A stretch of 64,000 nucleotides of DNA, from contig NZ_KZ559468.1 of the NCBI RefSeq assembly GCF_002850745.1, positions 62,001 to 126,000 on the forward strand, written 5' to 3'. The position numbers and the translations under genes were made by a program. Positions 1-64,000 of this stretch are shown here, one piece after another (position 1 is the stretch's first letter; every line of letters begins with the position of its first letter). The notes under the pieces were generated by a model, which was given only the letters and a program-made list of their open reading frames with translations, ran no database searches and was not told the DNA's origin. Source of the DNA: Nonomuraea indica (GTDB taxonomy: Bacteria > Actinomycetota > Actinomycetes > Streptosporangiales > Streptosporangiaceae).

Positions 1-693
1 GCCCTGCACCGGCTGCCGGTCACCGTGGTCCTCGACCGGGCGGGCGTCACCGGCGACGACGGCGCCAGCCACAACGGCATGTGGGACCTGTCGATCCTCC
101 AGGTCGTGCCCGGCCTGCGCATCGCGGTGCCGCGCGACGGCGAGCGCCTCGCCGAGCTGCTCGGCGAGGCCGTCGCCGTCTCCGACGGCCCCACCGTGGT
201 CCGCTTCCCCAAGGGCCCGGTCGCCGCGCCCGTCGAGGCGGTCGGCAAGCTGGGCGAGATGGACGTGCTGCGCGCCGCGACCGGCGAGCCCGACGTGCTG
301 CTCGTCGGGGTGGGCCCGATGGCGCAGGTCTGCCTGGAGGCGGCCGGCCTGCTCGACGCCCAGGGCATCACGACCACCGTCATCGACCCGCGGTGGGTCA
401 AGCCGCTCGACGAGGCGCTCCCCCTGGCCGCCGGCGCCCACAAGCTGGTCGCCGTGGTCGAGGACAACGGCCGCGTCGGCGGGGTCGGCGACGCGGTGGC
501 GCGGGCGCTGCGCGACGCCGACGTCGACGTGCCGGTGCGCACGTTCGGCATCCCGCAGGAGTTCCTCGACCACGCCAAGCGGGCCGTCATCCTCGGCCGC
601 ATCGGGCTCACCGGGCAGGACCTCGCCCGCCAGATCACCGAGGCGGTCGCCAGGCGCAGCCAGCAGGTCGAGACGCCGCCCGCCCGTCGCTGA
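1..693 (+). CDS. dxs: 1-deoxy-D-xylulose-5-phosphate synthase, C-terminal part
   Basis: This is the 3' end of a gene that enters from the left edge; 230 residues are visible, reading in frame from base 1. DXS condenses pyruvate and glyceraldehyde 3-phosphate with thiamine diphosphate to start the MEP isoprenoid pathway in the cytosol. The visible part holds the end of the pyrimidine-binding domain ([16 protein letters not shown], then RFPKGP) and the transketolase C-terminal domain ([11 protein letters not shown], then VVEDN). The tail [11 protein letters not shown] followed by [11 protein letters not shown] is typical of DXS. The N-terminal ThDP-binding half lies outside the window. Identification is firm. 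Confidence 0.95.
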
Positions 694-759
694 GCCGCCG
701 GGCGCGCGAGCGCCCCGAAGGCGCATGGACCCCTCAAGGTGTGGGAAGGGTCACAGATC

Positions 760-2238
760 GTGGACATCCTTCGCACCAAATCCGTTGAGCAGTCCATCCG
801 TGACACCGAGGCTCCGGAACACCAGCTGCGCAAGAGGCTGACCGCGGTCGATCTGACGATCTTCGGCATCGGCGTGATCATCGGCACGGGCATCTTCGTC
901 CTGACCGGCCAGGTGGCCAAACTGACGGCCGGTCCGGCCGTGGCCGTCTCGTTCGTCGTGGCGGGCGTCGTGTGCGGTCTCGCGGCCCTGTGCTACGCGG
1001 AGTTCGCCTCGACGATCCCCGTGGCCGGGTCCGCCTACACCTTCTCCTTCGCCACGCTCGGCGAGTTCCCCGCGTGGATCATCGGCTGGGACCTGATGCT
1101 GGAGATGGCGCTCGCGGCGGCGGTGGTCGCGGTGGGCTGGTCCGGCTACTTCGCCTCGTTGCTGGCCTCGATCGGGCTGCCGCTGCCCGCGGCCATCGCC
1201 GGCGACGATCCGGTGGTGAACCTGCCGGCCATGGTGATCGTGCTCATCCTGACCGCGGTGCTGGTGGCCGGCATCAAGCTGTCGTCGCGGGTCAACGCGG
1301 TGATCGTGGCCATCAAGGTCGCGGTGATCCTGCTGGTGATCCTGGCGGGCCTGTTCTTCGTCAACGTGGCCAACTACACGCCGTTCATCCCCGAGCCCGT
1401 CCCGACGGAGCAGGTGGCCGGGCTGAAGGCGCCGCTCATCCAGGTGCTGTTCGGCATCACGCCCGTGTCGTTCGGCGTGATCGGCATCTTCTCCGCCGCG
1501 GCGATCGTGTTCTTCGCCTTCATCGGCTTCGACATCGTGGCCACCGCCGCCGAGGAGACCATCCACCCGCAGCGCGACATGCCGCGCGGCATCATCGGGT
1601 CGCTGGTCATCTGCACGATCCTGTACGTGGCGGTCTCGCTCGTCGTGGTCGGCATGCAGAAGTACACCGAGCTGAGCACGTCCGCGCCGCTCGCCGACGC
1701 CTTCACCGCCGTCGGCCAGAACTGGGCGGCCGGCCTGATCAGCCTCGGCGCGATCGCCGGGCTCACCAGCGTCGTCATGATCCTCATGATGGGGCAGACC
1801 CGGGTGCTGTTCGCCATGTGCCGCGACGGGCTGCTGCCCCGCAGGATGGCCAAGGTGCACCCGAAGTTCGGCACGCCCGCCCGGCTCACCGTCATCATCG
1901 GAGTGGTGTCGGCGCTGCTGTCGGGCTTCATCTCACTGGGGGCGCTGGCCGAGCTGGTGAACATCGGCACGCTGTTCGCCTTCGTCGTCGTCTCGGCCGG
2001 CGTGATCATCCTGCGCCGCACCCGGCCCGACCTGCCGCGCGCGTTCCGCACGCCGATGGTGCCGCTGCTGCCCGTCCTGTCGGTGCTGGCCTGCCTCTAC
2101 CTCATGCTCAACCTGCCGGTCGAGACGTGGCTGAGGTTCCTCATCTGGATGGTGCTCGGCGCCGTGCTCTACTTCGCCTACGGCTACCGTCACAGCCGGG
2201 CGACGCGGCAGGACGCCGGGCAGGCGCCCCCGGCCTGA
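760..2238 (+). CDS. APC-family amino acid permease
   Basis: A 492-residue polytopic membrane protein of the amino acid/polyamine/organocation superfamily, probably a cationic or general amino acid transporter. The family hallmark GIGVIIGTGIF lies in the first membrane helix (about residues 36-46), followed by about eleven further hydrophobic segments and an AAEETIHPQRDMPRGI loop typical of the CAT/YfnA group. The GTG at 760 is chosen because GGAAGGG lies 9 nt upstream; a GTG at 739 is in frame but has no ribosome site. It stands alone between dxs and the convergent inhibitor gene. Substrate cannot be read from sequence. Confidence 0.9.
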   Translation: MDILRTKSVEQSIRDTEAPEHQLRKRLTAVDLTIFGIGVIIGTGIFVLTGQVAKLTAGPAVAVSFVVAGVVCGLAALCYAEFASTIPVAGSAYTFSFATLGEFPAWIIGWDLMLEMALAAAVVAVGWSGYFASLLASIGLPLPAAIAGDDPVVNLPAMVIVLILTAVLVAGIKLSSRVNAVIVAIKVAVILLVILAGLFFVNVANYTPFIPEPVPTEQVAGLKAPLIQVLFGITPVSFGVIGIFSAAAIVFFAFIGFDIVATAAEETIHPQRDMPRGIIGSLVICTILYVAVSLVVVGMQKYTELSTSAPLADAFTAVGQNWAAGLISLGAIAGLTSVVMILMMGQTRVLFAMCRDGLLPRRMAKVHPKFGTPARLTVIIGVVSALLSGFISLGALAELVNIGTLFAFVVVSAGVIILRRTRPDLPRAFRTPMVPLLPVLSVLACLYLMLNLPVETWLRFLIWMVLGAVLYFAYGYRHSRATRQDAGQAPPA

Positions 2239-2246
2239 CCCCGCAG

Positions 2247-2308
2247 GCGCGGGGACGGGCCGCCGCCCGGTCCGAACCCTGAGTGCGCGGGGACGGGCCG
2301 CCGCCCGG
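2247..2308. repeat. 24-bp direct repeat, each copy with a small hairpin
   Basis: An identical 24-base GC-rich unit occurs at 2247-2270 and 2285-2308, between two convergent genes. Each copy contains CGGGC-CGCC-GCCCG, a 5-bp stem with a 4-nt loop. The position after both stop codons suggests a duplicated bidirectional termination element, but no U tract follows. Confidence 0.5.
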
Positions 2309-2329
2309 CCCCGCGACACGCCGCTGACG

Positions 2330-2734
2330 TCAGAACGCGAACACGTCCGCGCCGGCCGCCTTGGCGCGGCAGACATTGGTGAAGGTCCCGTTGTAGGAGA
2401 TGTTGCGGCCCCGCCAGGTGCCCATGACCCCCACCTTGTACGGCTGGTACACCCACCCGCAGGAGGTGGCCGGCCGGCGGAGGCCGCCGAGCTTGCCGTC
2501 CGCCGCGCGCAACCGGGCGCACGCCACGGCCGGAGCGGGGTGGTCGCCCGCGTCGGGGTCGCAGGTGAGCCGGTAGGTCCGGGTCGCCTGCCCGGCGGCC
2601 GTCACGGTGATCGTCAGGGCCGTCGCCCGCTCGTCCGACCGCGGGTCCGCCCGCTCGCCGTCGCCGGCGGCCACCGCGGGCGCCGCGGCCAGCACCAGGA
2701 ACGCCCCGCACAGCGCCGTCGTCATCGATCTCAT
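2330..2734 (-). CDS. secreted subtilisin-inhibitor-like (SSI family) protease inhibitor
   Basis: A 134-residue precursor with an N-terminal signal peptide (MRSMTTALCGAFLVLAAA, likely cut after AVAA) and one Streptomyces subtilisin inhibitor domain. Four cysteines sit where SSI forms its two disulfides: LTCDPD with VACARL, and TSCGWVY with TNVCRA. The protein ends in DVFAF, matching the SSI C-terminus. By alignment to the SSI reactive loop CPMVY, the loop here is CGWVY, so the P1 residue would be Trp. The start is supported by GGAGG 6 nt upstream. The protein is exported and would block extracellular serine proteases of the subtilisin or chymotrypsin class. Confidence 0.88.
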   Translation of the reverse strand: MRSMTTALCGAFLVLAAAPAVAAGDGERADPRSDERATALTITVTAAGQATRTYRLTCDPDAGDHPAPAVACARLRAADGKLGGLRRPATSCGWVYQPYKVGVMGTWRGRNISYNGTFTNVCRAKAAGADVFAF

Positions 2735-2881
2735 GCCTGTCCTCCATCGCCTGCGCGAGCCAGTGTGCGCGCGTGGGCCGGGTGTGCACCCGTGAGCCCT
2801 GTGGCCGGTGTGCACGGTGTCGCTGGTGTAGGTACCCGGGGCCCCGTCGGCCGCGCTCATGGAGGGGGCAAAGGACACAGA

Positions 2882-2908
2882 AAGGGGACCCGCGCCGCGG
2901 GTCCCCTT
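2882..2908 (-). terminator. strong hairpin terminator of the fad operon
   Basis: AAGGGGACCCGCG at 2882-2894 is perfectly complementary to 2896-2908, giving a long GC-rich stem with a minimal loop. It begins 18 nt beyond the fadB stop codon and is placed to end the leftward fadA-fadB transcript. Confidence 0.75.
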
Positions 2909-2925
2909 CAGGTGCGCCCGGTGGG

Positions 2926-5019
2926 TCAGGCGGGCACGGACGCCACGCCCGGCTCCAGGAAACGCGGCCGGGCGACACCGGCCCGGTCCAGGTACGGCGT
3001 GATGCCTCCCAGGTGGAACGGCCAGCCCGCACCCAGGATCATGCACAGGTCGATGTCCTGCGCGGCGGCGACCACGCCCTCGTCCAGCATGATCCTGATC
3101 TCCTCGGCCAGCGCCTCCAGCACGCGGCTGCGCACCTCCTCGGCGGTGGACGGCCGGTCACCGCCCGCGAAGAGCGCCACGGCCTCGGCATCGAGCGAGA
3201 AGTCGGGCGCGTACACGCCCGGCTTGCCCGAGGCGACCAGCTTGCCCATGTTCGCGGATACTCCGAACCGGTCGGGGAACGCCTCGTGCAGGGTCTCGGC
3301 CACGTGCAGCCCCACGGCCGGGCCGACGAGCTGCAGCAGCGCGAACGGCGTCATCGGCAGGCCGAGGTCGTCGAGCGCGTGCTCGGCCGTCTCCAGCGGC
3401 GTGCCCTCGTCCACGGCCGCGATCACCTCGCCCATGAAGCGGGTCAGCAGCCGGTTCACCACGAACGCCGGGGCGTCCTTGACCAGCACCGCCGACTTCT
3501 TCAGCGACTTGCCGACGGCGAAGGCCGTGGCCAGCGTCGCGTCGTCCGTCGCGGCCCCCTTGATGATCTCCAGGAGAGGCATCACGGCGACCGGGTTGAA
3601 GAAGTGGAAGCCGACCAGCCGCTCCGGGTGCGCCAGCTCGGCGCCCATCTCGGTCAGCGACAGCGACGAGGTGTTGGTGGCGAGCGTGCACTCGGCCGAG
3701 ACCACGGCCTCCACCTCGGCGAACACCTTCTTCTTGACCGCCATGTCCTCGAACACCGCCTCGATGACGAAGTCGGCGTCGGCGAAGGCGTCCTTGGTCA
3801 GCGAGCCGGTCACCAGGGCCTTGAGCCGGTTGGCCCGGTCGGCCGAGATCCGGCCCTTGCCCAGCAGCTTGTCCACCTCGGCGTGCACGTACCCGACGCC
3901 CTTGTCCAGCCGGGCCTGGTCGAGGTCGGTCAGCACGACCGGCACCTCCAGGCGGCGGGCGAACAGCAGCGCCATCTGCGATGCCATCAGGCCCGCGCCC
4001 ACGACGCCGACCTTGGTCACCTTGCGGGCCAGCGACCTGTCGGGCGCGCCCGCCGGCCGCTTGGCCCGCCGCTGCACCAGGTCGAACGCGTAGAGGCCGG
4101 ATCGCAGCTCGTCACCCATCAGCAGGTCGGCCAGCGCCTCGTCCTCGGCGGCGAAACCCTCGTCGCGCGAGGCCGTCCGCGCCCGGGCGACCAGGTCGAG
4201 CGCCCGGTAGGGGGCGGGGGAGGCGCCGCGCAGCTTCATGTCCACCAGGAACCGGGCGTCGGCCACCGCCTTGTCCCAGTCGTCGCCGTCGCGGGACGGG
4301 CGCTCGACCACGACCTCGCCGGTGACGACCCGGGCGGCCCAGCGCAGCGACTCCTCCAGGAAGTCGGCCGGCTCGAACATCGCGTCGGCGACGCCCAGTT
4401 CGTACGCCTGCGCGCCCTTGATCATGCGGTTCTGCGACAGGGGGTTCTCGATGATGAGCTTGAGCGCCTTCTCCGGGCCGATCAGGCGGGGCAGGAGCTG
4501 CGTGCCGCCCCAGCCCGGCACGAGGCCGAGGAAGCACTCGGGCAGCGCCACCGCCGGCACGCCGGAGGAGATCGTCCGGTAGGTGCAGTGCAGCGCGATC
4601 TCCAGGCCGCCGCCCATCGCCGCGCCGTTCACGAACGCGAACGACGGGATCGGCAGCTCGCCCAGCCGCCGGAAGACGTGGTGGCCGAGGCCGCCGATGG
4701 CCAGCGCCTCATCGCGCGAGGCCACGGCGGCGGCGCCCTTGAGGTCGGCGCCGACGGCGAAGATGAACGGCTTGCCGGTCACGCCGACCGCCGCCAGGTC
4801 CGTGCGTTCGGCGATCTCCGACAGCGCGCCGTTCAGGGCGAGCAGCCCGCGCGGGCCGAACGTGTTGGGCTTGGTGTGGTCGAAGCCGTTGTCCAGCGTG
4901 ATGAGCGCCATCGTGCCGGCGCCACCCGGCAGCTCGACGTCGCGGACCAGCGCCTTGGTCACGACTTCGTCGGTGTCCCGCTCGCTCAGCAGCGCCCGCC
5001 AGGTGTCGATGTTGCTCAT
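2926..5019 (-). CDS. fadB: multifunctional enoyl-CoA hydratase / 3-hydroxyacyl-CoA dehydrogenase (FadB/FadJ-like)
   Basis: A 697-residue beta-oxidation enzyme with two catalytic parts. Residues 1-200 form a crotonase domain, with the oxyanion-hole segment AVGADLKG and the two acid residues in NGAAMGGGLE (E140) and PECFLGLVPGWGG (E161). From about residue 335 a Rossmann fold starts with VGVVGAGLMASQMA, followed by the HFFNP segment and the C-terminal 3-hydroxyacyl-CoA dehydrogenase domain. It hydrates trans-2-enoyl-CoA and oxidises the L-3-hydroxyacyl-CoA with NAD. The ATG overlaps the thiolase TGA (ATGA), so the pair is translationally coupled, as expected for the trifunctional fatty-acid oxidation complex. 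Confidence 0.95.
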   Translation of the reverse strand: MSNIDTWRALLSERDTDEVVTKALVRDVELPGGAGTMALITLDNGFDHTKPNTFGPRGLLALNGALSEIAERTDLAAVGVTGKPFIFAVGADLKGAAAVASRDEALAIGGLGHHVFRRLGELPIPSFAFVNGAAMGGGLEIALHCTYRTISSGVPAVALPECFLGLVPGWGGTQLLPRLIGPEKALKLIIENPLSQNRMIKGAQAYELGVADAMFEPADFLEESLRWAARVVTGEVVVERPSRDGDDWDKAVADARFLVDMKLRGASPAPYRALDLVARARTASRDEGFAAEDEALADLLMGDELRSGLYAFDLVQRRAKRPAGAPDRSLARKVTKVGVVGAGLMASQMALLFARRLEVPVVLTDLDQARLDKGVGYVHAEVDKLLGKGRISADRANRLKALVTGSLTKDAFADADFVIEAVFEDMAVKKKVFAEVEAVVSAECTLATNTSSLSLTEMGAELAHPERLVGFHFFNPVAVMPLLEIIKGAATDDATLATAFAVGKSLKKSAVLVKDAPAFVVNRLLTRFMGEVIAAVDEGTPLETAEHALDDLGLPMTPFALLQLVGPAVGLHVAETLHEAFPDRFGVSANMGKLVASGKPGVYAPDFSLDAEAVALFAGGDRPSTAEEVRSRVLEALAEEIRIMLDEGVVAAAQDIDLCMILGAGWPFHLGGITPYLDRAGVARPRFLEPGVASVPA

Positions 5020-6200
5020 GCCAGGTTCTCCCAGATCACGGTGCCGCCCATGCCCATGCCGACGCACATGGTGGTGATGCCGTAGCGCACGTCGGGGCGC
5101 TCGGCGAACTGGCGGGCGAGCTGGGTCATCAGCCGCACGCCCGAGGAGGCCAGCGGGTGGCCGAAGGCGATCGCGCCGCCGTAGGGGTTGACGCGGGGGT
5201 CGTCGTCGGCGATGCCGAAGTGCTCCAGGAAGGCCAGCACCTGCACGGCGAACGCCTCGTTGATCTCGAACAGGCCGATGTCGGAGATCGACAGCCCGGC
5301 CAGCCGCAGCGCCCGCTCGGTGGACGGGATCGGGCCCACGCCCATCACCTCGGGGTCCACACCCGCGAACGCGTACGAGACCAGCCGCATCTTCGGCGTC
5401 AGCCCCAGCTCGTCGGCGACCTCGCGGGCCGCCACGACGCAGCCGGTGGCGCCGTCGTTGATCCCGGAGGAGTTGCCCGCCGTGACGTGCCCGTGCGGGC
5501 GGAACGGCGTCTTGAGGGCGCTCAGACCCTCCATCGTGGTGCCGGGCCGGGGCGCCTCGTCCTCGACGGCGAGCCCCCAGCCCTTCTCGGCCGTCCGGAC
5601 GGCGGTCGGCACCAGGTCGGGCTGGATCTTGCCGTCGGCGTAGGCCTTGGCCACCTTCTCCTGCGACAGCACCGCGTAGGCGTCGGCGCGCTCCTTGGTG
5701 ACCGACGGGTAGCGGTCGTGCAGGTTCTCGGCCGTCATGCCCATGACGAGCGCGCTCGGGTCGACGAGCTTCTCCGACAGGAAGCGCGGGTTCGGGTCGA
5801 CGCCCTCGCCCATCGGGTGACGGCCCATGTGCTCGACCCCGCCCGCGATCGCGACGTCGTACGCGCCGAACGCGATGCCGCCCGCGACGGTGGTGACCGC
5901 GGTCATGGCGCCCGCGCACATGCGGTCGATCGCGTAGCCCGGCACGGACTTCGGCAGGCCGGCCAGCACCGCGGCCGAACGGCCGATGGTCAGGCCCTGG
6001 TCGCCGATCTGGGTGGTCGCGGCGATGGCGACCTCGTCCACGCGCTCCGGGGGCAGGCCGGGGTTGCGGCGGAGCAGTTCGCGGATGACCCGCACGACCA
6101 GGTCGTCGGCGCGGGTCTCCGCATACAGGCCCTTCGGCCCCGACCGGCCGAAGGGCGTGCGCACGCCGTCGACGAACACGACGTCACGAGAGGAAGGCAC
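5016..6200 (-). CDS. fadA: acetyl-CoA C-acyltransferase (thiolase)
   Basis: A 394-residue degradative thiolase that cleaves 3-ketoacyl-CoA with CoA in the last beta-oxidation step. The acyl-accepting cysteine is C95 in DRMCAGAMTA, the catalytic histidine is in GHPLASSG, and the second cysteine is in TTMCVGMGMGG near the C-terminus; the NEAF motif is also present. The GTG start is preceded by GAGGAG at 8 nt. It is the first gene of a two-gene operon with fadB and is divergent from the gene at 6590. Confidence 0.95.
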   Translation of the reverse strand: MPSSRDVVFVDGVRTPFGRSGPKGLYAETRADDLVVRVIRELLRRNPGLPPERVDEVAIAATTQIGDQGLTIGRSAAVLAGLPKSVPGYAIDRMCAGAMTAVTTVAGGIAFGAYDVAIAGGVEHMGRHPMGEGVDPNPRFLSEKLVDPSALVMGMTAENLHDRYPSVTKERADAYAVLSQEKVAKAYADGKIQPDLVPTAVRTAEKGWGLAVEDEAPRPGTTMEGLSALKTPFRPHGHVTAGNSSGINDGATGCVVAAREVADELGLTPKMRLVSYAFAGVDPEVMGVGPIPSTERALRLAGLSISDIGLFEINEAFAVQVLAFLEHFGIADDDPRVNPYGGAIAFGHPLASSGVRLMTQLARQFAERPDVRYGITTMCVGMGMGGTVIWENLA

Positions 6201-6589
6201 GGATTCGCTCCTCGTTGGCAGGCAGTTGACGAGGCCATGCTACTCGCCAGTAACTACTCGCCGCGCAGGGGCGGACCCCTCGTGCCCGCCACGGCGCCGC
6301 CGCGGGGCGACGGTCCCGTCAGCCCCGGCTCCGCCGACGGCGCCGCACCCGCGGCCCGAGGCCGGAAGCCCTGGTGGGACGCCGGGTCCGAACGGATCGA
6401 TGCCGCCCTCGGCGTGCCGGTCGACCGGTTCCCATCCGGACTGTCCTGCCCCGCCGGTTTCCGGGTGAAACGGATGTTGTGTAAGGGGTCGACAACAATT
6501 CGTGGCGATGAAGTGAAATATCCGGACAACTGTGGGTCGGCTCTGTTAGTAAAGGTGACGTTTCGGAGTCGTATGAGAGAGGTTCTGTA
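6201..6589. other. 389-bp intergenic region between divergent genes
   Basis: No convincing gene lies here. The half near 6590 is noticeably less GC-rich and holds an inverted repeat TGTTGT-N11-ACAACA (6475-6497) and two copies of ATCCGGAC (about 6434 and 6520). These are candidate regulatory elements for the gene starting at 6590. An open frame on the minus strand (6254-6529) has no family resemblance and no start signal. Confidence 0.4.
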
Positions 6590-7717
6590 GTGGCGCGCGA
6601 CGAGAACGACAGGTCATACGAGGACGGCCAGGGGCGGTCGCTGGACCCGGAGTTGACCGGGGACGTCCTGTCGCCACGGTGGAGCACCGACGACACCGAC
6701 GAGCAGCCCGCCATCGTGGTGTCCGGCAACGAGACGTACGTCATGCCACCCGACGGCGGCCCGGCCGAGCCGTACGTCCCTCCGCAGGACGCGTTGGACA
6801 CCTCCTATCCCGCGGTGGACGGTGTTGACGGCCTGGCGCACGGCTATCCCGGTGCGGAGGCCGCCCCCCAGGCCGAGACGGGAGGGCACGCCGACTCCGA
6901 CAGCGGTTCCCACCTCCTCCAGGACGGCGCCGTTCCGTACGCCGACAGCGGCCCGCACCAGGTCCAGGACGGCCCCGGCGGCTACGCCGACTATGACAGC
7001 GGCGCGCACCCGGTGCAGGACGGCGCGGCCGGGTACGACGACTCCCCGGACGACCCCGCCTACCTTCCGCTGGACAAGGGTTACGGCGACGAGGCGGCCG
7101 GCGAGACGCGGCGCGGCTTCCTCGGCTCCGGCTGGACCGACGTGGACGACGACCGGCACGCCCGCGACAAGGAGGTGCGCCGCCGCACCAAGGTGCTGGT
7201 GGCGGGCGCCGTCGCGGTCGTGGTCCTCGGCCTGGGCGCCGGCTGGATGCTGACCGGCACGTCCTCCGACGACCCCTGCCGCGGGAACCAGTGCGCGAGC
7301 GCCGGCCAGGTGAGCGAGTCGCCCGCCGAGTCGCCCGGCCCGGAGGACCCGGAGGGGGCGGTCGACGACTCCACCGGCGCGCCGACGACCGGGCCGACGG
7401 CCTCGCAGACCACGGCCCCGACGCCCACAGCCGTCCGGGCCCGCGTCACCCGCACGCCGACGCCCCGCGTCACCACGACCCGCGCCACCGAGCCCACGAC
7501 CCGGCCGACCAGGCGGGTCACCCAGGAGCCGGAGGTCGTCGAGGAGACCAGCACCGAACGGCGGCCGGACGCCTCCGGCGCGCCGGAGCCCCGGGAGACC
7601 GCGGAGCGGCAGGAGCCGACGGCCGAGCCGACGGCGCCGGCCACCCAGGCGCCGGCGCCGAGCCCGACGAAGAGCGAGGGGGGCGGGCTGCTCGACATCC
7701 TGTTCCCCTGGGCCTGA
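6590..7717 (+). CDS. single-pass membrane protein with low-complexity extracellular Pro/Thr tail
   Basis: I do not recognise a family. The 375-residue protein has an acidic, Gly/Asp-rich cytoplasmic part, a basic stop (KEVRRRTK), one membrane helix at about 202-222, then DDPCRGNQC with two cysteines and a long Pro/Thr/Glu-rich tail. Residues 105-150 hold three copies of a 15-17-residue repeat of the form SGxHxxQDGxxxYxD. The GTG start follows AGAGAGG by 7 nt. The topology (short basic junction, single helix, threonine-rich exterior) suggests an anchored cell-surface or anti-sigma-like protein, but no sigma factor is adjacent. Function unknown. Confidence 0.65.
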   Translation: MARDENDRSYEDGQGRSLDPELTGDVLSPRWSTDDTDEQPAIVVSGNETYVMPPDGGPAEPYVPPQDALDTSYPAVDGVDGLAHGYPGAEAAPQAETGGHADSDSGSHLLQDGAVPYADSGPHQVQDGPGGYADYDSGAHPVQDGAAGYDDSPDDPAYLPLDKGYGDEAAGETRRGFLGSGWTDVDDDRHARDKEVRRRTKVLVAGAVAVVVLGLGAGWMLTGTSSDDPCRGNQCASAGQVSESPAESPGPEDPEGAVDDSTGAPTTGPTASQTTAPTPTAVRARVTRTPTPRVTTTRATEPTTRPTRRVTQEPEVVEETSTERRPDASGAPEPRETAERQEPTAEPTAPATQAPAPSPTKSEGGGLLDILFPWA

Positions 7718-7847
7718 CCCCTCCCGCGGGCCCGGCGCCCGCACCAGGCGGCACAGGCGGGCGCCGCGCCGATATCGTGCTCCGGCGGGCTGTTCCCCGG
7801 GCATGCGGCATGTAAGGATGCGTTCCCGGGAGAGGTCTATCAGACTT

Positions 7848-7861
7848 GGAAACCGCTTTCC
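7848..7861 (+). promoter_or_regulatory. LacI-type operator upstream of the LacI gene
   Basis: GGAAACCGCTTTCC is a near-perfect 14-bp palindrome of the LacI/GalR type with a central CG step. It lies between the promoter region and the ribosome site of the adjacent lacI-type gene, which suggests autoregulation. A perfect version of the same site lies at 28062-28075. Confidence 0.7.
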
Positions 7862-7871
7862 TGGAGGTGTC

Positions 7872-8864
7872 GTGGTCACGCTGGAAGACGTCGCCAAACA
7901 GGCGGGCGTCTCGCTCGCGACCGCCTCGCGCGTGCTCAACGGCAGCACCCGCCAGGTGGGCGCGGCCCTGCGCGCGCGGGTCGAACGGGCCGCCGACGAG
8001 CTGGGTTACCGGGCCAACATGGCCGCCCAGACGCTGGCCCGCGGCGCCAGCAACGTCATCGGCATCGTGGTGCACGACCTGACCGACCCCTACTTCGCCG
8101 CCCTCGCCGACGGCGCCATGCGCGCCGCCGCGGGCCAGGGCCTGCTCGTCATGGTCGGCACCACCCACCGCGACCCCGAGCAGGAGATCGCCTACGTGGC
8201 CACGATGAACGCCCAGCGGGTCCGGGCCGTGCTGCTCGCAGGCTCCCGGGTGGACGACCCGGACGTCACCGGGCGGCTGCGCCGCGAGCTCGAGCGCTAC
8301 CGGGCCAGCGGCGGGCGGATCGCGTGCGTCGGCCAGGACCTGCTGGGCGTCGACACGGTGGCGCCCGCCAACTACGCGGGCGGGGCCGAGCTCGCCCGGT
8401 CGCTGGCCGCCCTCGGCCACACCCGGTTCGCCGTGCTGGCGGGGCCGCCCCACCTGATGACCGCCCGCGACCGCTGCGCCGGCTTCATGGCGGCGCTGGA
8501 GGAGCTCGGGCTGCCCGAGCCGCGCGTCGTCCACGGCCCCTTCGACCGCGACGGCGGCTACGCGGCGGCGCGCCAGACGGGTGACGCGACCTGCGTGTTC
8601 GCCGTCAACGACGTGATGGCCGTGGGCGCCCTGGCCGCCTACCGCGAGCAGGGCGTGCGGGTGCCCGACGACGTGTCGGTGGCGGGCTTCGACGACATCG
8701 CCACGCTGCGCGACCACGTCCCGGCGCTGACCACCGTACGGCTGCCGCTGGCCGACATGGGGGCGCTCGCGCTGGACCTGGCGCTGGGCGAGGGCGACAC
8801 GGCGGTCGTCGAGCACATCGCCGGCGAGGTCGTCCTGCGCGAGAGCGTCCGCGACATCCGCTGA
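7872..8864 (+). CDS. LacI/GalR-family transcriptional regulator
   Basis: A 330-residue repressor. The N-terminal helix-turn-helix is classic (VTLEDVAKQAGVSLATASRV, then LNGS), followed by the hinge segment YRANMAAQTLARG and a periplasmic-binding-protein-like effector domain that begins VIGIVVHDLTDPYFAAL. The GTG at 7872 is chosen because GGAGG lies 5 nt upstream and the HTH begins immediately after; longer frames add only basic residues. It heads a rightward cluster with a sugar isomerase and a phosphodiesterase, so a carbohydrate or its phosphate is the likely effector. A LacI-type palindrome just upstream suggests self-control. Confidence 0.93.
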   Translation: MVTLEDVAKQAGVSLATASRVLNGSTRQVGAALRARVERAADELGYRANMAAQTLARGASNVIGIVVHDLTDPYFAALADGAMRAAAGQGLLVMVGTTHRDPEQEIAYVATMNAQRVRAVLLAGSRVDDPDVTGRLRRELERYRASGGRIACVGQDLLGVDTVAPANYAGGAELARSLAALGHTRFAVLAGPPHLMTARDRCAGFMAALEELGLPEPRVVHGPFDRDGGYAAARQTGDATCVFAVNDVMAVGALAAYREQGVRVPDDVSVAGFDDIATLRDHVPALTTVRLPLADMGALALDLALGEGDTAVVEHIAGEVVLRESVRDIR

Positions 8865-8874
8865 CCATGGCCGC

Positions 8875-8894
8875 CGGGCCCCCGCAGGGGCCCG
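8875..8894 (+). terminator. hairpin after the LacI gene
   Basis: CGGGCCCC and GGGGCCCG form an 8-bp stem with a 4-nt loop starting 10 nt past the stop codon. No U tract follows, which is usual for terminators in this GC range. Confidence 0.45.
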
Positions 8895-8898
8895 CGGT

Positions 8899-9015
8899 GG
8901 ACCGGGCCGGTCGCGTGGCTTGGCGTGGGGCGGGCCGGTCACGTGGCGGAGGTGGACCAGGCCGGTCACGTGGCGGAGGTGGGGCCGGCCGGTCGCGTGG
9001 GGGCGGCGGCGGGAC
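8899..9015. repeat. four degenerate 27-28-bp tandem repeats
   Basis: A unit containing CCGGTCACGTGGCGGAGG recurs with CCGGTC at 8907, 8935, 8962 and 8989, i.e. spacings of 28, 27 and 27 bases. The two central copies are nearly identical. Each carries a CACGTG or CGCGTG core. The array lies between the lacI-type gene and the isomerase start and reads openly in some frames, but no protein start signal supports translation. Confidence 0.6.
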
Positions 9016-9090
9016 ATGCCCGAATCAGGCGGAATCCGGCGCGATAGCGTGCGGTCGGTACGTGAGGCGAGAAGTGATGCGGGAGGCGCG

Positions 9091-9873
9091 GTGAAGCTGG
9101 CGGTCAGCACGCTGGGAATGCCCGGCGAGGGGCTCGGCGCGGCGATCGAGGTGGCCACGGAGCACGGCTGCCAGGGGCTGGAGCTGCGCCTGCACCCCGA
9201 CACCGGGGTGCACGCCGGGCTCGGCCCCGGCGAACGGCGGTCGGTGCGCGAGCGGGTGGCGGACGCCGGCCTGGAGATCGCGGCGCTGGCCGGCTACGCG
9301 GGGGTGTGCGAGCCGGGCCCCGATGAGCCCGTGGTGGAGCACATCCTCGCCGACCTCGCCCTCGCCGCCGACGTGGGCGCGCCCGGCGTGCGGGTCTTCC
9401 CGCGCGGCGAGGACCCCGCCGTGGGCGCGCGCCGCCTCAGGGCCGTCTCGGCCGCGGCCCGCGACCTGGGCGTACGGGTGCTGGTGGAGACGCACGACGC
9501 GATGGCCACCGGGGCGAGCGTCGCCCGGCTGCTGGACGAGGCCGCCTGCCCCGAGACCACGGGTGTGATCTGGGACCTGCTGCATCCGTGGCGGCACGGC
9601 GAGCAGCCCGCCGACACGCTCGGCGCGCTCGGTCCGTGGCTGGCGTACGTGCAGGTCAAGGACGCCGTCTCGGCCGAGGACAGCACGCCGGTGCCGATGG
9701 GGACCGGTTCGGTGCCGCTGGAGGAGAGCGGCGTGCTGCTGCGCGCGTCAGGTTTCGACGGGTGGGTGTCGCTGGAGTGGGAGCGCACCTGGTACCCGCG
9801 GGTCGCCCCCGTGGGGGAGATCCTGCCGGGCGCGGCGGCCTGGGTCGAGCGCTTCGGCGGGGGTTCCCGGTGA
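9091..9873 (+). CDS. sugar phosphate isomerase/epimerase-type TIM barrel protein
   Basis: A 260-residue xylose-isomerase-like TIM barrel (AP endonuclease 2 superfamily). Barrel strands carry likely metal ligands: VLVETHDAM (Glu and His), IWDLLHPWR (Asp and His), YVQVKDA, and the final SLEWER glutamate. Such proteins isomerise or epimerise sugars, inositols or keto-sugars in the cytosol. The GTG at 9091 follows GGGAGG closely; an in-frame start further upstream would translate the tandem repeats and is disfavoured. The stop overlaps the next gene's GTG (GTGA), so the two are coupled. Confidence 0.82.
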   Translation: MKLAVSTLGMPGEGLGAAIEVATEHGCQGLELRLHPDTGVHAGLGPGERRSVRERVADAGLEIAALAGYAGVCEPGPDEPVVEHILADLALAADVGAPGVRVFPRGEDPAVGARRLRAVSAAARDLGVRVLVETHDAMATGASVARLLDEAACPETTGVIWDLLHPWRHGEQPADTLGALGPWLAYVQVKDAVSAEDSTPVPMGTGSVPLEESGVLLRASGFDGWVSLEWERTWYPRVAPVGEILPGAAAWVERFGGGSR

Positions 9874-10796
9874 GGGCCAAGGTGCTGGTCGTCGGCATGG
9901 ACGGCCTGCGCTTCGACCGGCTCGCCGCCCTCCGCCCGCCCGTGCTGACCACCCTCATGGAGACGGGCGCGTACGGCACGAGCCTGCTCCCGTACGGGGT
10001 GGCGGACGAGCCCCGCACCGGGTCGCCCGGCGAGGTGGTCCGTGAGCCCGGTGGCCACGACGCCGGAGTCGCGTCCGGTGGGGGGCGGGTCATCGCGGCG
10101 CGGACGGACTCCGGACCCGGATGGTCGTCGGTCGCGACGGGGGTGTGGCCGGACAAGCACGGCGTGGTGGACAACGCCTTCACAGGTGCCCAGTTCACGA
10201 AATATCCCGATTTCCTGACGCGGGCGGGGCAGGTCCGTCCCGGCCTGGTCACCGGGGCGTTCTTCTCCTGGCCGGCCCTGCGGGAGCATGGCGCCTTCGG
10301 CCCCCGCATCGGTGCCTTCGGGGTGTTCGACGGCTACGCCACGACCTGGGGCGCCGCCGACGAGCAGGTCGCCGAGGCCGCCCTGGAGCACCTGGCGGGC
10401 ACCGCCGCGGACCTGTCGTTCGTCTACCTCGGCGACACCGACGAGGTGGCCCACGCGCTCGGCCCGCTGGGCCGGGAGTACGCCGGCGCCCTCCACACCC
10501 AGGACCGCCAGCTCGGCGACCTGCTCGGCGCGATCCGCGCCCGCCCCTCGTACCCGGAGGAGCGGTGGACGGTGCTGGTCACCACCGACCACGGACACCT
10601 GGACGAGGGCGGCCACGGCGGCGTCTCCGCGGCCGAGCGCACGGTGTTCGTCATCGCCGCCCGCCTGGACGAGGACCTGGGCGGCGCCCGGCTCGACGCG
10701 CCCCGGCCGGTGGACGTCGCGCCCACCGCGCTGGCCGCCCTCGGCATCGACCCCGACCCGGCCTGGGATCTGGACGGGGTGCCGCTGCCCCTCTGA
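9870..10796 (+). CDS. alkaline-phosphatase-superfamily phosphodiesterase/nucleotide pyrophosphatase
   Basis: A 308-residue enzyme of the type I phosphodiesterase/nucleotide pyrophosphatase group. Metal-binding residues are spread in the expected order: VVGMDGLRFD (first Asp), SGPGWSSVATG at the nucleophile strand, YLGDTDEVAH (Asp and His), TTDHGH (Asp-His) and GGHGG. It would hydrolyse a phosphomono- or diester, plausibly on a sugar phosphate made or used by the coupled isomerase. There is a Gly-rich insertion near residues 45-70. No signal peptide is visible, so it is probably cytosolic. The GTG start overlaps the previous stop. Confidence 0.82.
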   Translation: MRAKVLVVGMDGLRFDRLAALRPPVLTTLMETGAYGTSLLPYGVADEPRTGSPGEVVREPGGHDAGVASGGGRVIAARTDSGPGWSSVATGVWPDKHGVVDNAFTGAQFTKYPDFLTRAGQVRPGLVTGAFFSWPALREHGAFGPRIGAFGVFDGYATTWGAADEQVAEAALEHLAGTAADLSFVYLGDTDEVAHALGPLGREYAGALHTQDRQLGDLLGAIRARPSYPEERWTVLVTTDHGHLDEGGHGGVSAAERTVFVIAARLDEDLGGARLDAPRPVDVAPTALAALGIDPDPAWDLDGVPLPL

Positions 10797-10803
10797 AGTC
10801 ATC

Positions 10804-10857
10804 AGGTGTTGGATTTCGCTGCGTCAGGGGCGACACTCGTAACGACGCCGAACACCT
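10804..10857 (+). promoter_or_regulatory. long inverted repeat in the leader of the PEP-synthase-like gene
   Basis: AGGTGTT at 10804-10810 pairs with AACACCT at 10851-10857, and the flanking bases nearly match as well. It lies 12 nt before the presumed TTG start. It could be an operator pair or a leader hairpin; no rifamycin-associated element that I know was recognised. Confidence 0.35.
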
Positions 10858-10868
10858 GGATGTGACCC

Positions 10869-13565
10869 TTGACCACCGCGCCGCGGTTCTCCGAGATCGA
10901 CGCCGGGATGCTCGCCGAAGTAGGCGGCAAGGCCGCCCACCTCGGCGAGCTGACCCGGGCCGGCCTGCCGGTCCCGCCCGGCTGGGCGCTGACCACCGAG
11001 GCCTACCGCCGGGTCGCCGAGGCGGCGGGCCTCGCGGAGGTCATCGCCGGCGGGGGAAGCGCGGCCGGCCTGGCCGGGGCCGCCCGGACGCGGCTGCTGG
11101 AGACGCCCGTCCCGGCCGAGGTGGCCGGAGCGGTCGTGGCCGCGTACGAGGAACTGGGCGGCGGGCCGGTCGCCGTGCGCTCGTCGGCGACGGCCGAGGA
11201 CCTGCCGTTCGCCAGCTTCGCCGGCCAGCAGGACACCTATCTCAACGTCGTGGGCGCCGACGCCGTGCTCGACGCCGTCCGCCGCTGCTGGGCGTCGCTG
11301 TGGACCGACCGCGCCGTCGCCTACCGCGAGGCCAACGGCATCGACCACGCCGGGGTCCGGATCGCGGTGGTCGTGCAGGTCATGGTGGACGCGCGGGTGG
11401 CCGGGGTGATGTTCACCGCGAACCCGCTCACGGGCCGGCGGCACGAGGCGGTCATCGACGCGAGCCCCGGCCTCGGCGAGGCCGTGGTCTCCGGCGCGGT
11501 GAACCCCGACCGCTTCGTCGTGGACACCGCCACCGGCAGCGTCCTCGACCGGCACGAGGGCGACAAACGCCTGGCCGTCCGCGCCGTGCCCGGCGGCGGC
11601 ACCCGGCGCGAGGAGCACGTCCCGGCCGGACTGTGCCTGACCGACGCCCAGGCACGCGACCTGGCCGGGCTGGGCGCCCGCGTGGAGCGGCACTACGGCG
11701 CGCCACAGGACATCGAATGGGCGATCGACGACGCCGGCCGGCTCTGGCTCACCCAGGCCAGACCCGTCACCACGCTCTACCCGCTGCCCGAGACCACGCG
11801 CGAGGGCCTGCGCGTCTACTTCAGCGTCAACGTCGCGCAGGGCGTCATGGGGCCGCTCACCCCGATGGGGCTGGCCGCGATCAAGCTGACGGCGGCCGGC
11901 GCGGCGCGGCTGTTCGGGTACGGGCCGGCGGTGCCGGGCGACGGGCCCGCGTTCATGGCCGAGTCGGGCGGGCGGCTGTGGCTCGACCTCACGACGGCCC
12001 TGCGCAGCCGGGCGGGCCGGATGATCCTGCCCCGGATGCTGCGGCTCGGCGAGGCCCGCGCCGCCGTCGTCGTGGACCGGCTGATGACGGACCCGCGCCT
12101 GTCGGTGATCCACACCACGCGCCGCCCGGTCGTGCGGGCCGCGGCCCGCTTCGCCCGGCGGATCCACCTGCCCGCCCGCGTGCTGCGGGCGCTCGCCGGC
12201 CCCCGCGGGTCGCACGCGTACGTCCGCGGGCTCGGCGAGCGGATCGACCGGCGGCTGCGCGTGCCCGCCGGGGCGACGCCCGCCCAGCGCCTCGACCACG
12301 CCGAACGGGTGCTCGCCGGCACGTTCCCGCTCGTCGTGTCCGTCATGCCCTTCGTGATCACCGGCTACGGCCTGTTCGCGCTGGCCGCCCGGCTGTCCGG
12401 CGTGCCGCTGGGCGAGATGCAGGACGTGCTGCGCAGCCTGCCCGCCAACCCCACCACGGAGATGGACCTGGAACTGTGGGCGCTGGCCGGCCGGATCGAG
12501 CCCGAGCCGTTCCGGGAACTGCCGGTGCACGAGCTGGCGCGCCGCTACCGGGACGGCGCGCTGCCCCCGAAGGCGCAGCGCGAGATCGCCGGTTTCCTCG
12601 GCAGGTACGGGCACCGCGGCGTCGCCGAGATCGACCTGGGCCTGCCGCGGTGGTCGGAGGACCCCGCGCACATCCTCGGCGTGCTCGCCAACTACCTGCG
12701 CACCGGCGTCGCGGACGGCCCCGCGCCCGACGAGCTGTTCGACCGCGGAGCCGCCGACGCGGAGGCGGCCGTGGCCGCCGTCGTCGCCCGCGCCCGGCGC
12801 GGCGGGCGGCTGCGGGGCGCGGTCACCCGGTTCGCGCTGCGCCGGACCAGGGCCTACGGGGGACTGCGCGAGATGCCGAAATTCCTCCTCGTCCAGACGC
12901 TGGCCGGGGTGCGGAGCAGCATGCTCGCGGTCGGCGAGCACCTCGCCGCCGCCGGGGTGCTCGCCGACGCGGACGACGTGTTCTTCCTGACCTTCGCCGA
13001 GGCCAGAGCGGCCCTGCCGGGCTGCGACCCGGGTCGCGACGGGTACGGCACGGGCGGTGAGTGGGGCGGTGACCTGGGTCGCGACGGGTACGGCACGGGC
13101 GGTGAGCCGGGCGGTGACCTGCGTGAGCTGGTAGCGGGGCGGCGCGCGGCCTACGAGCGGGAGGCGCGCCGCAGGCACGTCCCCCGGGTCATGCTATCCG
13201 ACGGCACCGAGCCCGAGGCCCAGGCCGCCGCCACCGCCGAGCCCGGCTTCCTCCGCGGAAGCGCGGCCTCGGCGGGCACCGTCACCGGTCCCGCCCGGGT
13301 GGTGCTCGACCCGGTCGGCGCGCACCTGGAGCCCGGCGAGATCCTGGTCTGCCCGTCCACCGACCCCGGCTGGACCCCGCTGTTCCTCACCGCGGGCGGG
13401 CTGGTGATGGAGATGGGCGGCGCGATGTCGCACGGAGCGGTCGTGGCCCGCGAGTACGGCATCCCGGCCGTCGTCGGAGTCGCCGACGCCACCCGCCGCA
13501 TCACCACCGGCGCCCGCATCACCGTGGACGGCGCCGCCGGCACCGTCACCCTCCAGGAGGCCTGA
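10869..13565 (+). CDS. PEP synthase / rifampin phosphotransferase-like enzyme
   Basis: An 898-residue three-part protein. The N-terminus is the PEP/pyruvate-binding ATP-grasp domain (LAEVGGKAAHLGEL, then AVRSSATAEDLPFASFAGQQ and VMFTANPLTG). The C-terminal swivel domain carries the phosphorylatable histidine in GGAMSHGAVVAREYGIPAVV. The middle region is not the PEP-binding TIM barrel of true PEP synthase; length and layout fit rifampin phosphotransferase (Rph), which inactivates rifamycins with ATP, and its many actinobacterial paralogues. TTG at 10869 is the only start that retains the full ATP-grasp N-terminus; an ATG nearby is followed at once by TGA. An in-frame tandem duplication lies at 13031-13120. 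Confidence 0.8.
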   Translation: MTTAPRFSEIDAGMLAEVGGKAAHLGELTRAGLPVPPGWALTTEAYRRVAEAAGLAEVIAGGGSAAGLAGAARTRLLETPVPAEVAGAVVAAYEELGGGPVAVRSSATAEDLPFASFAGQQDTYLNVVGADAVLDAVRRCWASLWTDRAVAYREANGIDHAGVRIAVVVQVMVDARVAGVMFTANPLTGRRHEAVIDASPGLGEAVVSGAVNPDRFVVDTATGSVLDRHEGDKRLAVRAVPGGGTRREEHVPAGLCLTDAQARDLAGLGARVERHYGAPQDIEWAIDDAGRLWLTQARPVTTLYPLPETTREGLRVYFSVNVAQGVMGPLTPMGLAAIKLTAAGAARLFGYGPAVPGDGPAFMAESGGRLWLDLTTALRSRAGRMILPRMLRLGEARAAVVVDRLMTDPRLSVIHTTRRPVVRAAARFARRIHLPARVLRALAGPRGSHAYVRGLGERIDRRLRVPAGATPAQRLDHAERVLAGTFPLVVSVMPFVITGYGLFALAARLSGVPLGEMQDVLRSLPANPTTEMDLELWALAGRIEPEPFRELPVHELARRYRDGALPPKAQREIAGFLGRYGHRGVAEIDLGLPRWSEDPAHILGVLANYLRTGVADGPAPDELFDRGAADAEAAVAAVVARARRGGRLRGAVTRFALRRTRAYGGLREMPKFLLVQTLAGVRSSMLAVGEHLAAAGVLADADDVFFLTFAEARAALPGCDPGRDGYGTGGEWGGDLGRDGYGTGGEPGGDLRELVAGRRAAYEREARRRHVPRVMLSDGTEPEAQAAATAEPGFLRGSAASAGTVTGPARVVLDPVGAHLEPGEILVCPSTDPGWTPLFLTAGGLVMEMGGAMSHGAVVAREYGIPAVVGVADATRRITTGARITVDGAAGTVTLQEA
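13031..13120 (+). repeat. in-frame 45-bp tandem duplication inside the PEP-synthase-like gene
   Basis: Two adjacent copies (13031-13075 and 13076-13120) encode GRDGYGTGGEWGGDL and GRDGYGTGGEPGGDL. They differ by few bases, which suggests a recent duplication, and sit in the linker before the phosphohistidine swivel domain. Confidence 0.85.
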
Positions 13566-14071
13566 CGGCGCCCGCGCGGAATTTCTGGACGTTTCCTGTA
13601 CGCCCGGTCCGCATGCTGGGACCGCAGCGGAACGCACCAGGACCGCCCGGCGCACCCCCCTCCACGCCCGCCGGGCACCGCGGGCCGCCCGGCCCACCTC
13701 CACAGGCCGGGCGGCCCGCCCCGCTGCCGCCCCGCGTCGGCGGGGCAGGCTCGTGTCAGCCGCGCAGGGCCGCGTCGGCGGGCGGGCTCGTGTCAGTCGC
13801 GCAGGCCCGCGCCGGTCGCGCAGGCCCGCATCGGCGGCGCTGGTCCGGTGTCGGCCGCGCAGGTCCGTGTCGGCGGGCGGGCTCGTGTCGGCGGGCGGGC
13901 TCGTGTCGGTCGCGCGGGCCCGCATCGGCGGCGCTGGTCCCGTGTCGGCCGCGCAGGCCCGCGTCGGCGGGCTCGTGTCAGCCGTGCAGGCCCGCGTCGG
14001 TCGCGCAGGCCCGCATCGGCGGCGCTGGTCCCGTGTCGGTCGCGTCGGCCGGCCAGGGCCGTGCGGTGAGC
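13566..14071. repeat. 506-bp gap holding a degenerate tandem-repeat array
   Basis: From about 13745 to 14055 the sequence is built from shuffled short modules such as GTGTCGGCCGCGCAGGC and CATCGGCGGCGCTGGTCC. A longer composite recurs with the word CCCGCATCGG at 13825, 13919 and 14010, i.e. spacings of 94 and 91 bases. Several frames stay open because of composition, but none has a start signal or recognisable product. The first 180 bases hold nothing I can name. The array separates two convergent genes. Confidence 0.7.
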
Positions 14072-15136
14072 TCAGGCCGCCAGGCGCAGGGCGCGGGCCA
14101 CGTCCGCGGTGGCGGCCGTCGTCTCCACCGGCGCGTACCCGCCGCGCAGCGCGGCGTCGGCGTCCTTGAGGCCGTTCCCGCTGAGAGTGATCACGACGCG
14201 CAGCCCGGAGGGGAGAAGCCCGCGGCGGTGCCGGTCGAGCAGCCCCGCGATGCCCGCAGCCGAGGCCGGTTCGGCGAAGACGCCGTCGTGGCGGGCCACC
14301 GCCCGGTACGCCGCGAAGATCTGTTCGTCTGTCACGGCGGCGATGAGCCCCCCGGACTCGTCACGGGCGCCGACCGCGCCGTCCCAGGTCGCCGGGTGGC
14401 CGACACGGATGGCGGTGGCCTCCGTCGCGGGGTCGGCGACGGGCGCGCCGCGCACGAGCGGCGCCGCGCCCGCCGCCTGGAACCCCCACATGCGCGGCAC
14501 CCCGCCGGCCAGGCCCTCGGCGGCGTAGGCGCGGTAGCCCTGCCAGGTCGCGGTGATGTTCCCGCCGTTGCCCACGGGCAGGCAGTGCACGTCGGGCGCG
14601 TCGCCGAGCGCGTCCACGATCTCGTACGCCACCGTCCGCTGCCCCGCCAGCCGCAGCTCGTTGCGCACCGAGTTGACCAGCGCGACGGGGTGGTGCGCCG
14701 CCAGCTCGCGGGCCGCGCGCAGGCAGTCGTCGAACGTGCCGGCGATCTCCACGACCCGGGCGCCGTAGCGGACGGCCTGGCCCAGCTTGCCGAGGGCGAC
14801 GGCGCCCCTGGGCACCAGCACGGCCGCCGCGAGGCCGGCGCGGGCCGCGTAGGCGGCCGCCGAGGCGCTGGTGTTCCCCGTCGAGGCGCACAGCACGAGC
14901 TCGGCGCCGGACTCGGCGGCCCGGCTCACGGCCACGGTCATCCCTCGGTCCTTGAACGACCCGGTGGGGTTGGCGCCCTCCACCTTGAGCCACACGTCGC
15001 AGCCGGTCAGCGTGGACAGGTGGGCGGAGCGCAGCAGCGGTGTGGCGCCCTCGTGCAGGGAGACGGACGGGGTGGCGTCGGTGACGGGGAGCCAGCGCCG
15101 GTAGCGGCTGTCGATCAGTCCATGCCAGGTGGTCAT
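14072..15136 (-). CDS. thrC: threonine synthase-like PLP enzyme
   Basis: A 354-residue fold-type II PLP enzyme. The PLP lysine is in [11 protein letters not shown], the phosphate-binding and core segments [13 protein letters not shown] and [15 protein letters not shown] are those of threonine synthase, and LSGNGLKD lies near the C-terminus. It would convert O-phosphohomoserine to threonine. No homoserine dehydrogenase or kinase gene is adjacent, so this may be a second copy or a related beta-eliminating enzyme. ATG 15136 is chosen; another ATG four codons upstream (15148) is possible. It is divergent from an RpiR regulator across a 65-bp spacer. Confidence 0.85.
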
Positions 15137-15147
15137 GCGCCGGACCA

Positions 15148-15197
15148 TAACATTTGTTTCGCTGATTGAGCCAATGCCGAGTTCATGTAACATTCGT
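15148..15197. promoter_or_regulatory. paired TAACATTYGT elements in the divergent thrC/rpiR region
   Basis: TAACATTTGT (15148-15157) and TAACATTCGT (15188-15197) are direct repeats exactly 40 bp apart, about four helical turns. They flank both start regions and are candidate binding sites for the adjacent RpiR-family regulator. The right copy also contains TAACAT (15188-15193), which lies 8 nt before the rpiR ATG and could be its -10 box for a leaderless transcript. Confidence 0.5.
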
Positions 15198-15201
15198 CAG
15201 T

Positions 15202-16035
15202 ATGGATGCCGACGCCCTCGTGACCCGGCTGGGGGAGATGTATCCCGGGCTGCCGCCAGGCGAGCGGGCCATCGCCCGGGTGCTTCTCGACGACTACCCG
15301 TTCGCGGCGCTCGGCTCGCTGCGCACCCTCGCCGAGCGGGCCGGCGTCAGCCCGCCCACCGCCTCGCGCCTGGTCGGCCGGCTCGGGTTCGCCGGTTTCG
15401 CCGACTTCCAGGCCGCCGTACGGGCCGATGCCCGCGAGCACGACCGGTCGCGGCTGAGCGAGTTCGTCACCCGGCCGCCCGGCCTCCACGACGCGGCCGA
15501 GGACCTCCGCTCCGGCCTGGCGGGCACGCTCGCCGCCGTGACCGGGCCGCTGCTCGACGCCGTCGCCGCCCGGCTGGCCGAGGCCGGCACGGTCTGGGCC
15601 CTCGGCGGGCCGCTCAGCGAGCTGGCCGCCGACTACCTCGTCCGCCAGCTCGCGGGACTGCGCCCCGGCGCGCACCGCGTCCCCGACCAGCCCGCCGCCC
15701 GTGCCCGTGTCCTGCTCGACCTGGGGCCGCCGGACGTCGTCGTCGCCTACGACTTCCGCCGCTACTCCGCCGCGACGGCCAGGTTCGTCCACGCGGCCCG
15801 CGCCCGCGGCGCCCGGCTGGTCCTCGTCACGGACGCCTGGGAGTCGCCGCTGGCCGGACAGGCCGAGGTGCTGATCCGGCTGCCCCGCGAGGCCGCCGGA
15901 CCCATCGCGCCCCTCACCCACGAGATCGCCGTCACCGAGCTGATCCTCGTCGCCGCGGCCGCCCGCCTCGACCCGGCGGCCCGGCTCGCCGCCCTCGACG
16001 CCCTCACCCGCGACCTGTCACCGCCCGACGCCTGA
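15202..16035 (+). CDS. MurR/RpiR-family transcriptional regulator
   Basis: A 277-residue regulator with an N-terminal RpiR helix-turn-helix (LPPGERAIARVLLDDYPFAA, then LAERAGVSPPTASRLVGRLG followed by FAGFADFQAAV) and a C-terminal SIS sugar-isomerase-like domain from about residue 115. These regulators sense phosphosugars. ATG 15202 has no Shine-Dalgarno sequence; a TAACAT hexamer lies 8 nt upstream, consistent with leaderless translation. It is divergent from the threonine-synthase-like gene, which it may control. Confidence 0.88.
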   Translation: MDADALVTRLGEMYPGLPPGERAIARVLLDDYPFAALGSLRTLAERAGVSPPTASRLVGRLGFAGFADFQAAVRADAREHDRSRLSEFVTRPPGLHDAAEDLRSGLAGTLAAVTGPLLDAVAARLAEAGTVWALGGPLSELAADYLVRQLAGLRPGAHRVPDQPAARARVLLDLGPPDVVVAYDFRRYSAATARFVHAARARGARLVLVTDAWESPLAGQAEVLIRLPREAAGPIAPLTHEIAVTELILVAAAARLDPAARLAALDALTRDLSPPDA

Positions 16036-16093
16036 CCCTCGACCCTGCCTGTGCCGGATGCCGCCGACCGCCTCACGACCACCTCGGCAAGCC

Positions 16094-16135
16094 CGCCCGG
16101 GCCCGCTTCGCCCCCGCCCGGGCCCGCTTCGCCCC
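16094..16135. repeat. 21-bp perfect tandem duplication
   Basis: Two adjacent copies of a 21-base unit containing GCCCGGGCCCGCTTCGCC lie at 16094-16114 and 16115-16135, in the gap between convergent genes. No gene is supported in this gap. Confidence 0.75.
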
Positions 16136-16214
16136 CGCTCCGACCTGGCCGCCAAGAGCCGACGCGCACCTCGGTCGCCGGGGGCATGCCGGCGGCCGGC
16201 CGGGAAGCCGCCGG

Positions 16215-16793
16215 TCAGCTCACGCAGTCCTGGTTCTTCAGCCCCAGGGCCAGCGCCTCCACCTTGCCGCGCCGGTTGACGCCGAAGTAGTAGTACGCCT
16301 TCGGGTTGCCGGGCGCGGTGGCGTACCAGCCGCTCACCTCCTCCTTGACGCCGGGGTAGGCCTTCTTGACCTGGCGCAGCGTGGCGCCGGTGCCGATGCC
16401 CCGGGGCGTCCGGACGTCCTTCGGCGCGAAGATGACGGCCACGCCGCGCCGGGCCGAGATGTAGAGGCCGATCTCGTCGCGCGGGTTGCGGTGGGCCTTG
16501 TAGTCCCAGCCGGAGCAGTGGCCACGCGACTTCAGCACGATCTTCCCGGTGGCCTTGGCCTGCTTGGCCGTCATGCCCAGCCGGACGCCGCCGTAGCCGT
16601 ACGGGCCGAAGGCGCCCTTCGGCGCGGCGACGACCGAGGTCGTGGCGAAGGTCGTGGCGGCGGTCGTGGCGGCGGTCGTGGCGGCGATCGTGGTGGGCGC
16701 CGCAGCGGCCGCGGCGGGTGCCGCGGCCGCCAGCAGGGTGCCGGCCGCCAGCGCCGCCACCACCGGCATCGGCCGGCTCGTTCGGTGATTCAT
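16215..16793 (-). CDS. secreted protein of unknown function with Ala/Thr linker
   Basis: A 192-residue exported protein. It has a signal peptide (RPMPVVAALAAGTLLAAAA), an Ala/Thr-rich linker of about 20 residues, then a 125-residue domain starting FGPYGYGGVRLGMTAKQAK. Two cysteines (RGHCSGWD and the C-terminal NQDCVS) may form a disulfide. The GxRLGM-TxxQ segment resembles small extracellular domains that follow signal peptides in many actinobacterial proteins, but I cannot name a function. Its ATG overlaps the TGA of the upstream TetR gene (ATGA), so it is translationally coupled to a repressor, an unusual pairing. Confidence 0.7.
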   Translation of the reverse strand: MNHRTSRPMPVVAALAAGTLLAAAAPAAAAAAPTTIAATTAATTAATTFATTSVVAAPKGAFGPYGYGGVRLGMTAKQAKATGKIVLKSRGHCSGWDYKAHRNPRDEIGLYISARRGVAVIFAPKDVRTPRGIGTGATLRQVKKAYPGVKEEVSGWYATAPGNPKAYYYFGVNRRGKVEALALGLKNQDCVS

Positions 16794-17533
16794 GGTGCCC
16801 CCGCATTCGTGGCAGGTGATGTGTCCCTTGTTCGATGAGCGGGAGCGGCCGAAGGTTCGCGGCTTTCCGTACCGGGAGAGGCGCGGGTGGCCGCCGCCGG
16901 CGGCAGCACGTCGATGCTCAGGGCGCCGAAGTAGCCTTGGGCGGCGAACTGGACGATCGTCTCGGCCATCCGTCGCGCGGGTAGCGGCCGGTCGTGTTCC
17001 AGCCACCAGGTGATGGCTCCGAGGATCAGGTTGGCCGCGAGCACGAGCACAAGGTCCTCAGCTGTCCCGCCCTGTCCCGTGCCGGGAGCGTCGCGGTCCC
17101 GGACGGCGCGCAGCCGATCACGGGCCAGGTCTACGCAGCGCTCCCGCAGCCGGGCGATGAACCATGGGTCCCCGCGCCGCCCGAGCAGCGCCGCGTACAG
17201 CCGATGATGCCGGCCGACATGCTCGAACAGCTGCTCCCAGCCGGCGAGCCGCTCAGGCACCGGGACGTGGCCGCCCGGGCCGAGTCCGGCCGGCAACTCG
17301 CCGATGACCTCCTCGACGATCTCCTCGACCAGCGCGTACTTGTCCTGGTAGTAGCGGTAGAACGTGGCCCGGTTGATCATCGCGCTCCGGGCGATGTCGC
17401 CGACCGTGGTCTCGGCGAACCCCTTCGCCTCCACGAGCTCGATCAGCGCCTGGCGGATGAGCCTCCGGGTGCGCGCCGCCTGCAGCCCGCCCGGTTGATG
17501 CGACATCTGCCGCCGCGTGTTGCCTTCCGCCAC
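16790..17533 (-). CDS. TetR/AcrR-family transcriptional regulator
   Basis: A 247-residue regulator. The N-terminal TetR helix-turn-helix is clear (RRLIRQALIELVEAKGFAE, then TTVGDIARSAMINRATFYRY and YYQDKYALVEE), and the ligand-binding region ends in a TetR_C-like segment (WWLEHDRPLPARRMAE). The GTG start at 17533 follows GGAAGG by about 8 nt. It is divergent from an alpha/beta hydrolase gene 83 bp away, its probable target, and overlaps the downstream secreted-protein gene. The last 35 residues are a Pro/Ala/Thr-rich tail beyond the usual domain. Confidence 0.9.
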   Translation of the reverse strand: MAEGNTRRQMSHQPGGLQAARTRRLIRQALIELVEAKGFAETTVGDIARSAMINRATFYRYYQDKYALVEEIVEEVIGELPAGLGPGGHVPVPERLAGWEQLFEHVGRHHRLYAALLGRRGDPWFIARLRERCVDLARDRLRAVRDRDAPGTGQGGTAEDLVLVLAANLILGAITWWLEHDRPLPARRMAETIVQFAAQGYFGALSIDVLPPAAATRASPGTESREPSAAPAHRTRDTSPATNAGAP

Positions 17534-17616
17534 ATCCGTGCCTTCCTGCCGGTGGTGGGTCCGCGATCAGCGGCCGAAGCTGGGTGCGCAAGCGCCCGAT
17601 CGACGAAGGGGAAACC

Positions 17617-18870
17617 ATGGCCACCAGCGCCGTCATGACGATCAACCGGCTCGGATTCGCCGACAGCGAGATGCTGGATTTCGCCTACCTGCGTACCCTC
17701 GCCTACGCCGACCAGGATGCCGCATCGGCGGGCGAGGTCGTGTACGTCGCGCGGAGGATCGCCCGCGAGGGAGGCGGCCGCGAGGCCTTCATCCAGGCGT
17801 GGACCGAGCAGGGCCGCACCGCGGCCCGGATGGCCGGCGACGCCCTCGCCGCCGGCCGTGAAGCGACCGCGCGGGTGTTCCTGCACCGCGCCTACAACTA
17901 CCTGCGGACCGCCGAGTTCTACTTCGACCGCGCCCGGGCCGAGGAGTTCACCGCTCTCTACGACGAGAGCGTCTCCCATTTCGACCGCGCGCTGCCGCTG
18001 CTCGACACGCCGGCCGAACGCGTCGCCATCCCCTACCGGGACGGCATCGACCTGCCGGGCCACTTCTTCGCCGCCGACGACTCCGGCAGGCCACGCCCGA
18101 CCGTCGTCGTCTCCGGTGGCGGCGACGGCCACGGCGAGGAGCTGTACTTCCTGGCCGGTGTGCCCCATGCGCTGGCCCGCGGACTCAACGTGCTGCTGTT
18201 TCACGGGCCGGGCCAGCGCGGCCTGCTGCATCACCACCCCGGCCAGGTCTTCCGCGCCGACGCGGAGGTCCCGTTCGGCTCCGTGCTGGACTACGTGACC
18301 ACCCGGCCCGACGTCCGGGCCGATCGCGTCGCGCTGTACGGGCTGAGCTTCGGCGGCTACCTCGCCCCGCGCGCCGCCGCCCATGACCGGCGCGTCGCCG
18401 CCCTGGTCGCCAACGCCCCGATCACCGACTTCCACGCCCTGATCGTCGACGCCCTGGCCTCGGCGCTGCCCACCCCGCCGCCCGCCGACGCCCCCGCCGA
18501 GTTCTGGAACGGCCTCTACGAGCAGGTCGGCGCCGCCGACTGGGCGCTGCAGGCCACCATGGACAACTACATGCTCTGGACCACCGGGGCCGAGACCTTC
18601 GCCGACTACCTCCTGGACATGTCCCGGTCCTTCACCCTCGACGGGCTGCTGACCCGGATCTCCTGCCCCACCCTCACCCTGTCCTCCGACGGCGAGAACG
18701 ACGTCGCGCACCGCCAGGCCCGCCTGTTCCATGAGCAGCTCGACGTCCCCCTCAAGAGCTTCGAGCGGCTGACCACCGAACTCGGCGCCGACAGCCACTG
18801 CGGGATCAGCAACATCGCACTGACCTCCACGCTGGTCTACGACTGGCTCGCCGAGGTGCTGAGTCGCTGA
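17617..18870 (+). CDS. alpha/beta hydrolase (esterase/FrsA-like group)
   Basis: A 417-residue serine hydrolase with an alpha-helical N-terminal cap of about 130 residues, then the hydrolase core. The oxyanion strand is LLFHGPGQRG, the nucleophile elbow is YGLSFGGYL (Ser in GLSFG), the acid is probably in SSDGEND, and the histidine is in ADSHCG. The long helical N-terminus and HGPGQ motif match the group that includes 2,6-dihydroxypseudooxynicotine hydrolase and DUF1100-type esterases; some members cleave C-C bonds. ATG 17617 is preceded by GAAGGGG. It is divergent from the TetR gene and likely repressed by it. Confidence 0.85.
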   Translation: MATSAVMTINRLGFADSEMLDFAYLRTLAYADQDAASAGEVVYVARRIAREGGGREAFIQAWTEQGRTAARMAGDALAAGREATARVFLHRAYNYLRTAEFYFDRARAEEFTALYDESVSHFDRALPLLDTPAERVAIPYRDGIDLPGHFFAADDSGRPRPTVVVSGGGDGHGEELYFLAGVPHALARGLNVLLFHGPGQRGLLHHHPGQVFRADAEVPFGSVLDYVTTRPDVRADRVALYGLSFGGYLAPRAAAHDRRVAALVANAPITDFHALIVDALASALPTPPPADAPAEFWNGLYEQVGAADWALQATMDNYMLWTTGAETFADYLLDMSRSFTLDGLLTRISCPTLTLSSDGENDVAHRQARLFHEQLDVPLKSFERLTTELGADSHCGISNIALTSTLVYDWLAEVLSR

Positions 18871-18908
18871 CGCCGCCCGGCTCTCCTGCGGTCCCGAAGC
18901 CGCCGGCG

Positions 18909-19895
18909 TCAGCCGAGGGCGGCGAGGAGCTCGCGCTCGCGCCCGGCGCTGAGGCCGGCGCGTCTCGGCCGGTCGAGGCCCTGCTCGCGCTCCCAGCGAA
19001 GCGTGTCGGCCAGCAGGTCGGCCCGGGACCGGTGGCGGAGCCCCGCGGCGCGCGCCGCCGACCCGCTGCGGGCCGAGAACCCCGTCCAGCCCGGGTCGGC
19101 CAGCCACATCGGCAGCGACTCGGGCCCCATGTACTCGGCCACGCCGTTGGCCAGCAGCCACGCCGGGTCGGCGGTGACCACGGGGCCCGTGTGACCGCCG
19201 GCGGCGCGCGACAGCTCGACCCACTCCCCGAACGGCACGACCGGGCCGACGGCGTCGTAGGCGCCGGTGATCCCCGACTCCGCGGCGTCGAGCAGCCAGG
19301 CGATGAGGTCGCGCACGTCGACGGCCTGCGTCGGCAGGGACGGCGCGTCGGGGACCAGCATCGGCCCCAGCGGGTCGCGCGCCGCACGGGCCGCCCAGTA
19401 ACCCGAACGCCCGCTGTGATCGCCCGGGCCGCCGATGAGCCCGGCCCGGGCGACGAGCAGGCGGTCACCGACGACCGCCGTCGTCGCCTGCTCGCAGGCC
19501 ACCTTCGCCTCGCCGTACACCGTGCGATCGACCTCGCCGCGGTCGGTCGGGGCGAGGAGCGGCGCGGACTCGTCGGCGTCCGGCGCGGCATGGGAGGCGT
19601 AGGCGCTGACGGAGGAGACATAGGTCCAGTGGCGGGCCCGGTCGCCCAGCGCGTCGAGCGCCGCCCGCACGAAGCCGGGCTGCCAGGACACCTCGATGAC
19701 CGCATCCCACTGGCGGCCGCGCAGCGGCGCGTACGCGGCGGGGTCACGCCGGTCGGCGGCCACGAGAGTGGCCCCCTCCGCGACCGCTCCGCTCTCGCCG
19801 CGAGCGAGGCACGTCACCCGATGGCCGCGCGAGAGCGCCTGCCGTGACGCCTCCCGCCCCACCCACGCCGTCCCGCCCAGAATCAAGATCTCCAT
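18909..19895 (-). CDS. NAD-dependent epimerase/dehydratase family protein
   Basis: A 328-residue extended short-chain dehydrogenase. The Rossmann fold opens at the N-terminus ([20 protein letters not shown]), with the SDR segments YVSSVSAYA and YGEAKVACE (Tyr-xxx-Lys as YGEAK). It belongs to the isoflavone-reductase/epimerase-like group rather than classical UDP-sugar epimerases. ATG 19895 starts right at the nucleotide-binding strand; a TTG four codons earlier is possible. It is the last gene of the leftward set that begins at 23623 and supplies the epimerase expected beside ECF41 sigma factors. Confidence 0.82.
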
Positions 19896-19946
19896 CCGGA
19901 CATTCAAGCACCGCGCGCGGGACGGCGTGGAGGTGACGGCGGACGT

Positions 19947-20372
19947 TCAGCCGGCGGTGCGGCCGGGGCGGGGCGACCACACCTGGGCCACCATGACGGC
20001 GCTCGCGCCGAACAGCGCCATGCCCAGAGGGACGTGGACGGCGAGGTCGCCGCTCCCTCCGAGCACGAACTGGACGCTGATCAGCACGAGGAGGATCGCG
20101 CTGACGGCCAGGTGGCGCGCCGATCCCCGGCCCGCCCGCCACACCAGGAACGCGGCGACGATCTGCAGCACCATCGCGACCGTGACGACGGGGCCGGTGG
20201 CATGGTGCAGTTCGCGGCTGCCCCCGTCGGACAGGAGCTGTCCGGCGGTGATGCCCTGTACCAGCAGCGTGGCGGACAGGAACGCGGTGCTCGCCTTCAT
20301 CAGGGCGAAGAACCGGGGGCGCGCGGGCCGCCCGCCATGAGCGGGGGAGGACGGCCTGGTCCGCGTCGACAC
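19947..20372 (-). CDS. small four-helix membrane protein
   Basis: A 141-residue protein with a basic Pro/Arg-rich N-terminus and four hydrophobic helices (starting about residues 28, 60, 85 and 115). Histidines sit at helix ends (RELHHATG, LAVHVPLG), a pattern seen in small DUF6220-like or DoxX-like membrane proteins; that assignment is tentative. GAGGAG lies 9 nt before the GTG start. It lies 56 bp beyond the P450 stop, in the same leftward unit. Confidence 0.65.
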   Translation of the reverse strand: MSTRTRPSSPAHGGRPARPRFFALMKASTAFLSATLLVQGITAGQLLSDGGSRELHHATGPVVTVAMVLQIVAAFLVWRAGRGSARHLAVSAILLVLISVQFVLGGSGDLAVHVPLGMALFGASAVMVAQVWSPRPGRTAG

Positions 20373-20428
20373 GGGATCACTCCTCGATGGTCGGGTGCCG
20401 TGAGCTTCCGGCTCCCGGGGCTGCCGGC

Positions 20429-21625
20429 TCACCACGTCACCCGCAACGTGCGCACGCCGTACACGAGGCTGAAGACGCGGAAGTCCACCGGCTCGGCCGG
20501 ATCGGCCAGGGCGAGGCCGGGGAAGCGCCGCAGCAGTGCCGGGAAGGCGATGCGCATCTCCATCCGCGCCAGCGGCGCCCCGAGGCAGTGGTGCACACCA
20601 TGGCCGAAGGCGACGTGACCGGCGGCTCCCCGGGTGATGTCGAGCGTCTCGGGATCGTCGACGAAGGCGGGGTCGCGGTTGGCGGCCGGAAACGAGCAGA
20701 ACACGAGCGAGCCCGCCGGGATGGCATGCCCGCCGACCTCCACATCCGTCGTGGTCGTGCGCGGCGGCAGCACCTGCACGACGGACAGCCAGCGCAGCAG
20801 TTCCTCGACGGCGGGCTCGACCAGCGCCGGATCGTCGCGGATCATCGCCGCCTGCTCCGGGTGCCGGAGCAGGGCCAGGGTGCCGAGGCCGAGCATGTTC
20901 GAGGTCGTCTCGTGCCCGGCCAGCAGCAGCAGTCCCGCGATGCCGATCAGCTCGTCGGTGCTGAGATCGTGGCCGTGCTCGCGCACCAGCATGCCGAGCA
21001 TGTCCTCGCCCGGCTCCGCCTGCGCGCGGGCCACCAGCCCGGCCATGTAGGCGCGATCCTCCCGTTGCGCCGCGACGCGCTGCTCCAACGGCAAGGACGT
21101 GTCCAGCAGGCGCACGGAACGCTCGTGGAACTCGGCGCGGTCGGCCTGCGGGACGCCCAGCAGCTCGCAGATCACCAGCGACGGCACCGGCAGCGCGAAG
21201 TGCTCCACCAGATCGGCCGGCTTGCCGGCCCGCTCCAGATCGTCCAGAGCCGTCCGGACGATCTCGGTGATGCGCGGCTCGAGCCTGCGCATCCGCCGTA
21301 CCGTGAACTCGGGGGTGAGCATCCGGCGCAACCGCGTGTGCTCGGGCGGGTCGAACCCGATCAGCTGCCCGGCCTGCATCGTGGCCAGCTCGTCGGCGTC
21401 CAGCTGCTCTGCTCCAGGGAACGGTGTCAGGGCGCTGCTGAACCGGGCCGGGTCCGCCAGCACCTGGCGGACGTCCTCGTAGCGGCAGACCACGTACGCG
21501 GGCACGCCGAACGGCGTCTTCACCTGCACCACGCCCTCGCTGTCGCGAGCCCGGGCCAGTTCCTCGACCGGGCTGAGCCCGTTCCGTCGCATGTGCAGCG
21601 GCAGTTCCGGCGCTTCGGTCATCAT
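20429..21625 (-). CDS. cytochrome P450
   Basis: A 398-residue bacterial class I P450. The I-helix has AGHETTSN, the K-helix ExxR is EELLR, and the heme ligand is C347 in FGHGVHHCLGAPLARMEM. The PERF-region reads DPAFVDDPETLDI. It oxidises a small substrate using a ferredoxin and reductase, neither of which is in the window. Its ATG overlaps the TGA of the upstream isochorismatase-like gene (ATGA), with GAGAGG as ribosome site, so the two are coupled. It resembles the CYP105/CYP107-type clan found in actinomycete tailoring, but the subfamily cannot be set by eye. Confidence 0.93.
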   Translation of the reverse strand: MMTEAPELPLHMRRNGLSPVEELARARDSEGVVQVKTPFGVPAYVVCRYEDVRQVLADPARFSSALTPFPGAEQLDADELATMQAGQLIGFDPPEHTRLRRMLTPEFTVRRMRRLEPRITEIVRTALDDLERAGKPADLVEHFALPVPSLVICELLGVPQADRAEFHERSVRLLDTSLPLEQRVAAQREDRAYMAGLVARAQAEPGEDMLGMLVREHGHDLSTDELIGIAGLLLLAGHETTSNMLGLGTLALLRHPEQAAMIRDDPALVEPAVEELLRWLSVVQVLPPRTTTTDVEVGGHAIPAGSLVFCSFPAANRDPAFVDDPETLDITRGAAGHVAFGHGVHHCLGAPLARMEMRIAFPALLRRFPGLALADPAEPVDFRVFSLVYGVRTLRVTW

Positions 21626-22221
21626 CTGTCCTCTCGAGGGGATGGTGTCTTTGCCAGCAAACCGATGATCTCGGCGGTGGAGCCGCTCTCGCCGAGGAGC
21701 GGGAAGATCCGTTCCACGCTGTGGCGATGCGCCTCCGCGTCCCGATCCGCCATGGCGTCCGTCACGAGCGTGACGTTGTAGCCGTGGTCGTAGGCGGCGC
21801 GGGCGGTGGACTCCACGCCGATGCTGGTGGCGATCCCGGCCAGCACCAGCTGTGTGACGCCGCGGCGGCGCAGCCGCAGGTCGAGGTCGGTGCCGTGGAA
21901 GGCGCTCCAGGTGCGCTTGGTCACGGTGATGTCATCGGGATGGCCGGCCAGGTCGTCGACGACGAGGTCCCAGCCCGCGGGGAGGGGGCCGGGCGGGCGC
22001 GTGATCTCGGTGCGCCCTGGCGCGGCGTCTGATCCGTCCGCGCCGGCCGTGAGCCGGACCAGGACCACCGGAGCACCGTGGTGGCGGAAGGCGTCAGCCA
22101 GTTCGACCGCACGGGCCACCACCTCGGCGCCGGTGCGGGGGGTGGTGGGGAGGCCGACGACGAGGTTCTGCAGATCGATGAGCACGAGTGCGGTCGCTGT
22201 GTCGATCGTGGTGACGGGCAT
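21622..22221 (-). CDS. isochorismatase-superfamily hydrolase lacking the nucleophilic Cys
   Basis: A 199-residue member of the cysteine-hydrolase/isochorismatase fold. The catalytic Asp is in LVLIDLQNLV and the Lys in TVTKRTWSAF. At the usual nucleophile site the family has Cys followed by Val; here the segment is GIATSIGVESTARAA, with Gly in place of Cys. True isochorismatases such as EntB and PhzD also lack that Cys, so hydrolysis by acid-base chemistry remains possible, whereas amidase activity is unlikely. AAGGGG lies 8 nt before the ATG. It overlaps the P450 gene downstream. Confidence 0.85.
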   Translation of the reverse strand: MPVTTIDTATALVLIDLQNLVVGLPTTPRTGAEVVARAVELADAFRHHGAPVVLVRLTAGADGSDAAPGRTEITRPPGPLPAGWDLVVDDLAGHPDDITVTKRTWSAFHGTDLDLRLRRRGVTQLVLAGIATSIGVESTARAAYDHGYNVTLVTDAMADRDAEAHRHSVERIFPLLGESGSTAEIIGLLAKTPSPREDR

Positions 22222-22264
22222 GGGTGAGCCCCTTTCTGAGGATGCGGTGACGAATCCGGGCGCG

Positions 22265-22315
22265 GCCCTTGTTCTCGAAGCTCCGTGATGCTCGGGAAGC
22301 TCCGGGAACAAGGGC
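22265..22315 (-). repeat. 10-bp inverted repeat between operon genes
   Basis: GCCCTTGTTC (22265-22274) is perfectly complementary to 22306-22315, with a 31-nt loop that itself contains two copies of GAAGCTCCG. It lies in the 116-bp space between the NmrA-like and isochorismatase-like genes. It could attenuate, stabilise or process the leftward transcript. Confidence 0.55.
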
Positions 22316-22337
22316 AGGGCCGTGCCGTACGACCGGC

Positions 22338-23090
22338 TCAGGGCTGGGTGTCGAGCCACTCCTGGAAGGTGGGTCCGGCGAGCCTGGCGTGCGGGCCGGG
22401 CAGGAAGGCGCCGTCGGCGGCGAGCTCGGCGTCCGGTATGCCGGACCCGTCGACGCCGACGACCTTGACGCCTCGGCGGGCGCCCAGGAGCGCGGCCGCC
22501 TCCGCCAGGGTCTCCCTGCGGGGGCCGGCGATCTCGGGGATCGGCGTTCCGGGAGCGTCGGCGCCGAGAGCCAGGTCGACCAGTTCCTCGGCCACGGCGC
22601 GGCAGGCCACGAGCTGGCTGGGCAGGGCCGGGACGTAGGCGACGTCGCCGGGCTGCCAGTCCAGGAGCTGGCCGACGAACTCGTGGAACTGCGCGGCCCG
22701 CAGGATGCGGACGGGGAGCGGGCCGGACAGGAGGACGTCCTCGTGCACCTTCTTGGCGGCGAGGAACCCGGCGGTGGCCCGGTCGGCGCCGATGATGGAC
22801 GCCACGGCGATCCGGGCGACCCCGGCCTGCTGCCCGTACTCGTGCAGATTGCGGGCCGACGTGCGGAAGAACTCCGTCGCCGCGTCCTGCTCGGAGGAGT
22901 GCCACGAGGCGACGTCGATGATGACATCCACTCCGGTGAGGGCGTCGGCGAGGCCCTCACCGGTGATGACGTCCACGCCGGTGGCTCGGGACATCGGTAC
23001 GGCCGGGTGCCCCCGCTCGGCCAGGACGTCGACGACGTGGCGTCCCAGCCGCCCGGTCGCTCCCGCCACCGCGAACTTGGTGGTGCTCAT
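22338..23090 (-). CDS. NAD(P)-binding NmrA-like oxidoreductase
   Basis: A 250-residue atypical short-chain dehydrogenase. The N-terminus is TKFAVAGATGRLGRHVVDVL (GxxGxxG), followed by ASIIGADRA and FLAAKKVHEDVLLSGP, the atypical SDR pattern without the Tyr-xxx-Lys of classical enzymes. This fits NmrA/HSCARG-type NAD(P)H sensors or quinone-reductase-like enzymes. GAAAGG lies upstream of the ATG. It follows the AhpD-like gene by 14 bp and is probably cotranscribed with it from the ECF41-type promoter. Confidence 0.85.
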   Translation of the reverse strand: MSTTKFAVAGATGRLGRHVVDVLAERGHPAVPMSRATGVDVITGEGLADALTGVDVIIDVASWHSSEQDAATEFFRTSARNLHEYGQQAGVARIAVASIIGADRATAGFLAAKKVHEDVLLSGPLPVRILRAAQFHEFVGQLLDWQPGDVAYVPALPSQLVACRAVAEELVDLALGADAPGTPIPEIAGPRRETLAEAAALLGARRGVKVVGVDGSGIPDAELAADGAFLPGPHARLAGPTFQEWLDTQP

Positions 23091-23104
23091 GCTGTACGCC
23101 TTTC

Positions 23105-23623
23105 TCAGTGGCTGTAGTTCTGGCCGGGGGGCATGCCGGGGATCGGCTTGGCGATGAGGGCGGCGGGGGTGAAGAAGCCGATGTGGGCGATCGCCATGAT
23201 GAGGTGCCAGAGCGCCTTGTCGTCGTAGTGCTCCGACGCCCTGGCGTACAGCTCGTCGGGGACGCGTTCACCGGACGGGTTCGGGGTCAGGACGGCCTCC
23301 ACGAGCTCCAGCGCGACCCGTTCGGGCTCGGTGAAGTAGGTGGCGTCCCGCCAGGTGGCCACGGCGGTGATGCGCTCCTCCGATTCCCCGGCCTGGCGGA
23401 GGTTCCTGGTCTCCCGGATGGTGAAGTACGTGCTGCCGAGGAGCTGCCCCGCGCGAAGCTGCAGCAGGTGGATGGTGACCTGCGGAATCAAGCCGCTGCT
23501 CATGACCTTGTGCAGGCCCTCGGCGACCACCGCCATCTCGGGGACGAAGGAGAGGGGGTTGGGCATGCGCGACCGCGGGTTCTCCTGCTCGGTCGCCGTG
23601 TCGGTCGTCGCGGGTGTGGACAT
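23105..23623 (-). CDS. AhpD/carboxymuconolactone decarboxylase-like protein without redox cysteines
   Basis: A 172-residue all-helical protein aligned by eye with the CMD/AhpD proteins that accompany ECF41 sigma factors: LLQLRAGQLLG, then GESEERITAVATWRDATYFT, ERVALELVEAVL and VPDELYARASEHY. The usual redox segment GCxYCxxxH is replaced by GSTYFTIRE, so both cysteines and the histidine are absent. Peroxidase-type redox activity is therefore unlikely; a structural or ligand-sensing role is possible. AAGGAG lies 8 nt upstream of the ATG. It is the first gene of the leftward operon, divergent from the sigma factor. Confidence 0.75.
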   Translation of the reverse strand: MSTPATTDTATEQENPRSRMPNPLSFVPEMAVVAEGLHKVMSSGLIPQVTIHLLQLRAGQLLGSTYFTIRETRNLRQAGESEERITAVATWRDATYFTEPERVALELVEAVLTPNPSGERVPDELYARASEHYDDKALWHLIMAIAHIGFFTPAALIAKPIPGMPPGQNYSH

Positions 23624-23669
23624 GGTGGGGGTCTCCTTCTCAACTGGTGATGCGTTCTGACGACCACGA

Positions 23670-23696
23670 GACGTCGGCGCCCCGATCCCCGTAACA
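23670..23696 (-). promoter_or_regulatory. ECF41-type promoter for the leftward operon
   Basis: On the minus strand TGTTACG (23696-23690) is followed by 16 bases and then CGTC (23673-23670). This matches in form the ECF41 motif I recall (TGTCACA then CGTC). The start codon lies 46 nt downstream. The same motif with the same spacing drives the sigma gene. Confidence 0.75.
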
Positions 23697-23704
23697 GCGC
23701 GGCC

Positions 23705-23724
23705 ATGTGACATAGACCACGTGG
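23705..23724. promoter_or_regulatory. palindromic region between the two ECF41-type promoters
   Basis: TGTGACATAGACCAC followed by GTGG sits midway between the two sigma promoters. It contains the 8-bp palindrome CCACGTGG (23717-23724) and a TGTGA-N6-CCAC arrangement similar to Crp-family sites and to the elements at 57312 and 57426. Candidate second regulator site. Confidence 0.4.
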
Positions 23725-23730
23725 CGTGGG

Positions 23731-23757
23731 TGTTACGGAGCGGCGGGGACCGGCGTC
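23731..23757 (+). promoter_or_regulatory. ECF41-type promoter of the sigma factor gene
   Basis: TGTTACG (23731-23737), 16 bases, then CGTC (23754-23757), identical in both boxes and spacing to the opposing promoter at 23670-23696. The sigma gene starts at 23802, so it is probably autoregulated. Confidence 0.75.
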
Positions 23758-23801
23758 ATGTGCGTGTGGCAGCGTTGAGACCGAGTAGGCGGGAAGCAGG
23801 C

Positions 23802-24767
23802 ATGAACGAAGGCAGCGAACCAGCGACGGACCGGGCCGGGTCGCCCGATCGGGTCGGTCGCGTCGACTCGGTGGACTCGGTGGACTCGGTGGAGTCCGCC
23901 ACCCAGGCGTTCGTCGGCTACCGCAACCTGCTGTTCACCGTCGCCTACGAGATGCTCGGATCGGCCGCCGACGCCGAGGACGTCCTGCAGGAGACCTGGC
24001 TGCGTTGGGTGGACGTCGATCACGCCACCGTGCGGGAGCAGCGTGCCTACCTGGTGCGGATCGTCACCCGGCAGGCGCTGGACCGGCTGCGCGCGCTCGG
24101 CCGGCGTAAGGAGTCCTACGTCGGGCCGTGGCTGCCCGAGCCGTTGCTGACCACGCCGGACGTGGCCGAGGACGTGGAGCTCGCCGAGAGCGTCTCGATG
24201 GCGATGCTGCTGGTGCTGGAGACGCTCCAGCCGGTCGAGCGGGCGGTGTTCGTGCTGCGCGAGGTGTTCTCGCTGGACTACGACGAGATCGCCGACGCCG
24301 TCGACAAGAGCCCGGCCGCGGTACGCCAGCTCGCCTACCGGGCGCGGGCGCACGTGGCCGCCCGCCGGCCCCGTGGCATCACGTCCCCGGCCGAGACCCG
24401 AGCCGTGCTCGAGGCCTTCCAGCGAGCGGTGGAGACCGGCGAGTTGCAGAGCCTGCTCGACGTCCTCGCACCGGACGTCGTCTACCTGAGCGACGGCGGC
24501 GGAGTCAGGCATGCCCTGCTGCGGCCCGTTGTGGGGGTCGACAAGGTGGCCCGTCTGCTGGCCACCGGTTGGTGGAAGCGTGGCGGGAAAAGGTCGGTCG
24601 AGCTGGTTCAGATCAACGGTGGTCCTGGGCTGCTCGTACGAGTCGACGGGGAGATCGACGGAGTGGTGGCGGTGCGCGTGGAGAACGGCTACGTCACCGG
24701 CGCCTACTACGTGCGCAATCCCGAGAAGCTGTCGTGGGTGGAGCGGGAGACCGCCGTGACCCGCTGA
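23802..24767 (+). CDS. ECF41-family RNA polymerase sigma factor with C-terminal regulatory domain
   Basis: A 321-residue sigma factor. Region 2 covers about residues 35-100 (YRNLLFTVAYEMLGSAADAE, then DVLQETWLRW) and region 4 about 130-190 (VERAVFVLREVFSLDYDEIA). The linker contains WLPEP (110-114), and the fused SnoaL-like C-terminal domain carries DGGG (about 229-232) and NPEKL near the end; these three motifs mark ECF41 factors, which use the C-terminal domain in place of an anti-sigma factor. The N-terminus has a short VDS repeat. ATG 23802 follows a weak purine-rich site. Targets are the divergent promoter pair and operon. Confidence 0.93.
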   Translation: MNEGSEPATDRAGSPDRVGRVDSVDSVDSVESATQAFVGYRNLLFTVAYEMLGSAADAEDVLQETWLRWVDVDHATVREQRAYLVRIVTRQALDRLRALGRRKESYVGPWLPEPLLTTPDVAEDVELAESVSMAMLLVLETLQPVERAVFVLREVFSLDYDEIADAVDKSPAAVRQLAYRARAHVAARRPRGITSPAETRAVLEAFQRAVETGELQSLLDVLAPDVVYLSDGGGVRHALLRPVVGVDKVARLLATGWWKRGGKRSVELVQINGGPGLLVRVDGEIDGVVAVRVENGYVTGAYYVRNPEKLSWVERETAVTR

Positions 24768-24835
24768 GCCGGGCGAGACCGGCGGCGCGTCCCTCGATCG
24801 GCTTCTCGCCGCCGGACCTTCCGCGGCGGTCCCGG

Positions 24836-25744
24836 TCAGGCCGGGAGGACCACGCCGGCGTAGCGGGCCTTCATCGTGGCGAGGACCTCGTCCGGGTCGG
24901 CCGCCCACACGTCGGCGTTGAAGATCTCCACCTCCACGTCCCCGGTGTAGCCGGCCTCCTGGACCGCCCGGGTGATCGGCCGGAAGTCGATCACCCCGTC
25001 GCCCATCATGCCGCGCCCCAGCAGCACGTCGGCCGGGAGCGGGTGCAGGTAGTCGCACACCTGGTAGGAGGCGATCCGGTCGCCCGCCCGGGCGATCTGC
25101 TCGAACAGCTGGGGGTCCCACCACACATGGAAGGTGTCGACCACCACGCCCACCTGTTGCGGAGGGAACGGCAGGCTCAGGTCGAGCGCCTGGCCGAGGG
25201 TCGAGATGACGGCCCGGTCGGGGCAGTACATCGGGTGCAACGGCTCCAGCGCCAGCCTCACACCCCGCTCCCCGGCGTACGGGGCGAGCTCGGCCAGCCC
25301 CTCGGCGACCCGTTCGCGGGCGCCGGCGAGGTCCCGCGAGAACGGGGACGGCCCGGCCGGGCCCTCGCCCGGCGCCTGACCGGAGCGCTCGCCGAGCGGC
25401 TCGCCGGGGCGCACGCCCGGCAGCCCGCCCACCACCATGACCAGGCAGGCCGCGCCCAGCTCGGCCGCCTCGTCCACGGCGCGGCGGTTGTCGTCGAGCG
25501 CCTCGGCGAACGCCCGGCGGCCCTCCTCGCCGGGCAGCCCGCCCGCGGTGAGGAAGCCGCCCCGGCACAGTGACGACACCCGCAGCCCGGCGGCGCGCAC
25601 CAGCTTGACGGTCCCGGCCAGCCCCTGCTCGGCGACGTCCTGCCGCCACAGGCCGATGGCCTCCAACCCGTGCCGGACGCAGCCGTCGACGGCCTCGGCC
25701 ACCGACCAGCGCCGGGTGGTCCACTGGTTGAGTGACAGGCTCAC
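24836..25744 (-). CDS. sugar phosphate isomerase/epimerase-type TIM barrel protein
   Basis: A 302-residue xylose-isomerase-like barrel. Metal-ligand candidates are LALEPLHPMY (Glu, His), VVVDTFHVWWD (Asp, His), YQVCDYLHP and the final VEVEIFNADVW. The protein has a Gly/Pro-rich insertion near residues 110-135. It is the third gene of a leftward operon with a Gfo/Idh/MocA oxidoreductase and a DUF993 protein; the GTG start overlaps the DUF993 stop (GTGA). Together they probably oxidise, cleave and isomerise a carbohydrate or inositol derivative. Confidence 0.88.
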   Translation of the reverse strand: MSLSLNQWTTRRWSVAEAVDGCVRHGLEAIGLWRQDVAEQGLAGTVKLVRAAGLRVSSLCRGGFLTAGGLPGEEGRRAFAEALDDNRRAVDEAAELGAACLVMVVGGLPGVRPGEPLGERSGQAPGEGPAGPSPFSRDLAGARERVAEGLAELAPYAGERGVRLALEPLHPMYCPDRAVISTLGQALDLSLPFPPQQVGVVVDTFHVWWDPQLFEQIARAGDRIASYQVCDYLHPLPADVLLGRGMMGDGVIDFRPITRAVQEAGYTGDVEVEIFNADVWAADPDEVLATMKARYAGVVLPA

Positions 25745-26904
25745 AGGCCGTTCACCGCCAGCAGGGCCCGCATCCGGTGGACGGCCAGCTCGGGGTCGGC
25801 CAGCAGCCCCGCCTGGTCGGCCAGGCGGAACACCTCGGCCAGGTGCGTCAGCGAGCGGGCCGACTGGGCGCCGTTGACCATCGAGAACGCGTCCTGGTGG
25901 CCGTTCAGCCAGGCCAGGAAGACGATGCCGGTCTTGTAGTGGTAGGTCGGCGTCTCGAAGATCTTGCGCGACAGCGGGACGGTCGGCGCGAGGATCTCGT
26001 CGTAGTGGGCGAGCAGCCGGTCGCGCCCGGCGGCGTCGCAGGCGGCCTCGGCCGCGTCGAGCACCTGCAGGGCCGCCGCGGCGGCCGGAGCGATCGCGTC
26101 GAAGATGCCGAGCAGCGCGTGGGAGCCGGTCCTGATCAGCGACGGGTAGTTGAAGTCGTCGCCGGTGTAGAGCCGCACCCCCTCGGGCAGCGCCGCGCGC
26201 AGCCCGATCTCGTGCTGCTCGTCCAGCAGCGACACCTTCACGCCGTCGACCATGGAGGCGTGGGCGTGGATCAGCTCCAGGAACGACTCGGTCGCGGCCG
26301 CCACGTCGGACGAACCCCAGTAACCGGCGAGCTGCGGGTCGAACATCTCGCCCAGCCAGTGCAGCACCACGGGCCGCTCGGCCAGCCCGAGCAGCTTGCC
26401 GTACACCTGGTGGTAGTCCTTCGGGCCGGTCGCGACCCGCGCGAGCTGGCGCGACGCCATGACGATCACGCCGGCGCCGGCCGCCTGCACGGTCTCGATC
26501 TGCTCGGCGTACGCGGCGGTGACGGCGTCGAGGTCGGCGGCGCCGGGCGCGTGGTCGGTGCCGGCGCCGCAGGCGACGAGCGTGGCCGGGTCGCCGTAGT
26601 CGCGCGCCTCGGCGGCGCTGCGCCGGATGAGCTCCTTCGTCGCCGCCCAGTCGAGGCCCATGTTGCGCTGGGCGGTGTCCATGGCGTCGGCGACGCGCAG
26701 CCCGTACGACCACAGGTGGCGGCGGAAGCGCAGCGTGGCGTCCCAGTCGACGGCGGCGGGGGAGCCGGGCGTGTTGTCGCCGAGCGGGTCGGCCACCACG
26801 TGCGCCGCCGCGTACACGATCCGGCTCGCGGCCGGGCCGTCGGGCACCGGCCAGCTCACCCGTTCGCGCAGCGTGTACGTCCCGCCGGGCAGGTCGATCC
26901 TCAC
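25741..26904 (-). CDS. DUF993 family, dihydrodipicolinate synthase-like aldolase
   Basis: A 387-residue TIM-barrel protein of the DUF993 group, which is related to class I aldolases of the DHDPS/N-acetylneuraminate lyase fold. The barrel strand GVKVSLLD puts K223 where the Schiff-base lysine is expected, and YTGDDFNYPSLI with SHALLGIFDAIAP follow it. The real substrate is not known to me. The GTG start overlaps the stop of the upstream oxidoreductase and its own stop overlaps the next start, so all three genes are coupled at fixed stoichiometry. Confidence 0.85.
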   Translation of the reverse strand: MRIDLPGGTYTLRERVSWPVPDGPAASRIVYAAAHVVADPLGDNTPGSPAAVDWDATLRFRRHLWSYGLRVADAMDTAQRNMGLDWAATKELIRRSAAEARDYGDPATLVACGAGTDHAPGAADLDAVTAAYAEQIETVQAAGAGVIVMASRQLARVATGPKDYHQVYGKLLGLAERPVVLHWLGEMFDPQLAGYWGSSDVAAATESFLELIHAHASMVDGVKVSLLDEQHEIGLRAALPEGVRLYTGDDFNYPSLIRTGSHALLGIFDAIAPAAAAALQVLDAAEAACDAAGRDRLLAHYDEILAPTVPLSRKIFETPTYHYKTGIVFLAWLNGHQDAFSMVNGAQSARSLTHLAEVFRLADQAGLLADPELAVHRMRALLAVNGL

Positions 26905-28046
26905 AGCTGCGGCACCTCGATCCTGCGGCCCTCGGCGGACGAGCGCATGCCCAGCTCGGCGAGCTGCACGCCCCGGGCGCCCGCGGCGAAGTCGTAGGGG
27001 AACGGCGCGTCCTCCAGCACGTGCCGGACGAACAGCTCCCACTGGATCTTGAAGCCGTTGTCGAACTCGGCGTTGTCGGGCACCTCCTGCCAGCCGTCGC
27101 GGAAGCGGGCGGTGACGGGCAGGTCGGGGTTCCAGACCGGCTTGGGGGTGGTGGCGCGGTGCTGGACCCGGCAGTTGCGCAGGCCGGCGACGGCGCTGCC
27201 CTCGGTGCCGTCCACCTGGAACTCCACCAGCTCGTCGCGGTTGACGCGCACCGTCCAGGACGAGTTGATCTGCGCGATCACGCCGCCCTCCAGCTCGAAC
27301 ACCCCGTACGCGGCGTCGTCGGCCGTGGCGGGGTAGGCGCGGCCCTGCTCGTCCACCCGCTCGGGGACGTGCGTGACGGCCTGGGCGTAGACCGAGCGCA
27401 CCCGGCCGAAGAGGTTCTCCATGACGTAGTGCCAGTGCGGGAACATGTCGAGCACGATGCCGCCGCCGTCCTCGGCGCGGTAGTTCCAGGACGGGCGCTG
27501 CGCCTGCTGCCAGTCGCCCTCGAACACCCAGTAACCGAACTCGCCGCGCACCGACAGGATCCGGCCGAAGAAGCCGCCGTCGATCAGCCGCTTGAGCTTG
27601 AGCAGCCCCGGCAGGAACAGCTTGTCCTGCACCACGCCGTTCTTGACGCCCTTGGCCGTGGCGGCCTCGGCCAGCGCGACGGCCTCCTCGACCGACTCGG
27701 CCGTCGGCTTCTCGGTGTAGACGTGCTTGCCCGCCTCGATGGCCTTCAGCACGGCCTTGACCCGCGCCGAGGTGACCTGGGCGTCGAAGTAGACGAGGTT
27801 GTCGTCGTCGGCGAGGGCCGCTTCGAGGTCGGTGGTGTGGTCGGCGATGCCGTGCCGGGCGGCGAGGTCGGCGAGCTTGGCGGCGTTGCGGCCGACCAGG
27901 ACCGGCCGCAGCGTGACCCGGCTGCCGTCCGAGAGCGTGACGCCGCCCTGCTCGTTGATGGCCAGGACCGACCGGACCAGGTGCTGGCGATAACCCATCC
28001 TGCCGGTGACGCCGTTCATCACGACGCCGATGGACCGCACGCTCAT
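26901..28046 (-). CDS. Gfo/Idh/MocA-family NAD(P)-dependent oxidoreductase
   Basis: A 381-residue dehydrogenase. The Rossmann N-terminus SIGVVMNGVTGRMGYRQHL is slightly atypical (an extra MNG stretch), followed by the family motif EKP at 112-114 (GKHVYTEKPTAES). The C-terminal domain has the catalytic-site segment DGGGIVLDMFPHWHYVM with the expected Asp and His. It would oxidise a sugar or polyol hydroxyl. ATG 28046 follows GAAGGG at about 6 nt; an ATG five codons earlier is less well placed. It heads the operon, and a perfect LacI-type operator lies 15 bp upstream. Confidence 0.9.
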   Translation of the reverse strand: MSVRSIGVVMNGVTGRMGYRQHLVRSVLAINEQGGVTLSDGSRVTLRPVLVGRNAAKLADLAARHGIADHTTDLEAALADDDNLVYFDAQVTSARVKAVLKAIEAGKHVYTEKPTAESVEEAVALAEAATAKGVKNGVVQDKLFLPGLLKLKRLIDGGFFGRILSVRGEFGYWVFEGDWQQAQRPSWNYRAEDGGGIVLDMFPHWHYVMENLFGRVRSVYAQAVTHVPERVDEQGRAYPATADDAAYGVFELEGGVIAQINSSWTVRVNRDELVEFQVDGTEGSAVAGLRNCRVQHRATTPKPVWNPDLPVTARFRDGWQEVPDNAEFDNGFKIQWELFVRHVLEDAPFPYDFAAGARGVQLAELGMRSSAEGRRIEVPQL

Positions 28047-28061
28047 GAGGTTCCCTTCCAT

Positions 28062-28075
28062 GGAAAGCGCTTTCC
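28062..28075 (-). promoter_or_regulatory. perfect LacI-type operator of the catabolic operon
   Basis: GGAAAGCGCTTTCC is a perfect 14-bp palindrome immediately upstream of the oxidoreductase ribosome site. It differs from the lacI-linked site at 7848-7861 by one base. No LacI gene is adjacent, so control may come from the regulator at 7872 or one outside the window. Confidence 0.85.
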
Positions 28076-28113
28076 CGAACCGTAAGGCCGCCCGTACGAG
28101 GACGTCAAGTGCC

Positions 28114-28139
28114 CGCCCTGCCCGGAGCCGGGCAGGGCG
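28114..28139 (-). terminator. hairpin terminator after the RNase D gene
   Basis: CGCCCTGCCCGG pairs perfectly with CCGGGCAGGGCG, a 12-bp stem with a 2-nt nominal loop, starting 12 nt past the RNase D stop. It also separates that gene from the oxidoreductase operon promoter. Confidence 0.8.
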
Positions 28140-28150
28140 TGGAGCGGGTC

Positions 28151-29365
28151 TCAGCCTGCCAGCCGGGACAGGGCCGTGGCGAGGGGGTGCGCGGTGAGGG
28201 AGACCTGCCACGCGCGGGCGCCCAGGCCGCGCAGGCGTTCGGTCACGGACTCGTCCGTGATCTCCTCGGGCGGCTCCCAGGTGAGCCGGCGCACGACGTC
28301 GGGCTGCAGGAGGTTCTCCGCCGGCATGTGGTGCTCCTCGGCGAGCGCCGCCACCACCGCGCGGGCCGCCGCCAGCCGCTTGGCCGCGACCGGGTCGCGG
28401 TCGGGCCACCGGTTGGCCGGCGGCGGGCCGTCGCCCGGCGTGCTCGGCTGCGGCAACTGCCCGTCGGGCAGGGCCCGGGCCCGGCTGACGGCGCTCAGCC
28501 ACTCGCTCATGTGCCGGCGCGCGCTGCGCCCCGTGAACGCGGAGATCTCGGTGAGCGCCTTACGGGTGCGCGGCACGTCGAGGGCGGCCGCCACGATCGC
28601 CGAGTCGGGCAGCACCCGGCCCGGCGCCAGGTCGTGCTCGCGGGCGATGCGGTCGCGCATCGTCCACAGCTCGCGGACGATGGCCAGCGCCCGCACGTTG
28701 CGCACCTTGTGGATGCCGGACGTGCGCCGCCACGGGTCGGAGCGGGGCGCGGCCGGCGGCATGCGCAGCGCGGCGGCGAACTCCTCGCGCGCCCACTCCA
28801 GCTTGCCGCTGACGGTCAGCTCCTCGTGCAGGGCGTCGCGCAGCTCGACCAGCACCTCGACGTCGAGGGCCGCGTAGCGCAGCCAGTCCTCGGGCAGCGG
28901 CCGGGTGGACCAGTCGGCGGCCGAATGGCCCTTCTCCAGCCGCAGCCCCAGCACCGTCTCGACCATCGTGCCGAGGCCCACCCGCTCGTAGCCGAGCAGC
29001 CGGCCGGCCAGCTCGGTGTCGAAGAGCGCCCGCGGCCTGAAGCCCACCTCGAACAGGCAGGGCAGGTCCTGCGAGGCGGCGTGCAGCACGATCTCCGTCC
29101 CGGCCAGCGCCGCGTCGAGCCCCGACAGGTCGGGGCAGGCGATCGGGTCGATCAGTGCCGTGCCGGCGCCCTCGCGGCGCAGCTGCACCAGGTAGGCGCG
29201 GTTGCCGTAGCGGTAGCCGGAGGCGCGCTCGGCGTCGACCGCCACCGGTCCGTCGCCGCGGGAGAACGCCTCGACCACCCGGGCCAGGGCGGCCTCGTCG
29301 GCGATGACGGGAGGGATGCCCTCGCGCGGCTCCAGCAGCGGGACGATGGTGCGTTCTTCTGTCAT
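28151..29365 (-). CDS. rnd: ribonuclease D (DEDDy 3'-5' exonuclease with HRDC domain)
   Basis: A 404-residue exoribonuclease. DEDDy metal-binding residues are visible: D44 and E46 in VAVDAERASG, D100 in LHAASQDL, and Y164 with D168 in YAALDVEV. An HRDC nucleic-acid-binding domain follows at about 200-290 (WRRTSGIHKVRNVRALAIVR). It trims 3' ends of tRNA and other structured RNAs. The order RNase D, DUF3000, hemE is common in actinomycetes. Confidence 0.95.
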   Translation of the reverse strand: MTEERTIVPLLEPREGIPPVIADEAALARVVEAFSRGDGPVAVDAERASGYRYGNRAYLVQLRREGAGTALIDPIACPDLSGLDAALAGTEIVLHAASQDLPCLFEVGFRPRALFDTELAGRLLGYERVGLGTMVETVLGLRLEKGHSAADWSTRPLPEDWLRYAALDVEVLVELRDALHEELTVSGKLEWAREEFAAALRMPPAAPRSDPWRRTSGIHKVRNVRALAIVRELWTMRDRIAREHDLAPGRVLPDSAIVAAALDVPRTRKALTEISAFTGRSARRHMSEWLSAVSRARALPDGQLPQPSTPGDGPPPANRWPDRDPVAAKRLAAARAVVAALAEEHHMPAENLLQPDVVRRLTWEPPEEITDESVTERLRGLGARAWQVSLTAHPLATALSRLAG

Positions 29366-29410
29366 GAGTCCACCGCTCTCATGACGTGGATGTGGTGTTG
29401 ACTGGTGCCC

Positions 29411-30007
29411 TCACTTCGTTCGGTCACTCTCCGGATCATCGCGTCTACGGGGCAGGGCGGCCACGTCGGGCGGGAGCGGCGGCAGCCCCGCCGCCACGCA
29501 CATGAGGTCGCACCAGGCGGCGACGTGGCCGGAGAGGTCCTCCTGGGTCGGGGACCAGGACGCCCGCAGCTCGAGCTCGGTGGTGACCGGATCGTCGGCC
29601 TTGTTGCCGAACCCCTCGGACACAGCTCTTGTCACGGTACCGCCGGCGGCGGAGTAGTCGGCGTGGTGGGCGTCGAGGGCGTCGGTGAGCCAGCTCCACG
29701 CGACCGGGCCGAGCAGCGGGTCGGAGGTGATCTCCGGCTCCATGTCGGCCCGGACGTAGGCCACCAGCCGGAACGGGCCCTCCCAGCCGCGCTGGCCGTC
29801 GGGGTCGTAGAGCAGGATCAGCCGCCCGACGGCCAGCTCGTCGTCGTCGCGGTAGACGGACGCGCCGATGGCGGCGGAGTGCGGGGCCAGCCGCTGCGGG
29901 GCGGGCAGGTCCTCGAGCTCGATCTCCGGTCTGACCTCGGCCGGCCGGAGGCTCGCGACCGCGCGCCTGAACGCCGCGGGGGCCGGTGGCAGGTCACCGT
30001 GGGTCAT
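29411..30007 (-). CDS. DUF3000 domain protein
   Basis: A 198-residue cytosolic protein of the actinobacteria-specific DUF3000 family (PAAFRRAVASLRPAEVRPEI, then LVAYVRADMEPEITSDPLLG and GFGNKADDPVTTELELRASW). Function is unknown; it is regularly found next to RNase D and hemE. ATG 30007 is preferred over an ATG at 30058: TACTCT lies 6 nt upstream (30014-30019), which fits a -10 box and leaderless translation, and no Shine-Dalgarno sequence is present at either. Confidence 0.85.
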   Translation of the reverse strand: MTHGDLPPAPAAFRRAVASLRPAEVRPEIELEDLPAPQRLAPHSAAIGASVYRDDDELAVGRLILLYDPDGQRGWEGPFRLVAYVRADMEPEITSDPLLGPVAWSWLTDALDAHHADYSAAGGTVTRAVSEGFGNKADDPVTTELELRASWSPTQEDLSGHVAAWCDLMCVAAGLPPLPPDVAALPRRRDDPESDRTK

Positions 30008-30013
30008 AGCCGA

Positions 30014-30019
30014 AGAGTA
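30014..30019 (-). promoter_or_regulatory. -10 box for leaderless DUF3000 gene
   Basis: TACTCT on the minus strand, 6 nt before the ATG at 30007. Confidence 0.5.
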
Positions 30020-30067
30020 GGTCGCGAGGGAACGGAAGGGGACCACGGGGGTGCTCATCGTACGTGC

Positions 30068-30304
30068 TCAAGCCGCTGCCGCTGCCAGCCGCGGGATCTG
30101 CGGCGCGGACCTGGGCGCGGTGCGCGCGGGCGGCGGGACCGGCGGCAGGACCAGCAGGGCGTGGCCGCACGCGACGCAGGCCCACTCCGGGCACTCCCCG
30201 GGCGCGTGCCCGTCGGGACACGGTGGCTGTTCGAACGCCCGCTCACCCGCGCAGGACGCGCAGGTCTCCATGCGGCGCTCTGGGGAACTCCACAACGCGG
30301 TCAT
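30068..30304 (-). CDS. small zinc-ribbon-like protein
   Basis: A 78-residue protein with four paired cysteines, METCASCAGERAFEQPP and EWACVACGHALL, plus two in PPCPDGHAPGEC, consistent with a zinc ribbon, followed by a Pro/Arg/Ala tail. ATG 30304 has a GAAAGG site about 11 nt upstream; an internal ATG at 30271 is possible. It lies between DUF3000 and hemE. The cysteine pattern and codon bias support a real gene; function unknown. Confidence 0.6.
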   Translation of the reverse strand: MTALWSSPERRMETCASCAGERAFEQPPCPDGHAPGECPEWACVACGHALLVLPPVPPPARTAPRSAPQIPRLAAAAA

Positions 30305-30570
30305 CGCACTGAGGCCTTTCGTCGGATCGTCGCTCCGACGGTGGCATGCTCGGGCGACAATTCCGCGCAACGCGCTCGGCGTGTCCCGAAAGTGGTTGCT
30401 GAATCGGTGCCGCGCGGGTTCTTGGCCAAGAAATGAGCCACTCAGGACCGGATGTATGGGCCCCCATGGGAGGTGTTCGACCCGAGTGTGCGGTCCGTGG
30501 CCGGTCGGCGGGTAAACATCCATTCGGCTATCTGATCATGATTTGGTCCCACTTATGGAGGTTTTTTCGG
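30305..30570. other. intergenic region upstream of hemE
   Basis: No gene is supported here. The right end (about 30525-30570) is unusually AT-rich for this genome and likely holds the hemE promoter; TATCTG at 30530 region is a possible -10 box. Confidence 0.35.
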
Positions 30571-30648
30571 ATGGGCGGGTCAGGACGGGGGAGCGCCGCC
30601 CACCGGATGCCCGGACCGCCGCCGGACCGTGGCACCCTTGGAAGGTGA
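30571..30648 (+). CDS. short upstream reading frame coupled to hemE
   Basis: A 25-codon frame starts at ATG 30571, preceded by GGAGG (30557-30561) at 9 nt, and its TGA overlaps the hemE GTG (GTGA). hemE itself has only GGAAG directly abutting its start, too close to work as a ribosome site. The arrangement suggests that hemE is translated by coupling to this leader frame. The peptide ([20 protein letters not shown]...) has no recognisable function. Confidence 0.4.
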
Positions 30649-31667
30649 ATCTCGCCGAGTCAACGTTCCTGCGCGCCTGCCGCCGGCAGCCCGTCCCGCA
30701 TCCGCCCGTGTGGTTCATGCGGCAGGCCGGGCGCTCCCTGCCCGAATACCTCAAGGTGCGCGAGGGCGTGCCCATGCTGACGGCGTGCGAGACGCCCGAC
30801 CTGGCCGTCGAGATCACCCTGCAGCCCGTCCGCCGCTACGGCGTCGACGCGGCCATCTTCTTCAGCGACATCGTGGTGCCGCTCAAGGCCATCGGCGTCG
30901 ACCTCGACATCAAGCCGGGCGTCGGCCCGGTCGTCGCCCAGCCCGTCCGCGACGCCGCCGGCCTCGACGCGCTGCGCCCCATCGAGCCCGACGACGTCTC
31001 CTACGTCACCGAGGCGATCCGGGCGCTCGTCGGCGAGCTCGGCGGCACGCCCCTGATCGGCTTCGCCGGCGCGCCGTTCACCCTCGGCTCCTACCTCATC
31101 GAGGGCGGCCCCTCCCGCCACCACGACCGCACCAAGGCCATGATGTACGGCGAGCCGCGGCTCTGGCACGACCTCATGGACCGCCTGGCCGGCATCGTCC
31201 TGGAGCACCTGCGCATCCAGGTGCGGGCCGGCGCCTCGGCGATCCAGCTCTTCGACTCCTGGGTCGGCGCGGTCGCCCCCGACGACTACCGCGAGTTCGT
31301 GCTGCCGCACACGCGCCGCATCTTCGACGGCCTGGCCGACCTCGGCGTCCCGCGCATCCACTTCGGCGTGGGCACCGGCGAGTTGCTCGGCCTGCTCGGC
31401 GAGGCCGGGGCCGACGTGGTCGGCGTCGACTGGCGGGTGCCGCTCGACGAGGCCGCGCGCCGCGTCGGGCCGGGCAAGGCGCTGCAGGGCAACCTCGACC
31501 CGGCCATCCTCATGGCCCCGTGGGAGGTCGTCGAGCGCAAGGCCCGCGAGGTGCTGCGCCGCGGCGAGGCCGCCGAGGGCCACGTGTTCAACCTCGGCCA
31601 CGGCGTCCTGCCCGGCACCGACCCCGACCAGCTCAAGCGCCTGACCGACCTCGTTCACGAAGCCTGA
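30645..31667 (+). CDS. hemE: uroporphyrinogen decarboxylase
   Basis: A 340-residue enzyme that removes four acetate carboxyls from uroporphyrinogen III to give coproporphyrinogen III. The signature [13 protein letters not shown], the strand [16 protein letters not shown] with the catalytic Asp, [16 protein letters not shown] and the C-terminal [13 protein letters not shown] are all present. The GTG start matches the family N-terminus. It is followed downstream by cgoX and chdC, with a convergent lipoprotein gene between; its last 13 bases overlap that gene's end. Confidence 0.96.
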
Positions 31668-32644
31668 GGCGCGGGCGTCGAGGGCGGCTCGGGCGCGGGA
31701 GGGGGCGCGGGAGGTGTCCTGCGCCTGCGCGAGCGCCGTACGGCGACGACGGGGAGGGCGACGAGCGGCACGACGACTACCAGCCACGGCAGCACCACGC
31801 CGAGCACGGTCAGCACCACCTTCCCGAACATCACCAGCGCCGCCCACCCCGACGCCAGCCCGCCGAGGAACCCGACCGGCTCCTTCGAGGGCTCCTCCAC
31901 GACGGCGAACGGTCCGGCCAGCCGCAACGTCAGCGTGGCCATGCCCACCTGGCCCGCCAGCTCCTTCTGCTGGGCCTGCAGCGACTCCAGGTCGGACTCC
32001 CGGGCGGAGATCTCCCGCTCCACCTGCAGCACCTCGCCGATCGTGTCGGCCTTCCGCATCAGCGCGCGCAGCGATTCGAGCGACTGCCGGGCCGACGTGA
32101 GCCGGCTCTCCACGTCGGCCACCCGCAGGGTGACGTCCTCGGTGCCCTGGGTCAGCGAGATCCGCTCCCCGAGGTCCCTGCCGAGGCCGGCCAGCACCTC
32201 GGAGTAGCGGGCGGGCGGGATCTTGAACTCCAGCGTGGCCGAGCCGCCGCCGCCCCGGCCGCCGGAGTGGGACTCCTCCTTCGCCAGGTACCCGCCGGCC
32301 GCGGTGACGAGCTGCTTGGCCCGCTCCGCCGCCGCCGCGACCTCCTTGACCCGCACGCTCAGGTTCGCCACGTAGATGACCTGGCGCTCCTGGCTCCGGG
32401 CGACCTCGACACCGGACGTGACGCTCCGGCCCTGCGGCTCCTTCCGCAGGACGGGCTCCCGCGAGGGGGCGGCCGTCCCGTACCGGCCCTGCGGCACGGC
32501 GCCGGGACCCGCCTCCTCCTGGACCGAGCCGGCCGAGGCGGGCGCCGCGCTGTCGCGGCTCGCCGTCACGCCGCCGCCACAACCGGCCAGGAGCAGGCCC
32601 GCGCACGCGGCCGACAACGCCACGCCGTACTGGAATCTCCTCAT
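31655..32644 (-). CDS. DUF4349 domain lipoprotein
   Basis: A 329-residue membrane-anchored protein. It has a lipoprotein signal ending in LLLAGC (lipobox cysteine near residue 22), a DUF4349 domain ([20 protein letters not shown], then GGYLAKEES and [18 protein letters not shown]), a central coiled-coil-like stretch (about 180-235), and a C-terminal membrane helix ([20 protein letters not shown]) followed by a basic, Pro-rich tail. So it is anchored at both ends. Function of DUF4349 is unknown. It overlaps hemE convergently by 13 bp. A 6-bp inverted repeat abuts its start codon. Confidence 0.85.
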
Positions 32645-32659
32645 GTCCGTAAGACGGAC
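32645..32659 (-). promoter_or_regulatory. inverted repeat abutting the DUF4349 start codon
   Basis: GTCCGT-AAG-ACGGAC forms a 6-bp palindrome directly before the ATG, where a ribosome site would be; none is present. It could be an operator or a translation-blocking hairpin. Confidence 0.4.
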
Positions 32660-32754
32660 CCCGCTCCTGGCCGGTTTGGAGATCCCCGTCACGGTACGGT
32701 CACACGGCCGCCGCGCCCGCGCGCCCCGGACGGGAGGGCGGGGCGCCGAGGCGG

Positions 32755-32760
32755 TAGCGT
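32755..32760 (+). promoter_or_regulatory. -10 box for leaderless cgoX
   Basis: TAGCGT lies 8 nt before the GTG at 32769; no Shine-Dalgarno sequence is present. Confidence 0.4.
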
Positions 32761-32768
32761 CTGGAAGC

Positions 32769-34175
32769 GTGGAAGGCAATCAGGCGCACGTGGTCGTCGT
32801 CGGGGGCGGCATCTCCGGTCTGGCCGCGGCGTGGCACCTGCGCCACGCCGCCCACGAGGGGCAGGGACCGCCCCCCAGGGTGACGGTCCTCGAGGCCGGT
32901 CCGCGCATCGGCGGCAAGCTGCACGCCTCCGAGATCGGCGGGATCATGGTCGACGCCGGGGCGGAGTCCATGCTGGCCAAGCGGCCCGAGGGCGTCGACC
33001 TGGCCAGAGCGGCCGGGCTCGGTGACGAGCTCGTCGAGCCGGGCACCACGCGGGCCGCCGTTCTCAGCCGCGGCACGCTCCGGCCGATGCCGAAAGGGCA
33101 GGTCATGGGCGTGCCCGCCGACCTGGCCGAGCTCGCCCGGTCCGGCATATTGTCACCCGGCGGGCTGCTGCGGGTGCCGATGGACCAGATCCTGCCCGCC
33201 ACCCTCGTGCGCACCGACGTGTCCGTCGCCGCCTACATCCGGGCCCGGATGGGCGGCGAGGTCCTCGACCGGCTCGTCGAGCCGCTGCTCGGCGGCGTCT
33301 ACGCGGGCCGCGCCGACCGGCTGTCGCTGGAGGCCACGATGCCGCGGGTGGCGGCCGCCGCCCGCTCCGAGCGGTCGCTGCTCAGCGCGACCAGGCAGAT
33401 CCTCCAGGACTCCGCCGGCGGCACGGGTCCGGTCTTCACCTCGCTCCGCTACGGCATGGGCAGCCTGCCCGAGGCCGTGGCCAAGGCGTCGGAGGCCGAC
33501 GTGCGCACCGGCGTCACCGTCCGCGAGCTGCACCGGACCGAGAGCGGATGGCGGCTCGTGGCCGGCCCGGTGCCGCACCCCGAGACCATCGAGGCCGACG
33601 CCGTCATCATCGCCGTGCCCGGACCGGCCGCCGCCCGGATGCTCCGGGCCGAGGTGCCGGCCGCCTCGTCCGAGCTGGCCAGGATCGACTACGCCAGCAT
33701 GGCCATCGTCACGCTCGCCTACGCCCCCACCGCCTTCCCCGAGCCGCCACCCGGCAGCGGCTACCTGGTGCCGCCCGTGGAGGGCCGGCCGGTCAAGGCG
33801 GCCACCTTCAGCTCGGTCAAGTGGCCCCACCTCGGCGGCGACACCGTCGTGGTGCGCCTGTCGATCGGCCGCATCGGCGAGGAGCACCTGCTCCAGCGAG
33901 ACGACGCCGAGCTGGTCTCGCTCGCCACCGCCGAGCTGGCCGGCGTGCTGGGCGTGCGCGGGCTGCCGATCGACACCCGCGTCACCCGGTGGGGCGGCTC
34001 GCTGCCGCAGTACAACGTCGGCCACCTTGACCGGGTCGCCCGGGTGCGCGCCGCCGTCGCCCCGCACCCGGGGCTGGCCGTGTGCGGCGCCGCCTACGAC
34101 GGGCTCGGCATCCCCGCCTGCGTCGCCACCGGCCGCACGGCCGCGGCCCGGATTCTGGACCACCTGTCGCGTTGA
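32769..34175 (+). CDS. cgoX: coproporphyrinogen III oxidase (HemY/CgoX type)
   Basis: A 468-residue FAD-dependent oxidase of the HemY/protoporphyrinogen oxidase fold. The dinucleotide motif [18 protein letters not shown] begins at residue 8, with [14 protein letters not shown] next, and the C-terminal FAD segment reads [17 protein letters not shown]. In actinobacteria this enzyme oxidises coproporphyrinogen III to coproporphyrin III, which fits its position directly before chdC. The GTG start places the Rossmann strand correctly. It is followed by chdC after 13 bp. Confidence 0.93.
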
Positions 34176-34188
34176 GGAGAATGTGAGC

Positions 34189-34890
34189 ATGACTGAAGGC
34201 GCCGCGCGGCCCAAGGCCCGCGATCTCAACCAGGTGATCCGTTACACGATGTGGTCCGTCTTCAAGGCGGCCGAGCCGCTGCCCGCGGAGCGCGACCGGG
34301 TGGGCGAGGAGGTCACCGAGCTGCTGGAGCAGGCGGCCCTGAAGGACGTGGTGACGCGCGGCCTGTACGACGTGGCCGGGTTCCGCGCCGACGCCGACTA
34401 CATGTTCTGGTGGCACGCGCCCACGCCCGAGGACCTCCAGGACGTCTACTCCCGCTTCCGCCGCACCACGCTCGGCCGCCACAGCGCGCCCGTGTGGTCG
34501 GCGATGGCGCTGCACCGCCCGGCCGAGTTCAACAAGTCGCACATCCCGGCGTTCCTCGCCGAGGAGGAGCCCCGGGCGTACGTGAGCGTCTACCCGTTCG
34601 TCCGCTCGCTGGAGTGGTACCTCCTGGACGACGCGGAGCGGCGGGCGATGCTGGCCGAGCACGGCCAGATGGCGCGCGGCTACCCCGACGTGCGGGCCAA
34701 CACCGTGGCGTGCTTCGCGCTCAACGACTACGAGTGGATGCTGGCGTTCGAGGCCGACGAGCTGCACCGGATCGTCGACCTGATGCGCGAGCTGCGCGCC
34801 GCCCAGGCGCGCCGGCACACCCGGCTGGAGATCCCCTTCTACACCGGCGCCCGCAAGCCGGTCCAGGAGCTGCTCGCCGCGCTGCCCTAG
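34189..34890 (+). CDS. chdC: coproheme decarboxylase (HemQ)
   Basis: A 233-residue chlorite-dismutase-family protein that converts coproheme III to heme b with peroxide, the last step of the coproporphyrin-dependent pathway. The catalytic tyrosine is Y136 in [11 protein letters not shown], and the likely proximal heme histidine is H158 in [13 protein letters not shown]. The segment [10 protein letters not shown] is also family-typical. ATG 34189 is chosen because GAGGAG lies 9 nt upstream; a GTG two codons earlier would be too close. The ferrochelatase of this route (CpfC) is not in the window. Confidence 0.94.
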
Positions 34891-34977
34891 CGCCTTCGCG
34901 GATACGCCTGCACGGATCCGCTCCGGGGGTCACAATCGGCTGAGGACGGCAGATCGTCACGGTCCGGGGGGCGTCGC

Positions 34978-36219
34978 ATGGCCGGTGGTTCGGCGAAACG
35001 CAGGCATCCGTACGAGCGGCCGGACCCGTTCACGGCGAACCCGTCGCCATCCGGGCGCGCCGGTGACGAAGGCGACGACGACGCCGGCGATCGTCACGGC
35101 CCGGGTCCCGGCACAAGCTTCCGTGCGAGTCCCGGTGCGAGCCACGGTGCGGGGCGCGGGGCAGGTCCCGGTGAGGGCCATGGTGAAGGCCCCGGTGAAG
35201 GCCCCGGTGAAGGCCCCGGTGAGGGCAGCGGCGCGGGGCGCGGTGCCGAGCGGGGGGCGGGGCGGACCGGACGGCATGGCACTGCGGGCGCGCGCGTCCG
35301 GCGCGGGGCCCGCGGCACGTACACCAGGCCCGGCCCGCGGGGCGCGTACGGGAGGCGGGGGCTGCGCGGCACGTACGGCGGGCGGGGACTGCGGGGCAGG
35401 CGCCCGGACGGGGGGAGACGCCGGGACGGCGGCGGCGGTGGGACGGCCGGTGGACGCAGGCGCGCCAGGCCCGGCAGGTCCTGGGTCGGATGGCTGTCGG
35501 CGGGCACGCTGACGCTGGCCGGTGGGATCGCGCTGCTGTTCGGCACCGGAGTCCCGCTGACGGGCGCCCCGTCCGGAACGGTCGCGGCCACGGACGGCGG
35601 GCAGCGCCCCCGGCCGGACGGCCCTGCCGCGGCGGCACGCGACCACGGCACCGGAGGCCCCCGTCCAGCGAGCTCCGGACAGGAGGCCGCGTCAGCAGGC
35701 CGCCCGGACGGCGGCACGGACGGCGGCCCGGACAGTGGTGCGGATGGCAGCGCGGGCAGTGCCCCGGATGGCAGCGCGGACAGCGGCCCGGACAGCGGCA
35801 CGGACGGCGGCCCGGACGGCGGCACGGACGGCGGCCCGGACGGTGGTGCGGGCGGTGGGCCGGAGGGTCTCGCCGACGGGGGTGCCGGCACGGCGACGTC
35901 GAAGGACACCGACCACCAGGCGGTCGAGTACTTCCGCGCCCGATGGGGTTCCGGCGACGCCGCCGCCAGGCACGTGAAGGACATCCGCACGGTCGGCGGA
36001 TATCTGCGCATCTACACCGACCTGCCCGAGTCGGCCGACGACTCGGCCGCCGCCCTCACCCTGTGCGAGCGCGGCCTGGCCTACCTCGGCGAGCGGGGCA
36101 CGAAGGAGCCGGTGGTGTTCGTGCAGGCCAGGCCGGGCGAGAACGGCAGGCCGGTGCTGGCGAACATCCTCGGCCCCGGCGACACGACCTGCCGGGTGAC
36201 GCATCCGGACCCCGGCTAG
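34978..36219 (+). CDS. single-pass membrane protein with Gly-rich repeats and a small C-terminal domain
   Basis: A 413-residue protein I cannot assign. Residues 1-175 are Gly/Arg-rich and basic, with five GEGP-type tetrapeptides; a membrane helix lies at about 179-200 (LSAGTLTLAGGIALLFGTG); then a repeat-rich Gly/Asp/Ser stretch; and finally a folded-looking domain of about 100 residues (HQAVEYFRARWGSGDAAARH, VGGYLRIYTDLPE, CERGLAYLGERG, and a last Cys in DTTCRV). The C-terminal domain is probably extracellular. The two repeat tracts are listed separately. Confidence 0.65.
   Translation: MAGGSAKRRHPYERPDPFTANPSPSGRAGDEGDDDAGDRHGPGPGTSFRASPGASHGAGRGAGPGEGHGEGPGEGPGEGPGEGSGAGRGAERGAGRTGRHGTAGARVRRGARGTYTRPGPRGAYGRRGLRGTYGGRGLRGRRPDGGRRRDGGGGGTAGGRRRARPGRSWVGWLSAGTLTLAGGIALLFGTGVPLTGAPSGTVAATDGGQRPRPDGPAAAARDHGTGGPRPASSGQEAASAGRPDGGTDGGPDSGADGSAGSAPDGSADSGPDSGTDGGPDGGTDGGPDGGAGGGPEGLADGGAGTATSKDTDHQAVEYFRARWGSGDAAARHVKDIRTVGGYLRIYTDLPESADDSAAALTLCERGLAYLGERGTKEPVVFVQARPGENGRPVLANILGPGDTTCRVTHPDPG
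35170..35229 (+). repeat. five 12-bp tandem repeats encoding GEGP
   Basis: GGTGAAGGCCCC occurs three times exactly and twice with changes, in frame, giving GEGH-GEGP-GEGP-GEGP-GEGS within the Gly-rich N-terminal half of the membrane protein. Confidence 0.85.
35704..35865 (+). repeat. 12-bp period Asp/Gly/Ser repeat tract
   Basis: About 13 degenerate copies of a 12-base unit encode xDGG or xDSG tetrapeptides (e.g. PDGGTDGGPDSG) in the external linker after the membrane helix. Confidence 0.8.
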
Positions 36220-36227
36220 GGCCGTGG

Positions 36228-36335
36228 TCACCGCACGCGCACCCGGCTCCTGAAGCACCGCTCGCACCGCTGGGTGACGACCCGGCCGATGCTCTCGACC
36301 GTCACCCACCGGTGCCGGAGATGGACCCGTCTCAC
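36228..36335 (-). CDS. possible very small basic protein
   Basis: A 35-codon frame begins at GTG 36335 with AGGG about 9 nt upstream and encodes VRRVHLRHRWVTVESIGRVV followed by TQRCERCFRSRVRVR. The CERC pair and basic composition are suggestive of a small nucleic-acid-binding peptide, but this is a short frame in GC-rich DNA and support is weak. Confidence 0.3.
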   Translation of the reverse strand: MRRVHLRHRWVTVESIGRVVTQRCERCFRSRVRVR

Positions 36336-36387
36336 CCGGCGGTCCCTACCCCGGGCGGTCGTCCGCCACGCGCGGCGCCCGCCGGGC

Positions 36388-36789
36388 TCACGCCCGGGGT
36401 TCGAGGCGCAGGGAGATCGAGTTGATGCAGTAGCGGTCGTCGGTCGGCGTCGCGTAGCCCTCGCCGTGGAAGACGTGGCCCAGGTGGGAGTCGCAGCGGG
36501 CGCAGCGCACCTCGGTCCGCACCATGCCGAGGCTGCGGTCCTCGACCAGCGTGACCGCCTCGGACTTCGACGGCTCGAAGAAGCTCGGCCAGCCGCAGTG
36601 CGACTCGAACTTGGCGTCCGACCTGAACAGCTCCGCTCCGCACGCGCGGCACGAGTAGACGCCCTCGGTCCTGGTGTCGACGTACTCCCCGGTGAACGGC
36701 CGCTCGGTGCCCGCCTGCCGGAGGACGTGGAACTCCTCGGGCGACAGCTGCACCTGCCATTCGGCTTCGCTCTTGACCACCTTGTCCAT
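36388..36789 (-). CDS. msrB: peptide-methionine (R)-S-oxide reductase
   Basis: A 133-residue MsrB that reduces methionine-R-sulfoxide in proteins. Zinc ligands are C47, C50, C96 and C99 (CRAC and CARC), the catalytic cysteine is C121 in [10 protein letters not shown], and C65 in SHCGWPS may be the resolving cysteine. HLGHVF is the family core. ATG 36789 lacks a Shine-Dalgarno sequence, but TACGCT lies 6 nt upstream, so the message is probably leaderless. Confidence 0.95.
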
Positions 36790-37101
36790 ACGTTCAGCGT
36801 ACGAGATGTGGCAAAAAGAGATCTCCGCCGGGAGAGCATCCTTTCTGCGGCGAATTCGCGTCTTTGTAGGCAAGGGGGTGTCATCACCTCCTGCTCAGGG
36901 TGGGATCGCTCGCCGGATCGCCCGAGCGGCACAGCCCACGCCCGTGCTGGAGCCGCAGGGGATCACCGGCCGGCCGGGTGGCGCGCCAGCGCCCGGACCG
37001 GTCCGGGGCGGGTGGTCTGCGGTCCGTCCCGTCGAGCCCTCGGTCCCGCCACCGAGGCGGGCTCCGGGACGGACCCACCCACTCGGGGGTAGGTTCGGGT
37101 C
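36790..37101. other. 312-bp intergenic region between divergent msrB and the LigD-type polymerase gene
   Basis: It holds two leaderless-type -10 boxes, TACGCT for msrB (36796-36801, minus strand) and TAGGTT for the polymerase gene (37090-37095, plus strand), each exactly 6 nt from the start codon. The rest shows no gene or clear motif. Confidence 0.5.
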
Positions 37102-38106
37102 ATGCCATCGCCGTTCATCGAGCTCAAGGTGGGGGAGCGGACCGTCAAGGTCACCAACCCCGACAAGGTCTACTTCCCGGAGCTCGGCGCCACCAAGCGC
37201 GAGCTCGTCGAGTACTACGTGAGCGTCGGCGAGGGCGCGCTCCGGGCGATGCGCGACCGCCCCACCAACCTCAAGCGCCATCCCGACGGCATCCACACCG
37301 AGGCCATCTACCAGAAGCGGATGCCCGCCAAGCACCCCGACTGGCTGGAGACGGTGACCGTCACCTTCCCCAGCGGGCGCACGGCCGACTCGCTGCGGGT
37401 GACCGAGGTGGCCGCCATCGCCTACTGCGCCAACCTCGGCACCATCGACTTCCACCCGTGGCAGGTGCGCGCCGGCGACGTGGAGCACCCCGACGAGCTG
37501 CGGATCGACCTCGACCCGCAGCCGGGCGTCGCGTTCGCCGCCGTCCGCGAGGCCGCGTTCCTGACCCGCGAGGTGCTCGGCGAGCTGGGCATGACGGGGT
37601 TCGTGAAGACGTCCGGCAACCGCGGTCTGCACATCGCCGTCCGCATCGAGCCGCGCTGGGACTTCGTGCAGGTGCGGCACGCCGGCATCGCCCTGGCCCG
37701 CGCCGTCGAGGACCGCGCCCCCCACCTGGTGACGACCGCCTGGTGGAAGGAGGAGCGGGGCGAGCGGGTGTTCGTGGACTTCAACCAGAACGCCCGCGAC
37801 CGCACCGTGGTCAGCGCGTACTCGGTGCGCGCCCGGCCGGCGGCGACCGTCTCGGCCCCGCTGACCTGGGACGAGCTGACGGACGCCGAGCCGGCCGACT
37901 TCGACATCCGGACCGTCCCGGCCCGCTTCGCCAGGCTGGGCGACGTGCACGCGGCCATCGACGACCGGTCCCACTCGATCGAGCCGCTGCTCGAAAGGTA
38001 CGCCGCCGACGACCGCGGCGACCTGCCGTACCCGCCGAACTACCCGAAGATGCCGGGGGAGCCGAGGCGCGTGCAGCCGAGCAAGGCGCGGCCGGCCGAG
38101 GGCTGA
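37102..38106 (+). CDS. LigD-type NHEJ polymerase (archaeo-eukaryotic primase domain)
   Basis: A 334-residue stand-alone polymerase domain of the LigD/PolDom family, which fills gaps with ribonucleotides during non-homologous end joining. Catalytic aspartates are D136 and D138 in DELRIDLDPQ, the nucleotide-binding segment is KTSGNRGLHIAV with H177, and the third Asp is in VFVDFNQN. It opens with the typical VTNPDKVYFPELG. No Ku gene is in the window; an ATP-dependent DNA ligase lies at 45457. A TAGGTT box 6 nt upstream indicates a leaderless start. Confidence 0.93.
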   Translation: MPSPFIELKVGERTVKVTNPDKVYFPELGATKRELVEYYVSVGEGALRAMRDRPTNLKRHPDGIHTEAIYQKRMPAKHPDWLETVTVTFPSGRTADSLRVTEVAAIAYCANLGTIDFHPWQVRAGDVEHPDELRIDLDPQPGVAFAAVREAAFLTREVLGELGMTGFVKTSGNRGLHIAVRIEPRWDFVQVRHAGIALARAVEDRAPHLVTTAWWKEERGERVFVDFNQNARDRTVVSAYSVRARPAATVSAPLTWDELTDAEPADFDIRTVPARFARLGDVHAAIDDRSHSIEPLLERYAADDRGDLPYPPNYPKMPGEPRRVQPSKARPAEG

Positions 38107-38298
38107 CATCGCCGCCGGTCCCGCGTCCGGGCGGCGGGGCGCCGGGCCCGCACGGTCGGCCCCCTCCGGCCGCCGTGACGCCCGGGCTCACCGGCCGTGC
38201 GGACGCGTGGTGCGCCGACCGCGCACGTGCCCGGAACGTAACTCCACGGGGTGGCTCCGGCCGTTTCGCCGGGGTGAGAGACCTTCTACCGAGAGGGA

Positions 38299-38325
38299 GA
38301 ATCCTCTGCCGATAGGAGAGGATTC
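38299..38325. terminator. 9-bp hairpin between convergent genes
   Basis: GAATCCTCT (38299-38307) pairs perfectly with AGAGGATTC (38317-38325), loop 9 nt. It lies between the polymerase gene and the convergent TPR gene (stop at 38373) and may terminate one or both transcripts. The rest of 38107-38372 shows no gene. Confidence 0.5.
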
Positions 38326-38372
38326 CTCCTCCGTGGGCCGCGGGTGGCCTGCGGGCGCCTCAGGCCGCCGGG

Positions 38373-39287
38373 TCAGGCGTCGCCGAATTCCAGCTCCAGC
38401 GCGCGGGTGAAGTCGGAGATCGCCTCCTCGTGCCGTTCGAGTTCCTGCAGGATCTCGCCGCGCACCCGGAACGCCCAGATGTAGCCGGGGTCGAGCTGGA
38501 TGGCCCGGTCGAGGTCGCGCAGCGCGGCCTCGTTGTCGCCCAGCTCGCTCAGCACCGCGCCGCGGCTGCCGAGCGCCCGGTCGTGGTCGGGGTCCAGCTC
38601 GATCGCCTTGTTCAGGTCGGCGAGGGCCTCCTCGTAGCGGTCGATCATCCGGTACGCCTCGCCGCGCCGGCTCCAGCCGCGCACGTAGGCGGGATCGAGG
38701 TCCAGCGCCTTGGTGTAGTCGTCGATGGCCTCCGCGTACAGGTGCATGCGCTGGTAGAGGTCGCCGCGGGCCAGCCAGGAGTAGGCGATCTCCCCGTTCA
38801 CCGCGATGATCTTGGCGTGCTCGTCCAGCGCCTCGTCCATGCGGCCGAGGTCGGCCAGGGCGTCCGCCCTGGCCTCCAGGACCCACAGCGACTCCGGCGA
38901 CAGGGTGAGCGCGTGCTCGAAGTCGTCCAGGGCCTCCCGGTAACGGCCGAGCGAGGCGTAGGCCTGTCCGCGCGAGCCGAGCGCGTACGCGCTGTCGGGC
39001 TCCAGCCGCAGCGCCTCGTCGAAGTCGGACAGCGCCGCCTCGTAGCGCGCGATCAGGCGGTGGCTCTCACCGCGCATCCGCCAGGCGCGCGCGTTGTCCG
39101 GCTCCAGCGCGATCGCCTCGGTCAGGTCGGCGACGGCCGCGTCGTGACGGGACAGCGCGATGTACGACTCGGCCCGGCTGCGCAGCACGGAGGCCCGCGA
39201 CCGGGCGGCCTCCTCGGGCAGCTCGGGCAGGGGGGTGGGCGGGCCGGCGGGCTCGGCCCCGCGCCCGGCGATGATCTCCTCGCTCAT
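38373..39287 (-). CDS. tetratricopeptide repeat protein
   Basis: A 304-residue protein made almost entirely of eight 34-residue TPR units from about residue 33 to the end, each with the pattern A-x-x-x-R-G-x-x-x-x-x-x-x-R-Y-x-x-A-L-x-D-x-x-x-A-L-x-L-x-P-D. The units are very similar to each other. There is no signal peptide or membrane segment, so it is a cytosolic protein-protein interaction scaffold. Partner unknown; neighbours give no hint. Confidence 0.9.
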   Translation of the reverse strand: MSEEIIAGRGAEPAGPPTPLPELPEEAARSRASVLRSRAESYIALSRHDAAVADLTEAIALEPDNARAWRMRGESHRLIARYEAALSDFDEALRLEPDSAYALGSRGQAYASLGRYREALDDFEHALTLSPESLWVLEARADALADLGRMDEALDEHAKIIAVNGEIAYSWLARGDLYQRMHLYAEAIDDYTKALDLDPAYVRGWSRRGEAYRMIDRYEEALADLNKAIELDPDHDRALGSRGAVLSELGDNEAALRDLDRAIQLDPGYIWAFRVRGEILQELERHEEAISDFTRALELEFGDA

Positions 39288-39305
39288 GCCGGGAATGTAT
39301 CCGAA

Positions 39306-40757
39306 CTAGATCTGGATGATGGCCGCCTTCTCGCGGGTGTACTCCAGCACCGCGTCGTGCCCGTACCCGCTGTCCTTCACGCCGCCGAACGGCAGGCCGG
39401 GCGGCATCTGGCGGAAGGTGTTGACCCACACCGTGCCGGCCTGCAGGTCGCGGACGAACCGGTGGGCGCGGCCCAGCTCGCGTGTCCAGACCCCGGCGGC
39501 CAGCCCGTACGGCGAGTCGTTGGCGATGCGCAGCGCCTCCTCGTCGTCGTCGAACGGGATCGCCACCGCCACCGGCCCGAAGATCTCCTCCTGGCAGACG
39601 CGCAGCCGGTTGTCGGTCGTGGCGTACAGGGTGGGGGCGACCCAGTAGCCGCCCGGCAGCCGCGGCACCACCTCGGCTCCGCGCCGGCCGCCGAAGACGA
39701 GCCGAGCCCCCTCCTTCTCGGCCAGGTCGAGGTAGGAGGTGACCCGCTCGTACTGGCCCTGGGAGACGATCGGGCCCATCGTGGTGCCCGGGTCGAGCGG
39801 GTCGTCGAGCACCAGTCCGGCGGCCGCCCGCTCGATGCGTTCGAGCATCTCGTCCCAGATCGACCGGTGCAGGAGGATCCGCGAGCCGGCCACGCACACC
39901 TGGCCGGCATTGCCCGTGTAGACGGAGTTCACGGTGACGCCCTGGGTGGCGGCGTCGAGGTCGGCGTCGGGGAAGACGATGTTCGGCGACTTGCCGCCCA
40001 GCTCGAACGTCATCGGCTTGAGCGCGTCGGCCGAGGCCCGGGTGATGACCCGGGCGGTGTCGGTGGACCCGGTCAGGCTGATGCGGTGCACGCCGCGGTG
40101 CCGCACCAGGGCGTCGCCGACCTCCTCGCCGAGGCCGCTGACGATGTTCAGCACGCCGGGCGGAAGCACCTCCGCCAGCAGCTCGCCGAGCCGCAGCACC
40201 GACACGCTCGCCTGCTCCGCGGGCTTGACGATCACCGTGTTGCCCGCGGCCAGCGCGTAGGCGGCCTTGGCGGAGAACGTGGAGACGGGGGAGTTCCACG
40301 GGATGACGCACAGGGCCACGCCGTAGGGCTCGCGGCGGGTCAGGCCGAGCGCGTCGGGGCCGAGGATGACGGTGTCGCCCTTGACCGCGTCCAGGCACTG
40401 GGCGGCGGCGAGCTGCCACAGGTGGGCCATGCCGGGCAGGTCCCGGTGCAGGGTGTCGCGCAGGATCCGGCCGTTGTCGCGGGTCTCCAGCCGGGCCAGT
40501 TCCTCGGCGTGCTCGGTGAAGACGGCGGCGACCCGGCGCAGCAGGTGCGCCCGGCCCAGCGCGGGCATGGCCGACCAGCGCGGGAACGCCCGCCCGGCGG
40601 CCGCCACGGCCGCGTCCGCGTCGCGCGGGCCGCTCGCGGGCACCCGGGCCCACGGCTCGCCGGTGGCGGGGTTGACCGAGTCGAGGGTCCTGCCGTCGGC
40701 CGCGGGGACGAGCCGGCCGTCGATGAGGTTGCGATAGTCAGCCACGCCACCAAGCAT
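39306..40757 (-). CDS. aldehyde dehydrogenase family protein
   Basis: A 483-residue NAD(P)-dependent aldehyde dehydrogenase. The general base is in FELGGKS (about E252), the nucleophile in NAGQVCVAGSR (about C286), and VIPWNSP with KPAEQASVS are the coenzyme-binding segments. EEIFGPV follows. Substrate is not evident; the closest look is to betaine-aldehyde or phenylacetaldehyde-type enzymes. Start is uncertain: ATG 40757 lies inside a 14-bp palindrome, and GTG 40745 just past it is equally possible. The gene stops 18 bp before the TPR gene start and may be cotranscribed with it. Confidence 0.92.
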   Translation of the reverse strand: MLGGVADYRNLIDGRLVPAADGRTLDSVNPATGEPWARVPASGPRDADAAVAAAGRAFPRWSAMPALGRAHLLRRVAAVFTEHAEELARLETRDNGRILRDTLHRDLPGMAHLWQLAAAQCLDAVKGDTVILGPDALGLTRREPYGVALCVIPWNSPVSTFSAKAAYALAAGNTVIVKPAEQASVSVLRLGELLAEVLPPGVLNIVSGLGEEVGDALVRHRGVHRISLTGSTDTARVITRASADALKPMTFELGGKSPNIVFPDADLDAATQGVTVNSVYTGNAGQVCVAGSRILLHRSIWDEMLERIERAAAGLVLDDPLDPGTTMGPIVSQGQYERVTSYLDLAEKEGARLVFGGRRGAEVVPRLPGGYWVAPTLYATTDNRLRVCQEEIFGPVAVAIPFDDDEEALRIANDSPYGLAAGVWTRELGRAHRFVRDLQAGTVWVNTFRQMPPGLPFGGVKDSGYGHDAVLEYTREKAAIIQI

Positions 40758-40764
40758 ATGCTTG
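40751..40764. promoter_or_regulatory. 14-bp palindrome at the aldehyde dehydrogenase start
   Basis: CAAGCATATGCTTG is a perfect palindrome, followed at once by another CTTG. It overlaps the ATG of the dehydrogenase or, with the GTG start, sits 5 nt upstream of it. The form resembles MarR- or GntR-type operators with a TTG-rich half site. No such regulator is adjacent. Confidence 0.6.
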
Positions 40765-40791
40765 CTTGATTGGCGGGGGCCAGAGGAGCTC

Positions 40792-40797
40792 TAGGAT
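40792..40797 (+). promoter_or_regulatory. -10 box for leaderless laccase-domain gene
   Basis: TAGGAT lies exactly 6 nt before the ATG at 40804; no Shine-Dalgarno sequence is present. Confidence 0.55.
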
Positions 40798-40803
40798 CGA
40801 GGC

Positions 40804-41511
40804 ATGCTGCTGGCTCCCGGCGTGCACGTCGCCGTCACCGACCGCCACGGGGGCGTGAGCGCCCCGCCGTACGGCTCGCGCAACCTCGGCGGGCTGGTCG
40901 GCGACGCCCCCGCCGCCGTCCGGGCCAACCGCGACGGCCTCGTGGCCGAGCTGGGCGTACGGGCCGTGGTGTTCATGCGGCAGGTGCACGGCGCGGACGT
41001 CGCGTACGTGGGCGAGCCGTTCGGCGACGACCCCCCGCCGCTCGACGGGGTCTTCACCGGCGAGCCGCGGCTGGCCCTCGCCTCGCTGGGCGCCGACTGC
41101 CCGGCGGTGCTCGTGGCCGACCCCGAGGCGCGCCTGGTGGGCGCCGCCCACTCCGGACGGCCCGGCACCGAGGCGGGCGTGGCGGCGGAGCTGGTCTCGG
41201 CCATGGCGGCCAAGGGCGCGCGGCCGGAGCGGATGGCGGCGTTCGTCGGGCCCGGCGCGTGCGGGCGCTGCTACGAGGTGCCCGCCGACCTGCGCGAACG
41301 GGTGGCGGCACGGGTGCCCGAGACCTGGTCCGCCACCTCCTGGGGCACCCCCGCCCTCGACCTGCGGGCCGGGATCGAGGCACAGCTGCGCCGGGCGGGC
41401 GTCGTGGAGGTGCGGTACGACGCCCGGTGCACCATCGAGTCGGCGGAGCTGTACTCCCACCGGCGCGAACGCGCCTGCGGGCGGTTCGCCGGGCTCATCT
41501 GGCTGGACTGA
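40804..41511 (+). CDS. YfiH/laccase-domain protein (purine nucleoside phosphorylase type)
   Basis: A 235-residue protein of the DUF152/YfiH family, whose members bind zinc and act on purine nucleosides. The metal ligands are H62 in RQVHGADV, C99 in GADCPAVL and H116 in AAHSGRPG. In most actinobacteria the gene follows ftsZ in the division cluster; here it is elsewhere, so this could be a second copy. The start is leaderless-type. It is divergent from the aldehyde dehydrogenase. Confidence 0.9.
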   Translation: MLLAPGVHVAVTDRHGGVSAPPYGSRNLGGLVGDAPAAVRANRDGLVAELGVRAVVFMRQVHGADVAYVGEPFGDDPPPLDGVFTGEPRLALASLGADCPAVLVADPEARLVGAAHSGRPGTEAGVAAELVSAMAAKGARPERMAAFVGPGACGRCYEVPADLRERVAARVPETWSATSWGTPALDLRAGIEAQLRRAGVVEVRYDARCTIESAELYSHRRERACGRFAGLIWLD

Positions 41512-41560
41512 GCCCCCGCAGGCCCCGACCCGCCCCGCCGGACGCCCGCCCCGCGAGATG

Positions 41561-41586
41561 ATCGCGGCGGGAACCCGCGATAGGGT
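41561..41586 (+). promoter_or_regulatory. operator-like inverted repeat and -10 box upstream of osmC
   Basis: ATCGCGG (41561-41567) and CCGCGAT (41575-41581) form a 7-bp inverted repeat that runs into TAGGGT (41581-41586), a good -10 hexamer. A repressor bound here would block the osmC promoter. Confidence 0.45.
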
Positions 41587-41615
41587 CGGAAGACCACTAC
41601 GGAGGGAGCATTCAC

Positions 41616-42041
41616 ATGGCCACCACCCGCACCGCCACCACCCAGTGGAAGGGCGCCCTGCTCGACGGTTCCGGCACGGTCGCGCTGGAGAGCTCGGGCG
41701 TCGGCACGTTCGAGGTCTCCTGGCCCTCCAGGGCCGAGGCCGCCAACGGCAAGACCTCCCCCGAGGAGCTCATCGCCGCCGCGCACTCCTCGTGTTTCTC
41801 GATGGCGCTGTCGCACGGCCTGGCCGGAGCCGGCACGCCGCCGGAGTCGCTGCGCACGAGTGCCGACGTGACGTTCCAGCCGGGCGAGGGCATCACCGGC
41901 ATCGTGATCACCGTCGAGGGGCAGGTGCCCGGCATCAGCGCCGAGCAGTTCCAGGAGGCGGCCGAGACGGCCAAGGCCAACTGCCCGGTGAGCAAGGCCC
42001 TGGCCGGCACCACCATCACGCTCAAGGCCTCGCTCCTCTAG
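41616..42041 (+). CDS. OsmC-family peroxiredoxin
   Basis: A 141-residue OsmC/Ohr-fold protein that detoxifies organic hydroperoxides. The two redox cysteines are C60 in AAAHSSCFSMALS and C123 in KANCPVSKAL; TSPEELIAAAHS is the OsmC signature. GGAGGG lies 9 nt before the ATG. It stands alone with its own promoter and an operator-like repeat. Confidence 0.94.
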   Translation: MATTRTATTQWKGALLDGSGTVALESSGVGTFEVSWPSRAEAANGKTSPEELIAAAHSSCFSMALSHGLAGAGTPPESLRTSADVTFQPGEGITGIVITVEGQVPGISAEQFQEAAETAKANCPVSKALAGTTITLKASLL

Positions 42042-42074
42042 CGCGAGCGCGATCGCGTGCGACAATCGGGTCAC

Positions 42075-44198
<2,124 letters not shown>

Positions 44199-44201
44199 CC
44201 G

Positions 44202-44654
44202 TCACGGCTCGCGGGCCGCGCCGGCCGTCAGCAGGACCAGGACGAACGTGGCCACGCCCGCCACGCCGTGCAGGGCCACCGCCACCACGGGGAAGCGCCG
44301 CTCGGCCCCCCTGGCGTGCCGGCCGCCGCCCAGCCAGCGGGTGAACATGACGAACCCGAGCAGCACCGCCGTCGCCAGCGTCCCGAACGCCGTCCAGGCC
44401 AGCGCCCGCGACCCGGTCAGGAGATGGCCGACCCAGCAGCCGAGCGCCGTGACGGCCAGCGTGGGGTGCGACAGGACCAGCGTCAGCGGGAAGCGGGTGA
44501 CCTTGGCGGCCTGCCGGCGCAGCCCGCCGCCCGACAGCCACAGGCGGAGCAGGTAGAACCCGACGAGCGCGGTCGACACCCACGTCACCGTGGTGAGCAG
44601 CCCCACCTGGGCCTCCTTCGGTCCCGGTCCTGCCGAGAACGTTATGCCGGTCAT
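44202..44654 (-). CDS. small four-helix membrane protein
   Basis: A 150-residue integral membrane protein with four hydrophobic helices (beginning at about residues 18, 55, 80 and 120). Conserved-looking histidines sit in or near helices (LTLVLSHPTLAV, VGHLL, VALHGVAG), which would suit heme or quinone contact, but no family is certain. GAGGGG lies just before the ATG. It is convergent with glgX and divergent from the reductase at 44738. Confidence 0.65.
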   Translation of the reverse strand: MTGITFSAGPGPKEAQVGLLTTVTWVSTALVGFYLLRLWLSGGGLRRQAAKVTRFPLTLVLSHPTLAVTALGCWVGHLLTGSRALAWTAFGTLATAVLLGFVMFTRWLGGGRHARGAERRFPVVAVALHGVAGVATFVLVLLTAGAAREP

Positions 44655-44737
44655 TCCCCCTCTGCCAGGAGGTGCGGCAGAACTGGGCAAGGTGGGCGTG
44701 CGGCCTGGTTGTCGGAGGCGTATGCCAAGGTAGAGGA

Positions 44738-45460
44738 GTGCGTCGCATCCATCCAGACATACAAGACGATCCGGACATTGCGCTGGCCTACGCCTACCCC
44801 GAGGGACGGCCGTGGCTGCGCGTCAACATGGTCGCCAGCGCCGACGGCGCCACCTGGGTCGACGGCAGGTCGGGGGGCCTGTCGAGCAGGGGCGACCGGC
44901 GGATCTTCGGGGTCCTGCGCGGGATGGCCGACGTGATCGTCGCCGGGGCCGCCACCGTGCGGGCCGAGGGCTACGGCGCGGTCGAGCCGCGCGAGTCGTG
45001 GCGGGCGCTGCGCGCGGGCCGGCCGCCGGCGCCGCCCCTCGCGGTGGTCACCCGCAGCCTCGACCTCGACCTCGACGGCCCGCTGTTCCACGGAGCGGTG
45101 TCCCGCACGATCGTCCTCACCTGCGAGGCCGCCCCCCGCGAGCGCCGCAAGGCCGCCGCCGAGCTGGCCGACGTGGTCGTGGCCGGCGACACCGGGGTGG
45201 ACCTGCAGGCGGCCGTGCGCGAGCTGCACGCCCGCGGGCTGACCAGGCTGCTGTGCGAGGGCGGGCCGCGGCTCAACGCCCAGCTCGCCGCCGCTGGTCT
45301 GCTCGACGAGCTGTGCCTGACGATCAGCCCGATGCTGGTCGGCGGCGGTGCGGCGCGCGTGCTCAACGGCGAGCCGTCGCGGGTCGGGCTGGGCCTGGAC
45401 CACGTGCTGGAGGAGGACGGCGTCCTGTTCTGCCGCTACACGAGGGGAGCCGACGCATGA
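44738..45460 (+). CDS. RibD C-terminal / dihydrofolate reductase-like pyrimidine reductase
   Basis: A 240-residue stand-alone reductase domain (RibD_C), with RVNMVASADGATWVDGRSGG, then MADVIVAGAATVRAEGYG and LTRLLCEGGPRLNAQL. RibD-type domains reduce a ribosylamino-pyrimidine with NADPH in riboflavin synthesis, but stand-alone copies in actinobacteria often have other roles. No other rib gene is nearby. The stop overlaps the start of an ATP-dependent DNA ligase (ATGA), so the two are cotranslated, a pairing seen in several actinobacteria. Confidence 0.88.
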   Translation: MRRIHPDIQDDPDIALAYAYPEGRPWLRVNMVASADGATWVDGRSGGLSSRGDRRIFGVLRGMADVIVAGAATVRAEGYGAVEPRESWRALRAGRPPAPPLAVVTRSLDLDLDGPLFHGAVSRTIVLTCEAAPRERRKAAAELADVVVAGDTGVDLQAAVRELHARGLTRLLCEGGPRLNAQLAAAGLLDELCLTISPMLVGGGAARVLNGEPSRVGLGLDHVLEEDGVLFCRYTRGADA

Positions 45461-46614
45461 CCGACGCCACCACTCCAGGCCCCGCCGCCGCCGAGGCCGA
45501 GCCGGAGCCGGTGCCCAACCTGCCGGTGCGCCCGCCCGTGCCGCCCATGCTGGCCAGACCGGTCAAGGCGATGCCCAAGCAGGACGGCAACCTGATCTAC
45601 GAGCCGAAGTGGGACGGCTTCCGCTGCATCGTCTTCCGTGACGGCGACGAGGTCTACCTGGGCAGCCGCAACGAGCGGCCGTTCACCCGCTACTTCCCGG
45701 AGCTGGTCGAGGCCGTCCGCGCCGAGCTGCCCGACCGGGTGGTGATCGACGGCGAGATCGTGCTGCCGCGCGGTTCGCAGCTCGACTTCGAGGCGCTCCA
45801 GCAGCGCATCCACCCGGCCGCCTCGCGGGTGCGGATGCTGGCGGAGCAGACCCCGGCGTCGTTCGTCGCCTTCGACCTGCTGGCGCTCGGCTCCGAGTCC
45901 CTGATGGAGACGCCGTTCGCCGAGCGGCGCCGCCGGCTGGAGGGCCTCTTCGACGCCGCCGGCCGCTCGGTCCGGCTCACCCCGGTCACCCGCGACGACG
46001 GGCAGGCCGCCGAGTGGTTCGAGACGTTCGAGGGGGCCGGGCTCGACGGCATCATCGTCAAGCCGTCCGACCAGCCCTACGTGCCCGACAAACGCACCAT
46101 GTTCAAGGTCAAGCACGAGCGCACCGCCGACGTGGTGATCGCCGGCTACCGCGAGCACAAGACCGGCCCGATCGTCGGCTCCCTCCTGCTCGGCCTCTAC
46201 GGCCGCGACGGCATGCTGCACCACGTGGGCGTGGCCGCGTCGTTCCCGATGGCCCGCCGCGCCGAGCTGGTCGAGGAGCTGCGGCCCTACCTCGCCGAGC
46301 TGGGCGAGCACCCGTGGGGCCACTGGGCCGAGCAGGCCGCCGGCACCATCGGGCAGCCCGCGCCCGGCCCGGCGACGGGCGGGCAGCGGGTGCCCGGCGC
46401 GGTGTCGCGGTGGAACGCCAAGAAGGACCTGTCGTTCATCCCGCTGCGACCCGAGCTGGTGATCGAGGTGGCCTACGACCAGATGGAGGGCGACCGGTTC
46501 CGCCACACGGCGCAGTGGCGCCGCTGGCGGCCCGACCGCACCCCGCAGTCGTGCACGTACGAGCAGCTCGAACGGCCCGTCTCCTACGACCTGGACGACA
46601 TCCTCGCCCGCTGA
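45457..46614 (+). CDS. ATP-dependent DNA ligase (LigC/LigD ligase-domain type)
   Basis: A 385-residue ligase. The adenylated lysine is K51 in YEPKWDGFR (motif I), motif III is VIDGEIV and FVAFDLL, motif IV GLDGIIVKP and motif V MFKVKHERTADVVI. An OB-fold domain follows. It lacks the polymerase and nuclease domains of full LigD. With the separate polymerase at 37102 it could form a split NHEJ system, although LigC-type enzymes also act in base-excision repair. A loop of about 20 residues (GTIGQPAPGPATGGQRV) is inserted in the OB domain. Confidence 0.94.
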   Translation: MTDATTPGPAAAEAEPEPVPNLPVRPPVPPMLARPVKAMPKQDGNLIYEPKWDGFRCIVFRDGDEVYLGSRNERPFTRYFPELVEAVRAELPDRVVIDGEIVLPRGSQLDFEALQQRIHPAASRVRMLAEQTPASFVAFDLLALGSESLMETPFAERRRRLEGLFDAAGRSVRLTPVTRDDGQAAEWFETFEGAGLDGIIVKPSDQPYVPDKRTMFKVKHERTADVVIAGYREHKTGPIVGSLLLGLYGRDGMLHHVGVAASFPMARRAELVEELRPYLAELGEHPWGHWAEQAAGTIGQPAPGPATGGQRVPGAVSRWNAKKDLSFIPLRPELVIEVAYDQMEGDRFRHTAQWRRWRPDRTPQSCTYEQLERPVSYDLDDILAR

Positions 46615-46625
46615 CCCCCGCGGGG

Positions 46626-47975
46626 TCAGAGCTTGGCCAGCGCCTCGGTCACCAGGTCGCGGGCGTAGTCGTCGTCGCTCTCCTCGAGCACCCGCTCGGC
46701 CCCCCGCCTGGCCCGGTCGTCCCCGCGCTCGGCCAGGCCGCGGACGGCCTCGGCGACCGTGCGCAGGTCGGTGTCGTCCAGGCGGGCGGCCAGCGCCTCA
46801 CGGATGCGCGGGGTGTCGGCGTCGAGGGACGCCAGGCCCGACGTGGCCCAGTCGCGCACCTCGTCGTCGTCGTCCTCCGTCATCGAGACGAGCAGCTCCA
46901 GCCCGTCGGCGTGGTCCGCGGGAAGCACGTCGGCCAGCGCGATCGCGTCGGTCATCGTGCGCTTGTGCCCGGGACGGCCGATGAGGTCGAGCACCTGCGG
47001 CAGCGCCCGCGCGTCACCCTGGTGGCCGAGCGCCGCCAGCACCGAGCGGAGCACCTGCGGGTTGCTCTCGGTGGTGGCCATCCGCTGCAGCAGGGGCAGG
47101 GTGCGCTCCAGGTAGGGCTTGTCGCCCTCCCTCATCCCGAACTGCGCGATCGCGTCCACCCCGAACTCCCGCTCCCGGGCGTCCTCGCTCACGCACAGCC
47201 CGGCCAGCGCCTCGTAGGTCTCCTCGTCGGCCCGCTTGCCCAGCGCGTCGGCCACGATCCACCACGTCTCGGCGTCCTCGTCGATGTCACGGTGCGCCAG
47301 GGCCCGTGCCACCAGCTGCTCCACCGGCGGGCGGACGCCGGTGGCCTCCTCCAGCAGCGTCGCGACGGCGGCGTGGCCGCGCTGCGCCTGCACCTGCTCG
47401 GTCTCCGACCCGTCGGGGGAACGGCCCGCCACGGTGACCAGCTCGGTGCCGTCCTTGGCGAACTGGCGGCCCACGACGTACTCCCAGCCCTCCTGGCCGA
47501 TCTGGTCGAGCAGGGCGCTCTCCAGGTGCACGCCCACCCAGTCGGCGGCGATGTCGAGCGGGGTGTCGCCGTCGCCGTCGTACGTGCCGGCGTCGGCCCC
47601 GCTGTCCAGCAGCACCCGCACCACGCCCAGGGCCCCGCGCCGGGCCGCCAGCGTCAGAGGCGTGTCACCGTCGTCGTTCGCGGTGCCCACCTCCGCCCCC
47701 GCCTCCACGAGCAGCCGGGCCGCGTCGGCGTGGCCGTTGGCCGCCGCCCACAGCAACGCGGTCCAGCCGCCGGCCTCCCGGCCGTTCACGTCGGCGCCGG
47801 CGGCGAGCAGCGTCCGGATCACCTCCAGGCGGTCCCACGCGGCCGCCGCGCACAGCGGCAGTCCCTCCTCCTCGCCCTCGGCGATCCGATCGGGGTCGGC
47901 GCCCGCAGCGAGCAGCTCGCTGACGTCGTCCTGCTCGCCGTTCAACGCGGCCCGGTAGAGCTTGTCCTCATGCAT
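46626..47975 (-). CDS. ankyrin-repeat and HEAT-repeat protein
   Basis: A 449-residue cytosolic scaffold. Residues 1-150 hold four ankyrin repeats (GWTALLWAAANGHADAARLL; GDTPLTLAARRGALGVVRVL; GDTPLDIAADW). A linker of 60 residues leads to a HEAT/Armadillo-like region from about 215 to the end (VRDWATSGLASLDADTPRIR and similar pairs of helices). The combination suggests a protein-protein interaction platform. The ATG at 47975 is correct; the ATG four bases upstream is followed quickly by TGA. Partner unknown. Its stop lies 11 bp from the convergent ligase stop. Confidence 0.85.
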   Translation of the reverse strand: MHEDKLYRAALNGEQDDVSELLAAGADPDRIAEGEEEGLPLCAAAAWDRLEVIRTLLAAGADVNGREAGGWTALLWAAANGHADAARLLVEAGAEVGTANDDGDTPLTLAARRGALGVVRVLLDSGADAGTYDGDGDTPLDIAADWVGVHLESALLDQIGQEGWEYVVGRQFAKDGTELVTVAGRSPDGSETEQVQAQRGHAAVATLLEEATGVRPPVEQLVARALAHRDIDEDAETWWIVADALGKRADEETYEALAGLCVSEDAREREFGVDAIAQFGMREGDKPYLERTLPLLQRMATTESNPQVLRSVLAALGHQGDARALPQVLDLIGRPGHKRTMTDAIALADVLPADHADGLELLVSMTEDDDDEVRDWATSGLASLDADTPRIREALAARLDDTDLRTVAEAVRGLAERGDDRARRGAERVLEESDDDYARDLVTEALAKL

Positions 47976-48052
47976 GCATCGGACCCTAGCCGAGCTGCGC
48001 CCCTCCTACGGACTACGCCGCCGTCCGGGGAGGTTCCTCCTCCGGGAGGAGC

Positions 48053-48078
48053 CGTTTCGCCCCGAAACGCGATATGTT
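48053..48078 (+). promoter_or_regulatory. palindrome and -10 box of the DUF1707 gene
   Basis: CGTTTCG (48053-48059) and CGAAACG (48063-48069) form a 7-bp inverted repeat with a 3-nt centre, followed by TATGTT (48073-48078) exactly 6 nt before the ATG at 48085. The transcript would be leaderless and the palindrome would overlap the -35 region, an operator position. Confidence 0.55.
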
Positions 48079-48084
48079 GCGTTT

Positions 48085-48789
48085 ATGACTGACCCTGGTG
48101 GCGTCCGCGCGTCCGACGCCGAGCGTGAGGCCGTCGTCGAACGGCTTCGCGTGGCTTCCGTGGACGGCAGGCTCACCCTGGCCGAGCTGGCCGACCGCAC
48201 CGAGGCCGCCTACACCGCGACCACCCGCGCCGAACTGGCCGTGATCACCGAGGACCTGCCCGGCTCCGACGCCGTCCCCTCCGCCACCGCGCCCGCCCCC
48301 GCCAGGCCGCGTGACGGACGCAGGCGGCGGTGGTTCGTCGGCGTCATGGGCGACACCAAGAGACGCGGCACCTGGCGCGTCGACGAGGAACTCGGCGCGG
48401 TGGCCGTGATGGGCGACGTGGTGCTCGACCTGCGCGAGGCCGAGGTGCGCACGGACATGGTCGAGATCACGGCCGTGTCGGTGATGGGCGACGTGAAGAT
48501 CATCGTGCCGGACGGCGTCCACGTCGACCTCGACGGCATGGCCGTCATGGGCAGCAAACGGGTGGACGTGCAGGAGGCGCCGCGCGGGCAGAACGTGCCC
48601 GTCGTCCGCGTGCACGCCTACGCGGTGATGGGCGACGTCAAGGTGCTCGGCGACTCCCGGGCCGAGCCGCTGCGGCGGGGGCTGGCGGCCTGGCGCGAGC
48701 AGTGGAACCGCCTGCACGGCCTCCCGCACCAGCCCCACCGCCCGGTGACGGGCCCGCCCCCCGACGCCCTCCCGGGCCGCGACCACTGA
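48085..48789 (+). CDS. DUF1707 and LiaF-like cell-wall-stress domain protein
   Basis: A 234-residue protein. The N-terminal DUF1707 (SHOCT-like) domain is RASDAEREAVVERLRVASVD, then GRLTLAELADRTEAAYTATT. The C-terminal half has four turns of the motif VMGDxK/V (FVGVMGDTKR, AVMGDVVLDLR, SVMGDVKIIVP, AVMGDVKVLGD), the beta-helix-like LiaF/YvqF C-terminal domain. There is no membrane helix, so it acts in the cytosol or at the membrane face. Role unknown; DUF1707 proteins are abundant in actinomycetes. Confidence 0.88.
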   Translation: MTDPGGVRASDAEREAVVERLRVASVDGRLTLAELADRTEAAYTATTRAELAVITEDLPGSDAVPSATAPAPARPRDGRRRRWFVGVMGDTKRRGTWRVDEELGAVAVMGDVVLDLREAEVRTDMVEITAVSVMGDVKIIVPDGVHVDLDGMAVMGSKRVDVQEAPRGQNVPVVRVHAYAVMGDVKVLGDSRAEPLRRGLAAWREQWNRLHGLPHQPHRPVTGPPPDALPGRDH

Positions 48790-48914
48790 AACCTGCCGCG
48801 CCCCCGCGCCGGTGCGGCTGATCGGGCGCGCTGCCGGGCCCGGCGGTACGGCGGGCGGGTGTGGCGGGGCGGCGCGGAGCCGAACCGTCGTGCCGAGGAG
48901 GGGCCCGGCGGGGA

Positions 48915-49961
48915 TTACGACGCCGCGGCCGTGGCAGGGGCGTCCAGGGCCGCCTCGTAGCGCTCCAGGAGCACCTGGGCCAGCTCGGGGGCCGGGCCGA
49001 GCACATCGGCGACCACGTCGGCGCCCGCCTCCAGGGTCGCGCGGCGTACCTTGTCGGAGAAGTGGCCGGGCGCCAGCAGGTAGGGCGCGACGGCGACACG
49101 TGGCGCGCCCGCCGCGCGCAGCAGCGCGACCGCCTCCTCGGGCGCCGGCGCCGCCGCGGACGCGTACGCCACCGTCACGGCCCACCAGCCCGAACGGACC
49201 GCCCACGCGCGAGCCAGCGCCGCCACGACCGCGTTGGCGCGGGCGTCGCTCGACCCCGCCGACACCAGCACGATCGCCGTGTCCGGGTCTCCGGCCGGAA
49301 CGCCGGCCTCGGCCAGGCGCCGCTCCAGCGCCGCCGGCATCAGCGGGTGCGGCCCGAGCGTGGACCCGTAGCGGACGCGCAGCCGCGGGTCGCGCGCCCG
49401 CGCCTCGTGCAGCGCCGCGGGCAGGTCCACCCGCGAGTGGTACGCCTCGGTGAGCAGCAACGGCAGCACCACGGCCTCGCCCAGCCCGTGCAGGGCCTGA
49501 CCGAGGGACGGGGCGGCGTGGTCCAGGTAGGCGGTGCGCACCGGCAGGCCGGGCCTGGCCCGGCGCACCTCGTCCAGCAGCGCCTCCACCGTCGCGGCGG
49601 CCCGCGGGGCACGCGACCCGTGCGCCACCGCCACCAGCGGCACGCCGGCACCGCCCCCCACCCGCCCGCCACGGTCCGGGCCTCCACCCGCGGCACGCCT
49701 GACGCGGTCCGCGCCGACGGTCTCGGCAGGTGCGCTGCGGTCCGGGCCGACGGTCTCGGCACGCCTGACGGGGTCCACGCCCGCGATCTCGGCACGCCTG
49801 ACGGGGTCCGCGTGCGCGGTCTCGGCACGTGCGCTGCGGTCCGCGCCGACGGTCTCGGCAGGTGCGGTGCGGTCCGGGCCTGGGGTGGTGGAGGGTGGGC
49901 GGCCCGCCTCGTCTGCCAACGAGGCGGGCCGGACGCCGGGGACTACAGGTGAATGCCGCAT
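48915..49961 (-). CDS. sirohydrochlorin chelatase (CbiX/SirB-like) with repeat-bearing N-terminal extension
   Basis: A 348-residue frame. The last 242 residues are a two-lobe CbiX-type chelatase, with the metal-site histidines in VAVAHGSRAPRAA and LLAPGHFSDKVR, and LLLTEAYHSRVDLP between. It would insert iron (or cobalt) into sirohydrochlorin, making siroheme for the sulfite reductase encoded upstream. The first 100 residues are low-complexity with 11-residue repeats. The ATG at 49961 follows GGAAGG and overlaps the cysH end by 19 bp; GTG 49643 would give a normal-length enzyme without the repeats. Start uncertain, core assignment firm. Confidence 0.82.
   Translation of the reverse strand: MRHSPVVPGVRPASLADEAGRPPSTTPGPDRTAPAETVGADRSARAETAHADPVRRAEIAGVDPVRRAETVGPDRSAPAETVGADRVRRAAGGGPDRGGRVGGGAGVPLVAVAHGSRAPRAAATVEALLDEVRRARPGLPVRTAYLDHAAPSLGQALHGLGEAVVLPLLLTEAYHSRVDLPAALHEARARDPRLRVRYGSTLGPHPLMPAALERRLAEAGVPAGDPDTAIVLVSAGSSDARANAVVAALARAWAVRSGWWAVTVAYASAAAPAPEEAVALLRAAGAPRVAVAPYLLAPGHFSDKVRRATLEAGADVVADVLGPAPELAQVLLERYEAALDAPATAAAS
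49690..49877 (-). repeat. 33-bp tandem repeat, 5.7 copies, encoding 11-residue units
   Basis: On the minus strand the units read PDRTAPAETVG, ADRSARAETAH, ADPVRRAEIAG, VDPVRRAETVG, PDRSAPAETVG and a partial ADRVRRA. The period is exactly 33 bases and keeps the chelatase reading frame open. Confidence 0.85.
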
Positions 49962-50671
49962 TCGACCTTCCCCAGCCCCGCCCAGCGGCCGCTGCGCGGG
50001 TCCTCGCCGGGCGCCACCTGACGGGTGCAGGGGGCGCAGCCGATCGAGGGGTAGTTGTCGTAGTGCAACGGGTTGATCAGCACCCCGTTGTCGGCCATGT
50101 AGTTGTCGACGTCGTCCTGGGTCCAGCGGGCGATCGGGTTGACCTTGACCATCTGCCGCTTGGCGTCCCACTCGACGACCTTGGTGCCGGTCCGGGTGGG
50201 CGACTCGTCGCGGCGGATGCCGGAGATCCAGGCGAGGTAGGGCTCCAGCGCCCGGTTGAGCGGCTCGACCTTGCGCAGGTAGCAGCACAGGTCGGGGTTG
50301 CGGCCGAACAGGCGCGGCCCCAGGTCGCGTTCCTGTTCGGCCACCGTCCGCGACGGCTCCACGTTGATCACGTTGACGTCGTAGACCTGCTGCACCGCGT
50401 CGCGGGTGCCGATGGTCTCGGCGAAGTGGTAGCCCGTGTCGATGAACAGCACGTCCACCCCGGGCTTGACCCGGCTCACCAGGTCGATCAGCAGGGCGTC
50501 GCTCATGGAGGACGTCAGGCACAGCCGGTCGCCGAAGGTGGCCGCCGCCCAGCGGATGATGTCGCGGGCCGGTGCCTCCTCCAGGAACTCGGCGGCGGAC
50601 TCCACGATGTCCTGCAGGTCGAGAGTGCCGCGCTGCTGTCTCAGACCGACTTCGATGTCGACCAGCGTCAT
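49943..50671 (-). CDS. cysH: phosphoadenylyl/adenylyl-sulfate reductase
   Basis: A 242-residue assimilatory APS/PAPS reductase. LCLTSSMSDALLIDLV is the nucleotide-binding P-loop-like segment. The cysteine pairs CCYLRKVEPL and GCAPCTRQ coordinate a 4Fe-4S cluster and mark the APS-type enzyme, and the catalytic cysteine is in the C-terminal KVECGIHL. It reduces activated sulfate to sulfite for the adjacent sulfite reductase. ATG 50671 has GGAG 8 nt upstream and overlaps the stop of the small zinc-ribbon gene. Confidence 0.95.
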   Translation of the reverse strand: MTLVDIEVGLRQQRGTLDLQDIVESAAEFLEEAPARDIIRWAAATFGDRLCLTSSMSDALLIDLVSRVKPGVDVLFIDTGYHFAETIGTRDAVQQVYDVNVINVEPSRTVAEQERDLGPRLFGRNPDLCCYLRKVEPLNRALEPYLAWISGIRRDESPTRTGTKVVEWDAKRQMVKVNPIARWTQDDVDNYMADNGVLINPLHYDNYPSIGCAPCTRQVAPGEDPRSGRWAGLGKVECGIHL

Positions 50672-50886
50672 ATCTTCACTCCGATTCCGAGGAACTTCAG
50701 CTTGAAGGCGCGGGCGCAGGCCCGGCAGTACCACCCGCCGCCCGCGCCGTGACCGGCACCGTGACCGGCGGTGTGACCGGCGGTCTGCCCGGTGACGGGT
50801 CCGGCGGCGGCCGGTTCGCCCTCGTAGGGCTCCAGGTCCTCGTCGCCGCAGTAGGGGCAGTGGAACGGGACGGCTCGCGTGCTCAT
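50668..50886 (-). CDS. small zinc-ribbon protein of the sulfate-reduction operon
   Basis: A 72-residue protein with FHCPYCGDEDLEPYEGEP at the N-terminus and WYCRACARAFKLKFLG at the C-terminus, i.e. two CxxC pairs that probably bind zinc. Between them is a His/Gly stretch (TAGHTAGHGAGHGAGGG) that looks like a small repeat expansion. Genes of this type lie between sir and cysH in many actinomycetes; the role is unknown, possibly an electron-transfer or assembly factor. It overlaps both neighbours by ATGA, so all three are tightly coupled. Confidence 0.85.
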   Translation of the reverse strand: MSTRAVPFHCPYCGDEDLEPYEGEPAAAGPVTGQTAGHTAGHGAGHGAGGGWYCRACARAFKLKFLGIGVKI

Positions 50887-52556
50887 CGCAGGTCCGCCTC
50901 GTCCGCGCGCTGCACCCAGTCGGCGAAGGACTCGCCTTCCTTCTTCTGGCTCTCGTAGTGGGTGACGACCCGCTCCACGTAGTCGGGCAGCGCGGCGGCG
51001 GTCGTCTTCAGGCCGCGCACCTTGCGGCCGAAGCCCGCGTTGACGCCGAGCGAGCCGCCCAGGTGGATCTGGAAGCCCTCGACCTGCTCGCCGTTGTCGT
51101 CGACGACGAGCTGGCCCTTCAGGCCGATGTCGGCGACCTGGATGCGGGCGCAGGAGTTGGGGCAGCCGTTGACGTTGATCGTCAGCGGCTCCTTGAAGTC
51201 GGGCAGCCGCCGCTCCAGCTCGTCGATCAGGTCGGAGGCGGTGGCCTTGGTCTCGACGATGGCCAGCTTGCAGTATTCGATGCCGGTGCAGGCCATCGTC
51301 TGGCGGCGGAACGTGGACGGGTTGACCTGCAGGTCGTTGGCCTCCAGCTCGGCGACGAGCGAGTCGACCCGGTCGGGCGCCACGTCGAGGATGACCATCT
51401 TCTGCTCGACCGTGGTCCGGACCCGGTCGGAGCCGTGCCGCTCGGCGATGTCGGCGATCAGGTGCAGCCGGTCGCCGTCGAGGCGGCCGACCCGGGGCGC
51501 GAAGCCGACGTAGAAGTTGCCGTCCTGCTGCGGGAAGACGCCCACGTGGTCACGGCGGGAGCTGCGCGGCTCGGCCGGGGCCGGGCCGTCGGGCAGCGCC
51601 TCCTTGAGGTACTCGGTCTCCAGCACCTCGCGGAACTTCTCCACGCCCCAGTCGTTGACCAGGAACTTCAGCCGGGCCCGATGCCGCAGCCGCCGGTAGC
51701 CGTAGTCGCGGAAGATGCCGATCACGCCGCCGAAGACGTCCTCCACCTGGTCGGGCCGGACGAACACGCCGATCCGCTTGGCGAACATCGGGTTGGTGGA
51801 CAGGCCGCCGCCGACCCACAGGTCGTAGCCCTTCTCGCCGGTCGGCAGCTCCACGCCCACGAACGCCACGTCGTTGATCTCGTGCACGGTGCAGTGGGCC
51901 GGGCAGCCGCTGATCGCCGTCTTGAACTTGCGCGGCAGGTTGGAGTAGGCGGGGTCGCCGATGAAACGGTCGTGCACCAGGCGGATCTGCTCGGTGGCGT
52001 CGAGCACCTCCTCGGTGTCGATGCCGGCCAGCGGGCAGCCGAGGATCACGCGGGGGGTGTCGCCGCACGCCTCGGTGGTGGACAGGCCGACGGCCTCCAG
52101 CCGCTGCCAGATGTCGGGCACCGACTCGATCTCCACCCAGTGCAGCTGCACGTTCTGCCGGTCGGTCACGTCGGCCGTGCCCCTGGCGTACTCGTTGGAG
52201 ATGTCGGCGATGGTCCGCAGCTGCCGCAGGTCGAGCTGGCCGCCGTCGATCCGCACCCGCAGCATGAAGTAGCGGTCGTCGAGCTCCTCGGGGTCGAGGA
52301 TCGCCGTCTTGCCGCCGTCGATGCCGGGCTTGCGCTGGGTGTAGAGGCCGTACCACCGCATGCGGCCGCGCAGGTCGGCGGGGTCGATCGAGTCGAAGCC
52401 GCCCTTGGCGTAGACGTCGATGATGCGCTGACGGACGTTGAGCCCGTCGTCGTTCTTCTTGTTCTCTTCGTTCTTGTTGAGCGGCTCGCGGTAACCGAGA
52501 GCCCACTGACCCTCGCCGCGCGGGCGCTTGTGGTGCCGGCTGGCAGGAGTGCTCAT
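50883..52556 (-). CDS. sir: ferredoxin-dependent sulfite reductase
   Basis: A 557-residue siroheme and 4Fe-4S enzyme of the NirA/SirA group that reduces sulfite to sulfide with ferredoxin. Cluster cysteines are in MACTGIEYC and NGCPNSCARI. The segments GRMRWYGLYTQRKPG and TTEACGDTPRVI are where Mycobacterium NirA has its Tyr-Cys crosslink, and TSGC-like AISGCPAHC lies mid-protein. AAGGA is placed about 7 nt before the ATG. It is the first large gene of the operon, downstream of a leader peptide gene and two hairpins. Confidence 0.95.
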   Translation of the reverse strand: MSTPASRHHKRPRGEGQWALGYREPLNKNEENKKNDDGLNVRQRIIDVYAKGGFDSIDPADLRGRMRWYGLYTQRKPGIDGGKTAILDPEELDDRYFMLRVRIDGGQLDLRQLRTIADISNEYARGTADVTDRQNVQLHWVEIESVPDIWQRLEAVGLSTTEACGDTPRVILGCPLAGIDTEEVLDATEQIRLVHDRFIGDPAYSNLPRKFKTAISGCPAHCTVHEINDVAFVGVELPTGEKGYDLWVGGGLSTNPMFAKRIGVFVRPDQVEDVFGGVIGIFRDYGYRRLRHRARLKFLVNDWGVEKFREVLETEYLKEALPDGPAPAEPRSSRRDHVGVFPQQDGNFYVGFAPRVGRLDGDRLHLIADIAERHGSDRVRTTVEQKMVILDVAPDRVDSLVAELEANDLQVNPSTFRRQTMACTGIEYCKLAIVETKATASDLIDELERRLPDFKEPLTINVNGCPNSCARIQVADIGLKGQLVVDDNGEQVEGFQIHLGGSLGVNAGFGRKVRGLKTTAAALPDYVERVVTHYESQKKEGESFADWVQRADEADLR

Positions 52557-52594
52557 TGCGCGTCCTTCGGATCATGGGCGCGCGCAGGCTTCCT

Positions 52595-52617
52595 CCCGCC
52601 TCGACGTCGAGTGCGGG
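52595..52617 (-). other. strong hairpin between leader peptide and sir
   Basis: On the minus strand CCCGC, one unpaired base, then the palindrome CTCGACGTCGAG and GCGGG form a long stem. It lies about 40 nt upstream of the sir ATG and could be an attenuator controlled by leader-peptide translation. No U tract follows. Confidence 0.5.
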
Positions 52618-52664
52618 GGTGTCAGAAGAGGTGCGACGCGCTCAGGGATGACAAACGGGGTCGG

Positions 52665-52751
52665 TCAGCGGGCGTCGCGACAGATGGCGCTGCGGACACG
52701 CTGAAGGTCGACGTGGCGTCGACCGACGAGCATGGGGTCCGCTGGCAGCAT
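52665..52751 (-). CDS. cysteine-containing leader peptide of the sulfur-assimilation operon
   Basis: A 28-codon frame starts at ATG 52751 (an internal ATG at 52733 gives 22 residues) and encodes a basic peptide ending in RRHVDLQRVRSAICRDAR. The HVDLxRVxSAxC core is the pattern of the putative leader peptides that precede sulfur-metabolism genes in actinomycetes. It is leaderless: the -10 box ends 7 nt upstream. A 7-bp hairpin (GGTCGAC-GCCAC-GTCGACC, 52706-52724) lies within the frame. Ribosome stalling at the Arg/Cys codons could couple sir expression to cysteine supply. Confidence 0.72.
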   Translation of the reverse strand: MLPADPMLVGRRHVDLQRVRSAICRDAR

Positions 52752-52758
52752 GTCTATG

Positions 52759-52787
52759 AAGATACGCGAGCCGCCCGGGATGTCCAA
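52759..52787 (-). promoter_or_regulatory. sigma-70-type promoter of the leader-sir-cysH operon
   Basis: On the minus strand TTGGAC (52787-52782), a 17-bp spacer, then TATCTT (52764-52759). The predicted start falls at or next to the leader-peptide ATG at 52751. Confidence 0.75.
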
Positions 52788-52815
52788 CAAGGGGTCCAGA
52801 GTCTGGACACCGCCG

Positions 52816-52941
52816 TCATCCCTGGCGCGGCCAGTCGAGCGGCGACTCCCTGACCTCCGGCGTGCTCTGGTGCTGGCAGTCGCACCAGGAACCGCCGCGG
52901 CACTCCTCGTGCCGCCTGTCCTTGCAGGCGTCGCAGATCAC
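52816..52941 (-). CDS. very small cysteine-rich protein
   Basis: A 41-residue protein with five cysteines: VICDACKDRRHEECRGGSWC followed by DCQHQSTPEVRESPLDW. The CDAC...C...WCDCQH pattern recurs in small actinobacterial proteins and is likely zinc-binding. The GTG start has no clear Shine-Dalgarno sequence, but AATAAT (52948-52953, minus strand) lies exactly 6 nt upstream, one change from the TATAAT consensus. It is divergent from the gene at 52987. Confidence 0.68.
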   Translation of the reverse strand: MICDACKDRRHEECRGGSWCDCQHQSTPEVRESPLDWPRQG

Positions 52942-52974
52942 ATCTGCATTATTCCTCGTCGAACGGGGTTCGGT

Positions 52975-52980
52975 TAGGGT
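52975..52980 (+). promoter_or_regulatory. -10 box for leaderless TIGR03084-type gene
   Basis: TAGGGT lies exactly 6 nt before the GTG at 52987. The opposing box AATAAT for the small Cys-rich gene is 22 bp away. Confidence 0.55.
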
Positions 52981-52986
52981 GGCGGC

Positions 52987-53784
52987 GTGGTGGACCTCAT
53001 GCGCGAGCTGCTCGACGACCTGCGCGCGGAGAGCGCGTCCCTGGAGCTCCTGCTGGAGCCGCTGCGGCCGGAGCAGTGGGAGCTGCCCACGCCCGCCGAG
53101 GGATGGGCGGTGCGCGACCAGGTGAGCCATCTGGCCTGGTTCGACGACGCCGCCCGCGCCGCCGTCACCGACCCGGAGGCGTTCCGCGCCTCCCTGGCCG
53201 AGCTGACCTCCGTGGACGACCTGGCGTTCCAGGCGCGCGGCCTGGCCGCCGGCGAGCTGCTGGCCTGGTTCCGCGCGGCGCGCGCCGCGAGCCTGGCGGC
53301 GTTCGCCCGGCTGGGGCCCCGCGACCGGGTGCCGTGGTACGGGCCGGACATGTCGGCCGTCTCGTTCGTCACCGCCCGCCTGATGGAGACGTGGGCGCAC
53401 GGGCAGGACGTGGCCGACGCCCTCGGCGTCACCCGGGAGCCGACGTCCAGGCTGCGGCACGTGGCCACCATCGGGCACCGCGCGCTGCCGTACAGCTTCG
53501 CCGTGCGCGGGCTGCCCGTGCCCGCCGAGCCCGTGCGGCTGGAGCTGACGGCGCCCGGCGGCGAGCCGTGGACGGCCGGGCCGGCCGGCGCCGCCGACGT
53601 GGTGCGCGGCCCCATGCTCGACTTCTGCCTGCTGGTCACCCAGCGCGTCCACCTGGCCGACACCGCGCTGCGGATCACCGGCCAGACGGCCCGCGCCTGG
53701 ATGGAGATCGCCCAGGCGTTCGCCGGCCCACCCGGAAAGGGACGCGCCCCGAGATCGGGGAACGCTCAGGGGGATGCCCGATGA
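52987..53784 (+). CDS. TIGR03084/DinB-like mycothiol-type metalloenzyme family protein
   Basis: A 265-residue member of the maleylpyruvate-isomerase/DinB four-helix fold (TIGR03084-like). Metal ligands are expected at H48 in QVSHLAWFDD and at Glu and His in METWAHGQDVADALG; GWAVRDQVSHLAWFD and RHVATIGHRALPYSF are family segments. Related enzymes use mycothiol as thiol cofactor. Substrate unknown. It starts leaderlessly and is followed by yccF. Confidence 0.85.
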   Translation: MVDLMRELLDDLRAESASLELLLEPLRPEQWELPTPAEGWAVRDQVSHLAWFDDAARAAVTDPEAFRASLAELTSVDDLAFQARGLAAGELLAWFRAARAASLAAFARLGPRDRVPWYGPDMSAVSFVTARLMETWAHGQDVADALGVTREPTSRLRHVATIGHRALPYSFAVRGLPVPAEPVRLELTAPGGEPWTAGPAGAADVVRGPMLDFCLLVTQRVHLADTALRITGQTARAWMEIAQAFAGPPGKGRAPRSGNAQGDAR

Positions 53785-53816
53785 TCCGCCCGGGCCACCG
53801 GTGACAAGCTGGGAGC

Positions 53817-54188
53817 ATGCGGACGCTTCTGAACGTCATCTGGCTGCTCTTCGCGGGGATCTGGCTCGCCCTCGGCTACGCGGTGGCCGGGGTGATCTGC
53901 TGCGTCCTCATCGTCACGATCCCGTTCGGCATCGCCTCGTTCCGGATCGCCGCGTACGCGCTGTGGCCGTTCGGCAGGACCGTCGTCCGCGACCCGGACG
54001 CCGGCGTGTTCTCCCTGTTCGGCAACATCATCTGGTGCCTCGTCGCCGGGATCTGGCTGGCGATCGGGCACGTCGTGACCTCGATCCCGCTGTTCGTCTC
54101 GATCGTCGGCATCCCGCTGGGCGTCGCCAACCTCAAGATGGTGCCCGTGTCGCTGCTGCCGCTCGGCGCCCGCATCGAGGACGCCTGA
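53817..54188 (+). CDS. YccF-domain inner membrane protein
   Basis: A 123-residue membrane protein with two tandem YccF (DUF307) units: NVIWLLFAGIWLALGYAVAG with TIPFGIASFRIA, and NIIWCLVAGIWLAIGHVVTS with GIPLGVANLKM. Each unit has a long hydrophobic segment, so two to four helices are expected. Function unknown. A GGGAG site directly precedes the ATG. Confidence 0.92.
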   Translation: MRTLLNVIWLLFAGIWLALGYAVAGVICCVLIVTIPFGIASFRIAAYALWPFGRTVVRDPDAGVFSLFGNIIWCLVAGIWLAIGHVVTSIPLFVSIVGIPLGVANLKMVPVSLLPLGARIEDA

Positions 54189-54230
54189 GCGGGCCCGGAG
54201 CGCCTTCCGCGCCGGGCCCGGGGAGCGGCG

Positions 54231-55202
54231 TCAGGGCTGCAGGTACTTCTTGGCGCCGTCGTGCAGCGGCACCGGGTCGGTCTTCGCCGCCTCGTCGCGG
54301 CTGATGTTCTTCGCCTCCGGGTGGACCTTCTCCAGCTCCGCCTTCTTCTCGAAGAGGATCTTGGTGAGGTTGCCGGCGAGGTCGGCCGGCATCTTCTCCG
54401 ACACGATGAGCAGGTTGGGCACGGCGATGGTCGGCACGTCGGCCGCCGTCGCGTACACGTCCTTCTTCAGCGTCGTGGCCTGGTAGACCGGCCCGTACTC
54501 GGCGTTGAGCTTGGGCAGCAGCTCGTCGATCGGCACGAACACGACGTCGTCCTTCAGGCTCGTCGTCAGGTCGGTGATGCCGCCCGTCGGCAGGCCGCCC
54601 GACCAGAACAGCGCGTCCAGCGTGCCGTCCTTGACGCCCTGCACCGTCTCCGGCAGCGACAGCGCCTGCTTCTTGATGTCGGAGTCGGGGTTCAGCCCGG
54701 CGGCCTTGAGCAGGCGCAGCGCGATGTTCTCGGTGCCCGAGTTCGGCGAGCCGGTCGAGACGCGCTTGCCCTTCATGTCGGCGACGGTGCGGATGCCGGC
54801 GTCGGCGCGGGCGATCACATGGGTGTAGTTCGTGTAGATCCTCGCCAGCGCCTTGATCGGCTGCGGGCTGGTGAAGGCGCCCTTGCCGGTCGCGGCGTCG
54901 CTCGCGGCGTCGGCCAGCGTGAAGGCGATGTCGGAGTCGCCGCGCACCACCCGCTGGATGTTCTCCACCGACGCGCCGGTGGCCTCCGCCGTCACCTGGT
55001 AGCCCGGCAGGTTCTTGGTCAGCAGGTCGGCGTAGCCGCCGCCGAGCTGGTAGTAGACACCGGTGGTGTTGCCGGTGGCGATGGACAGGCGGCCGCTGTT
55101 GTGAAGGGCGTCGCCCGAGGTGCTCTGGCGCTCGCCGCCGCACGCCGTGAGGCCGGCCACGAGGGCCAGCGCGGCGGCGCCGAGACGGATGACGGATCGC
55201 AT
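54231..55202 (-). CDS. TAXI-family TRAP transporter solute-binding lipoprotein
   Basis: A 323-residue extracellular lipoprotein with lipobox LTAC near residue 21, then the TAXI fold: SIATGNTTGVYYQLGGGYAD, DIAFTLADAASDAATG, KGKRVSTGSPNSGTE and DALFWSGGLPTGGITDL. TAXI proteins bind small carboxylates or amino acids such as glutamate. Its ATG overlaps the TGA of the fused permease gene by one base (TGATG), so binding protein and permease are cotranslated. A paralogue lies at 60765. Confidence 0.94.
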   Translation of the reverse strand: MRSVIRLGAAALALVAGLTACGGERQSTSGDALHNSGRLSIATGNTTGVYYQLGGGYADLLTKNLPGYQVTAEATGASVENIQRVVRGDSDIAFTLADAASDAATGKGAFTSPQPIKALARIYTNYTHVIARADAGIRTVADMKGKRVSTGSPNSGTENIALRLLKAAGLNPDSDIKKQALSLPETVQGVKDGTLDALFWSGGLPTGGITDLTTSLKDDVVFVPIDELLPKLNAEYGPVYQATTLKKDVYATAADVPTIAVPNLLIVSEKMPADLAGNLTKILFEKKAELEKVHPEAKNISRDEAAKTDPVPLHDGAKKYLQP

Positions 55203-57259
55203 CAGGTTCCTTTCTGCGTACCTTGTACGGGAACGGGGCGGCGCAGCGCCAGATGGACGAGCAGCGCCACGGCGAGCAGGGCCAGCCCGGCCACGACGCT
55301 CGCCGGTTCGAGGAAGAGCAGGGCGACGGCCGCGCCGGCGGCCAGGACGCGCTCGGGCCAGCCGGCGCGGCGCACCATCCAGCCGCCGGTGGCGGCGGCC
55401 AGCGCGACGACGGCCACCGCCGAGACGGCCAGCGCCAGCAGCACCTGCGGCAGCGGGGCCTGCAACAGCAGCGCCCGCCCCGCCGGCGCCAGCACGAACG
55501 CGAACGGCACCAGGAACGCCGGCAGGGTGTACTTCCAGGTCATCATCATGGTCCGGAAGGCGTTGCCGCCCGTGATGGCCGCCGCGGCGACCGCCGCGAG
55601 CGCGGTCGGCGGCGTCACCTCCGACAGGACCGCGTAGTAGAAGATGAACATGTACGTGGCGTCCGGCGGCACCCCCAGCGTCTGCAGGGCCGGGCCGATG
55701 ATGACGGCCGCGATGATGAACGACGCGGTCACCGGCACCGCCAGGCCGAGCAGCAGCACGGCGAGCGCCGCCACCAGGGCCGTCAGCGCGAGCTGGCCGC
55801 CGGCCAGGTCCACGATGATCCGCGACGCCTTCAGGCCGAGCCCGGTGAGCGTCACCATCGCCACGATCACCCCGGCGGCCGCCGTCGTGGCCGCCACGGG
55901 CAGCACGCCGAGCGTCCCGGCCGACAGCGCCTGCGCCGCCCGCCGCGGGGTGAGCCGGTGCTCGCGGTCGAGGAACGACAGCAGGAAGGCCAGCAGGGTC
56001 GCGTAGACGACGGCGCGGAACGGCGACACCCCGAAGGCCATCAGCACCACGATCGCGACCAGCGAGGAGAAGTGGTAGCCGAACCGGCCCAGCAGCCGCC
56101 AGACCGAGTCGGTCTCCATCCGGACGCCGTGGGTGCCGAACCGGCGGGCGTCGATCTCGACCGCCAGGATGATCCCGAGGTAGTACAGGATCGTCGGCAC
56201 GGTCGCGTACAGCAGCACCGTCAGGTAGGACGTCTTGAGGTACTCGGCGATGATGAACGCCGCCGCCCCCAGGGTCGGCGGCGACAGGATCGCGCCGATG
56301 CCGGCCGCGGCCAGGATGCCGCCGCCGTGCTCGCGCGGGTAACCGGCCCGGCGCAGGATCGGCCACGCGACGCTGCCCAGCGACACCGCCGTGGCCGTGC
56401 CCGACCCGGACACCGTCCCGAGCAGGAAGCCCGCCAGCGTCACCGTACGGCCCGGCGCGGCGGCCGAGCGGCGGAACGCCGCGAACGAGATGTTGACGAA
56501 GAACGCGCCCGCCCCCGAGTACTCCAGCACCGCCCCGTAGATCGTGAAGAGCACGATGTACGTCGCCGCCACGTCCAGCGGCACCCCGAACAGGCCTTCG
56601 GTGCCCATGTAGAGCTGGACGACGATCCGCTCGACGCCGTAGCCGCGGTGCCCGAGGACGGAGTCGACCGGCAGGTAGCCGCCGTAGTAGGCGTAGGCCA
56701 GGAACGCCAGGCAGATCCACGGCAGCACCGCCCCGACGGTGCGGCGCGTGGCCTCCAGCACCAGCAGCAGGCAGCCGGCCCCCATGAGCAGGTCCATCGT
56801 GGAGGGCTCGAAGGTGCGCCGGATGAAGTCGTCGAACCCGAACAGCGGATACGCGCACACGGCGAGGGACAGCGCCGCCAGGATCCAGTCGGCCACGCCG
56901 GGCGTGTCCGGCCTGGCCGCCTTCGCCTCGACGGCGTCACCGGTCCGCTCGCCCGCCGTGCCGCCCCGCCCGCCGGGCCGCCGGCCGAACCCACGGGTCA
57001 GCCACGACGGCAGGCTGCCCGGCCGGTAGGCCAGGAACGTCAGCGGCAGCACCGCCGCCATGAAACTCATCCGGTACGGCAGCACCGGCATCGGGTTGAA
57101 CACCGCGTACAGCGCGTAGAGGGACACGCCGAGCGCGATCGCCCCGACGACGATCGCCAGCCGCCCGGGCAGCCGCCGGGCGGGCCGCTCGGCGTCGTAC
57201 TCGGCGATGAGCTCCTCGGTGCTGCGGGCCGGTGCCGTGCCCTGGTCGGCGGATGTCAC
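55202..57259 (-). CDS. TAXI-type TRAP transporter fused permease (DctQM-like)
   Basis: A 685-residue permease combining a small DctQ-like N-terminal part and the DctM-like large subunit. More than fifteen hydrophobic segments are visible. Diagnostic stretches are GRTVTLAGFLLGTVSGSGTA, LRRAGYPREHGGGILAAAGI, GAILSPPTLGAAAFI and ITGGNAFRTMMMTWKYTLPA. It drives ion-coupled uptake of the ligand held by the downstream lipoprotein. The GTG start follows GAGGAGG by about 6 nt, a strong site. It is divergent from the fusion kinase at 57520. Confidence 0.94.
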   Translation of the reverse strand: MTSADQGTAPARSTEELIAEYDAERPARRLPGRLAIVVGAIALGVSLYALYAVFNPMPVLPYRMSFMAAVLPLTFLAYRPGSLPSWLTRGFGRRPGGRGGTAGERTGDAVEAKAARPDTPGVADWILAALSLAVCAYPLFGFDDFIRRTFEPSTMDLLMGAGCLLLVLEATRRTVGAVLPWICLAFLAYAYYGGYLPVDSVLGHRGYGVERIVVQLYMGTEGLFGVPLDVAATYIVLFTIYGAVLEYSGAGAFFVNISFAAFRRSAAAPGRTVTLAGFLLGTVSGSGTATAVSLGSVAWPILRRAGYPREHGGGILAAAGIGAILSPPTLGAAAFIIAEYLKTSYLTVLLYATVPTILYYLGIILAVEIDARRFGTHGVRMETDSVWRLLGRFGYHFSSLVAIVVLMAFGVSPFRAVVYATLLAFLLSFLDREHRLTPRRAAQALSAGTLGVLPVAATTAAAGVIVAMVTLTGLGLKASRIIVDLAGGQLALTALVAALAVLLLGLAVPVTASFIIAAVIIGPALQTLGVPPDATYMFIFYYAVLSEVTPPTALAAVAAAAITGGNAFRTMMMTWKYTLPAFLVPFAFVLAPAGRALLLQAPLPQVLLALAVSAVAVVALAAATGGWMVRRAGWPERVLAAGAAVALLFLEPASVVAGLALLAVALLVHLALRRPVPVQGTQKGT

Positions 57260-57311
57260 CTCTAACCTCCTCGCGTCAGCGGCACACCGGCCGCCGGTCG
57301 CCTGAAACGTA

Positions 57312-57329
57312 GATGTGACCTGGCCCACT
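57312..57329. promoter_or_regulatory. regulatory repeat A, TRAP side
   Basis: GATGTGACCTGGCCCACT lies 53 bp upstream of the permease start. It matches 15 of 18 bases of repeat B (57426-57443). It resembles a TGTGA-N6-CCAC Crp-type site or a response-regulator box. Confidence 0.5.
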
Positions 57330-57425
57330 CCTGAAGGTCCGGGGCCCGCTATTTGATGAACTCTTAGGGAAGACACGCCGGCTGTGTTAAGGGCAGATCA
57401 AATCCTGGCCGCCGCCCATGTTCGC

Positions 57426-57443
57426 GATGTGACCCAGGCCACT
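57426..57443. promoter_or_regulatory. regulatory repeat B, kinase side
   Basis: GATGTGACCCAGGCCACT lies 77 bp upstream of the kinase start and runs into TAGGGT (57443-57448), a -10-like hexamer. The inner GTG-N6-GNCAC form matches the Streptomyces Crp pattern as I recall it. Repeats A and B are 114 bp apart. Confidence 0.5.
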
Positions 57444-57519
57444 AGGGTGCGCGCAGGCCGCTCGTCCGCGGGGACGCGGAGCGGGCGGCGCTGCACTCCG
57501 CGAACCGAGGTACGTCAGC

Positions 57520-60102
57520 ATGGCGCTCAAAGTCCAGATCTCCCCTCGCCCCTGGAGCTGGTGGACGGTCCGAGCGCGGCTCGGACTCCTCGTCGCGCTG
57601 CCCGTCCTCGGCATGCTGGCCTTCGCCGTGGCGCAGGCCGGCACGGTCCTGGGCGTGGCCGACGGCGGGCAGCGCACCCGCGACCTCGCCTCCCTCGCCA
57701 CCGCCACCTCCGGCCTGGTCCACCAGCTCGAACGGGAGCAGGCGGAGTCGCAGGCGCTGGCGGCGCGGGGCGGGACCAGCGGCCGGGTGCTGGTGACGGC
57801 CGCCCGGCAGCGCACGGACGCCGCGCGGCGGGCCTTCTCCGCGACCGGCGGCACGGCCCAGGAGGCGGCGCCCGGGCTCACGCCGGCGCTGCGCGCCGCC
57901 GAGCAGGCCCTCACCCGGGCGCGGCAGGCGGCGCAGGAGGGGACCGGCCAGGGCGACGCGAACGGGACCGACCGCTACGGGGCCGCGGTCACCGCCCTGC
58001 TCACCGTCGCCACCGCGCTGCCCCGCCAGATCGACGACCAGCGGCTGGCCAACCAGGCCCACGCCGTCGCCGAGCTGGCCGGGGCCAAGCACGCGCTCGC
58101 CGAGCAGCGCGAACTGCTGCGCGGCGCGCTCACCCGGCGTCGGCTGCGGCCGGCCGAGGCCCGCGAGCTGGTACGGCTGGCAGCGACCGAGGCGGCGCAC
58201 CTGCGGGCCTTCGAGGCCGCGGCCGACCCCTGGGCGCGCGGCCGGCTCACCTCCCGGCTCGTCGGACCCGACGTCGAGGCCACCCGCGCCACCCGCGCCG
58301 CGATGGAGCGCACCCTGGGCGCCACGCAGGCCGCCGCTGCCCGGCCGGACCCCGCGACCGGCCGGACGCCGATCACCGACGCCGACGCCTGGTACGTCGC
58401 CGCCTCCCACACGATCAGGCGGCTGCACGACGTGGAGCTGGACCTGACCGGACGGCTCGACACCGCCGCCGCCGAGGTGCTGGCCGACGCCCGCCGCGGC
58501 CTGGTGGCCACCATCGGGCTGACGGCGGGGGCACTCGCCGGCACCCTCGCCGTGACGGCCCTCGTCGCCGCCGACCTCGCCCGCCGGCTGCGGCGGCTGC
58601 GCGCCTCGGCGCTGGCCCTGGCCGACGTGCACCTGCCGGAGGCCATCAAGGCCATCGGCGCCGCCCCCGACCCCGTCGCGGCCCGAACCGACCAGCTCGC
58701 CCGGCACGCCCTCGGCGAGCAGCACGGGCCCGACGAGATCGGCGACGTGGGCAGCGCGCTGTCCGTCGTGCACGCCCGCGCCCTCGACCTGGCCACCGGG
58801 CAGACCCTGCTGCGCCGCGAGTCGGCCGCCGTCTTCGAGGCGATGGCCCGGCGCGGCCAGACGCTGGTGGCCCGCCAGCTCGACCTCATCGACCGGCTGG
58901 AGGCGGGGGAGACCGACCCCGACACGCTCGGCTGGCTCTACCAGCTCGACCACCTCGCGGCGCGCATGCGCCGCAACGACGAGAGCCTGCTCGTGCTGGC
59001 GGGCGGCGAGCCGGTCCGCCAGTTCGGGACCGCCGTCCCGCTGTACGACGTCGTCCGCGGCGCCCTGGCCGAGATCGAGGAGTACCGGCGGATCCAGCCC
59101 ATCGCGCTGACCGGGACGCCGGTCGCCGCCGAGGCCGTCGGCGACCTGGTGCACCTGATCGCCGAGCTGCTGGAGAACGCCACGCACCACTCGCCGCCCG
59201 ACACCCCCGTCGTGGTCCGCGCGTACATCTCGGGCGACGGCTGCACCGTCACCATCCAGGACCAGGGCTCCGGCATGGACCCCGTGGCCCTCGACCAGGC
59301 CAACACCCGCCTGGCCCGGCCGGACGACCCGGTGGCCGGGCTGGGCGGCACGATGGGGCTGCGCGTGGTCGCCCGGCTGGCCGACCGGCACGGGGTCACG
59401 GTCCGCCTGTCCAGCCGGGGCCGCGGCGTCATCGCCACCGTCCTTATCCCGCCCCCGCTCCTCGCGAGCGCGCCACGGCACGCCGGGACAGGCCCGGCGC
59501 CGGTGGGTGCGGGCGGCCGGGACGGCGGCGGGGCGCCCGGCATCCGGGAGACCGTCGCGGCCCACGGCCCTTCCGGCACACGGGCGGCCGGGACCGCCGC
59601 CGAGCCCGAGACCGGGATGCTGGCCGACCGCCTCGGCTGGCTGCTGACCCGGTTCACCAACCAGGTGCCCGGCGTCGCCCACGCCGTCGCGGTCTCCGCC
59701 GACGGCGTCGCCCTCGCCTCCTCCGGAGCGCTGTCCCGCGAACGCTCCGTCCACCTGGCCGCGGCCGTGGCCGGCATCGCCGGGCTGAGCGCGGGCACCG
59801 CCCGTTCCCTGGCGACGGGCCAGGTCCGGCAGACCGCCGTGGACATGGACGAGGGAGCCCTGCTCACCTTCGCGGCCGGCCGGGTCCTGCTCGGCGTCCT
59901 GACCCGCGGCGACACCGACTACGGGGACGTCGCCTACGAGGCGGGCCGGCTCGGCCTGCAGGTCGCCGACCTCCTGGGCGCGGCGGACGAGCCCGTACCC
60001 GGCCCGGCGACGGACCCCGGCCCGCTCGGCACCGCGGACGTCGCCGCGGACGGCGGCGCCGGTCCATGGCACGATGAGACACACCCCAGCAGCCGGACGT
60101 GA
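57520..60102 (+). CDS. CvnA-CvnB-like fusion: nitrate/ligand-sensing kinase with C-terminal roadblock domain
   Basis: An 860-residue membrane protein. TM1 is at about 20-40, an extracellular helical NIT-type sensor follows, and TM2 is at about 327-350. Then comes a CvnA-type dimerisation segment with the candidate histidine H478 (YQLDHLAARMRRNDESLLVL) and a HATPase (IAELLENATHHSPPDTPV, QDQGSGM, GLGGTMGLRVVARLADRHG). After a Pro/Gly linker, residues 704-820 are a roadblock/LC7 domain (LGWLLTRFTNQVPGVAHAVA, SRERSVHLAAAVAGI) as in CvnB. In Streptomyces these are separate conservon genes followed by cvnC and cvnD; here A and B are fused, and a response regulator follows after 4 bp. Confidence 0.88.
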   Translation: MALKVQISPRPWSWWTVRARLGLLVALPVLGMLAFAVAQAGTVLGVADGGQRTRDLASLATATSGLVHQLEREQAESQALAARGGTSGRVLVTAARQRTDAARRAFSATGGTAQEAAPGLTPALRAAEQALTRARQAAQEGTGQGDANGTDRYGAAVTALLTVATALPRQIDDQRLANQAHAVAELAGAKHALAEQRELLRGALTRRRLRPAEARELVRLAATEAAHLRAFEAAADPWARGRLTSRLVGPDVEATRATRAAMERTLGATQAAAARPDPATGRTPITDADAWYVAASHTIRRLHDVELDLTGRLDTAAAEVLADARRGLVATIGLTAGALAGTLAVTALVAADLARRLRRLRASALALADVHLPEAIKAIGAAPDPVAARTDQLARHALGEQHGPDEIGDVGSALSVVHARALDLATGQTLLRRESAAVFEAMARRGQTLVARQLDLIDRLEAGETDPDTLGWLYQLDHLAARMRRNDESLLVLAGGEPVRQFGTAVPLYDVVRGALAEIEEYRRIQPIALTGTPVAAEAVGDLVHLIAELLENATHHSPPDTPVVVRAYISGDGCTVTIQDQGSGMDPVALDQANTRLARPDDPVAGLGGTMGLRVVARLADRHGVTVRLSSRGRGVIATVLIPPPLLASAPRHAGTGPAPVGAGGRDGGGAPGIRETVAAHGPSGTRAAGTAAEPETGMLADRLGWLLTRFTNQVPGVAHAVAVSADGVALASSGALSRERSVHLAAAVAGIAGLSAGTARSLATGQVRQTAVDMDEGALLTFAAGRVLLGVLTRGDTDYGDVAYEAGRLGLQVADLLGAADEPVPGPATDPGPLGTADVAADGGAGPWHDETHPSSRT

Positions 60103-60106
60103 CCGA

Positions 60107-60763
60107 ATGCGTGTGCTTGTCGTGGAAGACGACACCCGGGTGGCCGCCGCCCTGGCCGCGGCGCTGTGCCGCCACGGGTTCGAGGTGCACCGTGCCGCGG
60201 GCGCGGCCGAGGCGCTGGCCGCCCCCAGCGTCGACATGATCCTGCTCGACCTCAACCTGCCCGACGGCGACGGCGTCGACCTGTGCAGGAGGCTGCGCCG
60301 CGACGGCGTCGAGGTCGCCATCATCGCCGTCACCGCCCGCGGCGAGGAGCGCGACCGGATCGCGGGCCTGCGCGCCGGGGCCGACGACTACCTGGTCAAG
60401 CCGTTCTCGACGGCCGAGCTGGTGGCCCGCATGGAGGCCGTGATGCGCCGGGTCCGGCCGAGCCCGCCCCGCGCGGCGCAGGTCGGCGACCTGCGCGTCG
60501 ACCTGGCCGCCCACACCGTCACCCGCAGGGGCGAGGGCGTCGTGCTGACCCGCAAGGAGTTCGACCTGCTGGCCTGCCTGGCCCGCGACCCCGGGGTCGT
60601 CGTGCCGCGCGAGCGCCTGCTCATCGAGGTCTGGGGCACCGCCTGGCCGGGGGCGGGCCGTACCCTCGACGTGCACATGGCGACCCTGCGTGCCAAGCTC
60701 GGCGAGCCCGTCGTGATCGAGACCGTCCGGGGCGTCGGCTACCGGCTGGCCCCGGGCGCCTGA
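60107..60763 (+). CDS. OmpR/PhoB-family response regulator
   Basis: A 218-residue two-domain regulator. The receiver has the acid pocket EDD (residues 8-9), phosphoacceptor D48 in MILLDLNLPDGDG, and the lysine in DDYLVKPFS. The winged-helix effector (LTRKEFDLLACLARDPGVVV, then LDVHMATLRAKLG and GVGYRL) ends the protein. It starts 4 bp after the fusion kinase and 1 bp before the second TAXI protein, so the three form one operon. The likely partner kinase is either the upstream fusion or the classical kinase encoded convergently at 61681-63108. Confidence 0.94.
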   Translation: MRVLVVEDDTRVAAALAAALCRHGFEVHRAAGAAEALAAPSVDMILLDLNLPDGDGVDLCRRLRRDGVEVAIIAVTARGEERDRIAGLRAGADDYLVKPFSTAELVARMEAVMRRVRPSPPRAAQVGDLRVDLAAHTVTRRGEGVVLTRKEFDLLACLARDPGVVVPRERLLIEVWGTAWPGAGRTLDVHMATLRAKLGEPVVIETVRGVGYRLAPGA

Positions 60764-60764
60764 C

Positions 60765-61745
60765 ATGACGCGGCGCCGCGCCCGGCTGTGGACCCGGCTG
60801 TGGACCCGGCGGCTCCTGCCGGCCGTGCTGGCGGCCGTGCTGGCGGTGGCCGGGTGCGGCGGCGCCGACGTGCCCGCCGTCCCGGAGGGCACCGTCAGGA
60901 TCGCCACCGGCGCCGAGGGCGGCGTCTACGAGGTGTACGGCTCGGCCTACGCCGGCGTGCTCGGCGAGCGGTTCCCCGGACCGGCGCGGGTGCTCCCCTC
61001 CGGCGGCAGCGTGGACAACATCGAGCTGGTCATGGCGGGTCGCGCGGAGACCGGGTTCACCCTCGCCGACATCGCGGCCGACGCCCTCGCCGGGCGCGAG
61101 CCGTTCGGCGCGCCGCGGCGCCTCGCCGCCCTGGCCCGGCTGTACGACAACTACGTCCAGCTCGTCGTCCGCGACGACGGGCCCGTCCGGACCGTCAAGG
61201 ACCTCAAGGGCCGCCGGGTCTCGGTCGGCGGCGAGGGGTCGGGCACCGCCGTCGCCGCGGAGCGCATCCTGCGGGTCGCCGGACTCGCCGACGACGTGGA
61301 GCTCAGCCGTCTCGACGTCGGCGCCTCGGCGCGGGCGCTCGCGGCCCGGCAGATCGACGCCTTCTTCTGGAGCGGCGGGCTGCCGAGCGCCGCCATCACC
61401 GACCTGCGCCGCGGGACGGACATGCGGCTCCTCGACCTCGGCTCCACGATCGAGCCGCTCGTGCGCGAGTACGGCGACCTCTACACCAGGACCACCGTGC
61501 CCGCCTCGGTGTACGGGCTGTCCAACGCGGTGACGACCGTGAGCGTGCCCACCTACCTCGTCGTCCGGCGCGACCTGCCGCCCGCCACGGCCTACTGGCT
61601 GACCCGGCTGCTCTTCGAGGGCCATCCCCGGCTCGCCGAGGCGCACCCGGAGGCGCGCCGGCTCGACCCCGGCTCGGCGATCATGACGTACCCGCTGGAG
61701 CTGCACGAGGGGGCGGTGCGCTGGTATCGCTCGGCGCACCGCTGA
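60765..61745 (+). CDS. second TAXI-family solute-binding lipoprotein, without its own permease
   Basis: A 326-residue lipoprotein with a basic N-terminus and lipobox VAGC near residue 31. The TAXI fold is clear: RIATGAEGGVYEVYGSAYAG, TGFTLADIAADALAG, KGRRVSVGGEGSGT and DAFFWSGGLPSAAITDL, and the same order of segments as in the protein at 54231. It follows the response regulator by 1 bp. No permease is adjacent, so it may feed ligand to the permease at 55202 or act as a ligand sensor for one of the kinases. Its end overlaps the convergent kinase gene by 65 bp. Confidence 0.92.
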   Translation: MTRRRARLWTRLWTRRLLPAVLAAVLAVAGCGGADVPAVPEGTVRIATGAEGGVYEVYGSAYAGVLGERFPGPARVLPSGGSVDNIELVMAGRAETGFTLADIAADALAGREPFGAPRRLAALARLYDNYVQLVVRDDGPVRTVKDLKGRRVSVGGEGSGTAVAAERILRVAGLADDVELSRLDVGASARALAARQIDAFFWSGGLPSAAITDLRRGTDMRLLDLGSTIEPLVREYGDLYTRTTVPASVYGLSNAVTTVSVPTYLVVRRDLPPATAYWLTRLLFEGHPRLAEAHPEARRLDPGSAIMTYPLELHEGAVRWYRSAHR

Positions 61746-63108
61746 CGGGCAGCGTCAAGGTCACCTCCAGCCCGTGCGGCCGGGCGGCCGACAGCGTCAT
61801 GGAGCCGCCGCTGCGCTCGGCCAGGGTCCGCGTGATCGCCAGGCCGAGGCCCGTGCCCGGCACGTTCTGGTGGCGCGGGCTGCGCCAGAACCTGTCGCCC
61901 GCGCGGGCCAGCTCGTCGCCGGTCAGGCCCGGACCCCCGTCGCGGACCACGACGCGCACCTCCTCGCCGAGGCGGCTGGCCGTCACCTCCACCGGGCGGC
62001 CCTGCCCGAACTTCAGCGCGTTGTCGAGCAGGGCGTCCAGGGCGTGGTCGAGCAGGTCGGGCACCCCGGTGACGGTCAGCCCCTCCGGCACGTCCACCGT
62101 CAGCGGCGTCGCCGAGCTGTCGTAGGCGGCCCGCCACGCCAGCGCCCGCCTGCGCACCGCGGCCGCCACGTCGATCGGGCCGGGCGGCTCGTGCGCGGCC
62201 TCCGCGCGGGCGAGCTGCAGCAGCGCGTCCACGCTCTCGCCCAGCCGGTCGGCCTCCTCCAGGGCGAGCCGCAGCTCCTCGCGACCGTGCGGGTCGAGGA
62301 CGGTGGACTCGGCGTTCTCCACCCGCAGCCGCAGCGCCGTCAGCGGGTTGCGGAGCTGGTGGGAGGCCTGGGCGACGAACGCCCGCTGCTTCAGCACGGC
62401 GGCGGCGACGCCGTCGGCCATCGCGTTGAAGCTCGCCGCCAGCCGCCGCAGCTCCGGCGGCCCGGTCCGGTCGGACACGTGCGCGGCGTGCCGGCCGGAC
62501 CCCACGGCGTGCGCCGCCTCGTCGAGCTCGTGCACCGGGCGCAGCACCCACCGCACCACCGGCACCGCCACCGCCAGCGCCACGACGAGCAGCGCCACCA
62601 GGCCGCCGAGGGCGAGGACGGCCAGCCGCGCGGCGACCTCCTCCCGCGCCCGGTCCGTCGGCGTGATCGTCACGGCCGCGCCGAGCACCCGCCCGTCGCG
62701 CACCACCGGCTCGACCACCACGTACGGCCGCTCGTCCCACGGCCACAGCACGTGCGGCCGCTGCGGCGGCCGCCCGGCGAGCCCGCGCAGCAGGGGGACG
62801 CGCACCCCCTCCTGCTCGGGGGACATCCCCTCGCGGGACGAGGCGACCACCTGCCCGTCGGAGTTCACCACCATCACCGGCGTGTCGTACAGCTCGTCGT
62901 AGCGCAGCAGGTCGGCCGTCAGCCGGCGGGTCCGGCCGGTGGACAGCGCCGCCTCCGCCACGTCGGCGAACCGGGCGGTGTCGTCGGCCCGGCTGATGAA
63001 CAGCTCCTGCGACGCCTGGTCGGCCCCCGCCACCGCCAGCGGCAGCCCGAGCGCCGCCACCAGGCCGGCGACCAGGCCGATCACGATCACGAGCAGACGT
63101 CTGCGCAC
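61681..63108 (-). CDS. HAMP-HisKA sensor histidine kinase
   Basis: A 475-residue membrane kinase. TM1 (RRRLLVIVIGLVAGLVAALG) is followed by an extracellular sensor of about 120 residues, TM2 at about 155-178, HAMP, and HisKA with H250 in ASHQLRNPLTALRLRVENAE. The HATPase has DNALKFG, RDGGPGL and GTGLGLAI. The GTG start follows GGGAGG. The last 20 residues (Pro/Ala/Ser-rich) run into the convergent TAXI gene. As a classical HisKA enzyme it is the better cognate for the OmpR-type regulator at 60107. Confidence 0.93.
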   Translation of the reverse strand: MRRRLLVIVIGLVAGLVAALGLPLAVAGADQASQELFISRADDTARFADVAEAALSTGRTRRLTADLLRYDELYDTPVMVVNSDGQVVASSREGMSPEQEGVRVPLLRGLAGRPPQRPHVLWPWDERPYVVVEPVVRDGRVLGAAVTITPTDRAREEVAARLAVLALGGLVALLVVALAVAVPVVRWVLRPVHELDEAAHAVGSGRHAAHVSDRTGPPELRRLAASFNAMADGVAAAVLKQRAFVAQASHQLRNPLTALRLRVENAESTVLDPHGREELRLALEEADRLGESVDALLQLARAEAAHEPPGPIDVAAAVRRRALAWRAAYDSSATPLTVDVPEGLTVTGVPDLLDHALDALLDNALKFGQGRPVEVTASRLGEEVRVVVRDGGPGLTGDELARAGDRFWRSPRHQNVPGTGLGLAITRTLAERSGGSMTLSAARPHGLEVTLTLPVSGAPSDTSAPPPRAAPAGTS

Positions 63109-63243
63109 CGGGCCTCCCTTCGCTGAGGAGATTGTCACGGCCCGGCGGGCCGAGGGGAAGCCGCCGCATGGCGGAGACGGGGTCGGGTAGCGAACTACGG
63201 ACGTAAGCTGTGCTGAACGCTCCTGCGAGAACACCTGGGTGCC

Positions 63244-64000
63244 ATGACGTCCACCGACGCTCCCGCGCGGCCGACGAGGCGGCTCGCCGCCAACGTGCGG
63301 GCCGGACTCAACTGGGTGTGCGACACCAAGCACTTCGCGATCCTGCGCGCGGCCACCAACGCCGGCGTCACCTACCGGGTGACGGGCCTGGCCGGCGAGG
63401 CGGCGTTCTTCGCCCTGCTGTCCCTGCCGCCCTTCGTGCTGGGCCTCATCGGCGTGCTGGCCAAGCTGGGCACCTGGCTCGGCAGGGACCGCGTCGAGGA
63501 GGTCCACCGGTGGGTGATCGACCAGGCCGGCGTGCTGTTCACCCAGGACACGATCGCCACCGTGGTCGACCCGCTCATCAACGACGTGCTGCGCGACGAC
63601 GCCAGCAAGGTGTCGATCATCTCGCTGGGCTTCCTGCTGTCGCTCTGGTCGGGCTCGCGCGCCCTCTACGTCTACGTCGACCTCATCTCCGTCGCCTACG
63701 GGCTGGGGGAGGAGCGCGGCATCGTCCGCACCCGGCTGATGTCCTTCGGCCTGTACGTGGTGGGGCTCGTCATCGGCATCATCGTCATGCCGATCCTCGT
63801 CATCGGGCCCACCCTGCTCAAGGACGCCCTGCCCGGCGAGTACGGAGTCATGATCGACCTGCTCTACTGGCCGGTCGTGATCATCGGGTCGGTGCTGTTC
63901 CTCACGGTGCTCTACCACGTGAGCGTGCCGGTGCGCACCAAGTGGTACCGGGAGCTGCCCGGCGCGATCCTCGCGCTGATGCTGTGGATCGCCTGCGCCG
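63244..64000 (+). CDS. YihY/virulence factor BrkB family membrane protein, N-terminal part
   Basis: The frame runs from ATG 63244 off the right edge; 252 codons are visible. It shows the YihY/UPF0761 pattern: an amphipathic start, YRVTGLAGEAAFFALLSLPP, then LINDVLRDDASKVSIISLGF and LLSLWSGSRALYVYVD, with five hydrophobic segments so far (LPPFVLGLIGVLA, IISLGFLLSLWSG, FGLYVVGLVIGIIVMPILVI, WPVVIIGSVLFLTVLYHV and ILALMLWIACA). Function of the family is unsettled; transport or a former RNase BN label. The true end is outside the window. Confidence 0.9.
   Translation, partial: MTSTDAPARPTRRLAANVRAGLNWVCDTKHFAILRAATNAGVTYRVTGLAGEAAFFALLSLPPFVLGLIGVLAKLGTWLGRDRVEEVHRWVIDQAGVLFTQDTIATVVDPLINDVLRDDASKVSIISLGFLLSLWSGSRALYVYVDLISVAYGLGEERGIVRTRLMSFGLYVVGLVIGIIVMPILVIGPTLLKDALPGEYGVMIDLLYWPVVIIGSVLFLTVLYHVSVPVRTKWYRELPGAILALMLWIACA

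Follow-up and report, generated by a model that had tools for sequence, protein, structure and literature searches.

A conserved divergent ECF41 promoter pair in Nonomuraea indica with a putative Crp-family operator at its midpoint

Introduction

Among the closest known relatives of the locus studied here are the ECF41 loci surveyed by Wecke and co-workers (Wecke 2012, PMC3426412). ECF41 factors carry, according to that work, WLPEP in the linker and an extension of about 100 aa at the C terminus that has conserved motifs; its control over activity was assayed there by truncation. By the definitions given there, "COE" denotes a gene of any of three kinds and not a trio, a gene of the NmrA type counts as an "epimerase", and a CxxC motif is given for all ECF41-linked CMD proteins. 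Among 55 divergent ECF41 loci of that survey, a promoter precedes the sigma factor gene in 36 and the COE gene in 41. For two ECF41 factors tested in the same work, neither a reproducible phenotype nor targets other than the CMD transcript were found, so the trigger is left open there. Mycobacterium tuberculosis SigJ is an ECF41 factor, and a sigJ mutant is described as slightly sensitive to H2O2 (PMC3426412); an Azospirillum ECF41 factor has been linked to motility.

The main text of PMC3426412 contains neither "Crp" nor "palindrom". In the papers we found that name both ECF41 and Crp, the two are not connected, one term or both occurring in the reference list only. For actinobacterial regulators of the Crp family, the published consensus is GTG(N)6GNCAC for Streptomyces Crp and GTG(N)8CAC for Corynebacterium GlxR (PMC10033298).

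Results

Locus layout and identity of the sigma factor

We analysed a stretch of 64,000 nucleotides of the N. indica genome (the window), in which a sigma factor gene is divergently oriented to a leftward series of genes. The features discussed below are:

23802..24767, plus strand: ECF41 sigma factor, 321 aa, with sigma2, sigma4 and a C-terminal extension (TIGR02957, Pfam)
23731..23757, plus strand: sigma promoter TGTTACG-N16-CGTC (pattern search, 48-row alignment)
23707..23720, minus strand: putative Crp-like operator GTG-GTCTAT-GTCAC (conservation and published consensus)
23670..23696, minus strand: CMD promoter TGTTACG-N16-CGTC (pattern search, 48-row alignment)
23105..23623, minus strand: CMD/AhpD-fold protein, 172 aa, cysteine-free (PF02627)
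22338..23090, minus strand: NmrA-like NAD(P)-binding protein (PF13460)
22265..22315, minus strand: long RNA hairpin 3' of the NmrA-like gene (RNA fold)
21622..22221, minus strand: isochorismatase-family hydrolase, variable passenger (PF00857)
20429..21625, minus strand: cytochrome P450, variable passenger (PF00067)
19947..20435, minus strand: small membrane-like protein, variable passenger, start uncertain (no Pfam or NCBIfam match)
18909..19895, minus strand: NAD-dependent epimerase, membership in the unit not established (PF01370)

The probable start codons of the CMD and sigma genes (23623 and 23802) are internal to the listed open reading frames. The divergent layout of the original prediction stands, with a gap of 178 bp between the likely ATGs (180 bp in the prediction). 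The NmrA-like gene starts 14 bp past the CMD gene, and the P450 and isochorismatase genes overlap by 4 bases.

The sigma translation carries all three motifs by which it had been assigned to ECF41, WLPEP (as GPWLPEP), DGGG and NPEKL. It matches profile TIGR02957 (SigX4), which we take to be equivalent to ECF41, with 365.2 bits against a cut-off of 323.25. Pfam recognizes sigma regions r2 and r4_2 in it, SnoaL gives no match at E ≤ 0.001, and residues 35-311 align with M. tuberculosis SigJ (5xe7) at 155.6 bits. ECF41 membership is supported by the profile score and by the WLPEP linker with its C-terminal extension. The neighbourhood is also that of an ECF41 factor, CMD and NmrA-like genes adjoining divergently. 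No anti-sigma family was detected among nine neighbours scanned, one of which matched no family at all.

The divergent promoter pair

Both promoters lie where they had been predicted. In the whole genome (8,287,624 bases, 58 contigs; 8.29 Mb), TGTTACG-N16-CGTC occurs exactly twice, both times in the gap between the sigma and CMD genes, and the reversed pattern does not occur. In 100 shuffles of the window, the pattern with N15-17 gave a mean of 0.03 matches, and no shuffle contained two. Using the numbering of a published sigma-H promoter description, we predict transcription starts at 23766 for the sigma gene (36 nt 5' of its ATG) and at 23661 for the CMD gene (38 nt 5' of its ATG).

We aligned the window with 47 of 79 fetched related loci (48 rows), leaving out the 32 that lack a divergent sigma match scoring above 200 bits with an identity of 60% or more. 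The promoter pair is kept in all 47 relatives. For each promoter the N16 spacer is preserved in all rows but one (47 of 48). The two -10 boxes of a locus are identical in 43 rows, half-changed in four and unread in one, and the fourth -35 letter is equal on both promoters in 46. Since both spacers are kept and the letters mostly change together, this conservation supports the expectation that the sigma factor would control its own gene and the divergent CMD gene. Close relatives that keep the gene order but lack the motif had been named as evidence to the contrary; the pair is retained, and its letters vary by lineage, tracking the sigma factor. Compared with the ECF41 target promoter TGTCACA-N16±1-CGTC, the -10 box and spacer fit, and the -35 box TGTTACG differs at two letters.

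A third conserved element between the promoters

The gap contains a third conserved element, absent from the first reading: the palindrome at 23707-23720. Its centre (23713.5) is the exact midpoint between the two -35 boxes, and it would lie at -52.5 from each predicted start. Its sequence fits GTG(N)6GNCAC, so that binding of a Crp-like protein is predicted. Of the 48 rows, 45 retain GTG-N8-CAC and 43 GTG-N6-GNCAC, with at least one row in 15 of the 16 genera (the N. indica genome counted as one). The seven fixed palindrome columns average 1.91 bits in these rows, and the remaining 27 columns of the spacer 1.05. Abundance was dropped as an argument: the window holds 25 such palindromes where 20.8 are expected, and hence only position and conservation carry weight.

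The genome encodes a Crp orthologue (L113:1054-1731), which scores 297.8 bits to M. tuberculosis CRP (3d0s), has an identical recognition-helix stretch and is preceded by a GTG/CAC box of the same kind. Further Crp/Fnr proteins of this genome (for example at L112 and L114) could bind the central site as well.

Recurrence of the arrangement

In the same genome, a paralogous locus (L085, 72% identical) has divergent TGTCACA-N16-GGTC promoters in both directions with the same box midway, and another (L082) has the box and a sigma promoter at an equal distance of 17.5 bp. These were the only two of 13 other paralogues examined to carry the composite of Crp-like box and ECF41-like promoter. Over 296 genomes of the class, the composite gave 48 matches at 41 distinct sites in 33 genomes and none in the remaining 263; its reversed control gave none in all 296. 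Shifting the spacing by 5 bp left 6 matches in 6 genomes (4 in the corresponding reversed control). Loci were fetched from the composite matches, for 30 of the 48. At 11 of these 30 places, an ECF41-like gene is absent from the surrounding stretch of about 3 kb. Across the class, six families have the arrangement next to ECF41-like genes.

Sigma residues and promoter letters

The departure of the -35 box from consensus had been read as a possible specificity variant, and the co-variation of sigma residue 179 with the fourth -35 letter of the sigma promoter, seen in 48 of 48 rows, supports this. Tyr179 occurs in all 26 rows with T (TGTTAC) and His179 in all 22 with C (TGTCAC). Among the 321 sigma columns, 179 alone fully separates the rows with T on both promoters (24) from those with C on both (22). 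Two loci (L011 and L077) combine Tyr179 with a C in the -35 box of the CMD promoter; Tyr179 thus tolerates both letters. In 18 ECF41-like loci found through the composite pattern (excluding L138, whose sigma gene is partial), Tyr179 is absent and each -35 match that could be read carries C.

By parsimony the -35 letter changed four times. In three of three well-supported independent pairs, residue and letter shift in the same direction; the letters of the two promoters agree in 1.8 of the three pairs and show no difference in 1.2. Independent changes are too few for the co-variation to reach statistical significance on the tree. From these comparisons, TGTTAC is supported as a specificity variant, with Tyr179 of the recognition helix in sigma4 as its predicted counterpart.

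A one-residue code for the -10 box was considered and dropped. Asp94 accompanies CGTC in 31 of 31 rows, the other 17 having Lys94 (16) or Met94 (1). Columns 79 and 88 divide the -10 sets just as well, and in a wider set Thr94 and Ser94 also occur with CGTC, the Asp94 pairing being confined to the close set.

The CMD protein and the genes beyond it

The CMD protein has no cysteine. Relative to PA0269-type proteins, GSTYF replaces GCAYC, both CxxC cysteines giving way to Ser64 and Phe67 and the subsequent His to Glu71. The CxxC motif of ECF41-linked CMDs is accordingly missing from it. The segment is readable in 76 of the 79 loci (3 unread), and none of these has cysteine at either position; the set is biased toward cysteine-free forms because the scan seeds contained this segment. 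The structure model (mean pLDDT 86.5, built with 38 of the available CMD sequences) has PA0269 as its best PDB match. The predicted AhpD/CMD-like protein therefore has the fold (PF02627), but as a cysteine-free protein it is not a normal AhpD-type enzyme.

CMD and NmrA-like genes are the constant partners of the locus, the latter following CMD in 50 of 79 loci; the remaining leftward genes are patchy. No epimerase occurs in any of the 79. Where the sequence runs on for 4 kb or more past the NmrA-like gene (44 loci), isochorismatase is found in 8, P450 in 12 and the membrane gene in 8. A hairpin past the NmrA-like gene (124-nt fold, -58 kcal/mol, z -3.61), whose exact arm with CCTTGT is also present in 12 of 49 relatives examined, may be a transcript end or processing point. 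Pfam confirms the families of the CMD/oxidoreductase/epimerase set, but the idea of a "complete set" fails, COE being any one of the three. The "complete six-gene regulon" is rejected as a conserved unit on the counts above and the strong hairpin.

Discussion

We propose that the locus works as an ECF41 switch under its own control, probably with a second input from the Crp family, and put the probability of this reading at roughly 0.7. The C-terminal extension, as sensor of a specific signal, would free the sigma factor to read its own promoter and that of the CMD and NmrA-like genes. Because a single operator lies midway between the -35 boxes, Crp is proposed to act on both promoters: one dimer would meet both polymerases alike and, probably with cAMP, gate or boost transcription in either direction. 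Escherichia coli Crp works from class I and class II positions; -52.5 equals neither, which counts against a role of Crp.

The palindrome of an otherwise ordinary divergent ECF41 locus might instead be bound by another Crp/Fnr member or a local repressor. HTH_Crp_2 gives 10 matches above its cut-off in the genome, of which three are strong, and GTG-N8-CAC is a half-site pattern at the level of the family. We nevertheless find this rather unlikely, as the box matches the published actinobacterial Crp/GlxR consensus (PMC10033298) and the best Crp candidate carries the M. tuberculosis recognition-helix stretch; recurrence beside ECF41-like genes in several families favours a widely conserved regulator. 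It is extremely improbable that the right half of the palindrome serves as a third, canonical ECF41 -35 box directed toward CMD. The window does read ATGTCACATGG there, with a perfect TGTCACA, yet at N16 stands GGGA, neither CGTC nor GATC. The first T is present in only 62% of rows, whereas GTG of the opposite half is 96-100% conserved and the palindrome is centred exactly between two real boxes. With its -10 box absent and its first T poorly kept, this candidate was rejected.

How far the proposed switch reaches, and what its promoter letters mean, also admit other views. Direct control by the sigma factor of all six genes from CMD to epimerase is doubtful: the genes are co-oriented, two overlap, and isochorismatase, P450 and membrane genes recur by the CMD-nmrA pair in some relatives, but the epimerase never does and the hairpin intervenes. 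Neutral drift between TGTTAC and TGTCAC, with residue 179 a lineage marker of no consequence for specificity, would suit the small number of independent changes and the mixed promoters of two Tyr179 loci. Against it, no other of the 321 columns keeps the two sets apart, and residue 179 sits in the recognition helix beside an Arg that, aligned by eye with the sigma-H helix, presumably corresponds to R186. Sigma-H R186 contacts G-34, and drift seems to us an improbable explanation.

On balance we lean, by a small margin, towards a recurrent actinomycete class of ECF41 promoters, with a Crp operator fixed 10-11 bp upstream of the -35 box and often shared by two divergent promoters. Part of this large group would then be wired to cAMP, and single-residue changes in sigma would let paralogues read other letters within an unchanged frame. 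If the Crp reading is true, some actinomycete ECF41 circuits respond to cAMP or carbon state in addition to their own sensor, and the central site offers a lead to the control of these puzzling switches. The sigma/promoter pairs, in which Tyr or His at residue 179 goes with T or C as the fourth -35 letter, form a natural set for studying an ECF specificity code. Judged from its active-site residues, the cysteine-free CMD indicates that at least some of the proteins targeted by ECF41 factors cannot act as CxxC-dependent peroxidases.

With SigJ (5xe7), the comparison covers the protein, which aligns over residues 35-311. PA0269-type CMD/AhpD proteins (2ijc, 2o4d, 7xw1) share the fold (TM 0.68-0.74 by query, 27-28% identity) and differ in having the CxxC cysteines and His where the window protein has Ser64, Phe67 and Glu71. 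Published Streptomyces Crp and Corynebacterium GlxR sites (PMC10033298) are palindromes of the same two forms; the putative site described here differs in lying between two promoters of the ECF-sigma type, at a fixed spacing. With the ECF41-COE loci of Wecke 2012 (PMC3426412), as presented there, our locus shares the WLPEP linker, the C-terminal extension, the CMD target, the N16 spacer and CGTC, and it departs from them in TGTTACG instead of TGTCACA, a CMD without CxxC and a Crp-like operator midway between the promoters.

Promoter pair and central palindrome

The rightward gene encodes an ECF41-type sigma factor: it matches TIGR02957 in a profile search with 365.2 bits (cut-off 323.25), its residues 35-311 align with M. 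tuberculosis SigJ, and WLPEP, DGGG and NPEKL, the marks on which the original prediction had relied, all occur in its translation. The matched divergent promoters of that prediction also stand. TGTTACG-N16-CGTC lies at exactly the predicted positions, averages 0.03 matches per shuffled window and has no further copy in the whole genome. Divergent loci of a sigma gene and a COE gene (CMD, oxidoreductase or epimerase) are already known; Wecke 2012 (PMC3426412) describes 55, with the motif before sigma in 36 and before the COE gene in 41, and gives the ECF41 promoter consensus as TGTCACA-N16±1-CGTC. The features concerned are the following.

23670-23696, minus strand: CMD promoter TGTTACG-N16-CGTC (pattern match)
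23731-23757, plus strand: sigma promoter TGTTACG-N16-CGTC (pattern match)
23707-23720, centre 23713.5: palindrome GTG-GTCTAT-GTCAC (gap alignment)
22265-22315, minus strand: hairpin 3' of the NmrA-like gene (124-nt fold, -58 kcal/mol, z -3.61)

A scan with the window's CMD returned 79 loci in named genomes, chiefly from Nonomuraea and its kin, with Amycolatopsis, Saccharothrix, Actinomadura and others represented too. The divergent gaps of the window and of 47 loci whose divergent sigma was ≥60% identical and scored >200 bits were aligned; gap counts refer to these 48 rows and omit the remaining 32 of the 79 loci. Relatives with conserved gene order have retained the promoter pair, the N16 spacer being kept in 47/48 rows for each promoter while the letters vary.

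The palindrome between the -35 boxes, overlooked in the first reading, has its centre equidistant from 23696 and 23731 and is as conserved as the promoters themselves. GTG-N8-CAC is found in 45/48 rows and in 15 of 16 genera (the window's own genome counting as one), the exception being Glycomyces, represented by one row; GTG-N6-GNCAC is found in 43/48. Information content averages 1.91 bits over its seven fixed columns and 1.05 bits over the remaining 27 columns of the spacer. The Streptomyces Crp consensus is given as GTG(N)6GNCAC and that of GlxR as GTG(N)8CAC (PMC10033298); the window palindrome equals the former and is close to the latter. The bare palindrome is not rare (25 copies in the window, 20.8 expected), so it is position and conservation that argue for a candidate Crp operator. 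The genome encodes a Crp very similar to M. tuberculosis CRP, including the recognition-helix stretch, and GTGCGGTGCGTCAC at L113:1019-1032, shortly upstream of this crp gene, may be an autoregulation site.

Concerted changes in promoters and sigma factor

The two promoters change together. Their -10 elements pair as CGTC/CGTC in 31 rows, GATC/GATC in 11, GATC/GGTC in 4 and CATC/CATC in 1 (1 unreadable), and the fourth -35 letter is T in both promoters in 24 rows, C in both in 22, and C (CMD) with T (sigma) in 2. Every T/T row (24) and both mixed rows have Tyr at sigma residue 179, all 22 C/C rows have His there, and position 179 is the sole alignment column that fully separates T/T from C/C. 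It lies within a region 4 helix, beside an Arg that we take, from a by-eye alignment with the sigma-H sequence, to be the equivalent of sigma-H R186, a residue described as contacting G-34.

On a tree built with six variable columns removed, the -35 letter changes four times in each promoter (48 rows) and residue 179 five times (62 rows). Among well-supported independent pairs, the sigma-promoter letter is concordant with residue 179 in 3/3; for the CMD-promoter letter the value is 1.8/2, and the two promoter letters agree in 1.8/3 (1.2 without difference), all three being too few for significance. Loci outside the 48 rows agree with the pairing: the own-genome paralogue L085 has His179 and Lys94 with TGTCACA-N16-GGTC in both directions, and 18 ECF41-like loci from other genomes never carry Tyr179 and have C in every -35 match read nearby. 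Residue 94 was considered as a code for the -10 element (Asp in the 31 CGTC rows, otherwise Lys in 16 and Met in 1) and rejected, as columns 79 and 88 separate the rows equally and the pairing is broken in the wider set.

Seven SigX4 matches in the genome pass the cut-off, and a further seven fall short of it yet span most of the profile. Since residue 179 is variously Y, R, V, H, L or S among them, the ECF41-like paralogues seem to be insulated from one another.

The composite layout at other loci

Judged by sequence, the combination of Crp-like box and ECF41-like promoter is not confined to the window locus, since it recurs at two own-genome paralogues and in 33 of 296 genomes of the class. 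At L085 and L082 the box lies 17.5 bp from the sigma -35, as in the window; it is absent at the remaining 11 of 13 own-genome paralogues examined. The pattern GTG-N8-CAC, N10-11, TGTYACR, N17, RTC gave 48 matches in those 33 genomes (reversed, 0); seven divergent pairs contribute two matches each, which makes 41 sites, and four of the sites belong to the genome that contains the window. With spacing shifted to N15-16 there were 6 matches in 6 genomes (reversed, 4). We fetched 30 places (loci of ~3 kb) and searched them by tblastn with the own paralogues (E ≤1e-6): an ECF41-like gene was found in 19, one of which (L138) has just part of it, and not in 11. The 18 complete loci come from six family codes (f1, f4, f17, f18, f19, f37).

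No paralogue scoring above the family cut-off lies near the fourth own-genome site, C5:64851-64902. The divergent partner of L085 (L118:4672-6181, minus strand, contig C1) looks by eye like an FAD-linked oxidase rather than a CMD; its promoter pair is laid out in the same way, Crp-like box included.

Extent of the conserved unit

Leftward, the family search gave the order CMD, NAD(P)-binding NmrA-like protein, isochorismatase, P450, a membrane-like protein without match, and epimerase. Among relatives, the NmrA-like gene follows CMD in 50/79 loci, 45 of these 50 having a divergent sigma >60% identical. The epimerase gene is in 0/79 and, where the sequence reaches 4 kb or more past the NmrA-like gene (44 loci), 8 have the isochorismatase, 12 the P450 and 8 the membrane gene, so that a "complete" six-gene operon is not borne out. 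After the NmrA-like gene stands the long hairpin, with arms GCCCTTGTTC and no T run, possibly a terminator or processing site; an exact arm with CCTTGT occurs at the same place in 12/49 relatives. Because of this hairpin, the epimerase missing from the 79 loci and the patchy genes between, we end the constant unit (sigma, two promoters, CMD, NmrA-like gene) there and regard the remainder as a variable tail.

Proposed regulation

We propose that the sigma factor would activate its own gene and drive the CMD-nmrA pair, with the primary signal held by its C-terminal extension, the part reviewed as signal-bearing for ECF41. Crp on the shared operator would decide whether both promoters fire. The +1 positions predicted by sigma-H numbering, 23661 (CMD) and 23766 (sigma), are both G and place the palindrome centre at -52.5 from each, so one bound dimer would face both polymerases alike. 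Activation is the likelier sign of the Crp effect, because the site adjoins the -35 boxes without overlapping them.

A CMD protein without cysteine

The window CMD has 172 residues and no cysteine. Its predicted structure (mean pLDDT 86.5) has the fold of PA0269 (2ijc, 2o4d, 7xw1), and its GSTYF aligns with GCAYC of that protein. Neither CxxC cysteine occurs in any of the 76 readable of the 79 loci, although the segment itself was among the seeds of the scan. A second set of 25 loci (L050-L072, L076, L079), with Tyr-His instead of Tyr-Phe, also lacks CxxC; in 18/25 the locus includes a sigma gene that shares 33-43% identity with that of the window, and the gaps of the set hold no strict promoter pattern apart from one match in L066. 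As Wecke 2012 (PMC3426412) describes CxxC in all ECF41-linked CMDs, the window type, going by its primary structure, is a distinct kind of ECF41 target protein.
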